In this document: positions 1-34,180 of the stretch, piece after piece | Layout of the letters: every line of letters starts with the position of its first letter | How positions within the stretch are numbered: the stretch's first letter is position 1 | Assembly: GCA_022865215.1 (NCBI GenBank) | Contig: JALIDP010000006.1 | Coordinates: 1 to 34,180, forward strand | Direction of reading: 5' to 3' | DNA from: Candidatus Nanohalarchaeota archaeon QJJ-7 | Lineage (GTDB): Archaea; Nanohalarchaeota; Nanosalinia; Nanosalinales; Nanohalalkaliarchaeaceae | Length of the DNA stretch: 34,180 nucleotides | The notes under the pieces: model-generated | What the model saw: only the letters and a program-made list of their open reading frames with translations | What the model was told of the DNA's origin: nothing | The model's database searches: none | Position numbers and translations under genes: made by a program

Positions 1-546
1 GAGGGATACACCTCGTACGGAACGCACACTGTCAAGGATTCGGATGACCAGGGTGACTTCACCCTGCACGTACCGTTCGGACAGGCTGTTGCTGGTGCTG
101 CGGTCACCGGAACTGACGGTGACTTAGGCTCTGGTGGCGGTTCTTCGTCCGCTACAGTCGAGTACGAGGCCATGACTGGCATGGGCTCGCTGGCTGACAT
201 GGGAATGCTGGACACGGAAGTGTCTGAGAGTGTCCGTAACAGTCAGCATCTGATCCTGGTCGGTGGACCTGCGGTGAACACGTTGGTCTCTGACCTGGCT
301 CAGGACAATGATGATGTCTGGACCCAGAGTGAGTGGGTGGACCAGGCGTCTGAAGGTACTGCGCGTGTGAACGTTGTGAACGATGCGTTCACTTCTGGTC
401 AGCACGCGATGGTTGTCGCTGGTTACAGTGCCAGTGACACGAGAGGTGCCGCGAGGTACATCTCGAACTACGCTGACGTCCAGGATGACCTGGAAGGTCA
501 GAACATGAAGCAGCTGTCTTCCGCGGACTACCCGACCGCTGAGTAA
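1..546 (+). CDS. S-layer protein, C-terminal part (5' truncated by window)
   Basis: Frame 1 is open from base 1. The tail has 'LILVGGPAVNTLVSDLA...MVVAGYSASDTRGAARYISNY', the motif style of archaeal S-layer C-terminal domains. Ends SSADYPTAE*. Confidence 0.75.
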   Translation, partial: EGYTSYGTHTVKDSDDQGDFTLHVPFGQAVAGAAVTGTDGDLGSGGGSSSATVEYEAMTGMGSLADMGMLDTEVSESVRNSQHLILVGGPAVNTLVSDLAQDNDDVWTQSEWVDQASEGTARVNVVNDAFTSGQHAMVVAGYSASDTRGAARYISNYADVQDDLEGQNMKQLSSADYPTAE

Positions 547-760
547 AAGGGGTAGTTGCGCTACGACGGCTGTTCCGTTGGGAGACGGGGTTCTGTCCCT
601 GTCTCCCTTTTTCTTTTCCTTTTTCTTTCTCTCTAGCTCTCTACCTTCCTTCTTTCCAGTCTCTGAACTTCTGTGGCCCTGTTCCAGAAGCCCGTTAAAG
701 TGTGATCAGTTACATGAGAGGAAGTCTGTGGAAACACCGACCTGTTTTAAATAGATGGAC
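521..760 (+). repeat. Intergenic cassette copy 1: S-layer tail, terminator tract and promoter segment
   Basis: ttccgcggactacccgaccgctgagtaa + CT-rich tract + 'gaacttctgtggccctgttccagaagcccgttaaagtgtgatcagttacatgagaggaagtctgtggaaacaccgacctgttttaaatag'. Confidence 0.7.
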
Positions 761-779
761 TGTGAATGCAGGGGCAGAG

Positions 780-1082
780 ATGACAGACGCTACGATCGTA
801 GAGGATATCGTACGACCTTTCGTCGAGGAAGGAGTTTACCGTACCGAGGAGGACGCCTTGAGAAATCTCCGGAACGAAATCATAGAGGAAAAGATAGAGG
901 AGAACCGTGAAGAGATCAAGGAGTTCAGGGAGAAGTACGGAAAAGATTTTGAAGAGTTCACAGAGGACGTCAAAGAAGGCGATACCAGTATAGATAAAGA
1001 AGACGACTGGATGCGGTGGGAGGCAGCCAGAAACATGCTGGAAAAATGGGAGAGCGTACAGGAACGCGTGCATGCAGCATGA
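780..1082 (+). CDS. Small acidic coiled-coil protein, putative antitoxin of a TumE-like module (copy 1)
   Basis: MTDATIVEDIVRPFVEEGVYRTEEDALRNL...; stop overlaps the start of the next gene; paralogous to 1634..1951. Confidence 0.6.
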   Translation: MTDATIVEDIVRPFVEEGVYRTEEDALRNLRNEIIEEKIEENREEIKEFREKYGKDFEEFTEDVKEGDTSIDKEDDWMRWEAARNMLEKWESVQERVHAA

Positions 1083-1419
1083 AACACTTCAGGTTCTGAG
1101 AGATAGCAGTATAGTCGAGAATGTGGAGGACATCTCCTTCCAGGGTTACGAGGAGACGTTCCGGCTGGAGGCCAGGGCTATCCTGGTAAACGCGTGGAAA
1201 CTCGACGTGTTCATCCACAGGACTGAGGATAGAGACCGGTATTCTTTCCACGTTTCAGAAGACGCCGAACTTGTCGTTAGATGGGATAACGCGCCCCACC
1301 ACCCCGGGATACGTACGCACCCGTATCATAGACATGAGAACGATGAGATCCATCCATCGGAAGAGATGGATGTCAGAAAGGTTCTCAGAGAAATAGGGGA
1401 GAGGATGGAGCAGAAGTAA
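1072..1419 (+). CDS. TumE/DUF6516-like putative toxin (copy 1)
   Basis: Contains 'VVRWDNAPHHPGIRTHPYHRHENDEIHPSEEMD', the W/RWDNAPHH...HHRH motif I associate with TumE/DUF6516. Confidence 0.65.
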   Translation: MQHETLQVLRDSSIVENVEDISFQGYEETFRLEARAILVNAWKLDVFIHRTEDRDRYSFHVSEDAELVVRWDNAPHHPGIRTHPYHRHENDEIHPSEEMDVRKVLREIGERMEQK

Positions 1420-1432
1420 CTGCTATAACACT

Positions 1433-1617
1433 GCAGCCAGCTGACTACCCTACGGATGAGTAAGGTAGTCGCGTTTTTTTCCTTTTCTCTTTAGTTCTCT
1501 ACTTTCCTTCTTTCCAGCCTCTGAACTTCTGTGGCCCTGTTCCAGAGGCCTGTTACTGTGTGATCAGTTACATGAGAGGAAGTCTGTGGAAACACCGACC
1601 TGTTTTAAATAGCTGAG
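1433..1617 (+). repeat. Intergenic cassette copy 2 with vestigial S-layer tail (ADYPTDE*)
   Basis: cagctgactaccctacggatgagtaaggtagtcgcg..., then an ~85-bp promoter segment nearly identical to copy 1. Confidence 0.7.
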
Positions 1618-1633
1618 AGTGCAACAGTGGGAC

Positions 1634-1951
1634 ATGCCTGAAGAAGTACGTTTGGAGGTTCCTGAAGGGTTTTCAGAGCTGCTTGAGGACAGTGTTATCG
1701 AGAGAGGAGCTCTCAGGGAGCTGGCGAAGAGAAGGGTAGAGGAGCTGAGGGAAGAGAGGGAGGAGGCCGAGGAACATATAGAAGAGTTCGAGGAAGAGTA
1801 CGGAATGGATCTCCAGGAGTTCGAGGACCATATAGAGGGAGAGGAGGTCGGGAAGGAGGAGATCGAGGACTATAACGAGTGGAGCTTCTGGGTCCAGATG
1901 CGTGAGAAGAACACCGACCTCATCGAGAAAGCGAAGAGTATACGAGGTTGA
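1634..1951 (+). CDS. Small acidic coiled-coil protein, putative antitoxin (copy 2)
   Basis: MPEEVRLEVPEGFSELLEDSVIERGALRELAKRRVEELREERE...; stop overlaps the next start codon (TTGA). Confidence 0.6.
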   Translation: MPEEVRLEVPEGFSELLEDSVIERGALRELAKRRVEELREEREEAEEHIEEFEEEYGMDLQEFEDHIEGEEVGKEEIEDYNEWSFWVQMREKNTDLIEKAKSIRG

Positions 1952-2301
1952 TTCCTGTGGAGGCCTTTCACAGAGTTATAGATCATTATGAGGATCTGGT
2001 TTCTTCCATCGAATCCCTGGATCTGACCGAGAGATACGATCTATTACATTTAGAGGCGCGTATAGTGCTTATCGATGGTTCAGAACTACACGTCTCTGAG
2101 GTCTGGAAGGGAGAAGATCTGGAGAAATATTCCTATTACTGGCTGGAAGAGAGCGGGGAAACGATAGTCGGGTGGGACAATGCCCCGCATCACGACGTCG
2201 AGACCTTCCCGCATCATCGTCATGAGGGCGGCGAGGTAGAACCCTCCGAACCCATGGACGCTGAGACCGTTCTGAGGGAACTCCAGGACAGGATTCTCTG
2301 A
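1948..2301 (+). CDS. TumE/DUF6516-like putative toxin (copy 2)
   Basis: Contains 'IVGWDNAPHHDVETFPHHRHEGGEVEPSEPMDAETVLRELQDR'; paralogous to copy 1; TTG start inferred. Confidence 0.65.
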   Translation: MIPVEAFHRVIDHYEDLVSSIESLDLTERYDLLHLEARIVLIDGSELHVSEVWKGEDLEKYSYYWLEESGETIVGWDNAPHHDVETFPHHRHEGGEVEPSEPMDAETVLRELQDRIL

Positions 2302-2304
2302 CCG

Positions 2305-2470
2305 GTCTTCCGCGGACTACCCTACGGCCGAGTAAGGTAGTTGCGCTTCGGACAGTTTCCGTCGGGGAGCAGGGAACCGTTCCCAGCCTCCATTTTTTCT
2401 TTCTCTCTAACTTTCTTTCCAGTCTTGAGTCTTTCTGTGACCGTGTACAGAGAAATAGGATGACCTAGTT
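2305..2470 (+). repeat. Intergenic cassette copy 3 with vestigial S-layer tail (SSADYPTAE*)
   Basis: tcttccgcggactaccctacggccgagtaaggtagttgcgcttcggacagtttccgtcggggag... Confidence 0.65.
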
Positions 2471-2519
2471 ACAGTGATGTTCTCGATGATCTCAAAGAGA
2501 TAGTCTACCGCCAGAAGAT

Positions 2520-3176
2520 CTAGGAAAGGGAAGATGAAGGAGTTCCAAGCACTACCTGACGCTCGCGGTTGGAGGCCAGGGCTGTGAAGACATCACGGTT
2601 CCCTAGGTCGTAATCGGCCAGCACCTTCTCCATTGCATCCTGGTACGCCTCCTGTCCAGCCTCGTACGCTTCCTCAACTGTTTTACCTTTGATCAGGGCG
2701 CGTGGAGCAGCGTTCGAAGCCTCCATGATCGGTTGCGCGACCCGGTCCTGCAGAGGGTTAGCAGATCTGTTCCCGTTCCAGACCAGTGTGAACTCGCCCT
2801 CGTACCCGATGAACGCGTCCGCGTCATGGTTCTCGACACAGCTCCGCCCGAGTTCAGCCGCAGAACGACAGGTCCGGACGTAGAAGAGCTTGTCCGTCGT
2901 GGTATCATCGTTCTCATCTTTCACCAGGATCGGTTCGTCTTCATGGCCGCCAACCCGCTCCGCATCCCCGTGACCGTTCAGTACGATCAGTCTTGGTTCA
3001 ACACCGCCCATATAGCTCTCGAACTTGTCCCTTTTCGCCTCCTCCTCTTCCAGATCGTGCACAGTCAGTCCTTCCTCCTCTGCGTCCTGGATGAGCCTGG
3101 TACTCCACTGGTGAAGGTAGAAGACCATGGTCTCGTGGCGTGGCCGGGTGATGAGAAACCTTTCCGGATCCGGCAT
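2520..3176 (-). CDS. Caspase-like / clan CD (CHAT- or C25-like) cysteine peptidase
   Basis: 'RLIVLNGHGD' (candidate catalytic His) and 'LFYVRTCRSAAELG' (candidate catalytic Cys), then 'ADAFIGYEGEFTLVW'. Confidence 0.65.
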   Translation of the reverse strand: MPDPERFLITRPRHETMVFYLHQWSTRLIQDAEEEGLTVHDLEEEEAKRDKFESYMGGVEPRLIVLNGHGDAERVGGHEDEPILVKDENDDTTTDKLFYVRTCRSAAELGRSCVENHDADAFIGYEGEFTLVWNGNRSANPLQDRVAQPIMEASNAAPRALIKGKTVEEAYEAGQEAYQDAMEKVLADYDLGNRDVFTALASNRERQVVLGTPSSSLS

Positions 3177-3178
3177 CG

Positions 3179-3391
3179 CTATACCTCCTTGAAGGCGCGG
3201 AGGCCGGCCATCTGCATCTGCGTGTAGGCCCTGGCCACCTCGTCATCCGTTCCCTGATTCATGTGGTCCTTCAGTTCTTCCTTGGTGAAGGACCCGAGTT
3301 CTCCCATACCTATCTCGAGATGGGCCGGCATCGTTTCCAAGCGGTACTTTGCTATCTTGAACTCGTCCTCCGTGATAGTGTTATCCGGCAT
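3179..3391 (-). CDS. Small conserved-looking protein upstream of the caspase-like gene
   Basis: 70 aa, 'IAKYRLETMPAHLEIGMGELGSFTKEELKDHM...'; 2 bp between its stop and the downstream start; operon context. Confidence 0.6.
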   Translation of the reverse strand: MPDNTITEDEFKIAKYRLETMPAHLEIGMGELGSFTKEELKDHMNQGTDDEVARAYTQMQMAGLRAFKEV

Positions 3392-3400
3392 ATTACCCCT

Positions 3401-3619
3401 CTATATTATGTCCAGCGAATCCAGTTTTTTTAGAATATCGGCGCCTAGATCAGTCTCCTCGGTCACCTCCCGTTTCGCCATCTTCCAGGAGACAGGTTCG
3501 TCCTCGAGGACTACCACCGTCTGTTCCCGTTCCTTCATAGGAAGGTTGTTGTACGTCTTCATGAAGCGAGAAGGCAGTTCAGAAGCCCATACATCCGCCT
3601 CCTCTGTGGGAGGACTCAT
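3401..3619 (-). CDS. Small protein, first gene of the caspase-like operon
   Basis: 72 aa ORF with archaeal codon style, 9 bp upstream of the next gene. Confidence 0.55.
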   Translation of the reverse strand: MSPPTEEADVWASELPSRFMKTYNNLPMKEREQTVVVLEDEPVSWKMAKREVTEETDLGADILKKLDSLDII

Positions 3620-3672
3620 AGTTATGTAGGCGCTTGCACGGCTTATAAAAATTCATGTCCTTCCCGGAGAAC

Positions 3673-3905
3673 GGTAGCCGACCGCTGAGTAAAAGTGTTG
3701 GTCGCGCCACGACAGCTGTTCCGTCGGAGATTCAGGGGTTCCGTCCCGCCCCTTTTCCTTTCTTTCTCACTCCACTTCCTCTACTCTATACCTCTCTTTT
3801 TCACATCCCCTGAGCTTCTGTGAATGTGTACAGAGAACTGTTAAAGTGTGAATGGCCCTGCGAGAGGAGGCCAGTGGAGATATGAAACGATTTTAAATAG
3901 CTCCG
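3673..3905 (+). repeat. Intergenic cassette copy 4, more degenerate
   Basis: gtagccgaccgctgagtaaaagtgttggtcgcgccacgacagctgttccgtcggag...; ends with gattttaaatagc. Confidence 0.55.
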
Positions 3906-3922
3906 AGGAGGAAAATTTCTGT

Positions 3923-4111
3923 ATGCCTGCTGAAGCTAAAGCTGTGGAGGCCGGTGTTGAGAGGGAGAAGAAGATAACAGGGATGAAGCTGGAACGGCTC
4001 CGGGAGAAGATAGAAGACTTCGAGGAAGACGACGATGTCGAATCAACCCCGGAGATAAAGGGAGAAAAGATTCTGGGAGAGATGTGTGAACGTGTTATTG
4101 AGGCTGTCTAA
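3923..4111 (+). CDS. Small acidic protein resembling the antitoxin-like genes; possibly an orphan relic
   Basis: MPAEAKAVEAGVEREKKITGMKLERLREKIEDFEE...; preceded by the same promoter-type segment ('GATTTTAAATAGC') as the two TA modules. Confidence 0.4.
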   Translation: MPAEAKAVEAGVEREKKITGMKLERLREKIEDFEEDDDVESTPEIKGEKILGEMCERVIEAV

Positions 4112-4151
4112 ACCATTGTTCCAGAAGCGGAGAACTGAAAGGTCTCGGAAG

Positions 4152-4221
4152 TGGACCGGTCGGGATTTGAACCCTGAGCTTCCGCAGGATGCGAGGATAT
4201 CAAATCCCGGAGAGAATGAAA
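4152..4221 (-). repeat. Trailer duplication of the tRNA-Ala 3' end with internal inverted copy
   Basis: 'tggaccggtcgggatttgaaccc' at 4152-4174 and 4222-4244 (70-bp period). On the minus strand CGGGATTTGA...TCAAATCCCG is palindromic. Confidence 0.75.
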
Positions 4222-4375
4222 TGGACCGGTCGGGATTTGAACCCGAGGCCTCTCCCTGTCTCGCGTCGAAGCCCTCCTCGGAGATAAGAGACCTCCTCTG
4301 ACCGCTGTCTCTCCTTCAAGGTCGAGAAAGCGGTGTTGCGAAGGGAGCGTTCTAGCCAGGCTGAACTACCGGCCC
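4222..4375 (-). tRNA. tRNA-Ala(CGC), intron-containing (intron ~4257..4336)
   Basis: GGGCCGG/CCGGTCC acceptor with G3:U70; D-stem GTTC/GAAC; anticodon loop TTCGCAA; stem CTCCC/GGGAG; T-arm TCGGG-TTCAAAT-CCCGA. Confidence 0.8.
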
Positions 4376-4386
4376 ATATAGCGGGA

Positions 4387-4448
4387 TTCCGCCCGACGGG
4401 CGGAAGAGCCCGTTAGGGCGACTGTACTGCCAACTGCTACGGCAGTTG
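4387..4448. repeat. Short perfect hairpins between tRNA-His and tRNA-Ala
   Basis: TTCCGCCC-GAC-GGGCGGAA (4387-4405) and CAACTGC-TACG-GCAGTTG (4431-4448). Confidence 0.7.
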
Positions 4449-4449
4449 A

Positions 4450-4523
4450 GGGCGAGGGCCGGGCCGAAAACTGACGTTTTCTTGACGACCCTCGTACGCT
4501 TCGCTCAAAGGGCGAGGGCCGGG
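4450..4523 (-). repeat. Trailer duplication of the tRNA-His 3' end, 60-bp period
   Basis: 'gggcgagggccggg' at 4450-4463 and 4510-4523, with hairpin GAAAAC-GTCA-GTTTTC between (minus strand). Confidence 0.65.
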
Positions 4524-4644
4524 ATTCGAACCCGGGGCGGGAGCGCCACAGGCTCCTAGTTTAAGCCACTCCAAACTCCGTAAGGAGTTTGCGCGTGGTT
4601 GAAACGCCACGCATTGGAGTTTAAGCCACTAACCTACCCTCGCC
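4511..4644 (-). tRNA. tRNA-His(GTG) with 60-bp insertion in the D-arm
   Basis: GCGAGGG/CCCTCGC acceptor with C73 and encoded G-1; loop CTGTGGC in stem GGAGC/GCTCC; T-arm CGGG-TTCGAAT-CCCG. Removing 60 bp restores a standard cloverleaf. Confidence 0.8.
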
Positions 4645-4680
4645 ACGAGAAAAGAACAGGTTTTACAGGCTTTTAAAGCA

Positions 4681-4983
4681 TTATTCTGTTTCGTCCTCAA
4701 CCCATCCCTCGTAGCTCTCGTTCGCCTCGACCCCGATCTCCAGGATCTCAGGCACATCGTAGGGGTGCTCATCCTCCAGTTTCTCCACCAGCTCCTCCGA
4801 CATACCATCAGAAGTCTTCAGGAAGGCAGCGACCTCGCCCTCACGCTTCTTCTCTCCTTCCCAGGTGTAGACAGAACCGACAGGGAATGAGTTGACGCAG
4901 GCAGCGATATCCTCCTCGATGAGGTTACCTGTGATCCTCTCCATCTCAGACCGGTCCGGGAAAGTCACGTAGTAGAGTTTCAT
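4681..4983 (-). CDS. cutA: CutA1-family divalent cation tolerance protein
   Basis: MKLYYVTFPDRSEMERITGNLIEEDIAACVNSFPVGSVYTWEGEK... matches the CutA pattern; start moved to the internal Met because the upstream ORF part is tRNA. Confidence 0.85.
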   Translation of the reverse strand: MKLYYVTFPDRSEMERITGNLIEEDIAACVNSFPVGSVYTWEGEKKREGEVAAFLKTSDGMSEELVEKLEDEHPYDVPEILEIGVEANESYEGWVEDETE

Positions 4984-4986
4984 GAG

Positions 4987-5069
4987 TGCGGGAGGCAGGA
5001 TTTGAACCTGCGAACCCCTGCGGGAAGGGATCTTGAGTCCCTCGCCTTTGGCCACTCGGCCACTCCCGC
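4987..5069 (-). tRNA. tRNA-Leu(CAA), no insertion
   Basis: GCGGGAG/CTCCCGC; anticodon loop CTCAAGA; long variable arm; T-arm GCAGG-TTCAAAT-CCTGC. Confidence 0.92.
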
Positions 5070-5107
5070 GCGTTTACGGTTGTCTTCTGGAGCCTTTTAA
5101 TTCGGGT

Positions 5108-6256
5108 CTATACTATTATCTGTGCGAGGTAACCCGCGCCGATGTACGAGGCTATCGAGCTCCCCAGGTTCACCAGCATGAATATGAGGAGGAGTCTTAG
5201 AGCGGAGTTGGTCCACAGTTCCCTGATATGCTTCACCTCTCCCACCGATTCCAGGTCCCCTACTGTGGGTGGTCTGAACCGGTTCTCCGCGTAAGCAGCC
5301 ACCAGGCCGGAAGGAAGTGCAGGGTTGATCGAAGTGAACGGGGCCGCCACGAAAGACACGATAGCGGTGAGGAAGTGGGAGCGTGACAGGAGCGCTCCGG
5401 TTGCCGCAAGAGTCCCGTTCAGCAGGAACCAGACAGCGAACGCGCGACTGCCCGTCTCGAACCCTATGAAAAGGAAGATGTAGGCCAGCATCCCGATTAT
5501 AAGTGCAGGGACCCCGTACTCCACCGCCTTCTTCAGGTGCCCCCCTATCTTCCCTTTCCTCCTCCTTTCTGCCACCTTGGAAGGCTCTTCCAGCTCCTTC
5601 TCTATACCTTCGATGTGCGCGGCTCCGACGACCGCGACTATCTTCTCCGCCTCCAGCTCCCTCAACCGTTCGGCCATGTAGGCGTTCCGTTCGTCGAGGA
5701 AAGCTCTCTTTATCCCTGGATAATGTTCGCCGAGCTCTTCCACCAGTGCAGTTATAGCGTCCTTCTCCTTCAGCTCCTCGATTTCCTCTTTCTCCACATC
5801 GACGCTGCTGAAGAAGGACGCGAAGAACTCGGTGGAGAGCTTTGCTTTCTCCCAGACCGAGAGGCTGTCCCGCGCGGAACGGAACGTCTTCGATATATCC
5901 CTGTCGATGAGGGAGACTTCCTTACCCGAACCCTCTGCTGCCTGGACAGCCGCGAGCATGTCCGATCCCGGAGCGACCTCCAGGTCCTCTCCCAGTTTCC
6001 TCTGGTAGATGGAAAGTATAACGTTGAGAAACAGGAGGGCGCCGTTACCGTCCTCTATGGCCTCGGCCACGTTCTTCTCCTCCCACCCTTTCTCGTCTCT
6101 CAGCGACTCGTACCTGTCCTGGTCCAGTTCCACGGCGACGGTGTCAGGCTCTTCCTCCTCTATAACACTGTTCACTTCTTCTGCACTCTCTTCCGAGACA
6201 TGGGCGGTACCGACAAGCACTATCTCTTTCCCATCGATGGAGACTCGCCGCTTCAT
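5108..6256 (-). CDS. TraB/PrgY-family membrane protein
   Basis: N-terminal 'EIVLVGTAHVSEESAEEV...DTVAVELDQDRYESL'; C-terminal TM segments. Confidence 0.85.
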   Translation of the reverse strand: MKRRVSIDGKEIVLVGTAHVSEESAEEVNSVIEEEEPDTVAVELDQDRYESLRDEKGWEEKNVAEAIEDGNGALLFLNVILSIYQRKLGEDLEVAPGSDMLAAVQAAEGSGKEVSLIDRDISKTFRSARDSLSVWEKAKLSTEFFASFFSSVDVEKEEIEELKEKDAITALVEELGEHYPGIKRAFLDERNAYMAERLRELEAEKIVAVVGAAHIEGIEKELEEPSKVAERRRKGKIGGHLKKAVEYGVPALIIGMLAYIFLFIGFETGSRAFAVWFLLNGTLAATGALLSRSHFLTAIVSFVAAPFTSINPALPSGLVAAYAENRFRPPTVGDLESVGEVKHIRELWTNSALRLLLIFMLVNLGSSIASYIGAGYLAQIIV

Positions 6257-6302
6257 GGGTAGGGGACGTCACTGGAAGCTTAAGAAAAGAAAAGAAAGGG
6301 GT

Positions 6303-6471
6303 TAGCAGGTCTGGGCTAGCTTCCTCGCCCGCACCTTGTCCACAGGACGCGACTAGCAGCGTTCTCCCGTGTGTTTTACTGGCTACTTACAGCCCGTCTT
6401 GAAGCCTTGAATCGGCAACATGTGTCGGACTGCTCGACGCCTCGAGACAGGATCGACCTATTGCTCCCTGT
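6303..6471 (-). ncRNA. Candidate structured non-coding RNA of unknown class
   Basis: No credible ORF. On the minus strand a TATA-like TTTTAAA at ~6493-6499 lies ~25 nt before the predicted 5' end (CAGGGAGCAATAGGTC). The 3' end (GACCTGCTAACCCC) partly complements the 5' end and is followed by TTTCTTTTCTTTTC. Confidence 0.4.
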
Positions 6472-6557
6472 AAAAAACAGGTGCACCAACCTTTAAAACT
6501 CGGAGCCTCCCCTGACCCTAGAATGTCTGTTTTCTGTGAATTTAGTTAATATAGGAA

Positions 6558-6632
6558 TGCCCCGACGGGGATTTGAACCCCGGTCTTCGGCTCGAAAGGC
6601 CGAGATGATTGGCCGGACTACACTATCGGGGC
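6558..6632 (-). tRNA. tRNA-Glu(TTC), no insertion
   Basis: GCCCCGA/TCGGGGC; loop CTTTCGA; T-arm CGGGG-TTCAAAT-CCCCG. Confidence 0.92.
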
Positions 6633-6697
6633 CTCGATAGCTCGTCACGGTGGAGAGAAATTTAAAAGCGTCAGAGCTGGAGACTGTTTACATCGTC

Positions 6698-6781
6698 GGC
6701 GGGGTGGTCGTCCAGTTCCTCGGAAGAAGTGGTGGACGGAGAAAACCGTCAGGTTTTCGAAACCCCCGCCTGAGCGTAAGC
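6698..6781 (+). repeat. Leader of tRNA-Pro with an upstream partial copy of the tRNA 5' end and inverted acceptor strand
   Basis: GGCGGGGT at 6698 and 6782; inverted CCCCGCC at ~6764-6770; hairpin GAAAACC-GTCA-GGTTTTC. Confidence 0.5.
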
Positions 6782-6852
6782 GGCGGGGTAGTGTAGTGGC
6801 ATCATTGGACGCTGGGGGCGTTCAGAACCGGGTTCGATTCCCGGCCCTGCCA
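6782..6852 (+). tRNA. tRNA-Pro(GGG)
   Basis: GGCGGGG/CCCTGCC acceptor; anticodon stem GGACG/CGTTC with loop CTGGGGG; T-arm CCGGG-TTCGATT-CCCGG. Confidence 0.8.
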
Positions 6853-6906
6853 TCTCAAAGAGATGGCGGTACTAGCGTCTCGATGAGATGCGTACCCCTT
6901 ACATGT

Positions 6907-7263
6907 CTACTTGTGGGTCTGGTCGGCGTGGAGAAGAGATAATATGATAGGTATAGGCTCTTCCCTACTCCAGTCGATGAAGACCCGGTGATCGGACTCT
7001 TCACCTTTTATCTTTAGTTGCCAGATATCCTCAGATTCTATGTATTTCATATCGGGGTGGGAGGGAGGAAAATTCCAGTATTCGAAAATGAGCTCCAGAA
7101 GTGAGGCAGAGATCTCGTCCCGTGTATCCTTATTCAGCGCATCGAAAGCGGTAACAAACTCCTGTGTGCAGAGAGACTTATCCTCATACCCTCTCTCGGA
7201 TAATTTCGAGAGTTCTTCCGGCAGGTGGTTGTTCTCTCGCTCTCCTGATGGATTCCTTGGCAT
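6907..7263 (-). CDS. Putative RelE/ParE-like toxin
   Basis: C-terminus 'DIWQLKIKGEESDHRVFIDWSREEPIPIILSLLHADQTHK' fits the RelE-type beta-sheet pattern; overlaps an antitoxin-like upstream ORF. Confidence 0.45.
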   Translation of the reverse strand: MPRNPSGERENNHLPEELSKLSERGYEDKSLCTQEFVTAFDALNKDTRDEISASLLELIFEYWNFPPSHPDMKYIESEDIWQLKIKGEESDHRVFIDWSREEPIPIILSLLHADQTHK

Positions 7264-7387
7264 CGTCTGACAGCTCCTTTTCCAGCTTCTTCTCTTCCTT
7301 CAACATCTCCAGATCCCTGCTGGACACTTGTTCTTCCATGGAATCCACCGTTTTACAGTCTCTTTTAGAAATTTTTATAATCACCAC
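7184..7387 (-). CDS. Putative antitoxin-like small protein
   Basis: 67-aa charged ORF overlapping the toxin-like start. Confidence 0.4.
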   Translation of the reverse strand: MVIIKISKRDCKTVDSMEEQVSSRDLEMLKEEKKLEKELSDDAKESIRRAREQPPAGRTLEIIRERV

Positions 7388-7447
7388 AAATTTCCATATC
7401 TTGATACTTCTCCAATTAATAACAGAAGAGGGAAAGAAATTTACTTT

Positions 7448-7657
7448 CTACTCCTTCTTGAACGCCGCGACCTCGTCGAGAACGTCCACGTGGGTCAGGA
7501 AGATACTCCTGCAGCAGTAACGGTCGAGACCGAGGTCATCGAGAACCTCTCCCGCGTCCTCGTCTCCCTCCTTCGCACGCTCCTCGAACTCATCCCATCT
7601 GTCTCCTATGACTTTACCGCAGCTGAAACATCGATTTGGAACTATCATTTTTGTCAC
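7448..7657 (-). CDS. rpoN: DNA-directed RNA polymerase subunit N (Rpb10)
   Basis: MIVPNRCFSCGKVIGDRWDEF...LGLDRYCCRSIFLTHVD. Confidence 0.96.
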   Translation of the reverse strand: MTKMIVPNRCFSCGKVIGDRWDEFEERAKEGDEDAGEVLDDLGLDRYCCRSIFLTHVDVLDEVAAFKKE

Positions 7658-8052
7658 CTGTAGCTCTTCTGCTGCTTGTGCCGCGCACCCTGACTGGACT
7701 GGGAGGGTTTGCGCGTCTCGGTCCTCCTGAAGTCCTCCACAAGCATGTACCGGTCGTATCCTCTCATATCCTCTTCCAGATCTTCATCGTCCGAATACTC
7801 GACAAGCGCGCGTGCGATCGCCATACGGGCAGCTTCCGCCTGACCCATCTTGCCTCCACCGTCCACGTTAACATCGATATCCACTTCGTCAGAAAGCTCT
7901 CCCGCGATCCTCAGCGGCTCCTTCATCCTCAGTTCTTCCATCTCAGGGAAACGTTCCAGCGGCTTCTTGTTGACCCTTACAGTCCCTTCTCCTTCTTTCA
8001 GTGACGCGCGTGCTTTCGCCGTCTTCCGCCTTCCTATAGTGTTGACAGGCAT
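7654..8052 (-). CDS. rps9: 30S ribosomal protein S9
   Basis: TIGRRKTAKARASLKEGEGTVRVN...; C-terminus RKPSQSSQGARHKQQKSYR. Confidence 0.96.
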   Translation of the reverse strand: MPVNTIGRRKTAKARASLKEGEGTVRVNKKPLERFPEMEELRMKEPLRIAGELSDEVDIDVNVDGGGKMGQAEAARMAIARALVEYSDDEDLEEDMRGYDRYMLVEDFRRTETRKPSQSSQGARHKQQKSYR

Positions 8053-8054
8053 CT

Positions 8055-8453
8055 TCAGATGTTCTCCGATAGCTTTTCCAGTGTCACGTGTTTGCGCCCT
8101 TTCAGTTCTCCGACCGTTTTAACATCGATATCGTCCGTCTCACGGCCTTCCGGGTTTCCACGGTAGGTCTTCAACCTCTTAAATGCTTCTCTCCCGTCTG
8201 AATTATCCGGTAACATGCCTCTTACAGTCCTCTTCAGCATCCTTTCCGGGGCTTTCGGGAACCTGGGACCTTTCTCTTTGCTGCCGCTACCCCTCCTTTC
8301 CCTGTAGTCCTCGAATATCTCTTCAGGAGTTCCCGATATAACCGCCTTCTCGGAGTTGACTATACGGATCTCATCGCCGTCCCTGACCCCTTCCGCAACA
8401 TGAGAAGCGAGTCTCCCGAGTATCTTTCCTTCCGCATCTATAACTTCAGCCAA
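8055..8453 (-). CDS. rpl13: 50S ribosomal protein L13
   Basis: VIDAEGKILGRLASHVAEGVRDGDEIRIVNSEKAVISG; gene order. Confidence 0.95.
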   Translation of the reverse strand: MAEVIDAEGKILGRLASHVAEGVRDGDEIRIVNSEKAVISGTPEEIFEDYRERRGSGSKEKGPRFPKAPERMLKRTVRGMLPDNSDGREAFKRLKTYRGNPEGRETDDIDVKTVGELKGRKHVTLEKLSENI

Positions 8454-8808
8454 GGAGGATCACCCCTTCTCCATCGGGATTCTCGTCCACCAGTTCTTCC
8501 AGATAGACGGCTTCCCCGGACTCGTTTATAGTTTCCAGAGCTCCGTCAGTAAATTTGAACGCTCCGACAGTGATATCCTCGGTCATGTGGCCTGAACCCA
8601 TGACTTTGCCCGGCACCACCACGGTGTCGCCGTCATCGGCTTCTCTTTCTATGGTGGATACGTTCACCTCTCGTACCTTCCTGTTGGCCTTTTCAAGCTC
8701 TTCAGCCACTATATCCCATATTTTCGCATCGTTACGTCTCCCTGCTTCCTCGCACTTCCTGATCGCTTCCTTCAGCACCGGGTTGGTCTTCTGTTCAAGG
8801 TCTGTCAT
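8446..8808 (-). CDS. rpl18e: 50S ribosomal protein L18e
   Basis: KTNPVLKEAIRKCEEAGRRNDAKIWDIVAEEL...VVPGKVMGSGHM. Confidence 0.95.
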   Translation of the reverse strand: MTDLEQKTNPVLKEAIRKCEEAGRRNDAKIWDIVAEELEKANRKVREVNVSTIEREADDGDTVVVPGKVMGSGHMTEDITVGAFKFTDGALETINESGEAVYLEELVDENPDGEGVILLG

Positions 8809-8824
8809 GTTGTACACCGTTTAG

Positions 8825-8889
8825 TGCGGGGGGTCGGATTTGAACACGAAGCTCGCCTCCGGGAGCTTCTCGGGGTTCAAATCCCTTGA
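8825..8889 (-). repeat. Trailer duplication of the tRNA-Leu(TAA) 3' end, with the 37-bp hairpin shared with tRNA-Ser
   Basis: 'tgcggggggtcggatttgaac' at 8825-8845 and 8890-8910; 'gaacacgaagctcgcctccgggagcttctcggggttc' at 8842-8878. Confidence 0.85.
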
Positions 8890-8976
8890 TGCGGGGGGTC
8901 GGATTTGAACCGACGAAAGGTCTGCACCTACAGGATCTTAAGTCCTGCCCCTTTGGCCGGACTTGGGTACCCCCGC
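8890..8976 (-). tRNA. tRNA-Leu(TAA)
   Basis: GCGGGGG/CCCCCGC; loop CTTAAGA; long variable arm; T-arm GTCGG-TTCAAAT-CCGAC. Confidence 0.9.
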
Positions 8977-9002
8977 ATATCGGAAGGTTTGAGGCTCTGG
9001 AA

Positions 9003-9611
9003 TTATAAGTTCTCTTCCAGAGACTCCTCGAACCCTTCCAGGTCTTCTTCCAGTCTTTCCACCGCCTTGGAGACGATGGTGCGGGGGTCGAGACCGGAGA
9101 CCGACTCCACCTTGAAGTGGAAAGTCCCGTCCTCGTATGAATATGAAGTGTTAGCAGCCTGCCATTTCGCGTGTTCCTGTCCTATCCCGATATAAGCAGT
9201 CATCTCGAGATCGAGTTCACCGTCCTCCTTCAGGTCCGCCACCTTCGTCTCCGGCTTGGCGGGTTCTACATCTTCTGAGGGTACAGAGATGTCTGATGCG
9301 GTGATAGTACCAGGTCCTTCCTTCTGGAGCGCCATCTGTACCTCGCATTCGGGGCAGCCGTCATCGCAGTCACACTCCTCGTGGATATCGTAGTTATCCG
9401 GGTCGAATTCCCACGGGATCATACCGAGCCTGTGAGCGAGTATCTCATCGAAAAGTCCAGAGTTGTTCCGGGTGACCCTGATCTCTTCTATCGCGAGTGT
9501 GGGAACGTTCCCTACCATGGTCCTCCGTAGAGAGTTCGCGAAACCGGCAGATACTCCTTCAAGTTCGAATTCGATGGTGTCGCCGGATTCTTCTGTTATA
9601 TCTATCTCCAT
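9003..9611 (-). CDS. rpoD: DNA-directed RNA polymerase subunit D
   Basis: MEIDITEESGDTIEFELEGVSAGFANSLRRTMVGNVPTLAIEEIRV...; Cys cluster CDCDDGCPEC. Confidence 0.96.
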   Translation of the reverse strand: MEIDITEESGDTIEFELEGVSAGFANSLRRTMVGNVPTLAIEEIRVTRNNSGLFDEILAHRLGMIPWEFDPDNYDIHEECDCDDGCPECEVQMALQKEGPGTITASDISVPSEDVEPAKPETKVADLKEDGELDLEMTAYIGIGQEHAKWQAANTSYSYEDGTFHFKVESVSGLDPRTIVSKAVERLEEDLEGFEESLEENL

Positions 9612-9621
9612 ATTGATCCAC

Positions 9622-10014
9622 CTACAGCCTCCTTCCCCGCTTTCCTCCTTTCTCCCGGGTGGAGTCGTGGGGGACAGGCGTGACGTCCTCGATATCTCCG
9701 ACATCGAGCTCCGATCTTGTTATAGCCCTTATCGCTGGCTGAGCTCCTTTACCAGGCATCTTCTGTTTCGTGCCTCCAGGAGCCCTGACCTGGATGTGGA
9801 CTCCTTCAAGACCCTTCTCCTGGGCCTCTGCTGCAGCCTTCTTCGCGGCCTGCATCGCAGGGAACGGGTTCCCCTGGAGCCTCCCCTTGTCCGTTATCAT
9901 ACCGGAACTCTGACGTGAGAGAGTCTCAGCGCCTGTTATATCGGTTATATGGACTATGGTGTTGTTGAAGCTGGAATAGATGTGTGCTACTCCCCATTTA
10001 TCTTCTTCAGGCAT
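9622..10014 (-). CDS. rps11: 30S ribosomal protein S11
   Basis: [33 protein letters not shown]...[16 protein letters not shown]. Confidence 0.97.
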
Positions 10015-10070
10015 CTACGAAAACACCTCGTGTTTTCTATGAAGCCGAAAATCTCCTATTTTCAAATTTA

Positions 10071-10544
10071 TCACTCCACTATCTGCTCGGAACCGGGAGC
10101 TACTTTTATCTCGGTTTCCTCTTCCTCTGTGACAAGGTAACCTGGAACATCTACCTTCCTTCCTCCGACCATTATATGGCCATGGCCGACCAGCTGTCTC
10201 GCCTTTCTCATGGTGTCTGCAAGGCCTCTACGGTACACAACGGTCTGAAGCCTTCTCTCCAGGACATCCTCTATATCTATATCCAGGACATCGTTCAGTT
10301 CCGCGCCCTCGTTCAGTATACCGAGGGATACCAGCTTCTCCAGCAGGTCTTCCTCCATATCCTCGTTCTCCTCAGCGTTCAGCCTCCTGGCCTGGCGCCG
10401 GAAATCCCTCACACGACTTTGGGCCTTCCAGACCTCCTTCTTGTTCACCAGCCCGTAGTCCTGCTGGATATCGGATTCGTTCCTGATACGGTCTTCTGAC
10501 CAGCCCTGCACAGGCGTCTCGTATCCCTTGCTCTGCTTCTTCAT
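10071..10544 (-). CDS. rps4: 30S ribosomal protein S4
   Basis: Starts at internal Met ([15 protein letters not shown]...); [40 protein letters not shown]. Confidence 0.95.
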
Positions 10545-10548
10545 CTTA

Positions 10549-11031
10549 TCATTCCTCCTCTTCTGTCGTTTCCTCGGCCTCTTCCTGTACGCGTTCTCTT
10601 TCCACACCGATCTTTTCTCCACCACGGAAGGATCCCTGTGTCTGCTGTCCCCTGACAGGGAGACCCATCTCATGCCTCTTACCGCGGTAAGTGCCTGTCT
10701 CCTTGTACCTCCTGATATCGAACTCCTTGACCAGATCAAGATCTGCACCTATAACGTGCTTGTTTTCCCCGGTCTCGCGGTCCTTCCTCCTGTTCCGCGC
10801 CCACCGCGGGATACCTGCTTCCTCCGGGTCCTTTATAACTTCCTCGATCCGCTCCAGTTCGTCCTCCTCAAGCGATCCTATACGTGTCTCGGGATCGAAT
10901 TCGAGGTTTCCCTCGACCGCGTTCGCGACCGTATCTCCGATACCCTTGATATCCTGTATAGCATCGACTATCCGCTTCGTACCGTCGATATCCGTGTCCG
11001 CGACACGTACGATCTCCTGGACGTCAGCCAT
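10549..11031 (-). CDS. rps13: 30S ribosomal protein S13
   Basis: [33 protein letters not shown]...[14 protein letters not shown]. Confidence 0.96.
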
Positions 11032-11116
11032 GATATTATCTCCTCCAAAGTAACTCTTTTAAAGGAAAACGTCTGCATGAGAGCCTCCCGTTGTATCGGT
11101 AGACGGCCCTCAGCGA

Positions 11117-11255
11117 TAGCCCGGCCAGGATTCGAACCTGGGTCGGGAGGCCCAGAACCTCCTATGACTGGTCCTCTGGAGTTTTGACCGTCGGACTTCT
11201 CCCTGAGATGGCCGACGGGAAGCTCGCCAGAGCTTGACCACTACACCACCGGGCT
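11117..11255 (-). tRNA. tRNA-Gln(CTG) with a putative D-arm intron (~11168..11233)
   Basis: AGCCCGG/CCGGGCT; stem GGAGG/CCTCC with loop TTCTGGG; T-arm CCAGG-TTCGAAT-CCTGG. D-arm interrupted after AGTGGTCAA; the cloverleaf is restored by removing ~66 nt. Confidence 0.78.
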
Positions 11256-11309
11256 TTTCCTCCGGTGCGTGTATCAGGCACCGCCAGGTGCGCACTACAC
11301 CACCGGGCT
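11256..11309 (-). repeat. Leader duplication of the tRNA-Gln 5' end
   Basis: 'cactacaccaccgggct' at 11239-11255 and 11293-11309 (54-bp period). Minus strand: CCGGTGGTGTA / TACACgCACCGG inverted copies flank hairpin GCACC-TGGC-GGTGC. Confidence 0.8.
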
Positions 11310-11335
11310 CTGGACCCTGGATTCAAGTTAAAGCT

Positions 11336-11761
11336 TTATCTACTATCGGTCTCTTCAAGGAGAAACATGACCGATTCCTCTACCACGAAAGACGCCAGCC
11401 AGAGGATCATGAATGCGGAATAGGCCCAGAAAACTTCTACTGCGAGCCCGAAAAAGATCGAGAGCAGCATAAAGTAGGCGAAAACCTTGAGGATCAACTG
11501 GAGTTTCTCCGCCTCCCTCGCTTTTTCCGGTATAACTCTCATCATCCTGAAGGTGAAGGCCTCCGGGACAAGATCCAGGACTGCCGAGAGGACAAGTATA
11601 AGGGCTGCGATACGTGTTATCTCGCCGAGGACGGACACCTGTCCCAGCACGAAGAGGAAACCTATTGCCGCGAGCGATTTGACTATGAACAGGAAAGCCT
11701 TGAAGCTCTCCTCTGGTTCCAGTTCCATATTCGTGTGGAAACGGTCTGCCACCTTCCTCAT
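11336..11761 (-). CDS. Small integral membrane protein
   Basis: 141 aa with several hydrophobic segments. Confidence 0.65.
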   Translation of the reverse strand: MRKVADRFHTNMELEPEESFKAFLFIVKSLAAIGFLFVLGQVSVLGEITRIAALILVLSAVLDLVPEAFTFRMMRVIPEKAREAEKLQLILKVFAYFMLLSIFFGLAVEVFWAYSAFMILWLASFVVEESVMFLLEETDSR

Positions 11762-12171
11762 TTTTTCACCTCTGGACTCCTGATGAGCAGGAGCCGGAGC
11801 TCGTCTATCCTCTCCTCAAGGTTCGGAGCCAGCGGGATATCGAGCAACTCCTCGTCATCGAACCAGTCCTGCTTCCCGAACTTAGACTCCTTCAGCTCAG
11901 GTTCTCCCCCATCTATCTCCGACAGGAATCCCCTGAACTGGTATTCCTTCCCGTCATGATCGAAATCTATGTCGAGCCGGCCGACCGATGAACGGACCTC
12001 CACCTCGCACCCTATCTCCTCCTCAGCCTCCCGCCTGGCCGCATCCCGCGGCATCTCTCCTTTCTCCACCTTCCCTCCTGGAAGTTCCCAGTATCCCTTG
12101 TCGTCCCTGTAGAGCATGAAAAGCTCCCCGTCTTCGATTATCAGGTTCCCTGCCAGGGTCTCGGTCTCCAT
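11758..12171 (-). CDS. NUDIX hydrolase
   Basis: GGKVEKGEMPRDAARREAEEEIG Nudix box; start at METETLAGNLII. Confidence 0.88.
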   Translation of the reverse strand: METETLAGNLIIEDGELFMLYRDDKGYWELPGGKVEKGEMPRDAARREAEEEIGCEVEVRSSVGRLDIDFDHDGKEYQFRGFLSEIDGGEPELKESKFGKQDWFDDEELLDIPLAPNLEERIDELRLLLIRSPEVKK

Positions 12172-12205
12172 GAGTATTAAGTCTTGGAACCACGTTAAAT
12201 CACTT

Positions 12206-12577
12206 ATGCAAGAAGTCCGGGTGTGCCCCAACTGTGGATCGACCGAGATAGGCCACGATTCCATGAGCGTCATCTCAAGGCTGTCGCTGTCAGGTTCCAT
12301 GGAATGCCGCGAGTGCGGTTATAACGGGATATTTCCGGAGATGGAGCCGGAGGCGGTCGAGGAGTTCGATGGCGGTGAGGTAGAGGAGATGCAGAATGAG
12401 AGCCCCGTAGGGTTCAGAAAGAAACGTTTCCTTATCGGAGCAGTTCTGTTCCTTCTCGGTCTCGGTGCTTCCTCCTACGCTACCTGGGGGAACGGTCTCC
12501 TGGCCGGTCTTCTCGCCCTCGCTGTCGGTGCAGCGGTAGCAGCGGAGGAGCTGTCGAAAGGACCGTTCCGGAACTAA
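12206..12577 (+). CDS. Zinc-ribbon membrane protein
   Basis: MQEVRVCPNCGSTE...MECRECGYNG, then two C-terminal TM segments. Confidence 0.75.
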   Translation: MQEVRVCPNCGSTEIGHDSMSVISRLSLSGSMECRECGYNGIFPEMEPEAVEEFDGGEVEEMQNESPVGFRKKRFLIGAVLFLLGLGASSYATWGNGLLAGLLALAVGAAVAAEELSKGPFRN

Positions 12578-12605
12578 TAAGACTGTTTCTTCTTCAAATC
12601 CGGTC

Positions 12606-13373
12606 ATGGAGGAACTTGTCGAGGACCCTGGAATCGAGGAAGCCGCGGAAGTGATCGAGAGGTACGTGGCGCGGCCCTACACCGTCCAGGTGAACGGTCT
12701 GTGCAGCGTTAACTATCAGGGGAGAGCGAAGTCCTCGCTGGATCGGGGGGAACGTCTCGTAGTGATTAAGCAGGACTCGGCACTCCTTGTCCACGGCCCT
12801 GAGAACTACCAGCCGAAGAACTGGCAGCCCGAGGTCGATTCGTGGAACGTAGAGTCCGATGAGGAACTCCTGCTGACTGCCAAACGTAACGATCCTGACG
12901 AGACCGTGGAGTTGAGGTTCGAGGACGTGGAGACTGTTCTCGTAACCCAGATGGTGGACCGTTCCGAGCTGAAGCTTCGCGGCCACGAGATCGACATCCA
13001 CGAATCTATAGAGGAGGACCCCGAACTGGTCGAGGAGGGACTGAAGGTGATAGAACGGGAGAGGAAGACTCCTGCAGGTTACATCGATGTGTTCGCCCGG
13101 GATCCGGAGGATCGTTACGTGGTGATAGAGGTGAAGCGTAACCCAGACTACAACACCGTTCTACAGCTCCAGAGGTACGTGGACGAGATAGAGGACGAGT
13201 TCGCCTCCGAAGTGAGAGGGATCCTGGTAGCACCGAAGATGACCGACAACGTTCTGGACTACCTGGACGACCACGGTCTGGAGTTCGTAGAGGTCGAGAT
13301 GGAGGACGTGATAGCCTCTTACGAGTCACTGGACGATTCGCAGACAGAGCTGGAATCGTTCTCGGAAGTTTGA
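12606..13373 (+). CDS. nucS: Endonuclease NucS (EndoMS)
   Basis: PAGYIDVFARDPEDRYVVIEVKRNPDYNTVLQLQRYVDEI...VRGILVAPKMTDNVLDYLDDHGLEFVEVE. Confidence 0.92.
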   Translation: MEELVEDPGIEEAAEVIERYVARPYTVQVNGLCSVNYQGRAKSSLDRGERLVVIKQDSALLVHGPENYQPKNWQPEVDSWNVESDEELLLTAKRNDPDETVELRFEDVETVLVTQMVDRSELKLRGHEIDIHESIEEDPELVEEGLKVIERERKTPAGYIDVFARDPEDRYVVIEVKRNPDYNTVLQLQRYVDEIEDEFASEVRGILVAPKMTDNVLDYLDDHGLEFVEVEMEDVIASYESLDDSQTELESFSEV

Positions 13374-13438
13374 AGCAGGACCGGAGCGATAGAGATGCCT
13401 CTAAAACTTCTGGTATCCTCCGGTTCTTTAAGAGGGAT

Positions 13439-13861
13439 CTACCAGAACTTTCCTGTCAGGGCGCCCCATATCGTGTCGGCCACCAGGATAGTCCCCATGA
13501 CCATCACGCCTCCCTGGAAGTTGAGGATGGCGAATACCACTCCCACGCCGACTCCGAAGATGGCGCCTTTCTGGAGCGCATCCTCTCCCGGGAGGGATTC
13601 GAAGATCGCGGCGAAGACAGCTCCGCCGATAGCACCTCCTATGGCTCCGCCTATGAGTCCCATGATGAAGGCTATAACTATGGCAACAGTATTCACTACT
13701 CCCGTTGCCATATTTGCGGGCATCATGGATGCTATCTGGGACATCCCTGTGAAGATAGCAAGAGCCGACAGGATCGCGAAGAGTGCTCCTGTGATAACTC
13801 CTGCTATCGCCCCGGCCTTGATCCCTCTTCCGAATTCCTTTTCGTCTTTTCCAGCCATCAC
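13439..13861 (-). CDS. Gly/Ala-rich membrane protein
   Basis: MAGKDEKEFGRGIKAGAIAGVITG...IMGLIGGAIGGAIGGAVFAAIF. Confidence 0.7.
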   Translation of the reverse strand: MMAGKDEKEFGRGIKAGAIAGVITGALFAILSALAIFTGMSQIASMMPANMATGVVNTVAIVIAFIMGLIGGAIGGAIGGAVFAAIFESLPGEDALQKGAIFGVGVGVVFAILNFQGGVMVMGTILVADTIWGALTGKFW

Positions 13862-13965
13862 TTGTCAAAAGTGCTGAACCGATTTATAAGTCTTTTTCGA
13901 AGGGAGAGACCGTTTTGACAGCGTAAAAGATAGGGTGATTGTAAACCGGTTCCTTCCTGTCAGTC

Positions 13966-14667
13966 CTATCCGCTGTAATCCTGGAGGGTGAACTCCATCT
14001 CCTTCTCCCCGGTTTCATGGTCGTAGGCGGCCACGTGGGTCGGGAACGCCAGTTCAGGAGCTACTGCAGCCTCGTAGAACAGGGTCTCGTCTTTCCTGCC
14101 TTCCTGGACGTAGCTCTCGTGACCAGCGTAGTTCTCGGTTCTCACGACCTCGAAGGTGTAGGTCCCTTCAGAGAGAGTGTAGGACCAGCTGTTCCCTACG
14201 TTGAGATCTCCCTTGGTGAGGGGAGTGATCCAGGGACCGTAGAACGTTGAGGCCAGTAGAGGCCCCAGAGGGGATGTCATCGCGTTCCTGTAGACGTTGC
14301 TTTCATCTCCAGTCATCGTCGTGGAGAAAGTTCTCCCGTCATCCATCTCCATCCCGGATTCAACAGTCACCTGGTCTCCGGAAACAGATTGGACGTCCCA
14401 GTAGAACGTTCCTGAACGGTCCTGGGCTGTGAAACTGTACTGGTAGTTCTCTCCCTCCTCGAACTGGTAAGGGCTCCAGTATTCGCCCTCGGAGGTGCCT
14501 GTATCGCCTGCTGCATCGGCTGATCCATCGGTTGGGACCTGGTCTCCGTCGATGGTATCGGTAGGTATCTGGGCCTGTCCCCCGATACAGCCACTGAGAA
14601 TCACTGTCAGAGAGAGGATCACCGCCAGCGATAGGACTCTTGTTCTCGATTTCAACGTGGTTCTCAC
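13966..14667 (-). CDS. Putative lipoprotein
   Basis: Signal peptide plus lipobox VILSGCIGG; Asp/Thr-rich linker. Confidence 0.75.
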   Translation of the reverse strand: MRTTLKSRTRVLSLAVILSLTVILSGCIGGQAQIPTDTIDGDQVPTDGSADAAGDTGTSEGEYWSPYQFEEGENYQYSFTAQDRSGTFYWDVQSVSGDQVTVESGMEMDDGRTFSTTMTGDESNVYRNAMTSPLGPLLASTFYGPWITPLTKGDLNVGNSWSYTLSEGTYTFEVVRTENYAGHESYVQEGRKDETLFYEAAVAPELAFPTHVAAYDHETGEKEMEFTLQDYSG

Positions 14668-14685
14668 CGGTGTATTCTTACACCT

Positions 14686-15045
14686 TCAGGCGTGTTTCTC
14701 TGCCATTCTCCCTACCAGCGGGAGCTTGTACCTCTCTCCCTCGTAGGCCTTGAACATCAGCAGGAGCCAGAGTGCTAGTCCTATCAGGTATATGAGCGTT
14801 GTTACCAAGCCCATCAGCATACCTATTCCGACGAAGAAGAGCACCCCGGACAGCATCCCTAGTACAATGCTGACTATCCAGATCCCAAGGAAAGTTATGA
14901 TGCTCTGGACCGCGTGGAACCTGACGAATTCGTTCTCGTCCTCGGAAAGGTAGAATATGGCTCCAGTGATGAACCCTAGCACGTAACAGAGAGCGCCCGC
15001 AAGGTTTTCATCGAGGCCGAACGTGGCCTCAGGTTCGTTAGCCAT
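14686..15045 (-). CDS. DUF4870/Tic20-like membrane protein
   Basis: GLDENLAGALCYVLGFITGAIFYLSEDENEFVRFHAVQSI...KAYEGERYKLPLVGRMAE. Confidence 0.8.
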   Translation of the reverse strand: MANEPEATFGLDENLAGALCYVLGFITGAIFYLSEDENEFVRFHAVQSIITFLGIWIVSIVLGMLSGVLFFVGIGMLMGLVTTLIYLIGLALWLLLMFKAYEGERYKLPLVGRMAEKHA

Positions 15046-15142
15046 CTGTATGCCTCTGGATAGTATTAGAAATTATTCTTTATAAAGAAGTCTTATAACG
15101 GGATAATAATGCCTTCAGGGCGGTGGAATCTCCCCGAGATAT

Positions 15143-15232
15143 CGGGAGAACGCCCGGGGCCGGATTCGAACACGAAGCTCGCCTCCGGGAGCTTCTCGGG
15201 GTTCGGAATCCGGCTGATATACTTCGGGAGAA
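15143..15232 (-). repeat. Trailer duplication of the tRNA-Ser 3' end with the 37-bp hairpin shared with tRNA-Leu(TAA)
   Basis: 29-bp 'cgggagaacgcccggggccggattcgaac' at 15143-15171 and 15225-15253; 37-bp identical block at 15168-15204. Confidence 0.87.
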
Positions 15233-15635
15233 CGCCCGGGGCCGGATTCGAACCGGCGTAGGCGTTGCCGCCTACCCGCTCTCAACTTAGGACAGTCCTG
15301 AAATCGGAGATTTCAGTCGTGTCGAGTGAAACCTCCGGTTTCACGACAGGGCGGTACGCCCTGTTCCAAACTCCTCTGGGAGTTTGTGCACACGCACGAA
15401 CTCCGACGGAGTTCGGAGTGAAGGTCACCTGCGCTCCATTCTCGCTCGTTTCACTCGCTCGAATCCGTCTGGACTCGACCGAGCGGAGCGAGGGAGAGTG
15501 GAACTCACCTACTTCCTCCAGGAAGTAGGTTCGAACAGCTTTCCGGAGGAAAGCTGTGACGTGGTGACCTTGAGGTGGGAGGGCTCCCTCCTAAGCTCAA
15601 GGCGGGCGCATTTAGCCAGACTCTGCCACCCGGGC
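15233..15635 (-). tRNA. tRNA-Ser(TGA) with a ~315-nt intron (~15281..15595)
   Basis: GCCCGGG/CCCGGGC with G73; CCCGC/GCGGG anticodon stem; loop CTTGA(GA); variable arm TAGGCG-GCAA-CGCCTA; T-arm GCCGG-TTCGAAT-CCGGC. Confidence 0.75.
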
Positions 15636-15840
15636 CTGTGCCGCCCGGTGGGCAGATTGAGCACCGTCAGGTGCGTGACTCTGCCACCCGGGCTTTCTAT
15701 CGGGTGGCAGTTCGAGCACTGCCAGGTGCGTGACTCTGCCACCCGGGCTCTTTCCTCGCCGGGTGGCTCTGTCGAAAACGCTGGCGCGTTTTCTTGACCA
15801 GTGAACCTGGAAGGGTACACTGGATCTGCCACCCGGTCTT
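15636..15840 (-). repeat. Three tandem extra copies of the tRNA-Ser 5' end, each with a hairpin and an inverted copy
   Basis: 'gactctgccacccgggc' at 15619-15635, 15677-15693 and 15732-15748; 'gatctgccacccggtct' at 15823-15839. Hairpins GCACCTGACGGTGC, GCACCTGGCAGTGC and GAAAACGC-GCCA-GCGTTTTC. Confidence 0.85.
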
Positions 15841-15864
15841 GTACCTGAATTGAGGTAGAACGCT

Positions 15865-16275
15865 TTAAAATCCGTCTTTTTTCTCCAGATAGTCGTCCAG
15901 GATCTTCCTGTGGTCGAAACCGAGCTTTTCAGGCAGCTCTTCGAGATCGAACCATCGGGCCTCCTCTGCGTCTGTGGCCGCGTCCATCTCTCCCTCTTCT
16001 TCCGAGCAGATGTAGGAGATGGATATGACAGGTCCTCTCGGGTCTCTACCGGGTTCATCGTAGACCCCGTGAAGCTCCTCGATGCTTATCTCCAGCCCGG
16101 TCTCCTCTCTGGCCTCCCGCCTCGCTGCATCCTCTACCATCTCACCTTCCTCCACGTGACCCCCAGGTATGGCCCAATGCCCCTTGAACGGTTCTCTTGC
16201 CCGTTTCACGAGAACGATCTCTCCCTCACTCTCTATGATCGTGTCGACCGCCACCCTGTGCCTGTTCCTTTCCAT
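15865..16275 (-). CDS. NUDIX hydrolase
   Basis: GGHVEEGEMVEDAARREAREETGLEI; likely start MERNRHRVAVD. Confidence 0.88.
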   Translation of the reverse strand: MERNRHRVAVDTIIESEGEIVLVKRAREPFKGHWAIPGGHVEEGEMVEDAARREAREETGLEISIEELHGVYDEPGRDPRGPVISISYICSEEEGEMDAATDAEEARWFDLEELPEKLGFDHRKILDDYLEKKDGF

Positions 16276-16276
16276 A

Positions 16277-17251
16277 CTACCACTCCCGCGGGTATTCATC
16301 CTTTCCGATATAGACCCTGTCCAGAGTTGCAGCTGTACCTCCCTCTTCCAACATCTCATCCGAACCGAACTCGGCGTTGGCTGTTGCGATTAGTTCTCCT
16401 TTGAGAGTGAGGACTGCCAGCAATTCGTCCGTCTCTATCCCCTTCTGTAACTTGGATATCCCGCCGGTCCCGAGGTCCGCACCGTGAGCGAGTGCCGCGA
16501 CCGCTGAGTCCTTCACTATTATCTTCTTCAGGTGTCTGACGCCTGCTTCTACGGGCAGGACCAGTTCTTCCAGACTGTTATCCTCTCCCTCTTTCCAGAA
16601 CTCGTACTGGTCCGCCAGATCCTGGAGATTGACTGTTTCCCTTTCCTCGAAAACACCTACTTTCGTCCGCCTCAGTTCGTCCATCTCTCCATCCGTTCCC
16701 AGGGCATCACCGAACTGTTTGCAGAAAGTTCTCACGTAGAATCCCTTCTCGCACTCGACCCGGAAAAGCACGTTTTTCCCATCTACCTCCAGCACCTCCA
16801 GTTCGTATATATCCCGCTCCCTCTCCTCTCTTTTCACCGCGCTCTTTTCCGGCGGGACCTGTTCCACCGTCCCGACGAACTCTTCGGAAGTCTCCTCTAT
16901 TTTTTCTTCTCCTATCTCTTCATCCAGGCTCATGAGCCCGATGTACTCCTTTCCCGCGTTGCTCAGAGGACCCATGATTTTCGTGCCCTCATCCAGTCCC
17001 ACCGGCAATAGACCGGTGACGTGAGGGTCCAGAGTGCCTGAGTGACCGGTTTTACCTCTCTCCAGGAGCTCTTTCACCCAGACAGATACCTGGTTGGACT
17101 GTGGACCAGCGGGCTTGTCGACAAGGACGATACCGTTCGAGAGCTTTTCCTCCAGTGGACGGTTCTCGGGCCTTTCACCGTAGTCCCAGTCGGTATCCGC
17201 TTCTTCCTTCACCAGCCATTCTCTATCCTGGTCGATCTCTGAAGGGAGCAT
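16277..17251 (-). CDS. cbf5: tRNA/rRNA pseudouridine synthase Cbf5 (PUA domain)
   Basis: GIVLVDKPAGPQSNQVSVWVKELLERGKTGHSGTLDPHVTGLLPV; PUA region ALAHGADLGTGGI. Confidence 0.95.
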   Translation of the reverse strand: MLPSEIDQDREWLVKEEADTDWDYGERPENRPLEEKLSNGIVLVDKPAGPQSNQVSVWVKELLERGKTGHSGTLDPHVTGLLPVGLDEGTKIMGPLSNAGKEYIGLMSLDEEIGEEKIEETSEEFVGTVEQVPPEKSAVKREERERDIYELEVLEVDGKNVLFRVECEKGFYVRTFCKQFGDALGTDGEMDELRRTKVGVFEERETVNLQDLADQYEFWKEGEDNSLEELVLPVEAGVRHLKKIIVKDSAVAALAHGADLGTGGISKLQKGIETDELLAVLTLKGELIATANAEFGSDEMLEEGGTAATLDRVYIGKDEYPREW

Positions 17252-17282
17252 GTAGGAAGAAATGAGACCTAGTTTAAAAACG

Positions 17283-18026
17283 CTACTGTATACCCAGTTT
17301 CTTGCTGAGGTACATCGTTACAGGGATGTTGAGAAGGATGTAGGTGGCCAGCCATCCCACGTCTTTCCCGGTCCCAGGTAGAGGTACAGGCGAGTACCAC
17401 ACGACTGCGGCCAGCTCCACGTTCGCGGAGTCGTCGGTCTTGATGTTCTTCACCTTCCACGGAAGGTCATCCATCCTGAAAGTCTCTCCCACTTCGTAAT
17501 TCTCTCCGTCCACCAGAACGCTTGCGTTACCGGTCTGGTTCTGGACCTGCAGGTTCATGCTTCCCCCGTTGAAAGCGAAGTCGCCCTGATAACCTCCATC
17601 TGCTGCTGGGAGCGTCACTATCGGGTTGAACGTGGCGAAAAGCCACGGGAACACGAGGAAGAAGAGGAGGAACGTGACCAGCATCGGCTTCTGCCGTGTC
17701 TTCATCATCTCCAGCTGCTTCTTGAAACTCTTCTTCATATGGTCGGTGCTCTCCCCCATGTCCTCGTTCTCCTGCGCCTCCTTCATCTTCTCCTGTATCT
17801 CAGAGATCTCGTCCTTCACCTTCTGGTACTTCTCCAGGTCCATCAGGTAGTAGGTTATGAGAGTGTATAGAACAGCCACGGTGATGGTTACGGCCGCCAC
17901 TGTCACCCTGACACCTGTCAGAGGACTCCCGAGACCGAGAAGCGGTCCGAAGAGGGGGTCGAAAGTGTACGGGAAGATGGGTTCCATGAAACCCAGTAAA
18001 AACCCGTATATTCCGCCGTAGGCCAT
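17283..18026 (-). CDS. DUF106 / EMC3-TMCO1-type membrane insertase-like protein
   Basis: Topology and position next to secY; 'MVTFLLFFLVFPWLFATFNP', coiled-coil loop. Confidence 0.8.
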   Translation of the reverse strand: MAYGGIYGFLLGFMEPIFPYTFDPLFGPLLGLGSPLTGVRVTVAAVTITVAVLYTLITYYLMDLEKYQKVKDEISEIQEKMKEAQENEDMGESTDHMKKSFKKQLEMMKTRQKPMLVTFLLFFLVFPWLFATFNPIVTLPAADGGYQGDFAFNGGSMNLQVQNQTGNASVLVDGENYEVGETFRMDDLPWKVKNIKTDDSANVELAAVVWYSPVPLPGTGKDVGWLATYILLNIPVTMYLSKKLGIQ

Positions 18027-18060
18027 GTCTGAATTCCTCCTTCACACCTTTAAAAGGGTT

Positions 18061-19497
18061 TCAGACTCCCTCCTGCATGAACTTGCGGAACGCCGGGTGC
18101 ATCTCCTCCATGTGCTTCTTCGCTAGCTCCTCGTACAGCTGGTATGCGATCATCACAGAGAGCAGGATGCCCATGCCTCCACCGAACGCGTTCGTGAAGT
18201 TAGCTACAGCCGCGAGGAATCCAACGAAAGCTCCACCGAGGACCGAGAGAGGAGGGATGTACCGTTTCAGGATCTTCTCGATGACCCGCGTGTCCTTTCG
18301 GTGACCGGGCACTTTCATCCCTATGTTGGCGATCTGCTCTGCCACGCTCTTCGGGTCCTGGCCCGATGTCTGCATCCAGAACACGCTGAAGATGGCTGAA
18401 CCGACCATGTAGAAGCTGGTGTAGAGCAGCATCTGGATTACCTGTGTGGGCGGTACCTGGAGGCTGAAAGTTGTTATAGAGTTGATCACGTTGGTTATAA
18501 GCCCGTTAGGAGCTGAGAAGTAGTATATGAGAGTATCTGCGGAGGGTGAAGCCGCTCCTGTGTACTTACCTACTATGTGGAAGCCCCCGATGGTCAGCTC
18601 GATACCTCTTTTTGTCAGTAGAGATGTGAAGAGCTGGAAGTTGGATAACAATGCGCCGACGAAGATTACCGGGATAACGTTGGTGTAGATGAACTTGAGC
18701 GGCCATTTCTGCCCGAACCCTCTCACGTTGCCGAACGTGAGCGGGATCTCGACTCGCATAGATTGTGCGTAGACTGCTATCAGGAATATCGTCACAGTCG
18801 CTACGAGGCCTATCAAGTTGGTTAGCTGCAGGTTCGCTGTTACGATCTGGAGGATGACACCTGCAGGCGCCTGGCCTGCTGCTGCGGGGGAGAACCAGAG
18901 GTTCGCTGGGACACTGGAGGTGAACGGGCTTAACGTGGCGATAAGTATGGTCTTTGAAACGCCTGCGAGGATTATCAGGGACACACCTGAACCGAAACCC
19001 CATTTCGAGATTATCTCGTCCATCAGGATTATCAGCGAGCCCCCGAGAGCCACCTGGAAGACTACGACGAAGAAGGGTATGAGACCTGCCTGTTCCGGTG
19101 ATATCGCACCCATACCGACGAAAGCGAACGCCTCGAATATCGCGAAAAGGTAGGATAAGAGCTTCTGGGTCCCCTGGAACTTCTGTTTACCTTCCGAAGT
19201 GTTTGTATCCCACGGGAGGATGTCCGCACCCACCAGCAGCTGTAGTATGATGGAAGCGGATACGATAGGTCCGATACCCAGAGTTATGAGCGTTCCTATA
19301 GACGATCCGAGGATGGTCTGTAACTGCTGGAACTGGGCCAGCTGTTCGGAAGAAGCCCCGTAGATGAGTATCTCGCTCATCACGTAGTAGAGTAGAATTA
19401 CTATACCAGTCCATGTCAGCTTCTCCCGGAAAGAAAGATCTCTGGAAGGCCTCTTGACTGCTGGAAGGTATTCTGAGAGAGTTACTAGGAGTGACAT
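18061..19497 (-). CDS. secY: Preprotein translocase subunit SecY
   Basis: 10-TM protein; KFQGTQKLLSYLFAIFEAFAF...; SVMIAYQLYEELAKKH. Confidence 0.96.
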   Translation of the reverse strand: MSLLVTLSEYLPAVKRPSRDLSFREKLTWTGIVILLYYVMSEILIYGASSEQLAQFQQLQTILGSSIGTLITLGIGPIVSASIILQLLVGADILPWDTNTSEGKQKFQGTQKLLSYLFAIFEAFAFVGMGAISPEQAGLIPFFVVVFQVALGGSLIILMDEIISKWGFGSGVSLIILAGVSKTILIATLSPFTSSVPANLWFSPAAAGQAPAGVILQIVTANLQLTNLIGLVATVTIFLIAVYAQSMRVEIPLTFGNVRGFGQKWPLKFIYTNVIPVIFVGALLSNFQLFTSLLTKRGIELTIGGFHIVGKYTGAASPSADTLIYYFSAPNGLITNVINSITTFSLQVPPTQVIQMLLYTSFYMVGSAIFSVFWMQTSGQDPKSVAEQIANIGMKVPGHRKDTRVIEKILKRYIPPLSVLGGAFVGFLAAVANFTNAFGGGMGILLSVMIAYQLYEELAKKHMEEMHPAFRKFMQEGV

Positions 19498-19500
19498 GCT

Positions 19501-19926
19501 TTACTCCTCTATTGCCGTGTTCCCGCTATCCTCTATCTTCTCCCTTGCGGAAGATGAGAACTCCGGCGCCTTGATATCGATGTCCCGGGAGAGACGGCCT
19601 CCACCGAGGATCTTGTCGTAACCTGCCTCTTCTGCATCGAATACGAATTTACCGTCCTCTTTCTCTGCGAACCCTTCCTCCACGAACTCCTCTATAAGCT
19701 GGTCTACTTGCCTGAGGTTTATCGCTTCAGAATCATCTACTTCGCTCTGAGGCCGCTTGAATCCCTTTTCCCCCAGCGAATAATCCTCCTGCCAGGCCTT
19801 CATCTTCTTGTGCTTGGCCTTCTTCCCGTAACCGGCCTTTCCTCTTCCTCCACGGTTACCTGCACCTCTACCTTTCTTGCCGCTTCCCTTCCCGTGAGTT
19901 CCACTTCCCCTATCCTTGTTACCCAT
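19501..19926 (-). CDS. rpl15: 50S ribosomal protein L15
   Basis: GSGTHGKGSGKKGRGAGNRGGRGKAGYGKKAKHK. Confidence 0.95.
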   Translation of the reverse strand: MGNKDRGSGTHGKGSGKKGRGAGNRGGRGKAGYGKKAKHKKMKAWQEDYSLGEKGFKRPQSEVDDSEAINLRQVDQLIEEFVEEGFAEKEDGKFVFDAEEAGYDKILGGGRLSRDIDIKAPEFSSSAREKIEDSGNTAIEE

Positions 19927-19936
19927 ATTGCATCAC

Positions 19937-20269
19937 CTATAGCATCCTTTCCAGCAGTTCTTCCATGTCATCACGCTCGCCTAAAGAACCTCCCTGGTTG
20001 TAACCCGTCTTAGGGTCCCGGAAACCCTTCGATGGGGGAGACAGGCTGAAAGGAGCCTCTCCCTGTTCTCTCAGCTTCTCCGCGGTCTCCTCATCAACGT
20101 CCCCGTAGGCGACATAGTCTTTGACCGCATCGAGCATACCCCTGTTGGAGCTGTTGTCTTCCAGGAGAACGCACGAGTGCTTCTTTTCCAGACGAAGACT
20201 CTCCAGAGTATCTGAGACTCTCCTTCCCGTATCGGGTATACCTCGGACACGTACTACTGCTATCATCAT
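19937..20269 (-). CDS. rpl30: 50S ribosomal protein L30
   Basis: VVRVRGIPDTGRRVSDTLESLRLEKKHSCVLLEDNSSNRGML. Confidence 0.93.
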   Translation of the reverse strand: MMIAVVRVRGIPDTGRRVSDTLESLRLEKKHSCVLLEDNSSNRGMLDAVKDYVAYGDVDEETAEKLREQGEAPFSLSPPSKGFRDPKTGYNQGGSLGERDDMEELLERML

Positions 20270-20970
20270 ATCTCACCCTCCACGACACCGACTTTCTCCT
20301 CGATCTCCTCGCTGGTCTTCATCTTGTTCAACTGCTTGAGGGCGTTGAATACCGCCTTCACATGGTTCTCCCGGCTCTTCGTGTTGCCCCGGGACTCGAC
20401 CCATATATCGTCTATACCTGCCAGGTCCAGGACCTTACTTATCTCCTCCGATGCAGCCCTTCCGATACCTCTTGGAGCGGGCTTCAGCTCGACCTCTACA
20501 GAACCTGACTTCCCTTCCACCCGGAACGGGATACTGTGGGGTTCTCCACATCCACATTCCCAGGAACCACAACCCCTCCTGACCTCTATCATCTCTAGCT
20601 TCGCGTTGTCGCGTGCCTTGTCTATCGCGTCCCGTGTATCGTCCGAATTCCCCTCAGATGCGCCGAGAAGCCCGTTATTGTTACCTACGACCACCATAGC
20701 CTTCGTGTTGAACCTCCTGCCCGACTTGTGCATCCGGACAGTTCTCCGTGAAACGATACGCCTCTGGCCTCCTCCTTTACCAGGTGTTCCGCCTATCAGG
20801 ATGACTTCCTCGTCCAGGTTCGGGAGCAGCTGGTCCACTATCTCAGGCTCTTTTATCTTATCTTTACTATGAAGAACCTGGTCTATATCAGATATCTCTC
20901 CTCTCAAGACGTCTCTACCGAGAGAGGTCTTCGGTTTCCATATTTCCTCAGATTCTTCTGCCATCGTCAC
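20266..20970 (-). CDS. rps5: 30S ribosomal protein S5
   Basis: RRFNTKAMVVVGNNNGLLGASEG...PRGIGRAASEEISKVLDLAGIDDIWVESRGNTKSREN. Confidence 0.96.
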   Translation of the reverse strand: MTMAEESEEIWKPKTSLGRDVLRGEISDIDQVLHSKDKIKEPEIVDQLLPNLDEEVILIGGTPGKGGGQRRIVSRRTVRMHKSGRRFNTKAMVVVGNNNGLLGASEGNSDDTRDAIDKARDNAKLEMIEVRRGCGSWECGCGEPHSIPFRVEGKSGSVEVELKPAPRGIGRAASEEISKVLDLAGIDDIWVESRGNTKSRENHVKAVFNALKQLNKMKTSEEIEEKVGVVEGEI

Positions 20971-21458
20971 ACACCTCCTCCGCTCTCGATCTCATCTTTA
21001 ACAGTCTCGAAGTCCCCGCCCTCGACCCTCTCCTGGTCCGGCAACACGTCATCGTCCGCGGGAACTTCCACTCCTGCGTCTTTCAATCCTTTTACCGCGG
21101 CGTAGTGCCTGCTGCCTTCCTGTCTCTTTATACCTCCCAGATCGACCACAGTCTCCTCTATCCCTTCTTCCATAGCCCGGTGACCTGCCAGGAAACCTGT
21201 CAGATAGGCTGCAGGCAGGTTCCCTGTATGATAGTCCCATCCGAGGTCCTCCAGTTCCTTGGAGAACGCGGAGGTTACTGTCTCGTCTCCTTCCTTCCCG
21301 TAGGCCACCAGCTGCACCTGGCAGTTGTTATTCGATACCCTCACCACAGCTCTCGCTTCCCCTGACTTTAGGAGTTCAAGTCTCTTCCCGTAGTCGGTCC
21401 TGCCTTCCCTTCTCCTCCTCAGAGGTAGTTCTGCGTCTCCTTCCATCTCATTCACCAA
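20967..21458 (-). CDS. rpl18: 50S ribosomal protein L18
   Basis: LPLRRRREGRTDYGKRLELLKSGEARAVVRVSNNNCQVQLV. Confidence 0.95.
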   Translation of the reverse strand: MVNEMEGDAELPLRRRREGRTDYGKRLELLKSGEARAVVRVSNNNCQVQLVAYGKEGDETVTSAFSKELEDLGWDYHTGNLPAAYLTGFLAGHRAMEEGIEETVVDLGGIKRQEGSRHYAAVKGLKDAGVEVPADDDVLPDQERVEGGDFETVKDEIESGGGV

Positions 21459-21876
21459 GGTTCTTCTCTATATAAAGTTCCATGTGTTTCGTGTTCCGGA
21501 AATAGCCCCCGGACGCCATATCGTAGAGCTCCCTGTATTCGGACGAAGAGATCTCTCCTTCTTCCCTCATCTCCTTCAGATCTTTCCTTAAAGCCCGTAT
21601 CTTCTCCTTCCACTTGTCCTTGTCGGACTTCCTTGCACCGGCATGACCTTTCCGGGAACCAGGTCCTTTATCTTTCTCAGTTTCCTGACGGCTGGTGCCG
21701 TCCTTCTGCTTCTTCTTTATGACACCTGACTCTATCAGGTTCCGGATGTCCTGCTTCGTTATAGCACCATCGACATCATCGACCCGGTCAGGATCTATCC
21801 ATACCCGGCCCTCACCGACATCCAGGACGTCGGCTGCCATCCGTTTTTGGTTCGATATATCAGTCATTTCCGACAC
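21448..21876 (-). CDS. rpl19e: 50S ribosomal protein L19e
   Basis: DISNQKRMAADVLDVGEGRVWIDPDRVDDVDGAITKQDIRNLIESGVI. Confidence 0.95.
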   Translation of the reverse strand: MSEMTDISNQKRMAADVLDVGEGRVWIDPDRVDDVDGAITKQDIRNLIESGVIKKKQKDGTSRQETEKDKGPGSRKGHAGARKSDKDKWKEKIRALRKDLKEMREEGEISSSEYRELYDMASGGYFRNTKHMELYIEKNLGE

Positions 21877-22038
21877 CTAGTTGTTCTTGAAGTGGACGTT
21901 TCTTCCCTCTTCCAGTACCATGTACTCGTTGAACTTGGTCTCGCAGCCAGGGCATCTCTGGTGGTCGTCCTCTTCTACCCCGAAATCCCCGCACTTCGGG
22001 CATTTATCTTCTCCAGGCCTGTAAAACGATGTCTCCAT
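21877..22038 (-). CDS. 53-aa zinc-ribbon microprotein between L32e and L19e
   Basis: METSFYRPGEDKCPKCGDFGVEEDDHQRCPGCETKFNEYMVLEEGRNVHFKNN*; ATG overlaps the L32e TGA; two CxxC pairs; below the ORF-track cutoff. Confidence 0.8.
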   Translation of the reverse strand: METSFYRPGEDKCPKCGDFGVEEDDHQRCPGCETKFNEYMVLEEGRNVHFKNN

Positions 22039-22379
22039 CAGTTATCGTCCTCCGTAACGTTCAGGAGTTTGATATCGAGTTCTTCCGCCTTTTCACTGAT
22101 AGATTCCCGCTTCCTGCCTCCTACTGAAGATCCAACCCTCGCGGCCTCTGTTTCCGGGTCCATCTCCTCCAGTTCTGTAGGAGTGTGGATCAGAACCTCA
22201 TCGTAGCCTGAAGGATGCTTACCCCTTTCGTCCACCGGTGAACGATAACCGGGCTTGGGGGCAGGAGCGGCGTGCTTCTCCCCTTTCCTCTGCGGTGAAT
22301 GGATGCCCCTGGGCCGTCTCCAGGAGGACGGGACCTTCTTCCGCTTGTGCGAGCCCTGCCGCTTGAAGTCGTCACTCAC
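22038..22379 (-). CDS. rpl32e: 50S ribosomal protein L32e
   Basis: FKRQGSHKRKKVPSSWRRPRGIHSPQRKGEKHAAPAPKPGYRSP. Confidence 0.95.
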   Translation of the reverse strand: MSDDFKRQGSHKRKKVPSSWRRPRGIHSPQRKGEKHAAPAPKPGYRSPVDERGKHPSGYDEVLIHTPTELEEMDPETEAARVGSSVGGRKRESISEKAEELDIKLLNVTEDDN

Positions 22380-22905
22380 CTGCTTTCACCTCTCTGTCCG
22401 TGATATATATACCGTCCTGGAACTTCCTGGGATCCCTGTCCCCCTTGTGACATGCCTGTTCGATGTTGGCCGCGGTCTGCCCCACCGCGTCTTTGTCCGG
22501 ACCTGAAAGGATAACGTCCTCTCCGTCTATCTGGATATCTACAGATCCAGGGATATCTACCTCGCGGGTGGACCGCTCACCTATAAAGTTGCTTATGACG
22601 AACCTGTCTCCTTCCACCTTCATATCCATAGGAAAGTGGGAATAGAACCCTTTCATGTGGTATTCGAAACCTTCTGTGACGCCGTCGACCATGTTCTTTA
22701 TATGGGATTCGTAGGTCCCCATCAATGCCTTTACATCCCGTCTATCATTCGAAGCTGATACCGTGATGTCCCCGTTATCTGTCTGGATGTCGAGGTCCTG
22801 GTGATCGAGTTCTTTGTCCACTGAGGAATCTCCGGAACTTACCTGGACGGTACCGTTCTCGACTTCAGCTTCGACACCTTCTGGGATTTCGATATTCTTT
22901 TCCAT
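22372..22905 (-). CDS. rpl6: 50S ribosomal protein L6
   Basis: IEIPEGVEAEVENGTVQVSS...GSVDIQIDGEDVILSGPDKDAVGQTAANIEQACHKGDRDPRKFQDGIYI. Confidence 0.96.
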   Translation of the reverse strand: MEKNIEIPEGVEAEVENGTVQVSSGDSSVDKELDHQDLDIQTDNGDITVSASNDRRDVKALMGTYESHIKNMVDGVTEGFEYHMKGFYSHFPMDMKVEGDRFVISNFIGERSTREVDIPGSVDIQIDGEDVILSGPDKDAVGQTAANIEQACHKGDRDPRKFQDGIYITDREVKAGE

Positions 22906-22915
22906 CGTTGAAACC

Positions 22916-23305
22916 TCAGTAGACGTACGCGAGGAGGGCGCCCCCGACGCCTCTTTCCCTTGCCTCCCTGTGGTCCATGACCCCTTCAGGTGTAGTGACT
23001 ATAAGTTCACCGAAATCCCGGGCCGGGAGGTGCCGTTCCTCGTATTTCCTGTATTCATCCTTATCTACGTAGAACCGGGGTTTAACTGCGTTACATTCGT
23101 TCAAGCGGTTTTTCACCTCGACCTTGAACTTTCCACCCTTACCGTCCTCTATCTCCTCGAATACCCCGATATAACCTTTATCCTGTAAGACCTTCAGAAC
23201 GTCCTTGATAAGTCCGGAGGTAGGCGATATAGTGCACTCTCCTTTACCCGTGTTCCGCGCGTTCTTCACCGCGCTCAGAGCGTCTGCGAGTATATCTTGC
23301 TGCAT
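22916..23305 (-). CDS. rps8: 30S ribosomal protein S8
   Basis: MQQDILADALSAVKNARNTGKGECTISPTSGLIKDVLKVLQDKGYIG. Confidence 0.96.
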   Translation of the reverse strand: MQQDILADALSAVKNARNTGKGECTISPTSGLIKDVLKVLQDKGYIGVFEEIEDGKGGKFKVEVKNRLNECNAVKPRFYVDKDEYRKYEERHLPARDFGELIVTTPEGVMDHREARERGVGGALLAYVY

Positions 23306-23310
23306 AGCTA

Positions 23311-23535
23311 TCAACTCATCTTCTTGAAGCCCAGGTTCTCGGCTATCTCGCGGAAGCACTGCCTGCAGTAGTAGAGGTCGTATTTCCTGATGATACCTCT
23401 ACCCTGACGACCACATCTCCGACATTTACGCTTGGAATTGCCGAAATCCCGGTCCTTGGGAGCGTTATGCTTCCGGAACTTCTCGAGCTTCCCCTTCTTC
23501 TCTTCCAGCTGTTTGCGCACACCTTCGTAGCTCAT
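23311..23535 (-). CDS. rps14: 30S ribosomal protein S14
   Basis: [35 protein letters not shown]. Confidence 0.96.
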
Positions 23536-23568
23536 GTATCTTGGCCTCTCAGTAAACTTTTAAACAGG

Positions 23569-24072
23569 TCAGACGAGTTCTACCCCGAAACGCTCTTTCA
23601 CGAACTCTTTCGCTTCCTCTTCCGATACCTTCTGGTCTTTCCCTACTTCTCCACCTTCTTTCCTCCTTTTCAGCCGGCTCCCTGCCCGTTCCAGGACCAC
23701 AGCGACATCGAATCCTTCCATACCTATATCGGGATTGTACCTGGCGTCCGGCATATCGATATATTCACCGACTCCTACTGAGAAGTTTCCCTGGGTATCA
23801 AAGACTCCGTCATCCATCTCGTGGTTCTTCGCGTCGAAGACCCTTTCCAGGAACTCTTCTGCCTTCTCTCCTCTCAGAGTGACCTTGGCGCCGAGGTTGA
23901 GCCCTGCCCGCTTCCCGAACCCCTGGGCTGCGTCCGTGGATTCTGTCTTGACAGCCTGCTCACCGGTTAGCGTCTCCAAGAGGTCTACAGCTTTCTCGAC
24001 ATCCTCTCCCACGTCCCCTACACCGATGTTGACCACCGCCTTCTCTACTCCTATCTCTTCCATCTCACTCAT
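23569..24072 (-). CDS. rpl5: 50S ribosomal protein L5
   Basis: EKAVVNIGVGDVGEDVEKAVDLLETLTGEQAVKTES. Confidence 0.95.
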   Translation of the reverse strand: MSEMEEIGVEKAVVNIGVGDVGEDVEKAVDLLETLTGEQAVKTESTDAAQGFGKRAGLNLGAKVTLRGEKAEEFLERVFDAKNHEMDDGVFDTQGNFSVGVGEYIDMPDARYNPDIGMEGFDVAVVLERAGSRLKRRKEGGEVGKDQKVSEEEAKEFVKERFGVELV

Positions 24073-24778
24073 CGGTATCGACCTCTAGAACGGGCTCGTC
24101 CTCTCCAACCATGTAAACGTTATCTTCCACGGTCTGGAACTCTTCATCTCCGGAACCCAGCTTCACTGTGTTCTCCTGAGAACCGGGTTGTATCTCTATC
24201 GACAGGATTTCAGCGATCTTACCGACGTGTTTCCCTCCTACAACGTATGCTGTGTTGCCCTCCTCGAACCCGATCTCTTCCTCGATCTCCAGGTCGGGAA
24301 GAGTGACCAGGACTGAACTCCTTGTATCGAACCCGTCCTCGGTCTCGATATTGTTACCGTCATGAAGATTTAACTGGGTCTTGCCGCCTTTCAGAGTGGT
24401 TTTATCGGCCACCTTGGCGAGTTTCTCTCCTGCCTCGTCCTCATCGACCTCCTTCATCAGGAAACCCTCATCCGTTACCAGGACTCTATAGTGTTCGTCC
24501 AGTCCCGGGAATGAAAGAACGTCCATGAAACCGAGGTTGGAACCAGGGTTGCTACGCTTGCTGCCGTTGACCAGTACTTCTCCATCGCCCATGACCTGTT
24601 TGGCCTCGTCCATACTGTCCACGTATCCCAGAACGTCTCTGAGGACTACTGCCAGTGGGACGCCTCTTTCGTCCGGGTGAGGGCCTTCTGCCTTCACAAC
24701 GTAGGCTCCGTCATTCCTGTTGACAGGATAGTCGCCTGGAGAAGACATCCGTTTCTGGTGTTTAGTCACCGTCCTCAC
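24065..24778 (-). CDS. rps4e: 30S ribosomal protein S4e
   Basis: PLAVVLRDVLGYVDSMDEAKQVMGDGEVLVNGSKRSNPGSNLGFMDVLSF. Confidence 0.95.
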   Translation of the reverse strand: MRTVTKHQKRMSSPGDYPVNRNDGAYVVKAEGPHPDERGVPLAVVLRDVLGYVDSMDEAKQVMGDGEVLVNGSKRSNPGSNLGFMDVLSFPGLDEHYRVLVTDEGFLMKEVDEDEAGEKLAKVADKTTLKGGKTQLNLHDGNNIETEDGFDTRSSVLVTLPDLEIEEEIGFEEGNTAYVVGGKHVGKIAEILSIEIQPGSQENTVKLGSGDEEFQTVEDNVYMVGEDEPVLEVDTDE

Positions 24779-25442
24779 CTCCTTTACGGTCCTCTAGCCA
24801 ATCGACCAGCGTCTTCCGGTCCTTGTTATCCTTCTCTGCCTCGAGAACCTCTTCTACAGGGAGATCTTTTTCTTCGACTGCGTCCTTAACGTCAGGGATG
24901 TTCTCCTGGACGAGTTCGATGTAATCCTCTCCTTCTCCCGTATCCTCTTCCATCTCTTCCTGTTCTTTCTCCGCATCTAAATCCTCTTCTGTTTCTTCTT
25001 CCTTTTCGTCTTCCTCGGGCTCGACACTGATCTCTTCCTTCTCTTCTTCTGTAACCTCGTATTTCTCCAGCCTCTTCTCGTCGTCGAGGTCCAGTCTCGT
25101 TATCTTCAGGTTGGAAGGTCGCAGCGCGACCATGGTTTCAGACTCGTCTACTGATTCTGTCTCTATACCGTCGACGTAGACCTTCCCCTCCTCTGTATCT
25201 ATATCGTCCACTCGTCCGGCCTCGCCGGAGAAATCTCCTCTCATAACTTCTACCTGATCACCGGTGCGGAGGGGGACGCTCCTCGTACCTATCTTCTCTC
25301 TCACCGAGCTCTCCAGGTGGGAGTGGAGGAACCTTTTCCTGTGGTGGTGAGGTGCGTTCTCCTTAAACTTCCTCTGCTTGGAAGGATCTTCAGAACTCTT
25401 CCAGCTCCGGCTCCAGTCATTGTTGTTTTCCATATCTTTCAC
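24762..25442 (-). CDS. rpl24: 50S ribosomal protein L24 with acidic linker and C-terminal module shared with S3
   Basis: RSVPLRTGDQVEVMRGDFSGEAGRVDDIDTEEGKVYVDGIE (KOW); extra C-terminal 'DYIELVQENIPDVKDAVEEKDLPVEEVLEAEKDNKDRKTLVDWLEDR'. Confidence 0.93.
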   Translation of the reverse strand: MKDMENNNDWSRSWKSSEDPSKQRKFKENAPHHHRKRFLHSHLESSVREKIGTRSVPLRTGDQVEVMRGDFSGEAGRVDDIDTEEGKVYVDGIETESVDESETMVALRPSNLKITRLDLDDEKRLEKYEVTEEEKEEISVEPEEDEKEEETEEDLDAEKEQEEMEEDTGEGEDYIELVQENIPDVKDAVEEKDLPVEEVLEAEKDNKDRKTLVDWLEDRKGGEDGD

Positions 25443-25837
25443 ACCACCATTGAAGCTATCTTGCCGATCGCGGCGTGTCTTTCGACCACTTCCTTCGCCA
25501 CAACTCCTTTTATCCGGTTACCTTTCGGGATATCCGATTCCTCGAGGAGAACGGCTGCGTTATCCTCGAAACTTATCCTCAGTCCTTCCGGCCGCTTGTA
25601 TTCTTTCCTCTGGCGTATGATAACCGCGTTGTAGACCTCTCCCTTAACGTCCTGGTCACCTTTAGTGATCCTTACTGTGACTGTGTCCGATACTCCTGCT
25701 CTGGTCCTCCTCTGCCTGGTACCAGCCCTCGACTGTACCCCGATGATCTTCAGTTCGTCCGCTCCTGAGTTATCTGCACATACGAGTTTGGTGCCTGCTT
25801 CGAGGCTCTTGGTGATGCTAGAAGCTACTGCTTTCAT
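25439..25837 (-). CDS. rpl14: 50S ribosomal protein L14
   Basis: MKAVASSITKSLEAGTKLVCADNSGADELKIIGVQSRAGTRQRR. Confidence 0.96.
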   Translation of the reverse strand: MKAVASSITKSLEAGTKLVCADNSGADELKIIGVQSRAGTRQRRTRAGVSDTVTVRITKGDQDVKGEVYNAVIIRQRKEYKRPEGLRISFEDNAAVLLEESDIPKGNRIKGVVAKEVVERHAAIGKIASMVV

Positions 25838-26169
25838 TCTGATCCCTCCGATTCGACTACCACGAAGCTCTTGGTCTTGGATATCGGCCTGCACTCGGCA
25901 ACTGTCACACTGTCACCCTCACGCGCATCGATGCAGGAAGGATTATGGGCGGTGACCTTGGTGTTACGCCTCTCGTACCTCTCGTATTTCGGGATCTTCT
26001 CGGAATAACCCCATCGAACTCTGACCGTGTCTTCCATGTCTTCACTGACGACCTCTCCCTGGAAAGTCCTGCCTCTGACAGAGAGGGTTCCGTGGAAAGG
26101 ACAGTTCTCGTCCTCGCAACTGCCCTGTGGTGCTTCCACATCGAGTCCGATATCCGTCGTTTCAGCCAT
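25834..26169 (-). CDS. rps17: 30S ribosomal protein S17
   Basis: DENCPFHGTLSVRGRTFQGEVVSEDMEDTVRVRW...HNPSCIDAREGDSVTVAECRPISKTKSFVVVE. Confidence 0.96.
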   Translation of the reverse strand: MAETTDIGLDVEAPQGSCEDENCPFHGTLSVRGRTFQGEVVSEDMEDTVRVRWGYSEKIPKYERYERRNTKVTAHNPSCIDAREGDSVTVAECRPISKTKSFVVVESEGSE

Positions 26170-26183
26170 CTTAATCGCCTTTT

Positions 26184-26477
26184 TCAGTCGGTGTATTCCC
26201 ACTTCCGCGGAAACTTTTTTAATATGCGTTCTTCCGGTCTCGCTACCAGTATATCGCCCTCGACATCGATTTCCGCCTCCTCCAGCCGGAACCGGAACCT
26301 CGTGTCTTCCTTCGGGACCGTCTTCTCCTCTCCTCCACTATCTATAACGAGGGTCTGCCGGGTCTCGTCGACCACTTTTCCCTCGATCCCTTCCGTACCA
26401 GGATCGCTGGAGTCCAGGACCTCGGTATCCAGTCCTATGAGCTCGTGCCTGACCAGGTTCTCAACGGACCTTGACAT
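26184..26477 (-). CDS. rnp1: Ribonuclease P protein component 1 (Rpp29)
   Basis: LVRHELIGLDTEVLDSSDPGTEGIEGKVVDETRQTLVIDS; position between SUI1 and S17. Confidence 0.92.
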   Translation of the reverse strand: MSRSVENLVRHELIGLDTEVLDSSDPGTEGIEGKVVDETRQTLVIDSGGEEKTVPKEDTRFRFRLEEAEIDVEGDILVARPEERILKKFPRKWEYTD

Positions 26478-26786
26478 CTAGTGGACCTCGATGGCGTCCT
26501 TCTCGAACCCGAGATCCTCCAGAACATCCTTTATCCTCCGCCTGTGATCTCCCTGTAACTCGATTACTCCCTCTTTCACTGTACCCCCGCAAGCCAGGTT
26601 CTTCTTCAGGTCGGTCTCTAGATCGTCGATATCGACCTCCTCGTCGTCGAACCCTTTGACCAGTGTAACCTTTTTACCGAAACGTCGCTCAGAGACACTG
26701 ACCTCGATCTGCTGCTCCTCCCTCGCGATGTCCTTACAGACACAGAGATCCTCCGGAAGACCGCAGTTAGGACACGTCTCTGTCAT
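26478..26786 (-). CDS. SUI1/eIF1 translation factor
   Basis: KKVTLVKGFDDEEVDIDDLETDLKKNLACGGTVKEGVIELQGDHRRRIKDVLEDLGF. Confidence 0.93.
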   Translation of the reverse strand: MTETCPNCGLPEDLCVCKDIAREEQQIEVSVSERRFGKKVTLVKGFDDEEVDIDDLETDLKKNLACGGTVKEGVIELQGDHRRRIKDVLEDLGFEKDAIEVH

Positions 26787-27013
26787 TGTCCCTCCTTTTC
26801 ACTCAGAACGGTCTTTATCCTGGCCATGGTTCGCCGGATCTCCTTTATCCTTCCTGGATCTTCCGGGAAACCTCCTACTTCTATCTGTCCTTTCTCTTTA
26901 GAAAGCTCCAGGTTGAGTTCCTCCAGCTTCTCCTCCAGATCGTCCGTACCCATATCTCTTACCTCATCGGCCCGTAGAATAGCCATCAGTCTTCCACCCT
27001 CTTCTCCAGCCAT
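26783..27013 (-). CDS. rpl29: 50S ribosomal protein L29
   Basis: ILRADEVRDMGTDDLEEKLEELNLELSKEKGQIEVGGFPEDPGRIKEIRRTMARIKTVL. Confidence 0.94.
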   Translation of the reverse strand: MAGEEGGRLMAILRADEVRDMGTDDLEEKLEELNLELSKEKGQIEVGGFPEDPGRIKEIRRTMARIKTVLSEKEGQ

Positions 27014-27942
27014 CCCTTCAGGGTTTTCCGTTCCTTTTTCTCGGTCTCCGCTTCCAGGACCTCTTCAGGTACCAGGTCCTGGTCCCGGACCGCGTCCTTG
27101 ACCTCTTCGACGGTGCCTTCTACCAGTTCTTCGTAGTCCACGTCCGTCTCTTCCTCAGTCGACATCCGTCCTTCGAGCCAGCTGACCAGAGTGGTACGGT
27201 TCTTGTTATCTTCCTCCGCCTCGAGAACCTTTCCAGGATCAAGTCCTTCTTCCTCGACCCTCTCCTTGATATCTGAGATGTTCTCCTGAACCAGTTCATC
27301 GTAGTCAACGTCCTCGGGCTCCTCTTCACCAGCCTCATCCATGATCTTTTCTTCCTCCTGCTGGAGGGTCAGCTTCATGTGTTCGGGCATGTCCTTCATT
27401 ATCTGTACCTTGACCCCCAGTGCTCCAGGTTTCGTGACAGCTTTCTCGTATGACTTCTGCACGTAGTCCTTCGCGGTATCCCCGCACTTCTTGACGTAGC
27501 CGTCGATGAACTTTTCAGTGCGGCCACGGGAACCACTCAGCTTTCCTGAGATCTCGATCTCGACCCCTACAGCACCTGATTCCATGACTCTCCGCATGTA
27601 GGTGTTACCGACTCTCTTCGGGTGACCTCCCTTCTCCAGCCAGGATGCAACGTTCTTCGCTACTACGTTCGCGTCCAGATCAGGCTCTTCCACCTCCTGG
27701 GCATCGACCTGAGGGTTCTCTATCTCGAACTGGTCCTCCAGTGCATCGATTATCTCGTTGATGCGGGATCCTCCTCTACCGATGACCAGTCCGGGTTTCT
27801 CTGCGTATATTGTGATGTTCGTGCTTGTCGGTGTCTTGGTGATATCGATATGAGAATAGTTGGCTGTACGTAGCTCACTCTCCAGGAACTCCTCCAGCTT
27901 CGCCTTAGTGATACCTCTCTCTATGAACTCTTTCTCTATCAT
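26986..27942 (-). CDS. rps3: 30S ribosomal protein S3 with C-terminal extension of two repeated modules
   Basis: ERGITKAKLEEFLESELRTANYSHIDITKTPTSTNITIYAEKPGLVIGRGGSRI (KH); extra C-terminal tandem modules. Confidence 0.95.
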   Translation of the reverse strand: MIEKEFIERGITKAKLEEFLESELRTANYSHIDITKTPTSTNITIYAEKPGLVIGRGGSRINEIIDALEDQFEIENPQVDAQEVEEPDLDANVVAKNVASWLEKGGHPKRVGNTYMRRVMESGAVGVEIEISGKLSGSRGRTEKFIDGYVKKCGDTAKDYVQKSYEKAVTKPGALGVKVQIMKDMPEHMKLTLQQEEEKIMDEAGEEEPEDVDYDELVQENISDIKERVEEEGLDPGKVLEAEEDNKNRTTLVSWLEGRMSTEEETDVDYEELVEGTVEEVKDAVRDQDLVPEEVLEAETEKKERKTLKGWLEKRVED

Positions 27943-28364
27943 ACTTTCTCACCTACCTTGATGGTCACGTGCGCGGCCTTCGCTTTCCTTCCCCTGTGTC
28001 TCTTCGGTGTGAGCATACGGTTACCCTGGTTGATCATAACACCGGTAACCTTCAGGTTATCTGTATTCATACCTTCGTAACGGGCGTTACTCTCTGCACT
28101 CTGTAAAAGTTCTAGCATCTCTTCCGCCGTCTTTACAGGGTAACGACCGGAGTCCATGCTCCCCTTCCTGTGAGACTGCTCGGCATCGTGGCGCGTGTAG
28201 GGAACTGCCTGTTCCTCTTCGGTCACCCTATCCAGCTTCTGCTTCGCCTCTTCCACGCTCTCACCTTTGATAAACTCTCCGACCTCTCTGGCGTGCTTCC
28301 TCGATATGGGGAGGTTCTCTCCCCTGGCGACAGCTTCCTCTTCTTGTACTTCCATTATGATCAC
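27939..28364 (-). CDS. rpl22: 50S ribosomal protein L22
   Basis: [32 protein letters not shown]...[28 protein letters not shown]. Confidence 0.95.
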
Positions 28365-28738
28365 TTGAGCGGGATGTACTTGGAGCTCCTCGTCGCCCCG
28401 AGTCCCGGAGCGGAGTGCTCTACTTCTTCCCTGTTGTATGTGAACTCGCCGAGGTAATGGCCTATCATCTCGGGCTCTATCTCCACGTCGACGAACTCTT
28501 CTCCGTTGTATACTGCGATAGTCTTACCGGTCATCTCAGGGACGACGATCATGTCCCTCTCGTGGGTCTTCACATGATCGTTCTCTCTTATCTTCTTCAG
28601 CAGCTTTTTCTGACGTTCCTTCAGCCCCCGCTTGATCGTTCTCCTTTTCCTCGAGTCAAGCAGCTCCGCAAACTCGTCCATGTTCATCTTCTGGAGCTCT
28701 TCCAGGGAATATCCACGGTACTGGAAGTCGTCCGCCAT
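28361..28738 (-). CDS. rps19: 30S ribosomal protein S19
   Basis: [70 protein letters not shown]. Confidence 0.97.
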
Positions 28739-29439
28739 CAGTCTTCACCCCTTCCTGTTCTCTTCGGAGAGATGCTTCCGACCTTGGAACCAGGGGAAGC
28801 ATCCTTCGAAACTGTTTTAGGCCGTCCGGGTTTTGTGGAACCCCCGAACGGGTGGTCGACCGCATTCATAGCGATTGCGGAAGTCTTTGGGTAGAGCTTT
28901 CCTTCCGACCTCGCCTTGTGGTGGACCTGTCCAGCCTTCTCGAACTCTTTATCAGTCCTTCCGCCGCCCGCTACCTGTCCTATCGTCGCGCGGCAGTCCG
29001 GGTCCATGTCCTTGAAGTTCTTGGAAGGAAGCCTCACACGGGTCTTGTCCGATTCATGTGTGACGATAAACGCGTAAGTCCCGGAAGAACGCGCTATCTT
29101 TCCACCGTCACCAGGCTCCAGCTCGATATTGTATATCGGGACTCCTTCAGGTATCTCTCTCAGTGGGAGAGTGTTACCGGGTTCTACAGGCGCTTCTATA
29201 CCTACCTCGATATCGTCTCCGACAGAAACTCCTTCAGGTGCCAGAACGTTCCTCTCCTCCCCGTCATCGAACTCGACGATCGCGACCGGGGCGGTCCTCG
29301 CGGGGTCGTGGACTATATCCACCACTGTCCCGGCCACTTCATCTTCCCGGTGCTCCACTCCGCCCTTCCCTGTGTGGGAAGGTGAGGTGTACGTGGGAGA
29401 TCCTTTACCCCGTCTCTGGCTACGGATTCTTTTGCTCAT
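28738..29439 (-). CDS. rpl2: 50S ribosomal protein L2
   Basis: [20 protein letters not shown]...[34 protein letters not shown]. Confidence 0.97.
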
Positions 29440-29445
29440 TTGGTA

Positions 29446-29703
29446 TCACAGCATTCCCAGACGTGTGGCCACGTCCATGGCGTCGTGCTCCGGTGCAAGT
29501 TTTACATACGCTTTCTTGTCGTTACCGCGGTTCAACGTATTGACCTTGTCGACACTCACGTCGAAAAGCCCCTCGACCGCGTCCTGTATCTCGTCCTTGT
29601 TACTCCTATCGTCCACTACAAGAGTCAGCTTGTTCTCTCTGTCCACCATGTCCATGCTCTTCTCTGTGAGATGCGGATGTTTGATAACGTCCCAGTCCTC
29701 CAT
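29446..29703 (-). CDS. rpl23: 50S ribosomal protein L23
   Basis: VIKHPHLTEKSMDMVDRENKLTLVVDDRSNKDEIQDAVEGLFDVSVDKVNTL. Confidence 0.96.
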   Translation of the reverse strand: MEDWDVIKHPHLTEKSMDMVDRENKLTLVVDDRSNKDEIQDAVEGLFDVSVDKVNTLNRGNDKKAYVKLAPEHDAMDVATRLGML

Positions 29704-29708
29704 CTATA

Positions 29709-30521
29709 TCACCTGAAAAGCTCCTCTTCCTCCAGCTTTTCTACCGCGTTTTCCGACCATACAACGAGTCTTCCAGGCTCTGTTCCTGGCGCGAGAACTT
29801 CCGCGTCCATGTGCTCAACTTCACGGACCTCGACTCCGGGGATGTTCCTTGCCGCCTTTGAGATACCCTGATCCTCTCCTACAACGAGTAGAGGACCTGC
29901 CTTCTCACGGGTCGGCCGTCCCCTGTTGGCTCCCTTCCCGGCTCTCGACTGTTTATCCCTGACCCGGTCGAGCTCCCCCTCCAGTCCCAGTTCTTCCAGG
30001 AGATCCACAACGTCAGAAGTGCTCTCGAGCTCTTCAACGCTCGAATCCACGACCAGAGGCAGCTCTGTATCACCTATAACGTGGCCTCTCTCCTGCACGA
30101 GCTCCTCGTCCATGGTGGCCGCGACCGCGCTCCTTATACCTTTCCGCCTCTCCTTGTCATTGATATCCTTCTCGAAGTCCTTCTCCGACTTTGGAGGATG
30201 AGCTTTCCTGCCTCCTACCGCCTGTGGAGCTTCTCCTCCCGGTCCTGACATCTGCATACCGCGCCTGAAGGTTATCTTCCTCGGCGTCCTCGAGGACGGG
30301 TAGCTCCTCCCTCTTATACCTCTGTACGCGCGGCTCCTCTTCTTCCAGTGAGTGACATGCTTCAGACCGGATTCCTCGTCCGCCCCGTACCTCTGCCTCC
30401 TCTTGCTCTGTGCCGAGAGAACAGCCTTCTTTATGATGTCCGGACGCACCCTTTCCCGGAACTGTAGAGGTAGGTCTAGTTCGTCCGTCTTCTTTCCGTC
30501 CGCGTCTCGAACTTTTACCAT
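29709..30521 (-). CDS. rpl4: 50S ribosomal protein L4
   Basis: KVRDADGKKTDELDLPLQFRERVRPDIIKKAVLSAQSKRRQRYGADEESGLKHVTHW. Confidence 0.96.
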   Translation of the reverse strand: MVKVRDADGKKTDELDLPLQFRERVRPDIIKKAVLSAQSKRRQRYGADEESGLKHVTHWKKRSRAYRGIRGRSYPSSRTPRKITFRRGMQMSGPGGEAPQAVGGRKAHPPKSEKDFEKDINDKERRKGIRSAVAATMDEELVQERGHVIGDTELPLVVDSSVEELESTSDVVDLLEELGLEGELDRVRDKQSRAGKGANRGRPTREKAGPLLVVGEDQGISKAARNIPGVEVREVEHMDAEVLAPGTEPGRLVVWSENAVEKLEEEELFR

Positions 30522-30526
30522 CTTTC

Positions 30527-31501
30527 TCAGCTCTCGATATGGGTGATTTCCGGGTTTTCCGGGTATTCTCCGTTCCTTACCGCGGGCCGAAACATTATAA
30601 GCCTCTTCGCAGGCCCGGGGACCGATCCTTTCACTATAACGTACTCGTTCTGGACCTCTCCGTAGTTCTTGAACCCGCCTTCAGGATTCACGTCTCCCGG
30701 TTCATCCCTGAGGTCGAGCACGCGCTTGTTCAGTTCCGTACGCTTGTTGTATCCCGTCCCACCGGGCTGGGGAACTGTCCATCGGGTGTGGTCAGGATGC
30801 CACGGACCGATGTTACCTGCCTTCCGGTTAGACTTCTGGGTCTTGTGCGAGAGGGTCTTGACACCGTGCCTCTTCACCGGCCCCTCGAATCCCTTCCCTT
30901 TCGTGATGCTGATAGTGTCAACGTACTGTCCAGGTTCAAATACATCGCTGACCTGGATCTCGGTTCCGAGAAGGTCTTCTGCAACCGCCCACTTGTCTTC
31001 AACCTGGTCGCCCCCTATAGGCATCTCGAAAACTTCCGGTTTCTTCTTCTCGACTCCTGCCTCCCACGGCTGGGTGTGGACCAGAAGGCGGAGATCGCTG
31101 ATCTCCTCCATCTTATCCTCTATCGTATCCTTATCGGTCCTGTCCGGGATAACTGCCTTCCTCTCCAGTTGAGAGGAGACGTTGTCGGCGTAGACCTCTG
31201 TTAGAGGGTTCTCTCCTTCTTCGGTTATCCAGTAGGCGCGTACTCCGTAAACTTTCAGCGGAGGTACTTCGAGTACTGTTACAGCGTCCGCGACCTCCTG
31301 TCCCTTGGTCGGAGATTCTATCTCGTCATCTATACGCAGGATCCGTGTCATTCCGGCCTTGTAACCCGCGAACCCTGTAAGCTCTCCTTCTCCTGTCTCC
31401 TCAGGTGGCTCCAGCTGCGGATAGGGCCGGGGAGCTCTTCTCTGCGGTTTGTATCCGAGTGAACCGCGTCTTGGATGGCTTTTATCTGGCAAGGTTATCA
31501 C
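30527..31501 (-). CDS. rpl3: 50S ribosomal protein L3 (GTG start)
   Basis: HPRRGSLGYKPQRRAPRPYPQ...GKGFEGPVKRHGVKTLSHKTQKSNRKAGNIGPWHPDHTRWTVPQPGGTGYNKRTE. Confidence 0.96.
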   Translation of the reverse strand: MITLPDKSHPRRGSLGYKPQRRAPRPYPQLEPPEETGEGELTGFAGYKAGMTRILRIDDEIESPTKGQEVADAVTVLEVPPLKVYGVRAYWITEEGENPLTEVYADNVSSQLERKAVIPDRTDKDTIEDKMEEISDLRLLVHTQPWEAGVEKKKPEVFEMPIGGDQVEDKWAVAEDLLGTEIQVSDVFEPGQYVDTISITKGKGFEGPVKRHGVKTLSHKTQKSNRKAGNIGPWHPDHTRWTVPQPGGTGYNKRTELNKRVLDLRDEPGDVNPEGGFKNYGEVQNEYVIVKGSVPGPAKRLIMFRPAVRNGEYPENPEITHIES

Positions 31502-31511
31502 CTGTAGGGTA

Positions 31512-31620
31512 TCCGCGCTACGCGCGGAGACCGGAGCAGCCGGTCCAGCATTGCCAACTGCTGCTCAGCAGTTGGGGCAGAGGCCTCGCACGAGGCATGC
31601 ACGCCCAGAACCTGGGCGTG
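31512..31620. repeat. Array of five near-perfect hairpins in the leader upstream of rpl3
   Basis: TCCGCGC-TAC-GCGCGGA; GACCGG-agcag-CCGGTC; CCAACTGCT-GCTC-AGCAGTTGG; GCCTCG-CA-CGAGGC; CACGCCCAG-AAC-CTGGGCGTG. Confidence 0.85.
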
Positions 31621-31637
31621 GTTCAAGGAGTTAAAAG

Positions 31638-31650
31638 AACTTTTAAATAG
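31638..31650 (-). promoter_or_regulatory. Putative TATA box of the rpl3 ribosomal operon
   Basis: Minus strand CTATTTAAAAG upstream of the hairpin array. Confidence 0.5.
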
Positions 31651-31658
31651 GGGCTGGT

Positions 31659-34180
31659 TTATCCTTTCACGTTGACGACCGGTCGCATCCTGGCCACCTT
31701 CCTACCTATACCTAGAGCGTCAGTGACTTTCACAACCTCGTCCACGTCCTTGTAGACCCCTGGGGCCTCCTCTGCTATGGTTGAACCGCTCTGTGCTTTC
31801 ACGTAGATCCCTTCCCTCTCAAGATCGTCCTGCACGTCTTCCCCCCAGTAGTCCTCTTTCGCCTGCGTCCTTGACATGAGACGGCCTGCGCCGTGCGCGC
31901 TGGAACCGAAAGTCTTCTTCATCGCCTCCTCTGTCCCCTTCAGAACGTACGATGAAGTTCCCATGGAACCCGGTATCAGAACTGGCTGTCCCACGTCACG
32001 GTACGCCTCAGGGACTTCAGGATGGCCGGCAGGGAACGCCCGTGTCGAACCCTTTCTATGCACGTAAACCTCCCTCTCCTCCCCGTCTATCTCGTGCTCC
32101 TCCTTCTTCGCTATATTGTGCGCCACATCGTATAACAGGTGCATGCCGAGCTCCTGCCACGACCTGTCGAATATCCTCTCGAACGCCTTCCTAGCCTGGT
32201 ACATAACCAGCTGCCTGTTAACCCAGGCAAAGTTGATAGCGGCGTTCATCGCCCCGTAATACTGATCCTCAAGCTCCGAACCTGACGGGGCGTAGGCAAG
32301 CTCTTTATCCGGCAACCCTTCCAGCTCCTCCTGGTGCTCCTGCTCTATCCTCCTCAAGAAATCGGAACACACCTGGTGGCCGAGACCTCGGGAACCGCAG
32401 TGGATGGTCACCACGACCTGGTCCTCCTCCAGCCCGTAGTCCTCAGCTGTCTCCTCATCGTATATCTCGGAGACTACCTGAACTTCGAGGAAATGGTTGC
32501 CGCTGCCCAGTGAACCGACCTGCTCCTTCGCACGGTCCTTCGCCTTCTCGGAGATGTGTTCGACCGATGCTTCCTCCCTGTATCCCTCGTCCTCGCAGTG
32601 TTCCAGGTCATCTTCCACCGCGTAACCATTGTCCTTGGCCCAGTGAACCCCGTTCAGACAGATCTCCTCTACGTCTCCCTTGGAAAGGCTTCCCGCGACC
32701 GCCCCCTCCCCCAGACCTGAAGGAACCTTCTGAAACAGGATGTTAGCCAGCTGCTTCTCCTTTCCCTTTATATCGTCGTAGGCGAGGTCTGTCTTCATGA
32801 CGCGTACTCCGCAGTTGGATACAATGAAGCTGTTCGCCTGGAAGTTGTGCTCCTCGTGCTCGACCCCTATATCGTAGACAGGCTTCCTGCCTGAGAACTC
32901 GATTGATTGGATCTCCACGGGAACAGAGAGGTTGTCCTTGACCTCTATTTCATCCTGGTGCTCCTCGAAGTCAGGGAAATCCTCAGGCGGACGTATCTTT
33001 GTATCTCGCCCGCTCCAGATACTTCTCTCGATGAACCGGTCGTTGATCTCAAAGCGCTGTTTCAGTTCTTTGGGCGCGGATCCGTTGTTGTAGAGGGACA
33101 CTGCTTTCTCTGCTATCTGGGCCCTTCTCTGTATCGCGTGTTCCTTCAGTTTCGTGTACTGGACGACCTTCATCGCTTCCTTCTGCTTTTCGAGATTGTA
33201 CCGGTAACCTACAGTGGTGAAGAACCGGGTAAGGTTCTCGGGTTTGCTGCTGATCCCGAAACGGAGCCGCAACATGTCGTGTTCTGCGTTACTGTCCGTC
33301 TCGAACGCTTCCAGGGCTGTAGTTTCGATATCAAGGGATCTGAGCAGGTCTTTGAGTTCCAGCATGAACTGTTCACCTTCCTCTCTTTTCTCTTCTGTCC
33401 GGTTCTGGGAGACCTGTGGTGTATAGAAATTCTTTCGGTACACGGCTGAAGGTTTGCTCATCTCGGCCCCGAAGAATGCCGAGAGGTACAATGCCTTCTG
33501 CCAGTCCGCCAGCTCTGAAAGGTAATCCGGGACGGTAAACCCGCTTTCCACCTTTTTCCCTGACGGAGCTCCGAGCTCTATGAGGAGCTTCTGGAACGCT
33601 CTCGATCCACAGGAGACGCTGGTCTCCGTTGCCTCGAACTCTTTACCTTCGACCTCGTGCTGTCGGTCCCGCTCGTAGATGCTTGACGGCGAGAACCCGA
33701 GCTGCCTTATATCCCGCTGGATGGTTTCGAGATCCTCCTTATCGGCGTAGAAGGTTGTTTTCCCTGTTTTATTGAAAGCTCCGTCTCCTGTATGGAACCC
33801 TACCAATTTCAGCAGGATGTTGAATTCGTGGTCCGTGGTCCGGAGAGGGAGCAGATCCCTGTCGGTGAGCGCTCTCACGAGCTGGGGATTATCGCCGGAG
33901 AAATCGTCTCTATCGAGAACTACTTTTTCTTCCAGCTCCTCGTCCGGAAGACCCTCGAAAGGCCTGACCATCACGGTATCTCCCTCTTCAAGGTCTTCCA
34001 GTTCCTTCATGCCCTCTGGGGTGAGGAAAGGATGGTCATCTGTCGCTTCGATTGTATCCCCGGTCCTGGTTTCAACCTGGTAAACTTCGTCTTCTTCTCG
34101 CTCCATGAAGAGGTGTATATCGGATTCTTCTGAACGTTCGGACGCTACTGTGGCCCTCTCACTTTCGAAATCATCCTTCA
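31659..34180 (-). CDS. rtcB: RNA-splicing ligase RtcB containing a large intein (N-terminal extein outside the window)
   Basis: C-terminal extein 'CGVRVMKTDLAYDDIKGKEKQLANILFQKVPSGLGEGAVAGSLS...VVTIHCGSRGLGHQVCSDF...'. Intein block B 'TGDTIEATDDHPFLT', DOD-type endonuclease motif 'LVGFHTGDGAF', C-terminal splice 'EHNFQANSFIVSN|C'. Frame is open to the window edge. Confidence 0.95.
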   Translation of the reverse strand, partial: KDDFESERATVASERSEESDIHLFMEREEDEVYQVETRTGDTIEATDDHPFLTPEGMKELEDLEEGDTVMVRPFEGLPDEELEEKVVLDRDDFSGDNPQLVRALTDRDLLPLRTTDHEFNILLKLVGFHTGDGAFNKTGKTTFYADKEDLETIQRDIRQLGFSPSSIYERDRQHEVEGKEFEATETSVSCGSRAFQKLLIELGAPSGKKVESGFTVPDYLSELADWQKALYLSAFFGAEMSKPSAVYRKNFYTPQVSQNRTEEKREEGEQFMLELKDLLRSLDIETTALEAFETDSNAEHDMLRLRFGISSKPENLTRFFTTVGYRYNLEKQKEAMKVVQYTKLKEHAIQRRAQIAEKAVSLYNNGSAPKELKQRFEINDRFIERSIWSGRDTKIRPPEDFPDFEEHQDEIEVKDNLSVPVEIQSIEFSGRKPVYDIGVEHEEHNFQANSFIVSNCGVRVMKTDLAYDDIKGKEKQLANILFQKVPSGLGEGAVAGSLSKGDVEEICLNGVHWAKDNGYAVEDDLEHCEDEGYREEASVEHISEKAKDRAKEQVGSLGSGNHFLEVQVVSEIYDEETAEDYGLEEDQVVVTIHCGSRGLGHQVCSDFLRRIEQEHQEELEGLPDKELAYAPSGSELEDQYYGAMNAAINFAWVNRQLVMYQARKAFERIFDRSWQELGMHLLYDVAHNIAKKEEHEIDGEEREVYVHRKGSTRAFPAGHPEVPEAYRDVGQPVLIPGSMGTSSYVLKGTEEAMKKTFGSSAHGAGRLMSRTQAKEDYWGEDVQDDLEREGIYVKAQSGSTIAEEAPGVYKDVDEVVKVTDALGIGRKVARMRPVVNVKG

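Follow-up and report, generated by a model that had tools for sequence, protein, structure and literature searches.

The leader cassette of a tRNA-Gln gene in a Nanohaloarchaeota genome can be read, with a probability that we put at roughly 45%, as a member of a family of maintained pre-tRNA terminal extensions, which would pair with themselves in the precursor and be removed by RNase P or RNase Z. tRNA genes are heavily studied, and their ends are thought to be set simply by these two enzymes. The original prediction, which centred on a single hairpin core, was too narrow: that core is one of several, and 3' trailers carry mirror-image elements.

The window, meaning the whole stretch of 34,180 nucleotides that was analysed, is one contig (C31) of a 753-kb, 34-contig, 78%-complete Nanohaloarchaeota MAG (G000), and the SecY that it encodes has its best matches in the Nanohaloarchaea SW_4_43_9 and SG9, at 48-49% identity. 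Four genomes were compared: this one, that of a sister genus (G001), the complete chromosome of a member of another family (G014), and G003. The tRNA census was assembled from searches and from sequence stretches of the genome; the standard tRNA model recovers just 18-19 tRNAs in such genomes, and intron-bearing tRNAs are often missed by ARAGORN and by the tRNA model, which affects the census. An own-end copy was scored at 11 or more of 14 nt for the 5' end and 14 or more of 18 nt for the 3' end, both no more than 220 nt away. G024 gave 56 tRNA matches, far more than other Nanohaloarchaeota in the same search.

The tRNA-Gln cassette and its hairpin core

On the minus strand, the two 17-bp direct repeats described around GCACC-TGGC-GGTGC are present, 100% identical and spaced by 54 bp, with an insert of 37 bp between them (Table 1). 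The inverted segment pairs with the upstream copy as had been proposed, TACACgCACCGG and CCGGTG-GTGTA of the outer copy forming an 11-bp stem with one bulged G, in which the antisense arm complements tRNA positions 4-14, including positions 8-9 and the D-stem. The element folds into a single hairpin of -26.9 kcal/mol (z = -2.9), a stability equalled by 1 of 200 shuffled sequences. The tRNA-Gln gene that follows contains a 66-nt D-loop intron and was overlooked by ARAGORN; the own-end copy score found no second copy of its 3' end in the trailer within 220 nt. Two candidate identities for the leader were rejected: a known Rfam family, no covariance model having matched at 11239-11310, and a degenerate tandem tRNA gene, given the reach of the antisense arm over positions 8-9 and the D-stem and the absence of a T-stem remnant.

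Table 1. Leader, trailer and promoter features located in the window
Feature	Position	Strand	Basis or remark
Outer (distal) copy of tRNA-Gln 5' end, 17 nt	11293..11309	-	direct-repeat comparison
Hairpin core GCACC-TGGC-GGTGC (GCACCTGGCGGTGC)	11278..11291	-	motif search and folding
Antisense copy of tRNA-Gln 5' end (TACACgCACCGG)	11262..11273	-	stem in MFE and centroid structures
A/G-rich linker (aggaaa) joining antisense to intact tRNA	11256..11261	-	sequence
Inner copy, 5' end of intact tRNA-Gln	11239..11255	-	direct-repeat comparison
tRNA-Gln (CTG): exon 1 11255-11234, intron 11233-11168, exon 2 11167-11117	11117..11255	-	sequence
Possible box A (CTTTAA) upstream of Gln outer copy	11328..11333	-	sequence and box scan
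Ser leader unit 1: outer 15693-15677, core 15674-15661, antisense 15655-15643	15643..15693	-	motif, folding and repeats
Ser leader unit 2: outer 15748-15732, core 15729-15716, antisense 15710-15701	15701..15748	-	motif search
Ser leader unit 3, two-armed: outer 15838-15822, GAAAACGC..GCGTTTTC hairpin, antisense 15767-15758	15758..15838	-	
TTTTAAAG box before Ser leader unit 3	15870-15863	-	32 nt upstream of outer copy (15838)
Pro leader element, two-armed, ahead of tRNA-Pro 6782-6852	6698..6781	+	folding z = -2.9
tRNA-Ser 3' end 15232-15253 and trailer with second 3'-end copy 15150-15171	15150..15253	-	spacing 82
tRNA-Leu(TAA) trailer: antisense T-arm, hairpin, second T-arm copy	8837..8883	-	
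tRNA with GGTTCAAATCC T-arm 4233-4243 and trailer with second T-arm copy 4163-4173	4163..4243	-	18/18 nt

The core motif GCACCTGNCNGTGC has three matches in the window against 0.11 expected, and none of 100 shuffled sequences contained three. It recurs, as foreseen, in two leader units of tRNA-Ser, and genome-wide it occurs exactly four times, always in a tRNA leader (Gln, Ser, Ser and Asp, the last at C10:14433, 29 nt upstream of tRNA-Asp), which bears out the claim that it belongs to a family and is not specific to one locus. One-mismatch matches also number four, one within a tRNA leader (C11:5746, 26 nt upstream of another tRNA, probably Cys) and three away from the tRNAs identified in the genome. 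The original prediction would have fallen with a core common away from tRNA genes or one explained as a generic terminator; exact copies away from tRNAs were not found, and positions 11050-11450 hold no intrinsic terminator site (hairpin plus T run). A transcription terminator, a generic repeat or chance could account for a GC-rich hairpin located between genes, but the excess of the motif in the window and the confinement of its exact copies to tRNA leaders leave such an explanation very improbable.

Other leaders differ in their cores. Three stacked units precede tRNA-Ser; the second has a perfect 10-bp stem (folding z = -3.8), and the most distal is of a different, two-armed type (z = -6.6) that also precedes two other Ser genes. 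This third unit is older than the other two. Leu, Pro and Ser leaders elsewhere have cores of their own on a common plan, an own 5'-end copy being followed by one or more hairpins, an antisense arm, a linker and the tRNA. The 5' copies span position 1 to the D-loop, the leader hairpins are more stable than their shuffles, and the inserts of leaders and trailers measure 37-95 bp. Two GAAAA..TTTTCG hairpins of the leader or trailer kind also lie at 10018-10063 of the window (minus strand), between protein genes and with no adjoining tRNA.

Trailer elements, census and conservation

Behind many tRNAs stands a trailer made up of a short linker, an antisense T-arm (GGATTTGAACC), a hairpin, and a second T-arm with the acceptor 3' strand, the 3' copies spanning the T-loop to the last tRNA base. 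Contig C8 opens with a tRNA, probably Phe, whose 22-nt 3' end is present three times, and the sister genus has trailer arrays of up to four units, some of them exact tandem copies (for example L238). The trailer pattern GATTTGA-N14-44-TTCAAATC has matches in 11 of the 28 genomes of the phylum, a few of them due to chance, and the control gave one hit in all. Beyond the phylum the matches are almost all chance-like, except in two archaeal genomes, G293 (L342, L344) and G044 (L345, L346), where true tRNA 3' ends are followed by a trailer of the same plan; the copies in G293 contain an encoded CCA, and those in G044 are in tandem. Large hairpin modules (CGCACC-hairpin-GCGTGCTCGAACAGC) are common to anticodon introns, trailers and leaders of different tRNAs (G000 C8:41-390, L138; C10, L050; L220; L224; L295), as if introns and terminal elements shared building blocks.

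Own 5'-end copies accompany 9 of 28 tRNA genes in G000, 7 of 18 in G001, 5 of 28 in G014 and 2 of 30 in G003, and own 3'-end copies 10 of 28, 13 of 18, 7 of 28 and 1 of 30, respectively; with flanks exchanged between tRNAs as a control, the copy rate was 0.6-5%, same-isotype matches included. Leader elements at the 5' side occur in about one third of the tRNA genes sampled in this genome and the sister genus. At nearly all positions that vary among relatives, the outer copies match their own tRNA (Leu, Ser, Cys, Gln, Asp and Pro), with two misses, one Leu and one Pro. Pairing of outer copies with leader interiors reaches -15.8 kcal/mol for the own leader and -12.6 kcal/mol for other leaders, and the own leader has a mean rank of 0.23, calculated by hand from the pairing table; three leaders (L018, L224 and L231) have poor antisense arms in this test.

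The antisense arms also tell of maintenance over longer distances. The Leu antisense box CTTGCCAACCCC, a 12-mer and an imperfect complement of the Leu tRNA end, has five matches in the 1.84 Mb searched, every one in a Leu leader, and these leaders come from G000, G001, G014 and G003, which represent two families, with spacer and linker varying among them. One Pro leader combines a drifted outer copy (GACAGGG vs GGCGGGG) with an antisense that has changed in step (ACCCTGTC). Judging from these comparisons, the terminal elements are maintained and are not junk, and they look like an old, maintained kind of tRNA gene extension.

Neutral processes might leave a similar trace: tandem duplication or strand-switching during replication would give sense-antisense-sense copies, an order expected from two template switches, and gene conversion would keep the copies alike. 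Exact tandem copies such as those of L238 and the patchy distribution of the elements agree with such an origin, but the imperfect Leu antisense box and the two-armed Ser leader persist across genera or families while their spacers differ, and hairpin cores are common to the leaders of different tRNAs. We consider a neutral by-product rather improbable.

Transcription, folding and the question of splicing

Among 24 leader genes in the four genomes, the box A score is 6.38 upstream of the outer copy, on par with 6.46 in leaderless genes, and 4.44 upstream of the inner copy; the box mostly starts 30-45 nt ahead of the outer copy or the tRNA. The spacing of box A thus refers to the outer copy, and the element lies within the transcription unit. 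Strictly leaderless transcription was rejected, the 30-45 nt spacing fitting a short leader instead. The box scan of the Ser gene in the window was referred to a wrong position; the third-unit copy at 15838 is the true reference. Upstream of the Gln outer copy, the predicted CTTTAA box is in place, at a distance of 18 nt instead of the 22 nt or so first given, and the scan locates TTTAACTT at -23 from this copy, closer than in most genes. By its placement, the element looks as if it had been inserted inside the tRNA gene after about position 15, with the 5' part duplicated.

Site-specific integration is another candidate source, in which the repeats would be attL and attR left by tyrosine recombinases whose targets are 5' or 3' segments of tRNAs ending at the D- or T-loop. 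Archaeal integrases cut at tRNA loops and prefer 3' ends, and pTN3-like ones use the 5' half (PMC8371274); in Caldiarchaeum, a 5' fragment of tRNA-Thr lies upstream as a direct repeat (PMC3293823). Here too, as in att sites, a tRNA segment that ends in a tRNA loop is directly repeated, and the tandem arrays would also be accommodated. Against scars or mini-elements of this origin, the inserts of 37-95 bp are too small for a gene, and no recombinase gene lies inside the element (the Gln insert is 37 bp); the antisense arms fit each host tRNA, the Leu leaders are kept in two families, and no promoter remains before the inner copy, unlike in pTN3-like integrations. We judge this origin to be of low probability.

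The box A scores agree with the original prediction in so far as the outer copy sits at the distance from box A that is normal for a tRNA 5' end; for the 5' end in use, the evidence points to the inner copy instead. Four leaders have copies that are not alike within the first seven bases, and in all of them the acceptor 3' strand finds its better partner in the inner copy; in the trailers the proximal 3' copy pairs better than the distal one in three cases, equally well in three and worse in none. Since the inner copy is the better acceptor partner, the inner tRNA is probably the mature one, a conclusion for which it matters that tRNA ends were taken from a search model that favours intact copies and so biases towards the inner one. 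Where the copies are identical, RNAfold usually builds the acceptor stem with the outer copy and joins the antisense arm to the inner one, and the tRNA's own acceptor pairs have a probability below 0.2 in most of 16 leader genes. The two folding states, with the outer or the inner copy in the acceptor stem, consist of almost the same pairs, and transcription order would favour pairing of the outer copy with the antisense arm first.

For a self-paired extension, the course of events may be pictured as follows. Transcription would begin a short way before the outer copy, which would pair co-transcriptionally with the antisense arm, and the inner tRNA would fold into the mature tRNA; RNase P would release the 5' end of the inner tRNA and RNase Z its 3' end, as is generally known of these enzymes, and the extension would be discarded. 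With less confidence, the antisense arm might stop the duplicate end from capturing the partner strands of the acceptor or T-arm; because RNAfold prefers the outer copy in the acceptor stem, such insulation works only if folding is kinetic. The strict identity of the outer copies to their tRNAs exceeds what antisense pairing needs, which counts against the reading as an extension. The elements would probably have originated by insertion at the D- or T-loop, or by a duplication reaching it. A gene for the RNase P subunit Rpp30 is present, and loss of RNase P as in Nanoarchaeum was rejected as unsupported on this ground; the RNase P RNA (RF00373) was not detected in G000 or G001, and several relatives gave a weak match or none.

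One may speculate that the three-strand arrangement of outer copy, antisense arm and inner copy times tRNA folding or processing. Going further, and more tentatively than for the extension itself, the elements could constitute a separate class of RNA elements that act in cis on either side of archaeal tRNAs, in which the duplicated end and its antisense form a three-strand exchange controlling pre-tRNA folding, processing order or yield. Such a class would be maintained across Nanohaloarchaeota and present in two or more archaeal genomes beyond the phylum.

Archaeal BHB introns of tRNAs are cut by the splicing endonuclease, at a 4-bp helix between two 3-nt bulges. If the elements were terminal introns, the outer copy would be the true 5' exon (the 3' exon in trailers), and the stretch from its D-loop end to the equivalent point of the inner copy would be spliced out. 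The promoter spaced to the outer copy, the strict tracking of the own tRNA by outer copies and the acceptor stems that RNAfold mostly assigns to them all speak for splicing, as do the abundance of tRNA introns in the same genomes and a His D-loop intron that combines a good BHB with splice sites lying in a 13-nt direct repeat. For a perfect repeat to be cut at equivalent points, on the other hand, a self-complementary 4-mer and flanking helices are needed, and a BHB scan with cuts at equal repeat positions and true introns as controls, which covered 12 of 16 trailers, gave 13-18 for true introns against 6-12 for most leaders and trailers, with two leaders at 15-18 as exceptions (L299 and Ser_C17, one Leu and one Ser). 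Moreover, the distal copy fits the acceptor stem worse where the copies differ, tandem units would require several excisions, and an intact tRNA 5' part stands after the element, whose removal is not required.

Among the positive controls, the introns of His, Thr, Lys and Glu passed, as did the Gln D-loop intron, with H 4/4 and h' of 6 bp; four controls scored low, of which Gly, Cys and one Ser were good after hand correction of their boundaries, and the long Ser(TGA) intron stayed short of the 4-bp helix. The Gln leader has H 4/4 with h' of 1 bp and h of 0, short of a BHB, and the Asp leader has h' of 0. For most elements the scan rejects a BHB intron that would use the outer copy for its exon; terminal introns are thereby an unlikely explanation, and BHB splicing is unlikely as a general rule, while single cases may differ.

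Several features of the window concern ordinary introns and their processing. tRNA-His (4460-4640, minus strand) has a 60-nt D-loop intron whose 13-nt splice-site repeat is AGTGGCTTAAACT and whose BHB helix pairs GGCT with GGCT; the ARAGORN call at 4510-4580 misses its true 5' end. tRNA-Ser(TGA) (15254-15600, minus strand) is interrupted in its anticodon loop by a 315-nt intron that contains several strong hairpins; of the expected BHB, both flanking helices form but the 4-bp helix does not (H 1/4). The RtcB tRNA-splicing ligase at 31659-34106 (minus strand), probably cut by the contig end, matches Pfam Intein_splicing over residues 5-431, which places an intein within the tRNA exon-joining enzyme of an intron-rich genome.

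Comparison with known systems

Searches of open-access literature on Nanohaloarchaeota tRNA introns, tRNA-end duplications, leaders and trailers found no description of the arrangement, and this kind of extension is apparently undescribed so far. The arrangement tracks the tRNA over genus and family distances, which raises the questions of which copy enters the tRNA and why the other is kept, and it bears on how introns, splits and integrations come to disrupt tRNA genes. The three-strand exchange is to us the most interesting point of the system.

Archaeal BHB introns occur in the same genomes and tRNAs and are likewise loop-bounded insertions with common hairpin modules, whereas the leaders and trailers leave the tRNA intact and are mostly without a BHB at matching repeat points. 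Tandem resemblance apart, the elements recall tRNA-like structures such as mascRNA in that the leader stem mimics an acceptor stem; the antisense arms, however, complement tRNA positions between 1 and 15, with 8-9 and the D-stem among them, and not the 3' half of a tRNA.

The split tRNAs of Nanoarchaeum equitans (PMC4033280) resemble the leaders in that 5' segments are followed by sequence pairing with other pre-tRNA segments, but the downstream tRNA here is complete and in cis, and no BHB was found at the boundary of leader and exon. The att sites of tyrosine recombinases, including pTN3-like ones (PMC8371274), share repeats bounded by the D- or T-loop and a tRNA terminus; they differ from the present elements, which have no integrase or space for one, conserved antisense arms and a promoter at the outer copy only. 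Closest in outward form is perhaps the tRNA-Thr(GGU) locus of Caldiarchaeum (PMC3293823), where a 5'-end fragment also stands as a direct repeat upstream of an intact gene and has been tied to intron gain. At that single locus the repeats enclose 1,868 bp of inserted DNA that includes an 813-bp ORF, whereas here hairpins of 37-95 bp with tRNA-specific antisense arms accompany many tRNA genes. On the whole, we place the finding among archaeal tRNA genes that are disrupted or extended, and there is a fair chance that it represents an RNA element class of its own.

Follow-up and report, generated by a model that had tools for sequence, protein, structure and literature searches.

The tRNA-Ser(UGA) gene on the minus strand of the window (the whole analysed stretch of 34,180 nucleotides) is preceded by repeated copies of its own 5' end. 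This raises the question of what such a leader is, how it arose and whether it is peculiar to this gene. When long introns were allowed, ARAGORN placed the gene at 15635-15233 (-) with a 315-nt intron and a spliced product that is a perfect tRNA-Ser(TGA), which confirms the identity given in the preliminary description of this DNA. Default ARAGORN and Rfam scans of the 34-kb window missed the gene because of this hairpin-filled intron; it was detected only if an intron of that length was permitted. The 5' exon (15596-15635), whose native 5' end is the innermost copy, the intron with its many palindromic hairpins (15281-15595) and the 3' exon, which carries G73 (15233-15280), were all defined on the minus strand by this ARAGORN run with long introns. 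The tRNA body is in normal order, without the separated or reordered halves of a split or permuted tRNA. The 315-nt insert lies at the anticodon-loop position and the mature tRNA is intact once it is removed, both as expected of an intron. A search for the canonical motif gave no single in-phase BHB in it, where a nested or relaxed form may be present.

Because part of the intron (15497-15558) is a member of a repeat that is dispersed in the genome, the 315 nt may represent more than one insertion. The repeat, a hairpin (CGTTCCnnGGAACGCTGTTCGAACCTGCTTCCnnGGAAGCAGGTGACTTCCACTTGAAGGTCATCAC), is also present away from tRNAs in this genome (G000) at C1:8179-8341, C26:2379-2719, C8:11393-11483, C30:33836-33927 and C5:11408-11443; the introns of Lys, Trp, Cys and Arg tRNAs contain a related motif, AGGTTCCACYCTCGCTCCGCTCGAGTCC. 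The window contains 16 perfect hairpins of at least 8 bp, seven of which are located in the Ser(UGA) intron (15298-15557) and an eighth in unit 1 of the leader.

Read from the promoter on the minus strand, the leader consists of a TATA-like element, units 1, 2 and 3 and then the tRNA. A repeat finder located four 5'-end copies across 15619-15838 (-) at spacings of 58, 55 and 90; GACTCTGCCACCCGGGC is exact at 15619, 15677 and 15732 and is present as the variant TCTGCCACCCGGTC at 15825-15838. Four tandem copies had been ascribed to the leader. The number stands, but only three of the copies are extra, as that at 15619 is the 5' end of the tRNA itself. The outer unit 1 comprises the sense copy, which is diverged at nt 2 (GACCGGG; 15825-15838), hairpin h1 CCAGTG...CACTGG (15798-15823), hairpin h2 GAAAACGC-GCCA-GCGTTTTC (15774-15793) and the antisense copy GCCACCCGG (15759-15767). 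In unit 2 a sense copy that matches the tRNA 5' end exactly (15732-15748) is followed by hairpin GCACCTGGCAGTGC (15716-15729) and antisense copy CTGCCACCCG (15701-15710). Unit 3 has an exact copy of nt 1-17 (15677-15693), hairpin GCACCTGACGGTGC (15661-15674) and antisense copy TCTGCCCACCGGGC (15643-15656), the last of which was recognized by folding as well as by reading; all these elements are on the minus strand. The hairpins and inverted 5' segments reported after each upstream copy were thus both present when the sequence was read directly. The same holds for the TATA-like TTTTAAAG (15863-15870, read from 15870 to 15863 on the minus strand), the centre of which lies 28-29 nt before the outermost copy. 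The idea that this copy is a still usable 5' end is not supported: GACCGGG in place of GCCCGGG breaks acceptor pair 2-71, and only the inner copies fit the 3' acceptor strand CCCGGGC of tRNA-Ser(UGA). No known RNA family in Rfam overlaps the leader. A protein-coding reading of the repeat region was rejected after two overlapping ORFs gave 0 Pfam family matches.

Downstream of the gene the arrangement is found in mirror image. A T-arm antisense strand GCCGGATTCCGAAC (15201-15214, -) is followed by the hairpin GAAGCTC...GAGCTTC (15174-15195, -) and by a second tRNA 3' end (from the T-loop through nt 73 and 10 nt beyond; 15142-15171, -) with exact 30-nt identity to 15224-15253. The preliminary description was incomplete in that it omitted this downstream copy and the recurrence at other tRNA genes of the window and the genome. 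The pattern is not special to the Ser(UGA) leader; the architecture is recurrent, 3' ends included, and the four-copy tRNA-Ser(UGA) is the most extreme case of it.

Recurrence at tRNA ends

Exact direct repeats of at least 12 nt with a spacing of 35-140 nt were collected over the window and merged into loci. Nine loci were obtained, with 0.2 such repeats expected per window from shuffled windows. Seven of the nine were at tRNA genes; the other two were elsewhere and had no antisense copy. Sense copies of a 5' end were located in the leaders of tRNA-Arg(UCG) (11293-11309, -) and tRNA-Pro(GGG) (6698-6711, +), and second copies of a 3' end at tRNA-Leu(UAA) (8825-8845, -), at the tRNA at 4221-4376 (4152-4174, -) and at that at 4510-4643 (4449-4463, -). 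The order of elements is distal sense copy, hairpin, antisense copy, spacer and tRNA, with the mirror image at 3' ends, and in every clear case the sense copy is far from the tRNA and the antisense copy nearer to it.

For the genome as a whole the first 24 nt of each tRNA were aligned with its upstream flank and the last 28 nt with its downstream flank, and the flanks of tRNAs for other amino acids (mismatched tRNA-flank pairs) served as background. A 5' copy was present at 9/30 tRNA genes, clustering 52-59 or 82-90 nt upstream, and a 3' copy at 10/30. The background rate was 0.25% for 5' and 3.5-7.5% for 3' copies, the values for this genome being 0.25% and 3.5%. G001, which belongs to the same family as this genome, has a 5' copy at 6/21 and a 3' copy at 14/21 tRNA genes; the figures are 2/22 and 6/22 in G007, from another family, and 3/24 and 9/24 in G008, which is one contig, and G003 and G006 each have two 5' copies and one 3' copy in 30 tRNA genes. 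In the same flank scan G002 gave 0/30 at 5' and 1/30 at 3' ends and G004 no copies at 28 tRNA genes, and G005, of the family of G007, had 0/32 at either end. The distribution is therefore patchy: several genomes of the same order possess units and three (G005, G002 and G004) are without or nearly without them. Acidic proteins, together with small genomes in its relatives, tentatively place this uncultivated archaeon among the Nanohaloarchaeota. In the distant control G029 the apparent copies resemble adjacent tRNA genes and were read as such because the background there was 14%. Several unit-bearing genomes are single contigs, and the pattern is therefore not a binning artefact. Chance or an assembly artefact was ruled out, since the sequence varies from unit to unit and units are found again in genomes that were assembled independently, among them the one-contig ones.

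The units are of several types. Type i has one hairpin, GCACCTNNCGGTGC, which has four matches in this genome, every one in the leader of a tRNA gene (Ser UGA, Cys, Asp and Arg); the hairpin of Ser(UGA) unit 2 is a one-base variant. This sequence has two matches in G007, at least one of them in a leader (tRNA-Gln), and zero in the 26 other relatives. Type ii has two hairpins, the second being GAAAAnn...nnTTTTC (Ser, Pro, Gln and Cys). Type iii is a foldback without inner hairpin at Leu tRNAs, with an antisense strand, CTTGCCAACCCC, that is identical at three Leu tRNAs in three genomes. Type iv comprises the trailer units, which have GAAAA...TTTTC, GAAGCTC...GAGCTTC or GCACC...GGTGC hairpins. 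Most units fold better than their shuffles (z about -2 to -6). Differences from the tRNA numbered 85 in antisense strands versus 7 in distal sense 5' copies, a count that is biased because units were chosen by sense similarity and antisense ends are ragged. Even as a biased count, this speaks against uniform neutral decay of all strands.

These types bear on the order of events at Ser(UGA), for which it had been proposed that the outer unit is the older and that copies were added inward. In the same genome tRNA-Ser(GGA) and tRNA-Ser(CGA) each have only one leader unit, and outer unit 1 can be aligned with both. The copy-number comparison with a sister genome that had been recommended proved informative: tRNA-Ser(UGA) of G001, which is intronless, has one leader unit versus three here, and this unit is of the outer type and at equal distance. 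Units 2 and 3 share 88% identity over 49 nt and are of the type that Cys, Asp, Arg and Gln tRNAs also have. Because the outer unit is common to Ser tRNAs, that of the relative included, and the inner type is otherwise found only at tRNAs for other amino acids, the comparison supports the proposal, with two inner units probably inserted later between the outer unit and the tRNA. A fresh parallel is provided by the trailer of tRNA-Gly(UCC) in G001, in which the whole unit is repeated exactly in tandem.

Probable transcription of the units and a test for splicing

Of 11 genes with a leader unit, eight have a TATA-like hexamer 20-50 nt (about 29 nt) upstream of the distal copy, and none has one before the tRNA itself. 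In genes without a 5' unit it preceded the tRNA in 14 of 19. This position argues that the leader units are most likely inside the primary transcript, and the TATA spacing at Ser(UGA) agrees with the earlier view that its repeats belong to the transcription unit. Bacterial-type terminators were searched for and none was found. The RNase P protein Rpp30 is encoded in this genome and in 22 of the 28 genomes searched; a search for the RNase P RNA found none in this MAG, which is 78% complete, but detected it in 15 of the 28. Nanoarchaeum has leaderless tRNAs and no RNase P. A similar situation is not supported here, Rpp30 being present. In the relatives G003, G015, G019, G014 and G010 the matches to the RNase P RNA model scored below the cut-off and spanned 367-409 nt; because this exceeds the 288 positions of the model, the RNA may have gained inserts too.

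Trailer copies are usually intact from the T-loop to nt 73, where identity mostly ends; their acceptor strand is 93% identical to the tRNA and the 5' strand of the T-stem 52%. The segment of nt 61-73 is mostly unpaired with anything in the hairpin and is 91-93% identical, although the selection of units by copy similarity biases this figure as it does the 5' sense versus antisense count. As the copies are well kept to nt 73, the distal end might be an exon, and BHB motifs were therefore tested. The distal copy would then be the true exon, and hairpin, antisense strand and proximal copy would be removed by splicing. Such a terminal intron would account for the precise mature ends that the distal copies retain (nt 1-15 or about 60-73) and for their reach to about nt 60, 59/60 being an archaeal tRNA junction that is already known (PMC3218864). 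In addition, this genome has one tRNA, tRNA-Gly(GCC), whose 5' part is indeed the distal one, its D-loop intron being bounded by a direct repeat. However, the 16 leader units reached at most 8/10 in phase, which was not above the out-of-phase controls, and the 41 trailers likewise did not exceed theirs, whereas tRNA-Gly(GCC) and the tRNA at 4510-4643 (His) have D-loop introns with a perfect 3-4-3 motif (10/10) and the anticodon introns of Met, Cys, Trp and Gln also score 10/10. Moreover, the acceptor stem would be disrupted if certain distal copies were used (outer Ser UGA, Leu CAG and the Trp trailer). Beside the unit lies a contiguous tRNA with a paired acceptor stem, for which removal of the unit is unnecessary to give the mature tRNA, unlike the removal of an intron. 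Since the scores, in contrast to those of the D-loop introns, do not rise above the out-of-phase controls, we conclude that the leader and trailer units are not canonical introns. Splicing in the canonical BHB geometry is ruled out by the in-phase scores, and the terminal intron is quite improbable.

Origin of the end copies

We prefer to regard the units as end duplications of tRNA genes around foldback hairpins, generated by recurrent duplicative insertion, transcribed, and trimmed as leader or trailer; in our judgement this has about an even chance of being correct. A recurring DNA event would insert a hairpin at the end of a tRNA gene together with an antisense copy of that end and a short spacer. 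Beyond the insert it would leave another copy of the end, covering nt 1 to about 16 in leaders or about 54-60 to 73 in trailers, whereby the tRNA would remain complete. The two copies would constitute direct repeats, between which slippage or unequal exchange could multiply or delete whole units, and the three units of tRNA-Ser(UGA) would result from such exchange between the repeated ends. Once transcribed as leader or trailer, a unit would fold on itself, its distal sense strand pairing with the antisense strand so that the latter would not trap the tRNA. The leader would be removed by RNase P and the trailer by a 3'-end nuclease, and the units would be nearly neutral. The recurrence at tRNA ends over background, the patchy distribution, the position of the TATA-like hexamer, the z values of the folds and the tandem units support end duplication. 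The hairpin module GCACCTNNCGGTGC shared in trans, the presence of Rpp30 and the lack of a canonical BHB also fit it.

Less in line with end duplication is that the distal copies are closer to their own tRNA than simple decay predicts, which may reflect selection rather than youth, and that the boundaries at nt 1 and nt 73 would not be expected of a random template switch. Short template-switch (quasi-palindrome) mutations create inverted copies beside direct duplications. The units resemble them in this respect, but such mutations leave the shared hairpin modules and the nt 1/nt 73 boundaries unexplained. Given these sharp boundaries and the shared modules, an insertion that duplicates its target is more likely than random template switching.

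The well-kept distal ends and changes that preserve stems leave room for selection on the RNA. The distal sense/antisense hairpin could be an element of the pre-tRNA that caps the precursor, guides co-transcriptional folding or aids end processing and that is kept by selection. The antisense strand is able to pair with either copy. In tRNA-Ser(CGA) nt 7 is an A and the sense and antisense copies both carry the matching change; the tRNA-Pro(CGG) hairpin departs from the tRNA at three positions, each time in both strands; and the h2 stems vary as whole pairs (GAAAACGC/GCGTTTTC, GAAAATC/GATTTTC and GAAACCT/AGGTTTC). The constancy of the Leu antisense strand in three genomes and the strong conservation of the distal ends are also consistent with selection. 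Against this, units are missing at all 32 tRNAs of G005 and nearly so in G002 and G004, and therefore are not required for tRNA maturation in the order. Besides, G000 and G001 differ in the unit type at one and the same tRNA (e.g. Asp and Leu UAG), which implies fast turnover, and strands have decayed in some units (Leu CAG). A selected element is therefore unlikely, yet a possibility to be taken seriously.

Archaeal integrases have as their hallmark a direct repeat of the 5' or 3' end of a tRNA, and the units could be attachment-site repeats of integrative elements, or hairpin cassettes from an integrase that duplicated the tRNA end as its target. As with pNOB8-type elements and SSV1-type attachment sites, a direct repeat of the tRNA end is present near an intact gene and the repeat ends coincide with the tRNA ends. 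A 5' fragment of Caldiarchaeum tRNA-Thr situated 1.8 kb from the gene has been interpreted in that way, with a pNOB8-type integrative element (PMC3293823). The inserts considered here are, however, about 40-130 nt long and have no coding capacity, unlike a gene-bearing insert with an integrase. A hairpin is present in all of them and an antisense arm in most; they flank the tRNA on either side as mirror images, affect many tRNAs per genome and occur in tandem, and no integrase was present among the neighbouring genes examined. Integration remnants are accordingly highly improbable. Tentatively, tRNA ends might be the duplicated targets of a putative machinery that inserts hairpin cassettes with a guide-like antisense arm. 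This would give repeat-cassette-repeat arrays such as the Ser(UGA) leader, the transcribed sense/antisense hairpins of which may be folding or processing switches; we consider this speculative and rather doubtful.

Among archaeal tRNA introns, non-canonical D-arm and T-loop introns and intron transposition have been described in Thermoproteales (reviewed in PMC4090602). The units share with these the insertion at tRNA genes, hairpin modules common to different tRNAs and rapid gain and loss, but are outside the mature tRNA, lack a BHB and carry a tRNA-end copy with its antisense strand. In the permuted tRNAs of Thermofilum pendens the 3' half has moved upstream (PMC3218864), which likewise places tRNA-end sequence between promoter and tRNA in a long leader; here, in contrast, the sequence of the same end is copied and the tRNA is complete. 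No description of the arrangement was found in the open-access literature. It is apparently undescribed and falls outside the nearest known kinds, the newness being that of the arrangement and not of a function.

If end duplication is right, it represents an undescribed, recurrent remodelling of tRNA genes across a whole archaeal order, and the gain of inserts, introns and flanking fragments by tRNA genes becomes testable, as sister genomes allow young (exact tandem units), decaying and empty states to be set side by side. In such genomes tRNAs escape ARAGORN and Rfam scans run with default settings. The tRNA-Leu(UAA) genes of G001 (G001:C16:12088, L102) and G007 (G007:C15:9394, L124), which have a short D-arm insert and an extra 3'-end copy downstream, were uncalled by ARAGORN even with introns permitted.

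The tRNA at 4510-4643 (-) was given a GTG anticodon by the default scan, which makes it His, and is Ala according to ARAGORN with introns. Its 60-nt D-loop intron is flanked by a 13-nt direct repeat, AGTGGCTTAAACT, which pairs with its own copy to give the perfect BHB, and the same is seen at tRNA-Gly(GCC) (G000:C29:15062). An intron may therefore arise in one step when a quasi-palindromic D-loop is duplicated.

Follow-up and report, generated by a model that had tools for sequence, protein, structure and literature searches.

A tRNA-Ser(UGA) gene of a nanohalarchaeote with a 315-nt interruption that is probably a composite of small palindromic repeat elements

The tRNA-Ser(UGA) gene and the parts of its interruption

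The window analyzed here is a 34,180-nt stretch of contig JALIDP010000006.1 from Candidatus Nanohalarchaeota archaeon QJJ-7. A first-pass annotation, made from the letters alone, had proposed that it holds a tRNA-Ser(UGA) gene with an unusually long intron composed of hairpins. Run with introns allowed, ARAGORN recovered tRNA-Ser(tga) at c[15233,15635], on the minus strand, with an intron of 315 nt, the length given in the annotation, at the usual position 37/38; the gene was missed by ARAGORN with default settings and by Rfam at gathering thresholds. Both exons are intact and pair with each other in the acceptor, anticodon, and T stems. The inverted pair that had been described, CCTTGAG in the exon and CTCAAGG in the intron, is present in the sequence, with the proviso that the description mixed strands: its hairpins were written on the plus strand and its exons in the tRNA sense. 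The length is also unusual as claimed, since a 2014 review gives a range of 11–129 nt for archaeal tRNA introns, a range that newer data sets may extend. The parts of the locus are as follows.

15596..15635, minus strand: 5′ exon of tRNA-Ser(UGA), with the 3′ end CUUGAG (position 37)
15596..15600, minus strand: TTGAG, the exon copy of a 5-base direct repeat flanking the insert (CUUGAGA in intronless relatives)
15281..15595, minus strand: 315-nt intron if cut at 37/38 (ARAGORN)
15286..15595, minus strand: insert of 310 nt, its inverted ends being CTTAGGA / TCCTAAG (from the sequence; the ends pair in the MFE fold)
15561..15595, minus strand: terminal portion of a 62-nt core element (match to model R1, E = 5.6e-4)
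15506..15560, plus strand: double hairpin a, two 10-bp stems, within the core ahead of GTTCCAC (BLAST matches on C1, C26, and C8)
15435..15504, minus strand: middle portion of the core, sharing 91% identity with the tRNA-Lys intron (BLAST E = 4.9e-20)
15367..15415, plus strand: double hairpin c, a pair of 8-bp stems separated by the spacer TGCACACGCA
15346..15364, plus strand: single hairpin ACAGGGCG-GTA-CGCCCTGT
15298..15349, plus strand: double hairpin b, of a type also found in frame in MsrB and PheT
15281..15285, minus strand: TTGAG, the other copy of the direct repeat
15233..15280, minus strand: 3′ exon of tRNA-Ser(UGA), spanning A38 through the discriminator base

All seven hairpins that had been named were located as perfect stems of 8–10 bp (15298–15316, 15326–15344, 15346–15364, 15367–15386, 15397–15415, 15507–15530, and 15535–15557). 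Their earlier description as a tandem array is loose: they fall into three or more module types, and do not represent one unit copied repeatedly. Counting hairpins with stems of 8 bp or more and loops of 3–6 nt in a 253,330-nt sample (about one third of the genome, window included), we found seven of 40 within the 315-nt intron and 33 in the rest of the sample (Poisson P about 4e-14). The sample as a whole is rich in hairpins, three second-order Markov simulations having given 19–26. With tRNA zones listed by hand, tRNA genes occupy just 2,521 nt of the sample yet hold 14 of the 40 hairpins, and 21 lie in tRNA genes or within 300 nt of them. The excess in tRNA genes persists when the Ser(UGA) intron is set aside (7 of 33, binomial P = 1.3e-8). 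The 310-nt insert, folded without the second TTGAG copy, reached −174.3 kcal/mol (z = −11.9), a value as low as which was seen in none of 100 shuffles. Together with the hairpin excess at tRNA genes, this strong fold places Ser(UGA) at the far end of a tendency seen across the genome. The 62-nt core alone is no more structured than its shuffles (z = −1.2 to +0.7 in the six strands tested), and we rejected it as a self-standing structured RNA. Known structured RNAs (group I, group II, or other) were likewise rejected, the Rfam gathering scan of the window having returned only three tRNAs.

Recurrence of the core and of the double hairpins

When the locus was compared by BLAST with its own genome, 42 matches were obtained up to E = 10, several of them in other tRNA genes, and 15 reached E = 1e-3 or better, the locus itself counted. 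Long introns also occur in the tRNA genes for Lys (190 nt), Arg(GCG) (169 nt), Trp (158 nt), Arg(UCG) (129 nt), Gln (129 nt), Met (106 nt), and Cys (84 nt). We built a sequence-only model, R1, from the aligned 62-nt core and searched 28 genomes of the phylum with it. At E = 1e-3 the core was found in three: 12 places in the genome under study, one in its nearest relative (G001), and nine in G007, seven of these matches being rows from which the model was built. Six of the 12 lie in five tRNA introns (Lys, which has two inverted copies, Trp, Cys, Arg(GCG), and Ser(UGA)), two lie downstream of tRNA 3′ ends (Phe and Arg), and four lie between protein genes. All nine matches in G007 are within or adjoin tRNA genes: in the introns of Ser(CGA), Gln, Gly (an inverted pair), Trp, and Ser(GCT), and downstream of Leu, Val, and Phe. 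The Gln assignment (L131) is our reading of a gene that ARAGORN called Ser, and the label of a tRNA gene at 4510–4643 of the window is similarly uncertain (called Ala or His). No match was found in plasmid records.

An alignment of 11 core copies revealed that a double hairpin stands at either of two defined sites, always directly before TTCCAC; the other aligned copies carry none, and the Arg(GCG) copy has a different hairpin group at a third site. Module content thus varies between introns. By eye, modules resembling double hairpin c were recognized in the Arg(GCG) intron, in the Gln intron of G007, and in the gene for the KEOPS protein Kae1.

The core also occurs with a double hairpin at four gene junctions of the same genome (L108, L109, L110, and L147), before genes named by eye as aEF1B, S27ae, an epimerase, and a C30 gene. 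These copies end in CTCTTA(A/G)G, zero or one base ahead of the next ATG, and read as a small open frame with the common tail K(W/R)KSPAS...GSRF...GTMW. In the nearest relative, the core copy (L124, 55–185) has direct repeats of CAGAACCGCCTCCACC on its flanks, with three copies in total.

Double hairpin b extends beyond RNA genes, being found in the reading frames of MsrB and PheT and in two further frames; a helicase-like frame is among those that hold such hairpins. A covariance model of this module, applied at E = 0.01, detected it in six of the 28 genomes at 18 distinct places once the two strands were joined, six of these places being the rows that built the model; nine are in long reading frames, five at tRNA genes, and four elsewhere or unplaced (including one on C45 of G001). 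In the six copies, 95.8% of cells pair and 9 of the 16 pairs have changed on both sides; none of 500 shuffles reached either value, and versions slid out of register gave no such signal. For double hairpin a the test is weaker, because the observed number of pairs changed on both sides (3 of 10 in stem 2, nine copies) was reached by 33 of 500 shuffles. An exact double hairpin b consensus was not found in viral contigs.

Empty sites are seen for MsrB. An MsrB match was found in 19 genomes, each of which was read at its best locus; an insertion of 18 residues (54 nt) is present at the same site in two, the genome under study and its nearest relative, and absent from 17. It forms a gap against a solved MsrB as well, and has no clear target duplication; MsrB is the one protein for which empty sites were checked. 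The Kae1 gene (L111, 6914–8038, minus strand) contains a double hairpin of a different type, and in it an insertion of about 36 residues, partly coded by the double hairpin, directly follows the first conserved motif.

Because the modules recur elsewhere, because core copies exist both with the double hairpin and without it, because MsrB has empty sites, and because the stems covary, growth of the intron by repeated hairpin acquisition, as suggested in the first-pass annotation, is well supported. The covarying stems could also be read as those of an old intron RNA under selection, acting as a guide RNA or shielding the tRNA gene from integration, with hairpins conserved for the sake of the RNA. 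The sequences CTGA/GATGA, seen by eye in the Met, Lys, and Trp introns (L009, L105, and L107), are box C/D-like, and archaeal Trp introns are described in the literature as known guides. This reading is nonetheless improbable: the same modules are in frame in proteins and are oriented either way with respect to tRNA genes, the Rfam gathering scan gave no family for them, introns differ in their modules, and seven of the nine relatives compared have no intron in Ser(UGA).

The insertion site and the splice motif

If the gene is cut after position 37, the insert starts with CUUAGGA and ends with UCCUAAG, and UUGAG stands on both sides. The nearest relative has an intronless Ser(UGA) gene with the loop CUUGAGA. 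Seven of the nine relatives compared are intronless at this gene (G001, G006, G008, G010, G017, G018, and G024); introns are present in the other two, 47 nt long in G027 and 112 nt in G002. The inverted ends span 7 bp at Ser(UGA), and inverted pairs of the core itself occur in the Lys intron of the same genome and the Gly intron of G007. The candidate for a target duplication is a single 5-base repeat, TTGAG, at a single site, Ser(UGA). Given the 7-bp inverted ends, the repeated TTGAG, and a nearest relative without the intron, the sequence pattern resembles what would be left if an element had entered a gene without an intron and duplicated 5 bases. An older intron that was later lost is also possible, because the intronless relatives belong to different genera and two of the nine relatives have an intron.

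The bulge-helix-bulge (BHB) central helix is perfect (4/4) in nine of the 12 introns tested in this genome and has three of four pairs in those of Asn and Trp, the Trp value depending on the boundary set by ARAGORN, since moving that boundary by hand would give 4/4. By contrast, the archaeal definition of the motif, in which a 4-bp central helix and two 3-nt bulges stand at the exon borders, does not describe the Ser(UGA) junction. At the 37/38 cut the central helix has only one of four pairs, with GUUG where CAAG would be needed, and no register is complete, the best shifted one having three of four central pairs and one of five in the inner helix. The view that this is an ordinary spliceable archaeal intron is therefore not supported in its present form: the central helix is missing, and the inverted ends and duplicated TTGAG resemble those of a transposable element. 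The result for the motif agrees with an insertion into a gene that had no intron.

Other features of the junction recall a normal motif. At the 37/38 cut the outer and inner helices are complete (5/5 each) and correctly spaced, so that only the central four bases fail, and a former normal motif that has lost its central helix is for this reason possible. BHB introns are present in the Ser(CGA) and Ser(GGA) genes of the same genome, and the 112-nt intron of Ser(UGA) in G002 is also of this kind. A pre-existing BHB intron that was invaded by the elements and whose central helix later mutated is an explanation that we consider possible, although less likely than an insertion into an intronless gene: the last bases of the intron repeat the exon (TTGAG) rather than pair with it, and the nearest relative has no intron.

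The absent central helix would also fit a pseudogene, in which the insertion has killed this gene copy and the serine codon UCA is served by an intact tRNA-Ser(UGA) on a stretch that the assembly lacks or by another tRNA. The assembly is 78% complete, which leaves room for such a gene. Searches of this 78%-complete assembly with the Rfam tRNA model and by BLAST with the joined exons returned no second tRNA-Ser(UGA); the presence of another intact gene is what the first-pass annotation had named as a sign of a pseudogene. With the exons intact and paired, and with good splice motifs retained in other tRNA genes that have composite introns, we regard a pseudogene as rather unlikely.

Splicing would fall to the tRNA splicing endonuclease, whose gene is present (PF01974 match at C33:20030–20311, E = 3.4e-26; TIGR00324 above its cut-off) and whose active-site region aligns well with solved enzymes. 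At the catalytic lysine, the sole PF01974 gene found (L181, 1474–2259; G000:C33:20030) reads IRAT where the solved homologs shown read RK. A second endonuclease subunit may be encoded in the missing part of the genome. Endonucleases of some archaeal lineages accept relaxed substrates, according to one report (PMC12397907). Judged from sequence, the chances that the Ser(UGA) transcript is spliced appear somewhat better than even.

Taken together, the interruption was probably assembled from several small palindromic repeats, in that a core was inserted and then enlarged by modules that occur genome-wide. On this account, a core element with inverted ends would have entered the anticodon loop of a once-intronless tRNA-Ser(UGA), leaving TTGAG, presumably the target duplication, on either side, and further double-hairpin modules of the genome-wide set would then have inserted into the core. 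The same set would have entered existing introns of other tRNA genes, the flanks of tRNA ends, gene junctions, and protein reading frames. The modules presumably move as DNA by means of an enzyme, and the transcript would still be matured, the likeliest agent being the splicing endonuclease at work on a relaxed structure. These findings suggest that hairpin repeats can create and enlarge tRNA introns. A bolder version, which we offer tentatively and with low confidence, is that the birth of a tRNA intron has been caught in the act, inverted ends and a target duplication together forming a splice substrate for a broad-specificity endonuclease, with modules then enlarging the intron and adding peptides in frame elsewhere.

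The origin of archaeal tRNA introns is an open question, and this clade has introns whose parts are recognizable elsewhere in the genome. With intronless relatives at hand, gain and growth thereby become directly testable. The locus also extends to archaea the observation that palindromic repeats can invade RNA genes as well as reading frames. Annotation of proteins and tRNAs in small archaea would have to change accordingly.

Comparable elements and copies of tRNA ends

By analogy, the elements would behave like Rickettsia palindromic elements (RPEs) or miniature elements of the MITE type. RPEs are described as short palindromic repeats of about 50–150 bp that form several families and lie in frame in unrelated protein genes (PMC10969869). 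Like RPEs, the elements studied here are palindromic, foldable, and dispersed in several copies, and they occupy in-frame positions in several unrelated protein genes, for one of which, MsrB, relatives have the empty site. Unlike RPEs, to which they are likened by description, they are archaeal, consist of double hairpins with 8–10-bp stems, and are concentrated in tRNA genes and introns. The MITEs of archaea (Sulfolobus and Haloquadratum) are described as non-coding, with inverted ends and dispersed copies. The present elements are likewise non-coding and dispersed, and candidate inverted ends of 7 bp are seen at Ser(UGA), but they are built of far shorter modules, insert in frame and into tRNA introns, have a putative target duplication at one site only, and were accompanied by no parent transposase in searches for Y1 and Cas1.

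Double-hairpin or repetitive hairpin-forming elements are also described from fungal and sponge mitochondria, in intergenic DNA and in genes (PMC2800124). They share with ours the arrangement of two hairpins and a short spacer; in contrast to ours, they are reported as not removed from transcripts, and that report does not tie them to tRNA introns (PMC2800124). With archaeal BHB introns the interruption shares the position 37/38, the presence of an endonuclease gene, and a motif that is good in most other introns of the genome, whereas it departs from them in its missing central helix, in its 315 nt set against the 11–129 nt given in the review, and in being built of dispersed repeats. In Caldiarchaeum, the gain of an intron in a tRNA gene has been proposed to involve a mobile element, with fragments of tRNA ends nearby (PMC3293823). 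That element is a 1.8-kb recombinase element (PMC3293823), whereas here tiny palindromes are the intron itself. In a search covering open-license papers, we came across none that described such elements in the tRNA introns or the proteins of these archaea.

The search for a mobilizing enzyme comprised Y1 transposases and Cas1. Y1 transposases were detected in none of the 28 genomes, and an IS200/IS605 Y1 transposase was rejected as the source. Cas1 was detected in two of the 28, neither of them the genome under study nor G007, and CRISPR-like growth driven by Cas1 was rejected on this ground.

Copies of tRNA ends form a further pattern. Scoring 5′-end copies at 14 of 16 matching bases and 3′-end copies at 15 of 18, within about 330 nt, we found that 16 of the 31 tRNA genes in this genome adjoin a copy of their own 3′ end (10 genes) or 5′ end (eight genes), two having both; 15 have neither. 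L091 is without downstream sequence. Ser(UGA) has both.

15677..15693, minus strand: copy of the tRNA-Ser 5′ end (GCCCGGGTGGCAGAGTC), repeat family D2
15732..15748, minus strand: second copy of the tRNA-Ser 5′ end, repeat family D2
15150..15171, minus strand: copy of the tRNA-Ser 3′ end that covers T arm and acceptor strand and lies downstream of the gene, repeat family D3

Such copies resemble long target duplications, as would be left by a Cas1/casposase-like enzyme or a tyrosine integrase attaching at tRNA ends, with the hairpin DNA as cargo. We give this explanation very little credence, as it leaves the insertions in introns and proteins unexplained and no Cas1 was found in the genome under study or in G007. 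The tRNA-end copies may represent another way for the same elements to reach tRNA loci. Within the window, end copies are at 15150–15171, 15677–15748, 8830–8886, and 4160–4175; others are in L013, L016, L017, L020, L022, L099, L100, L102, L106, and L107. They often surround a hairpin and carry an inverted copy of the T loop.
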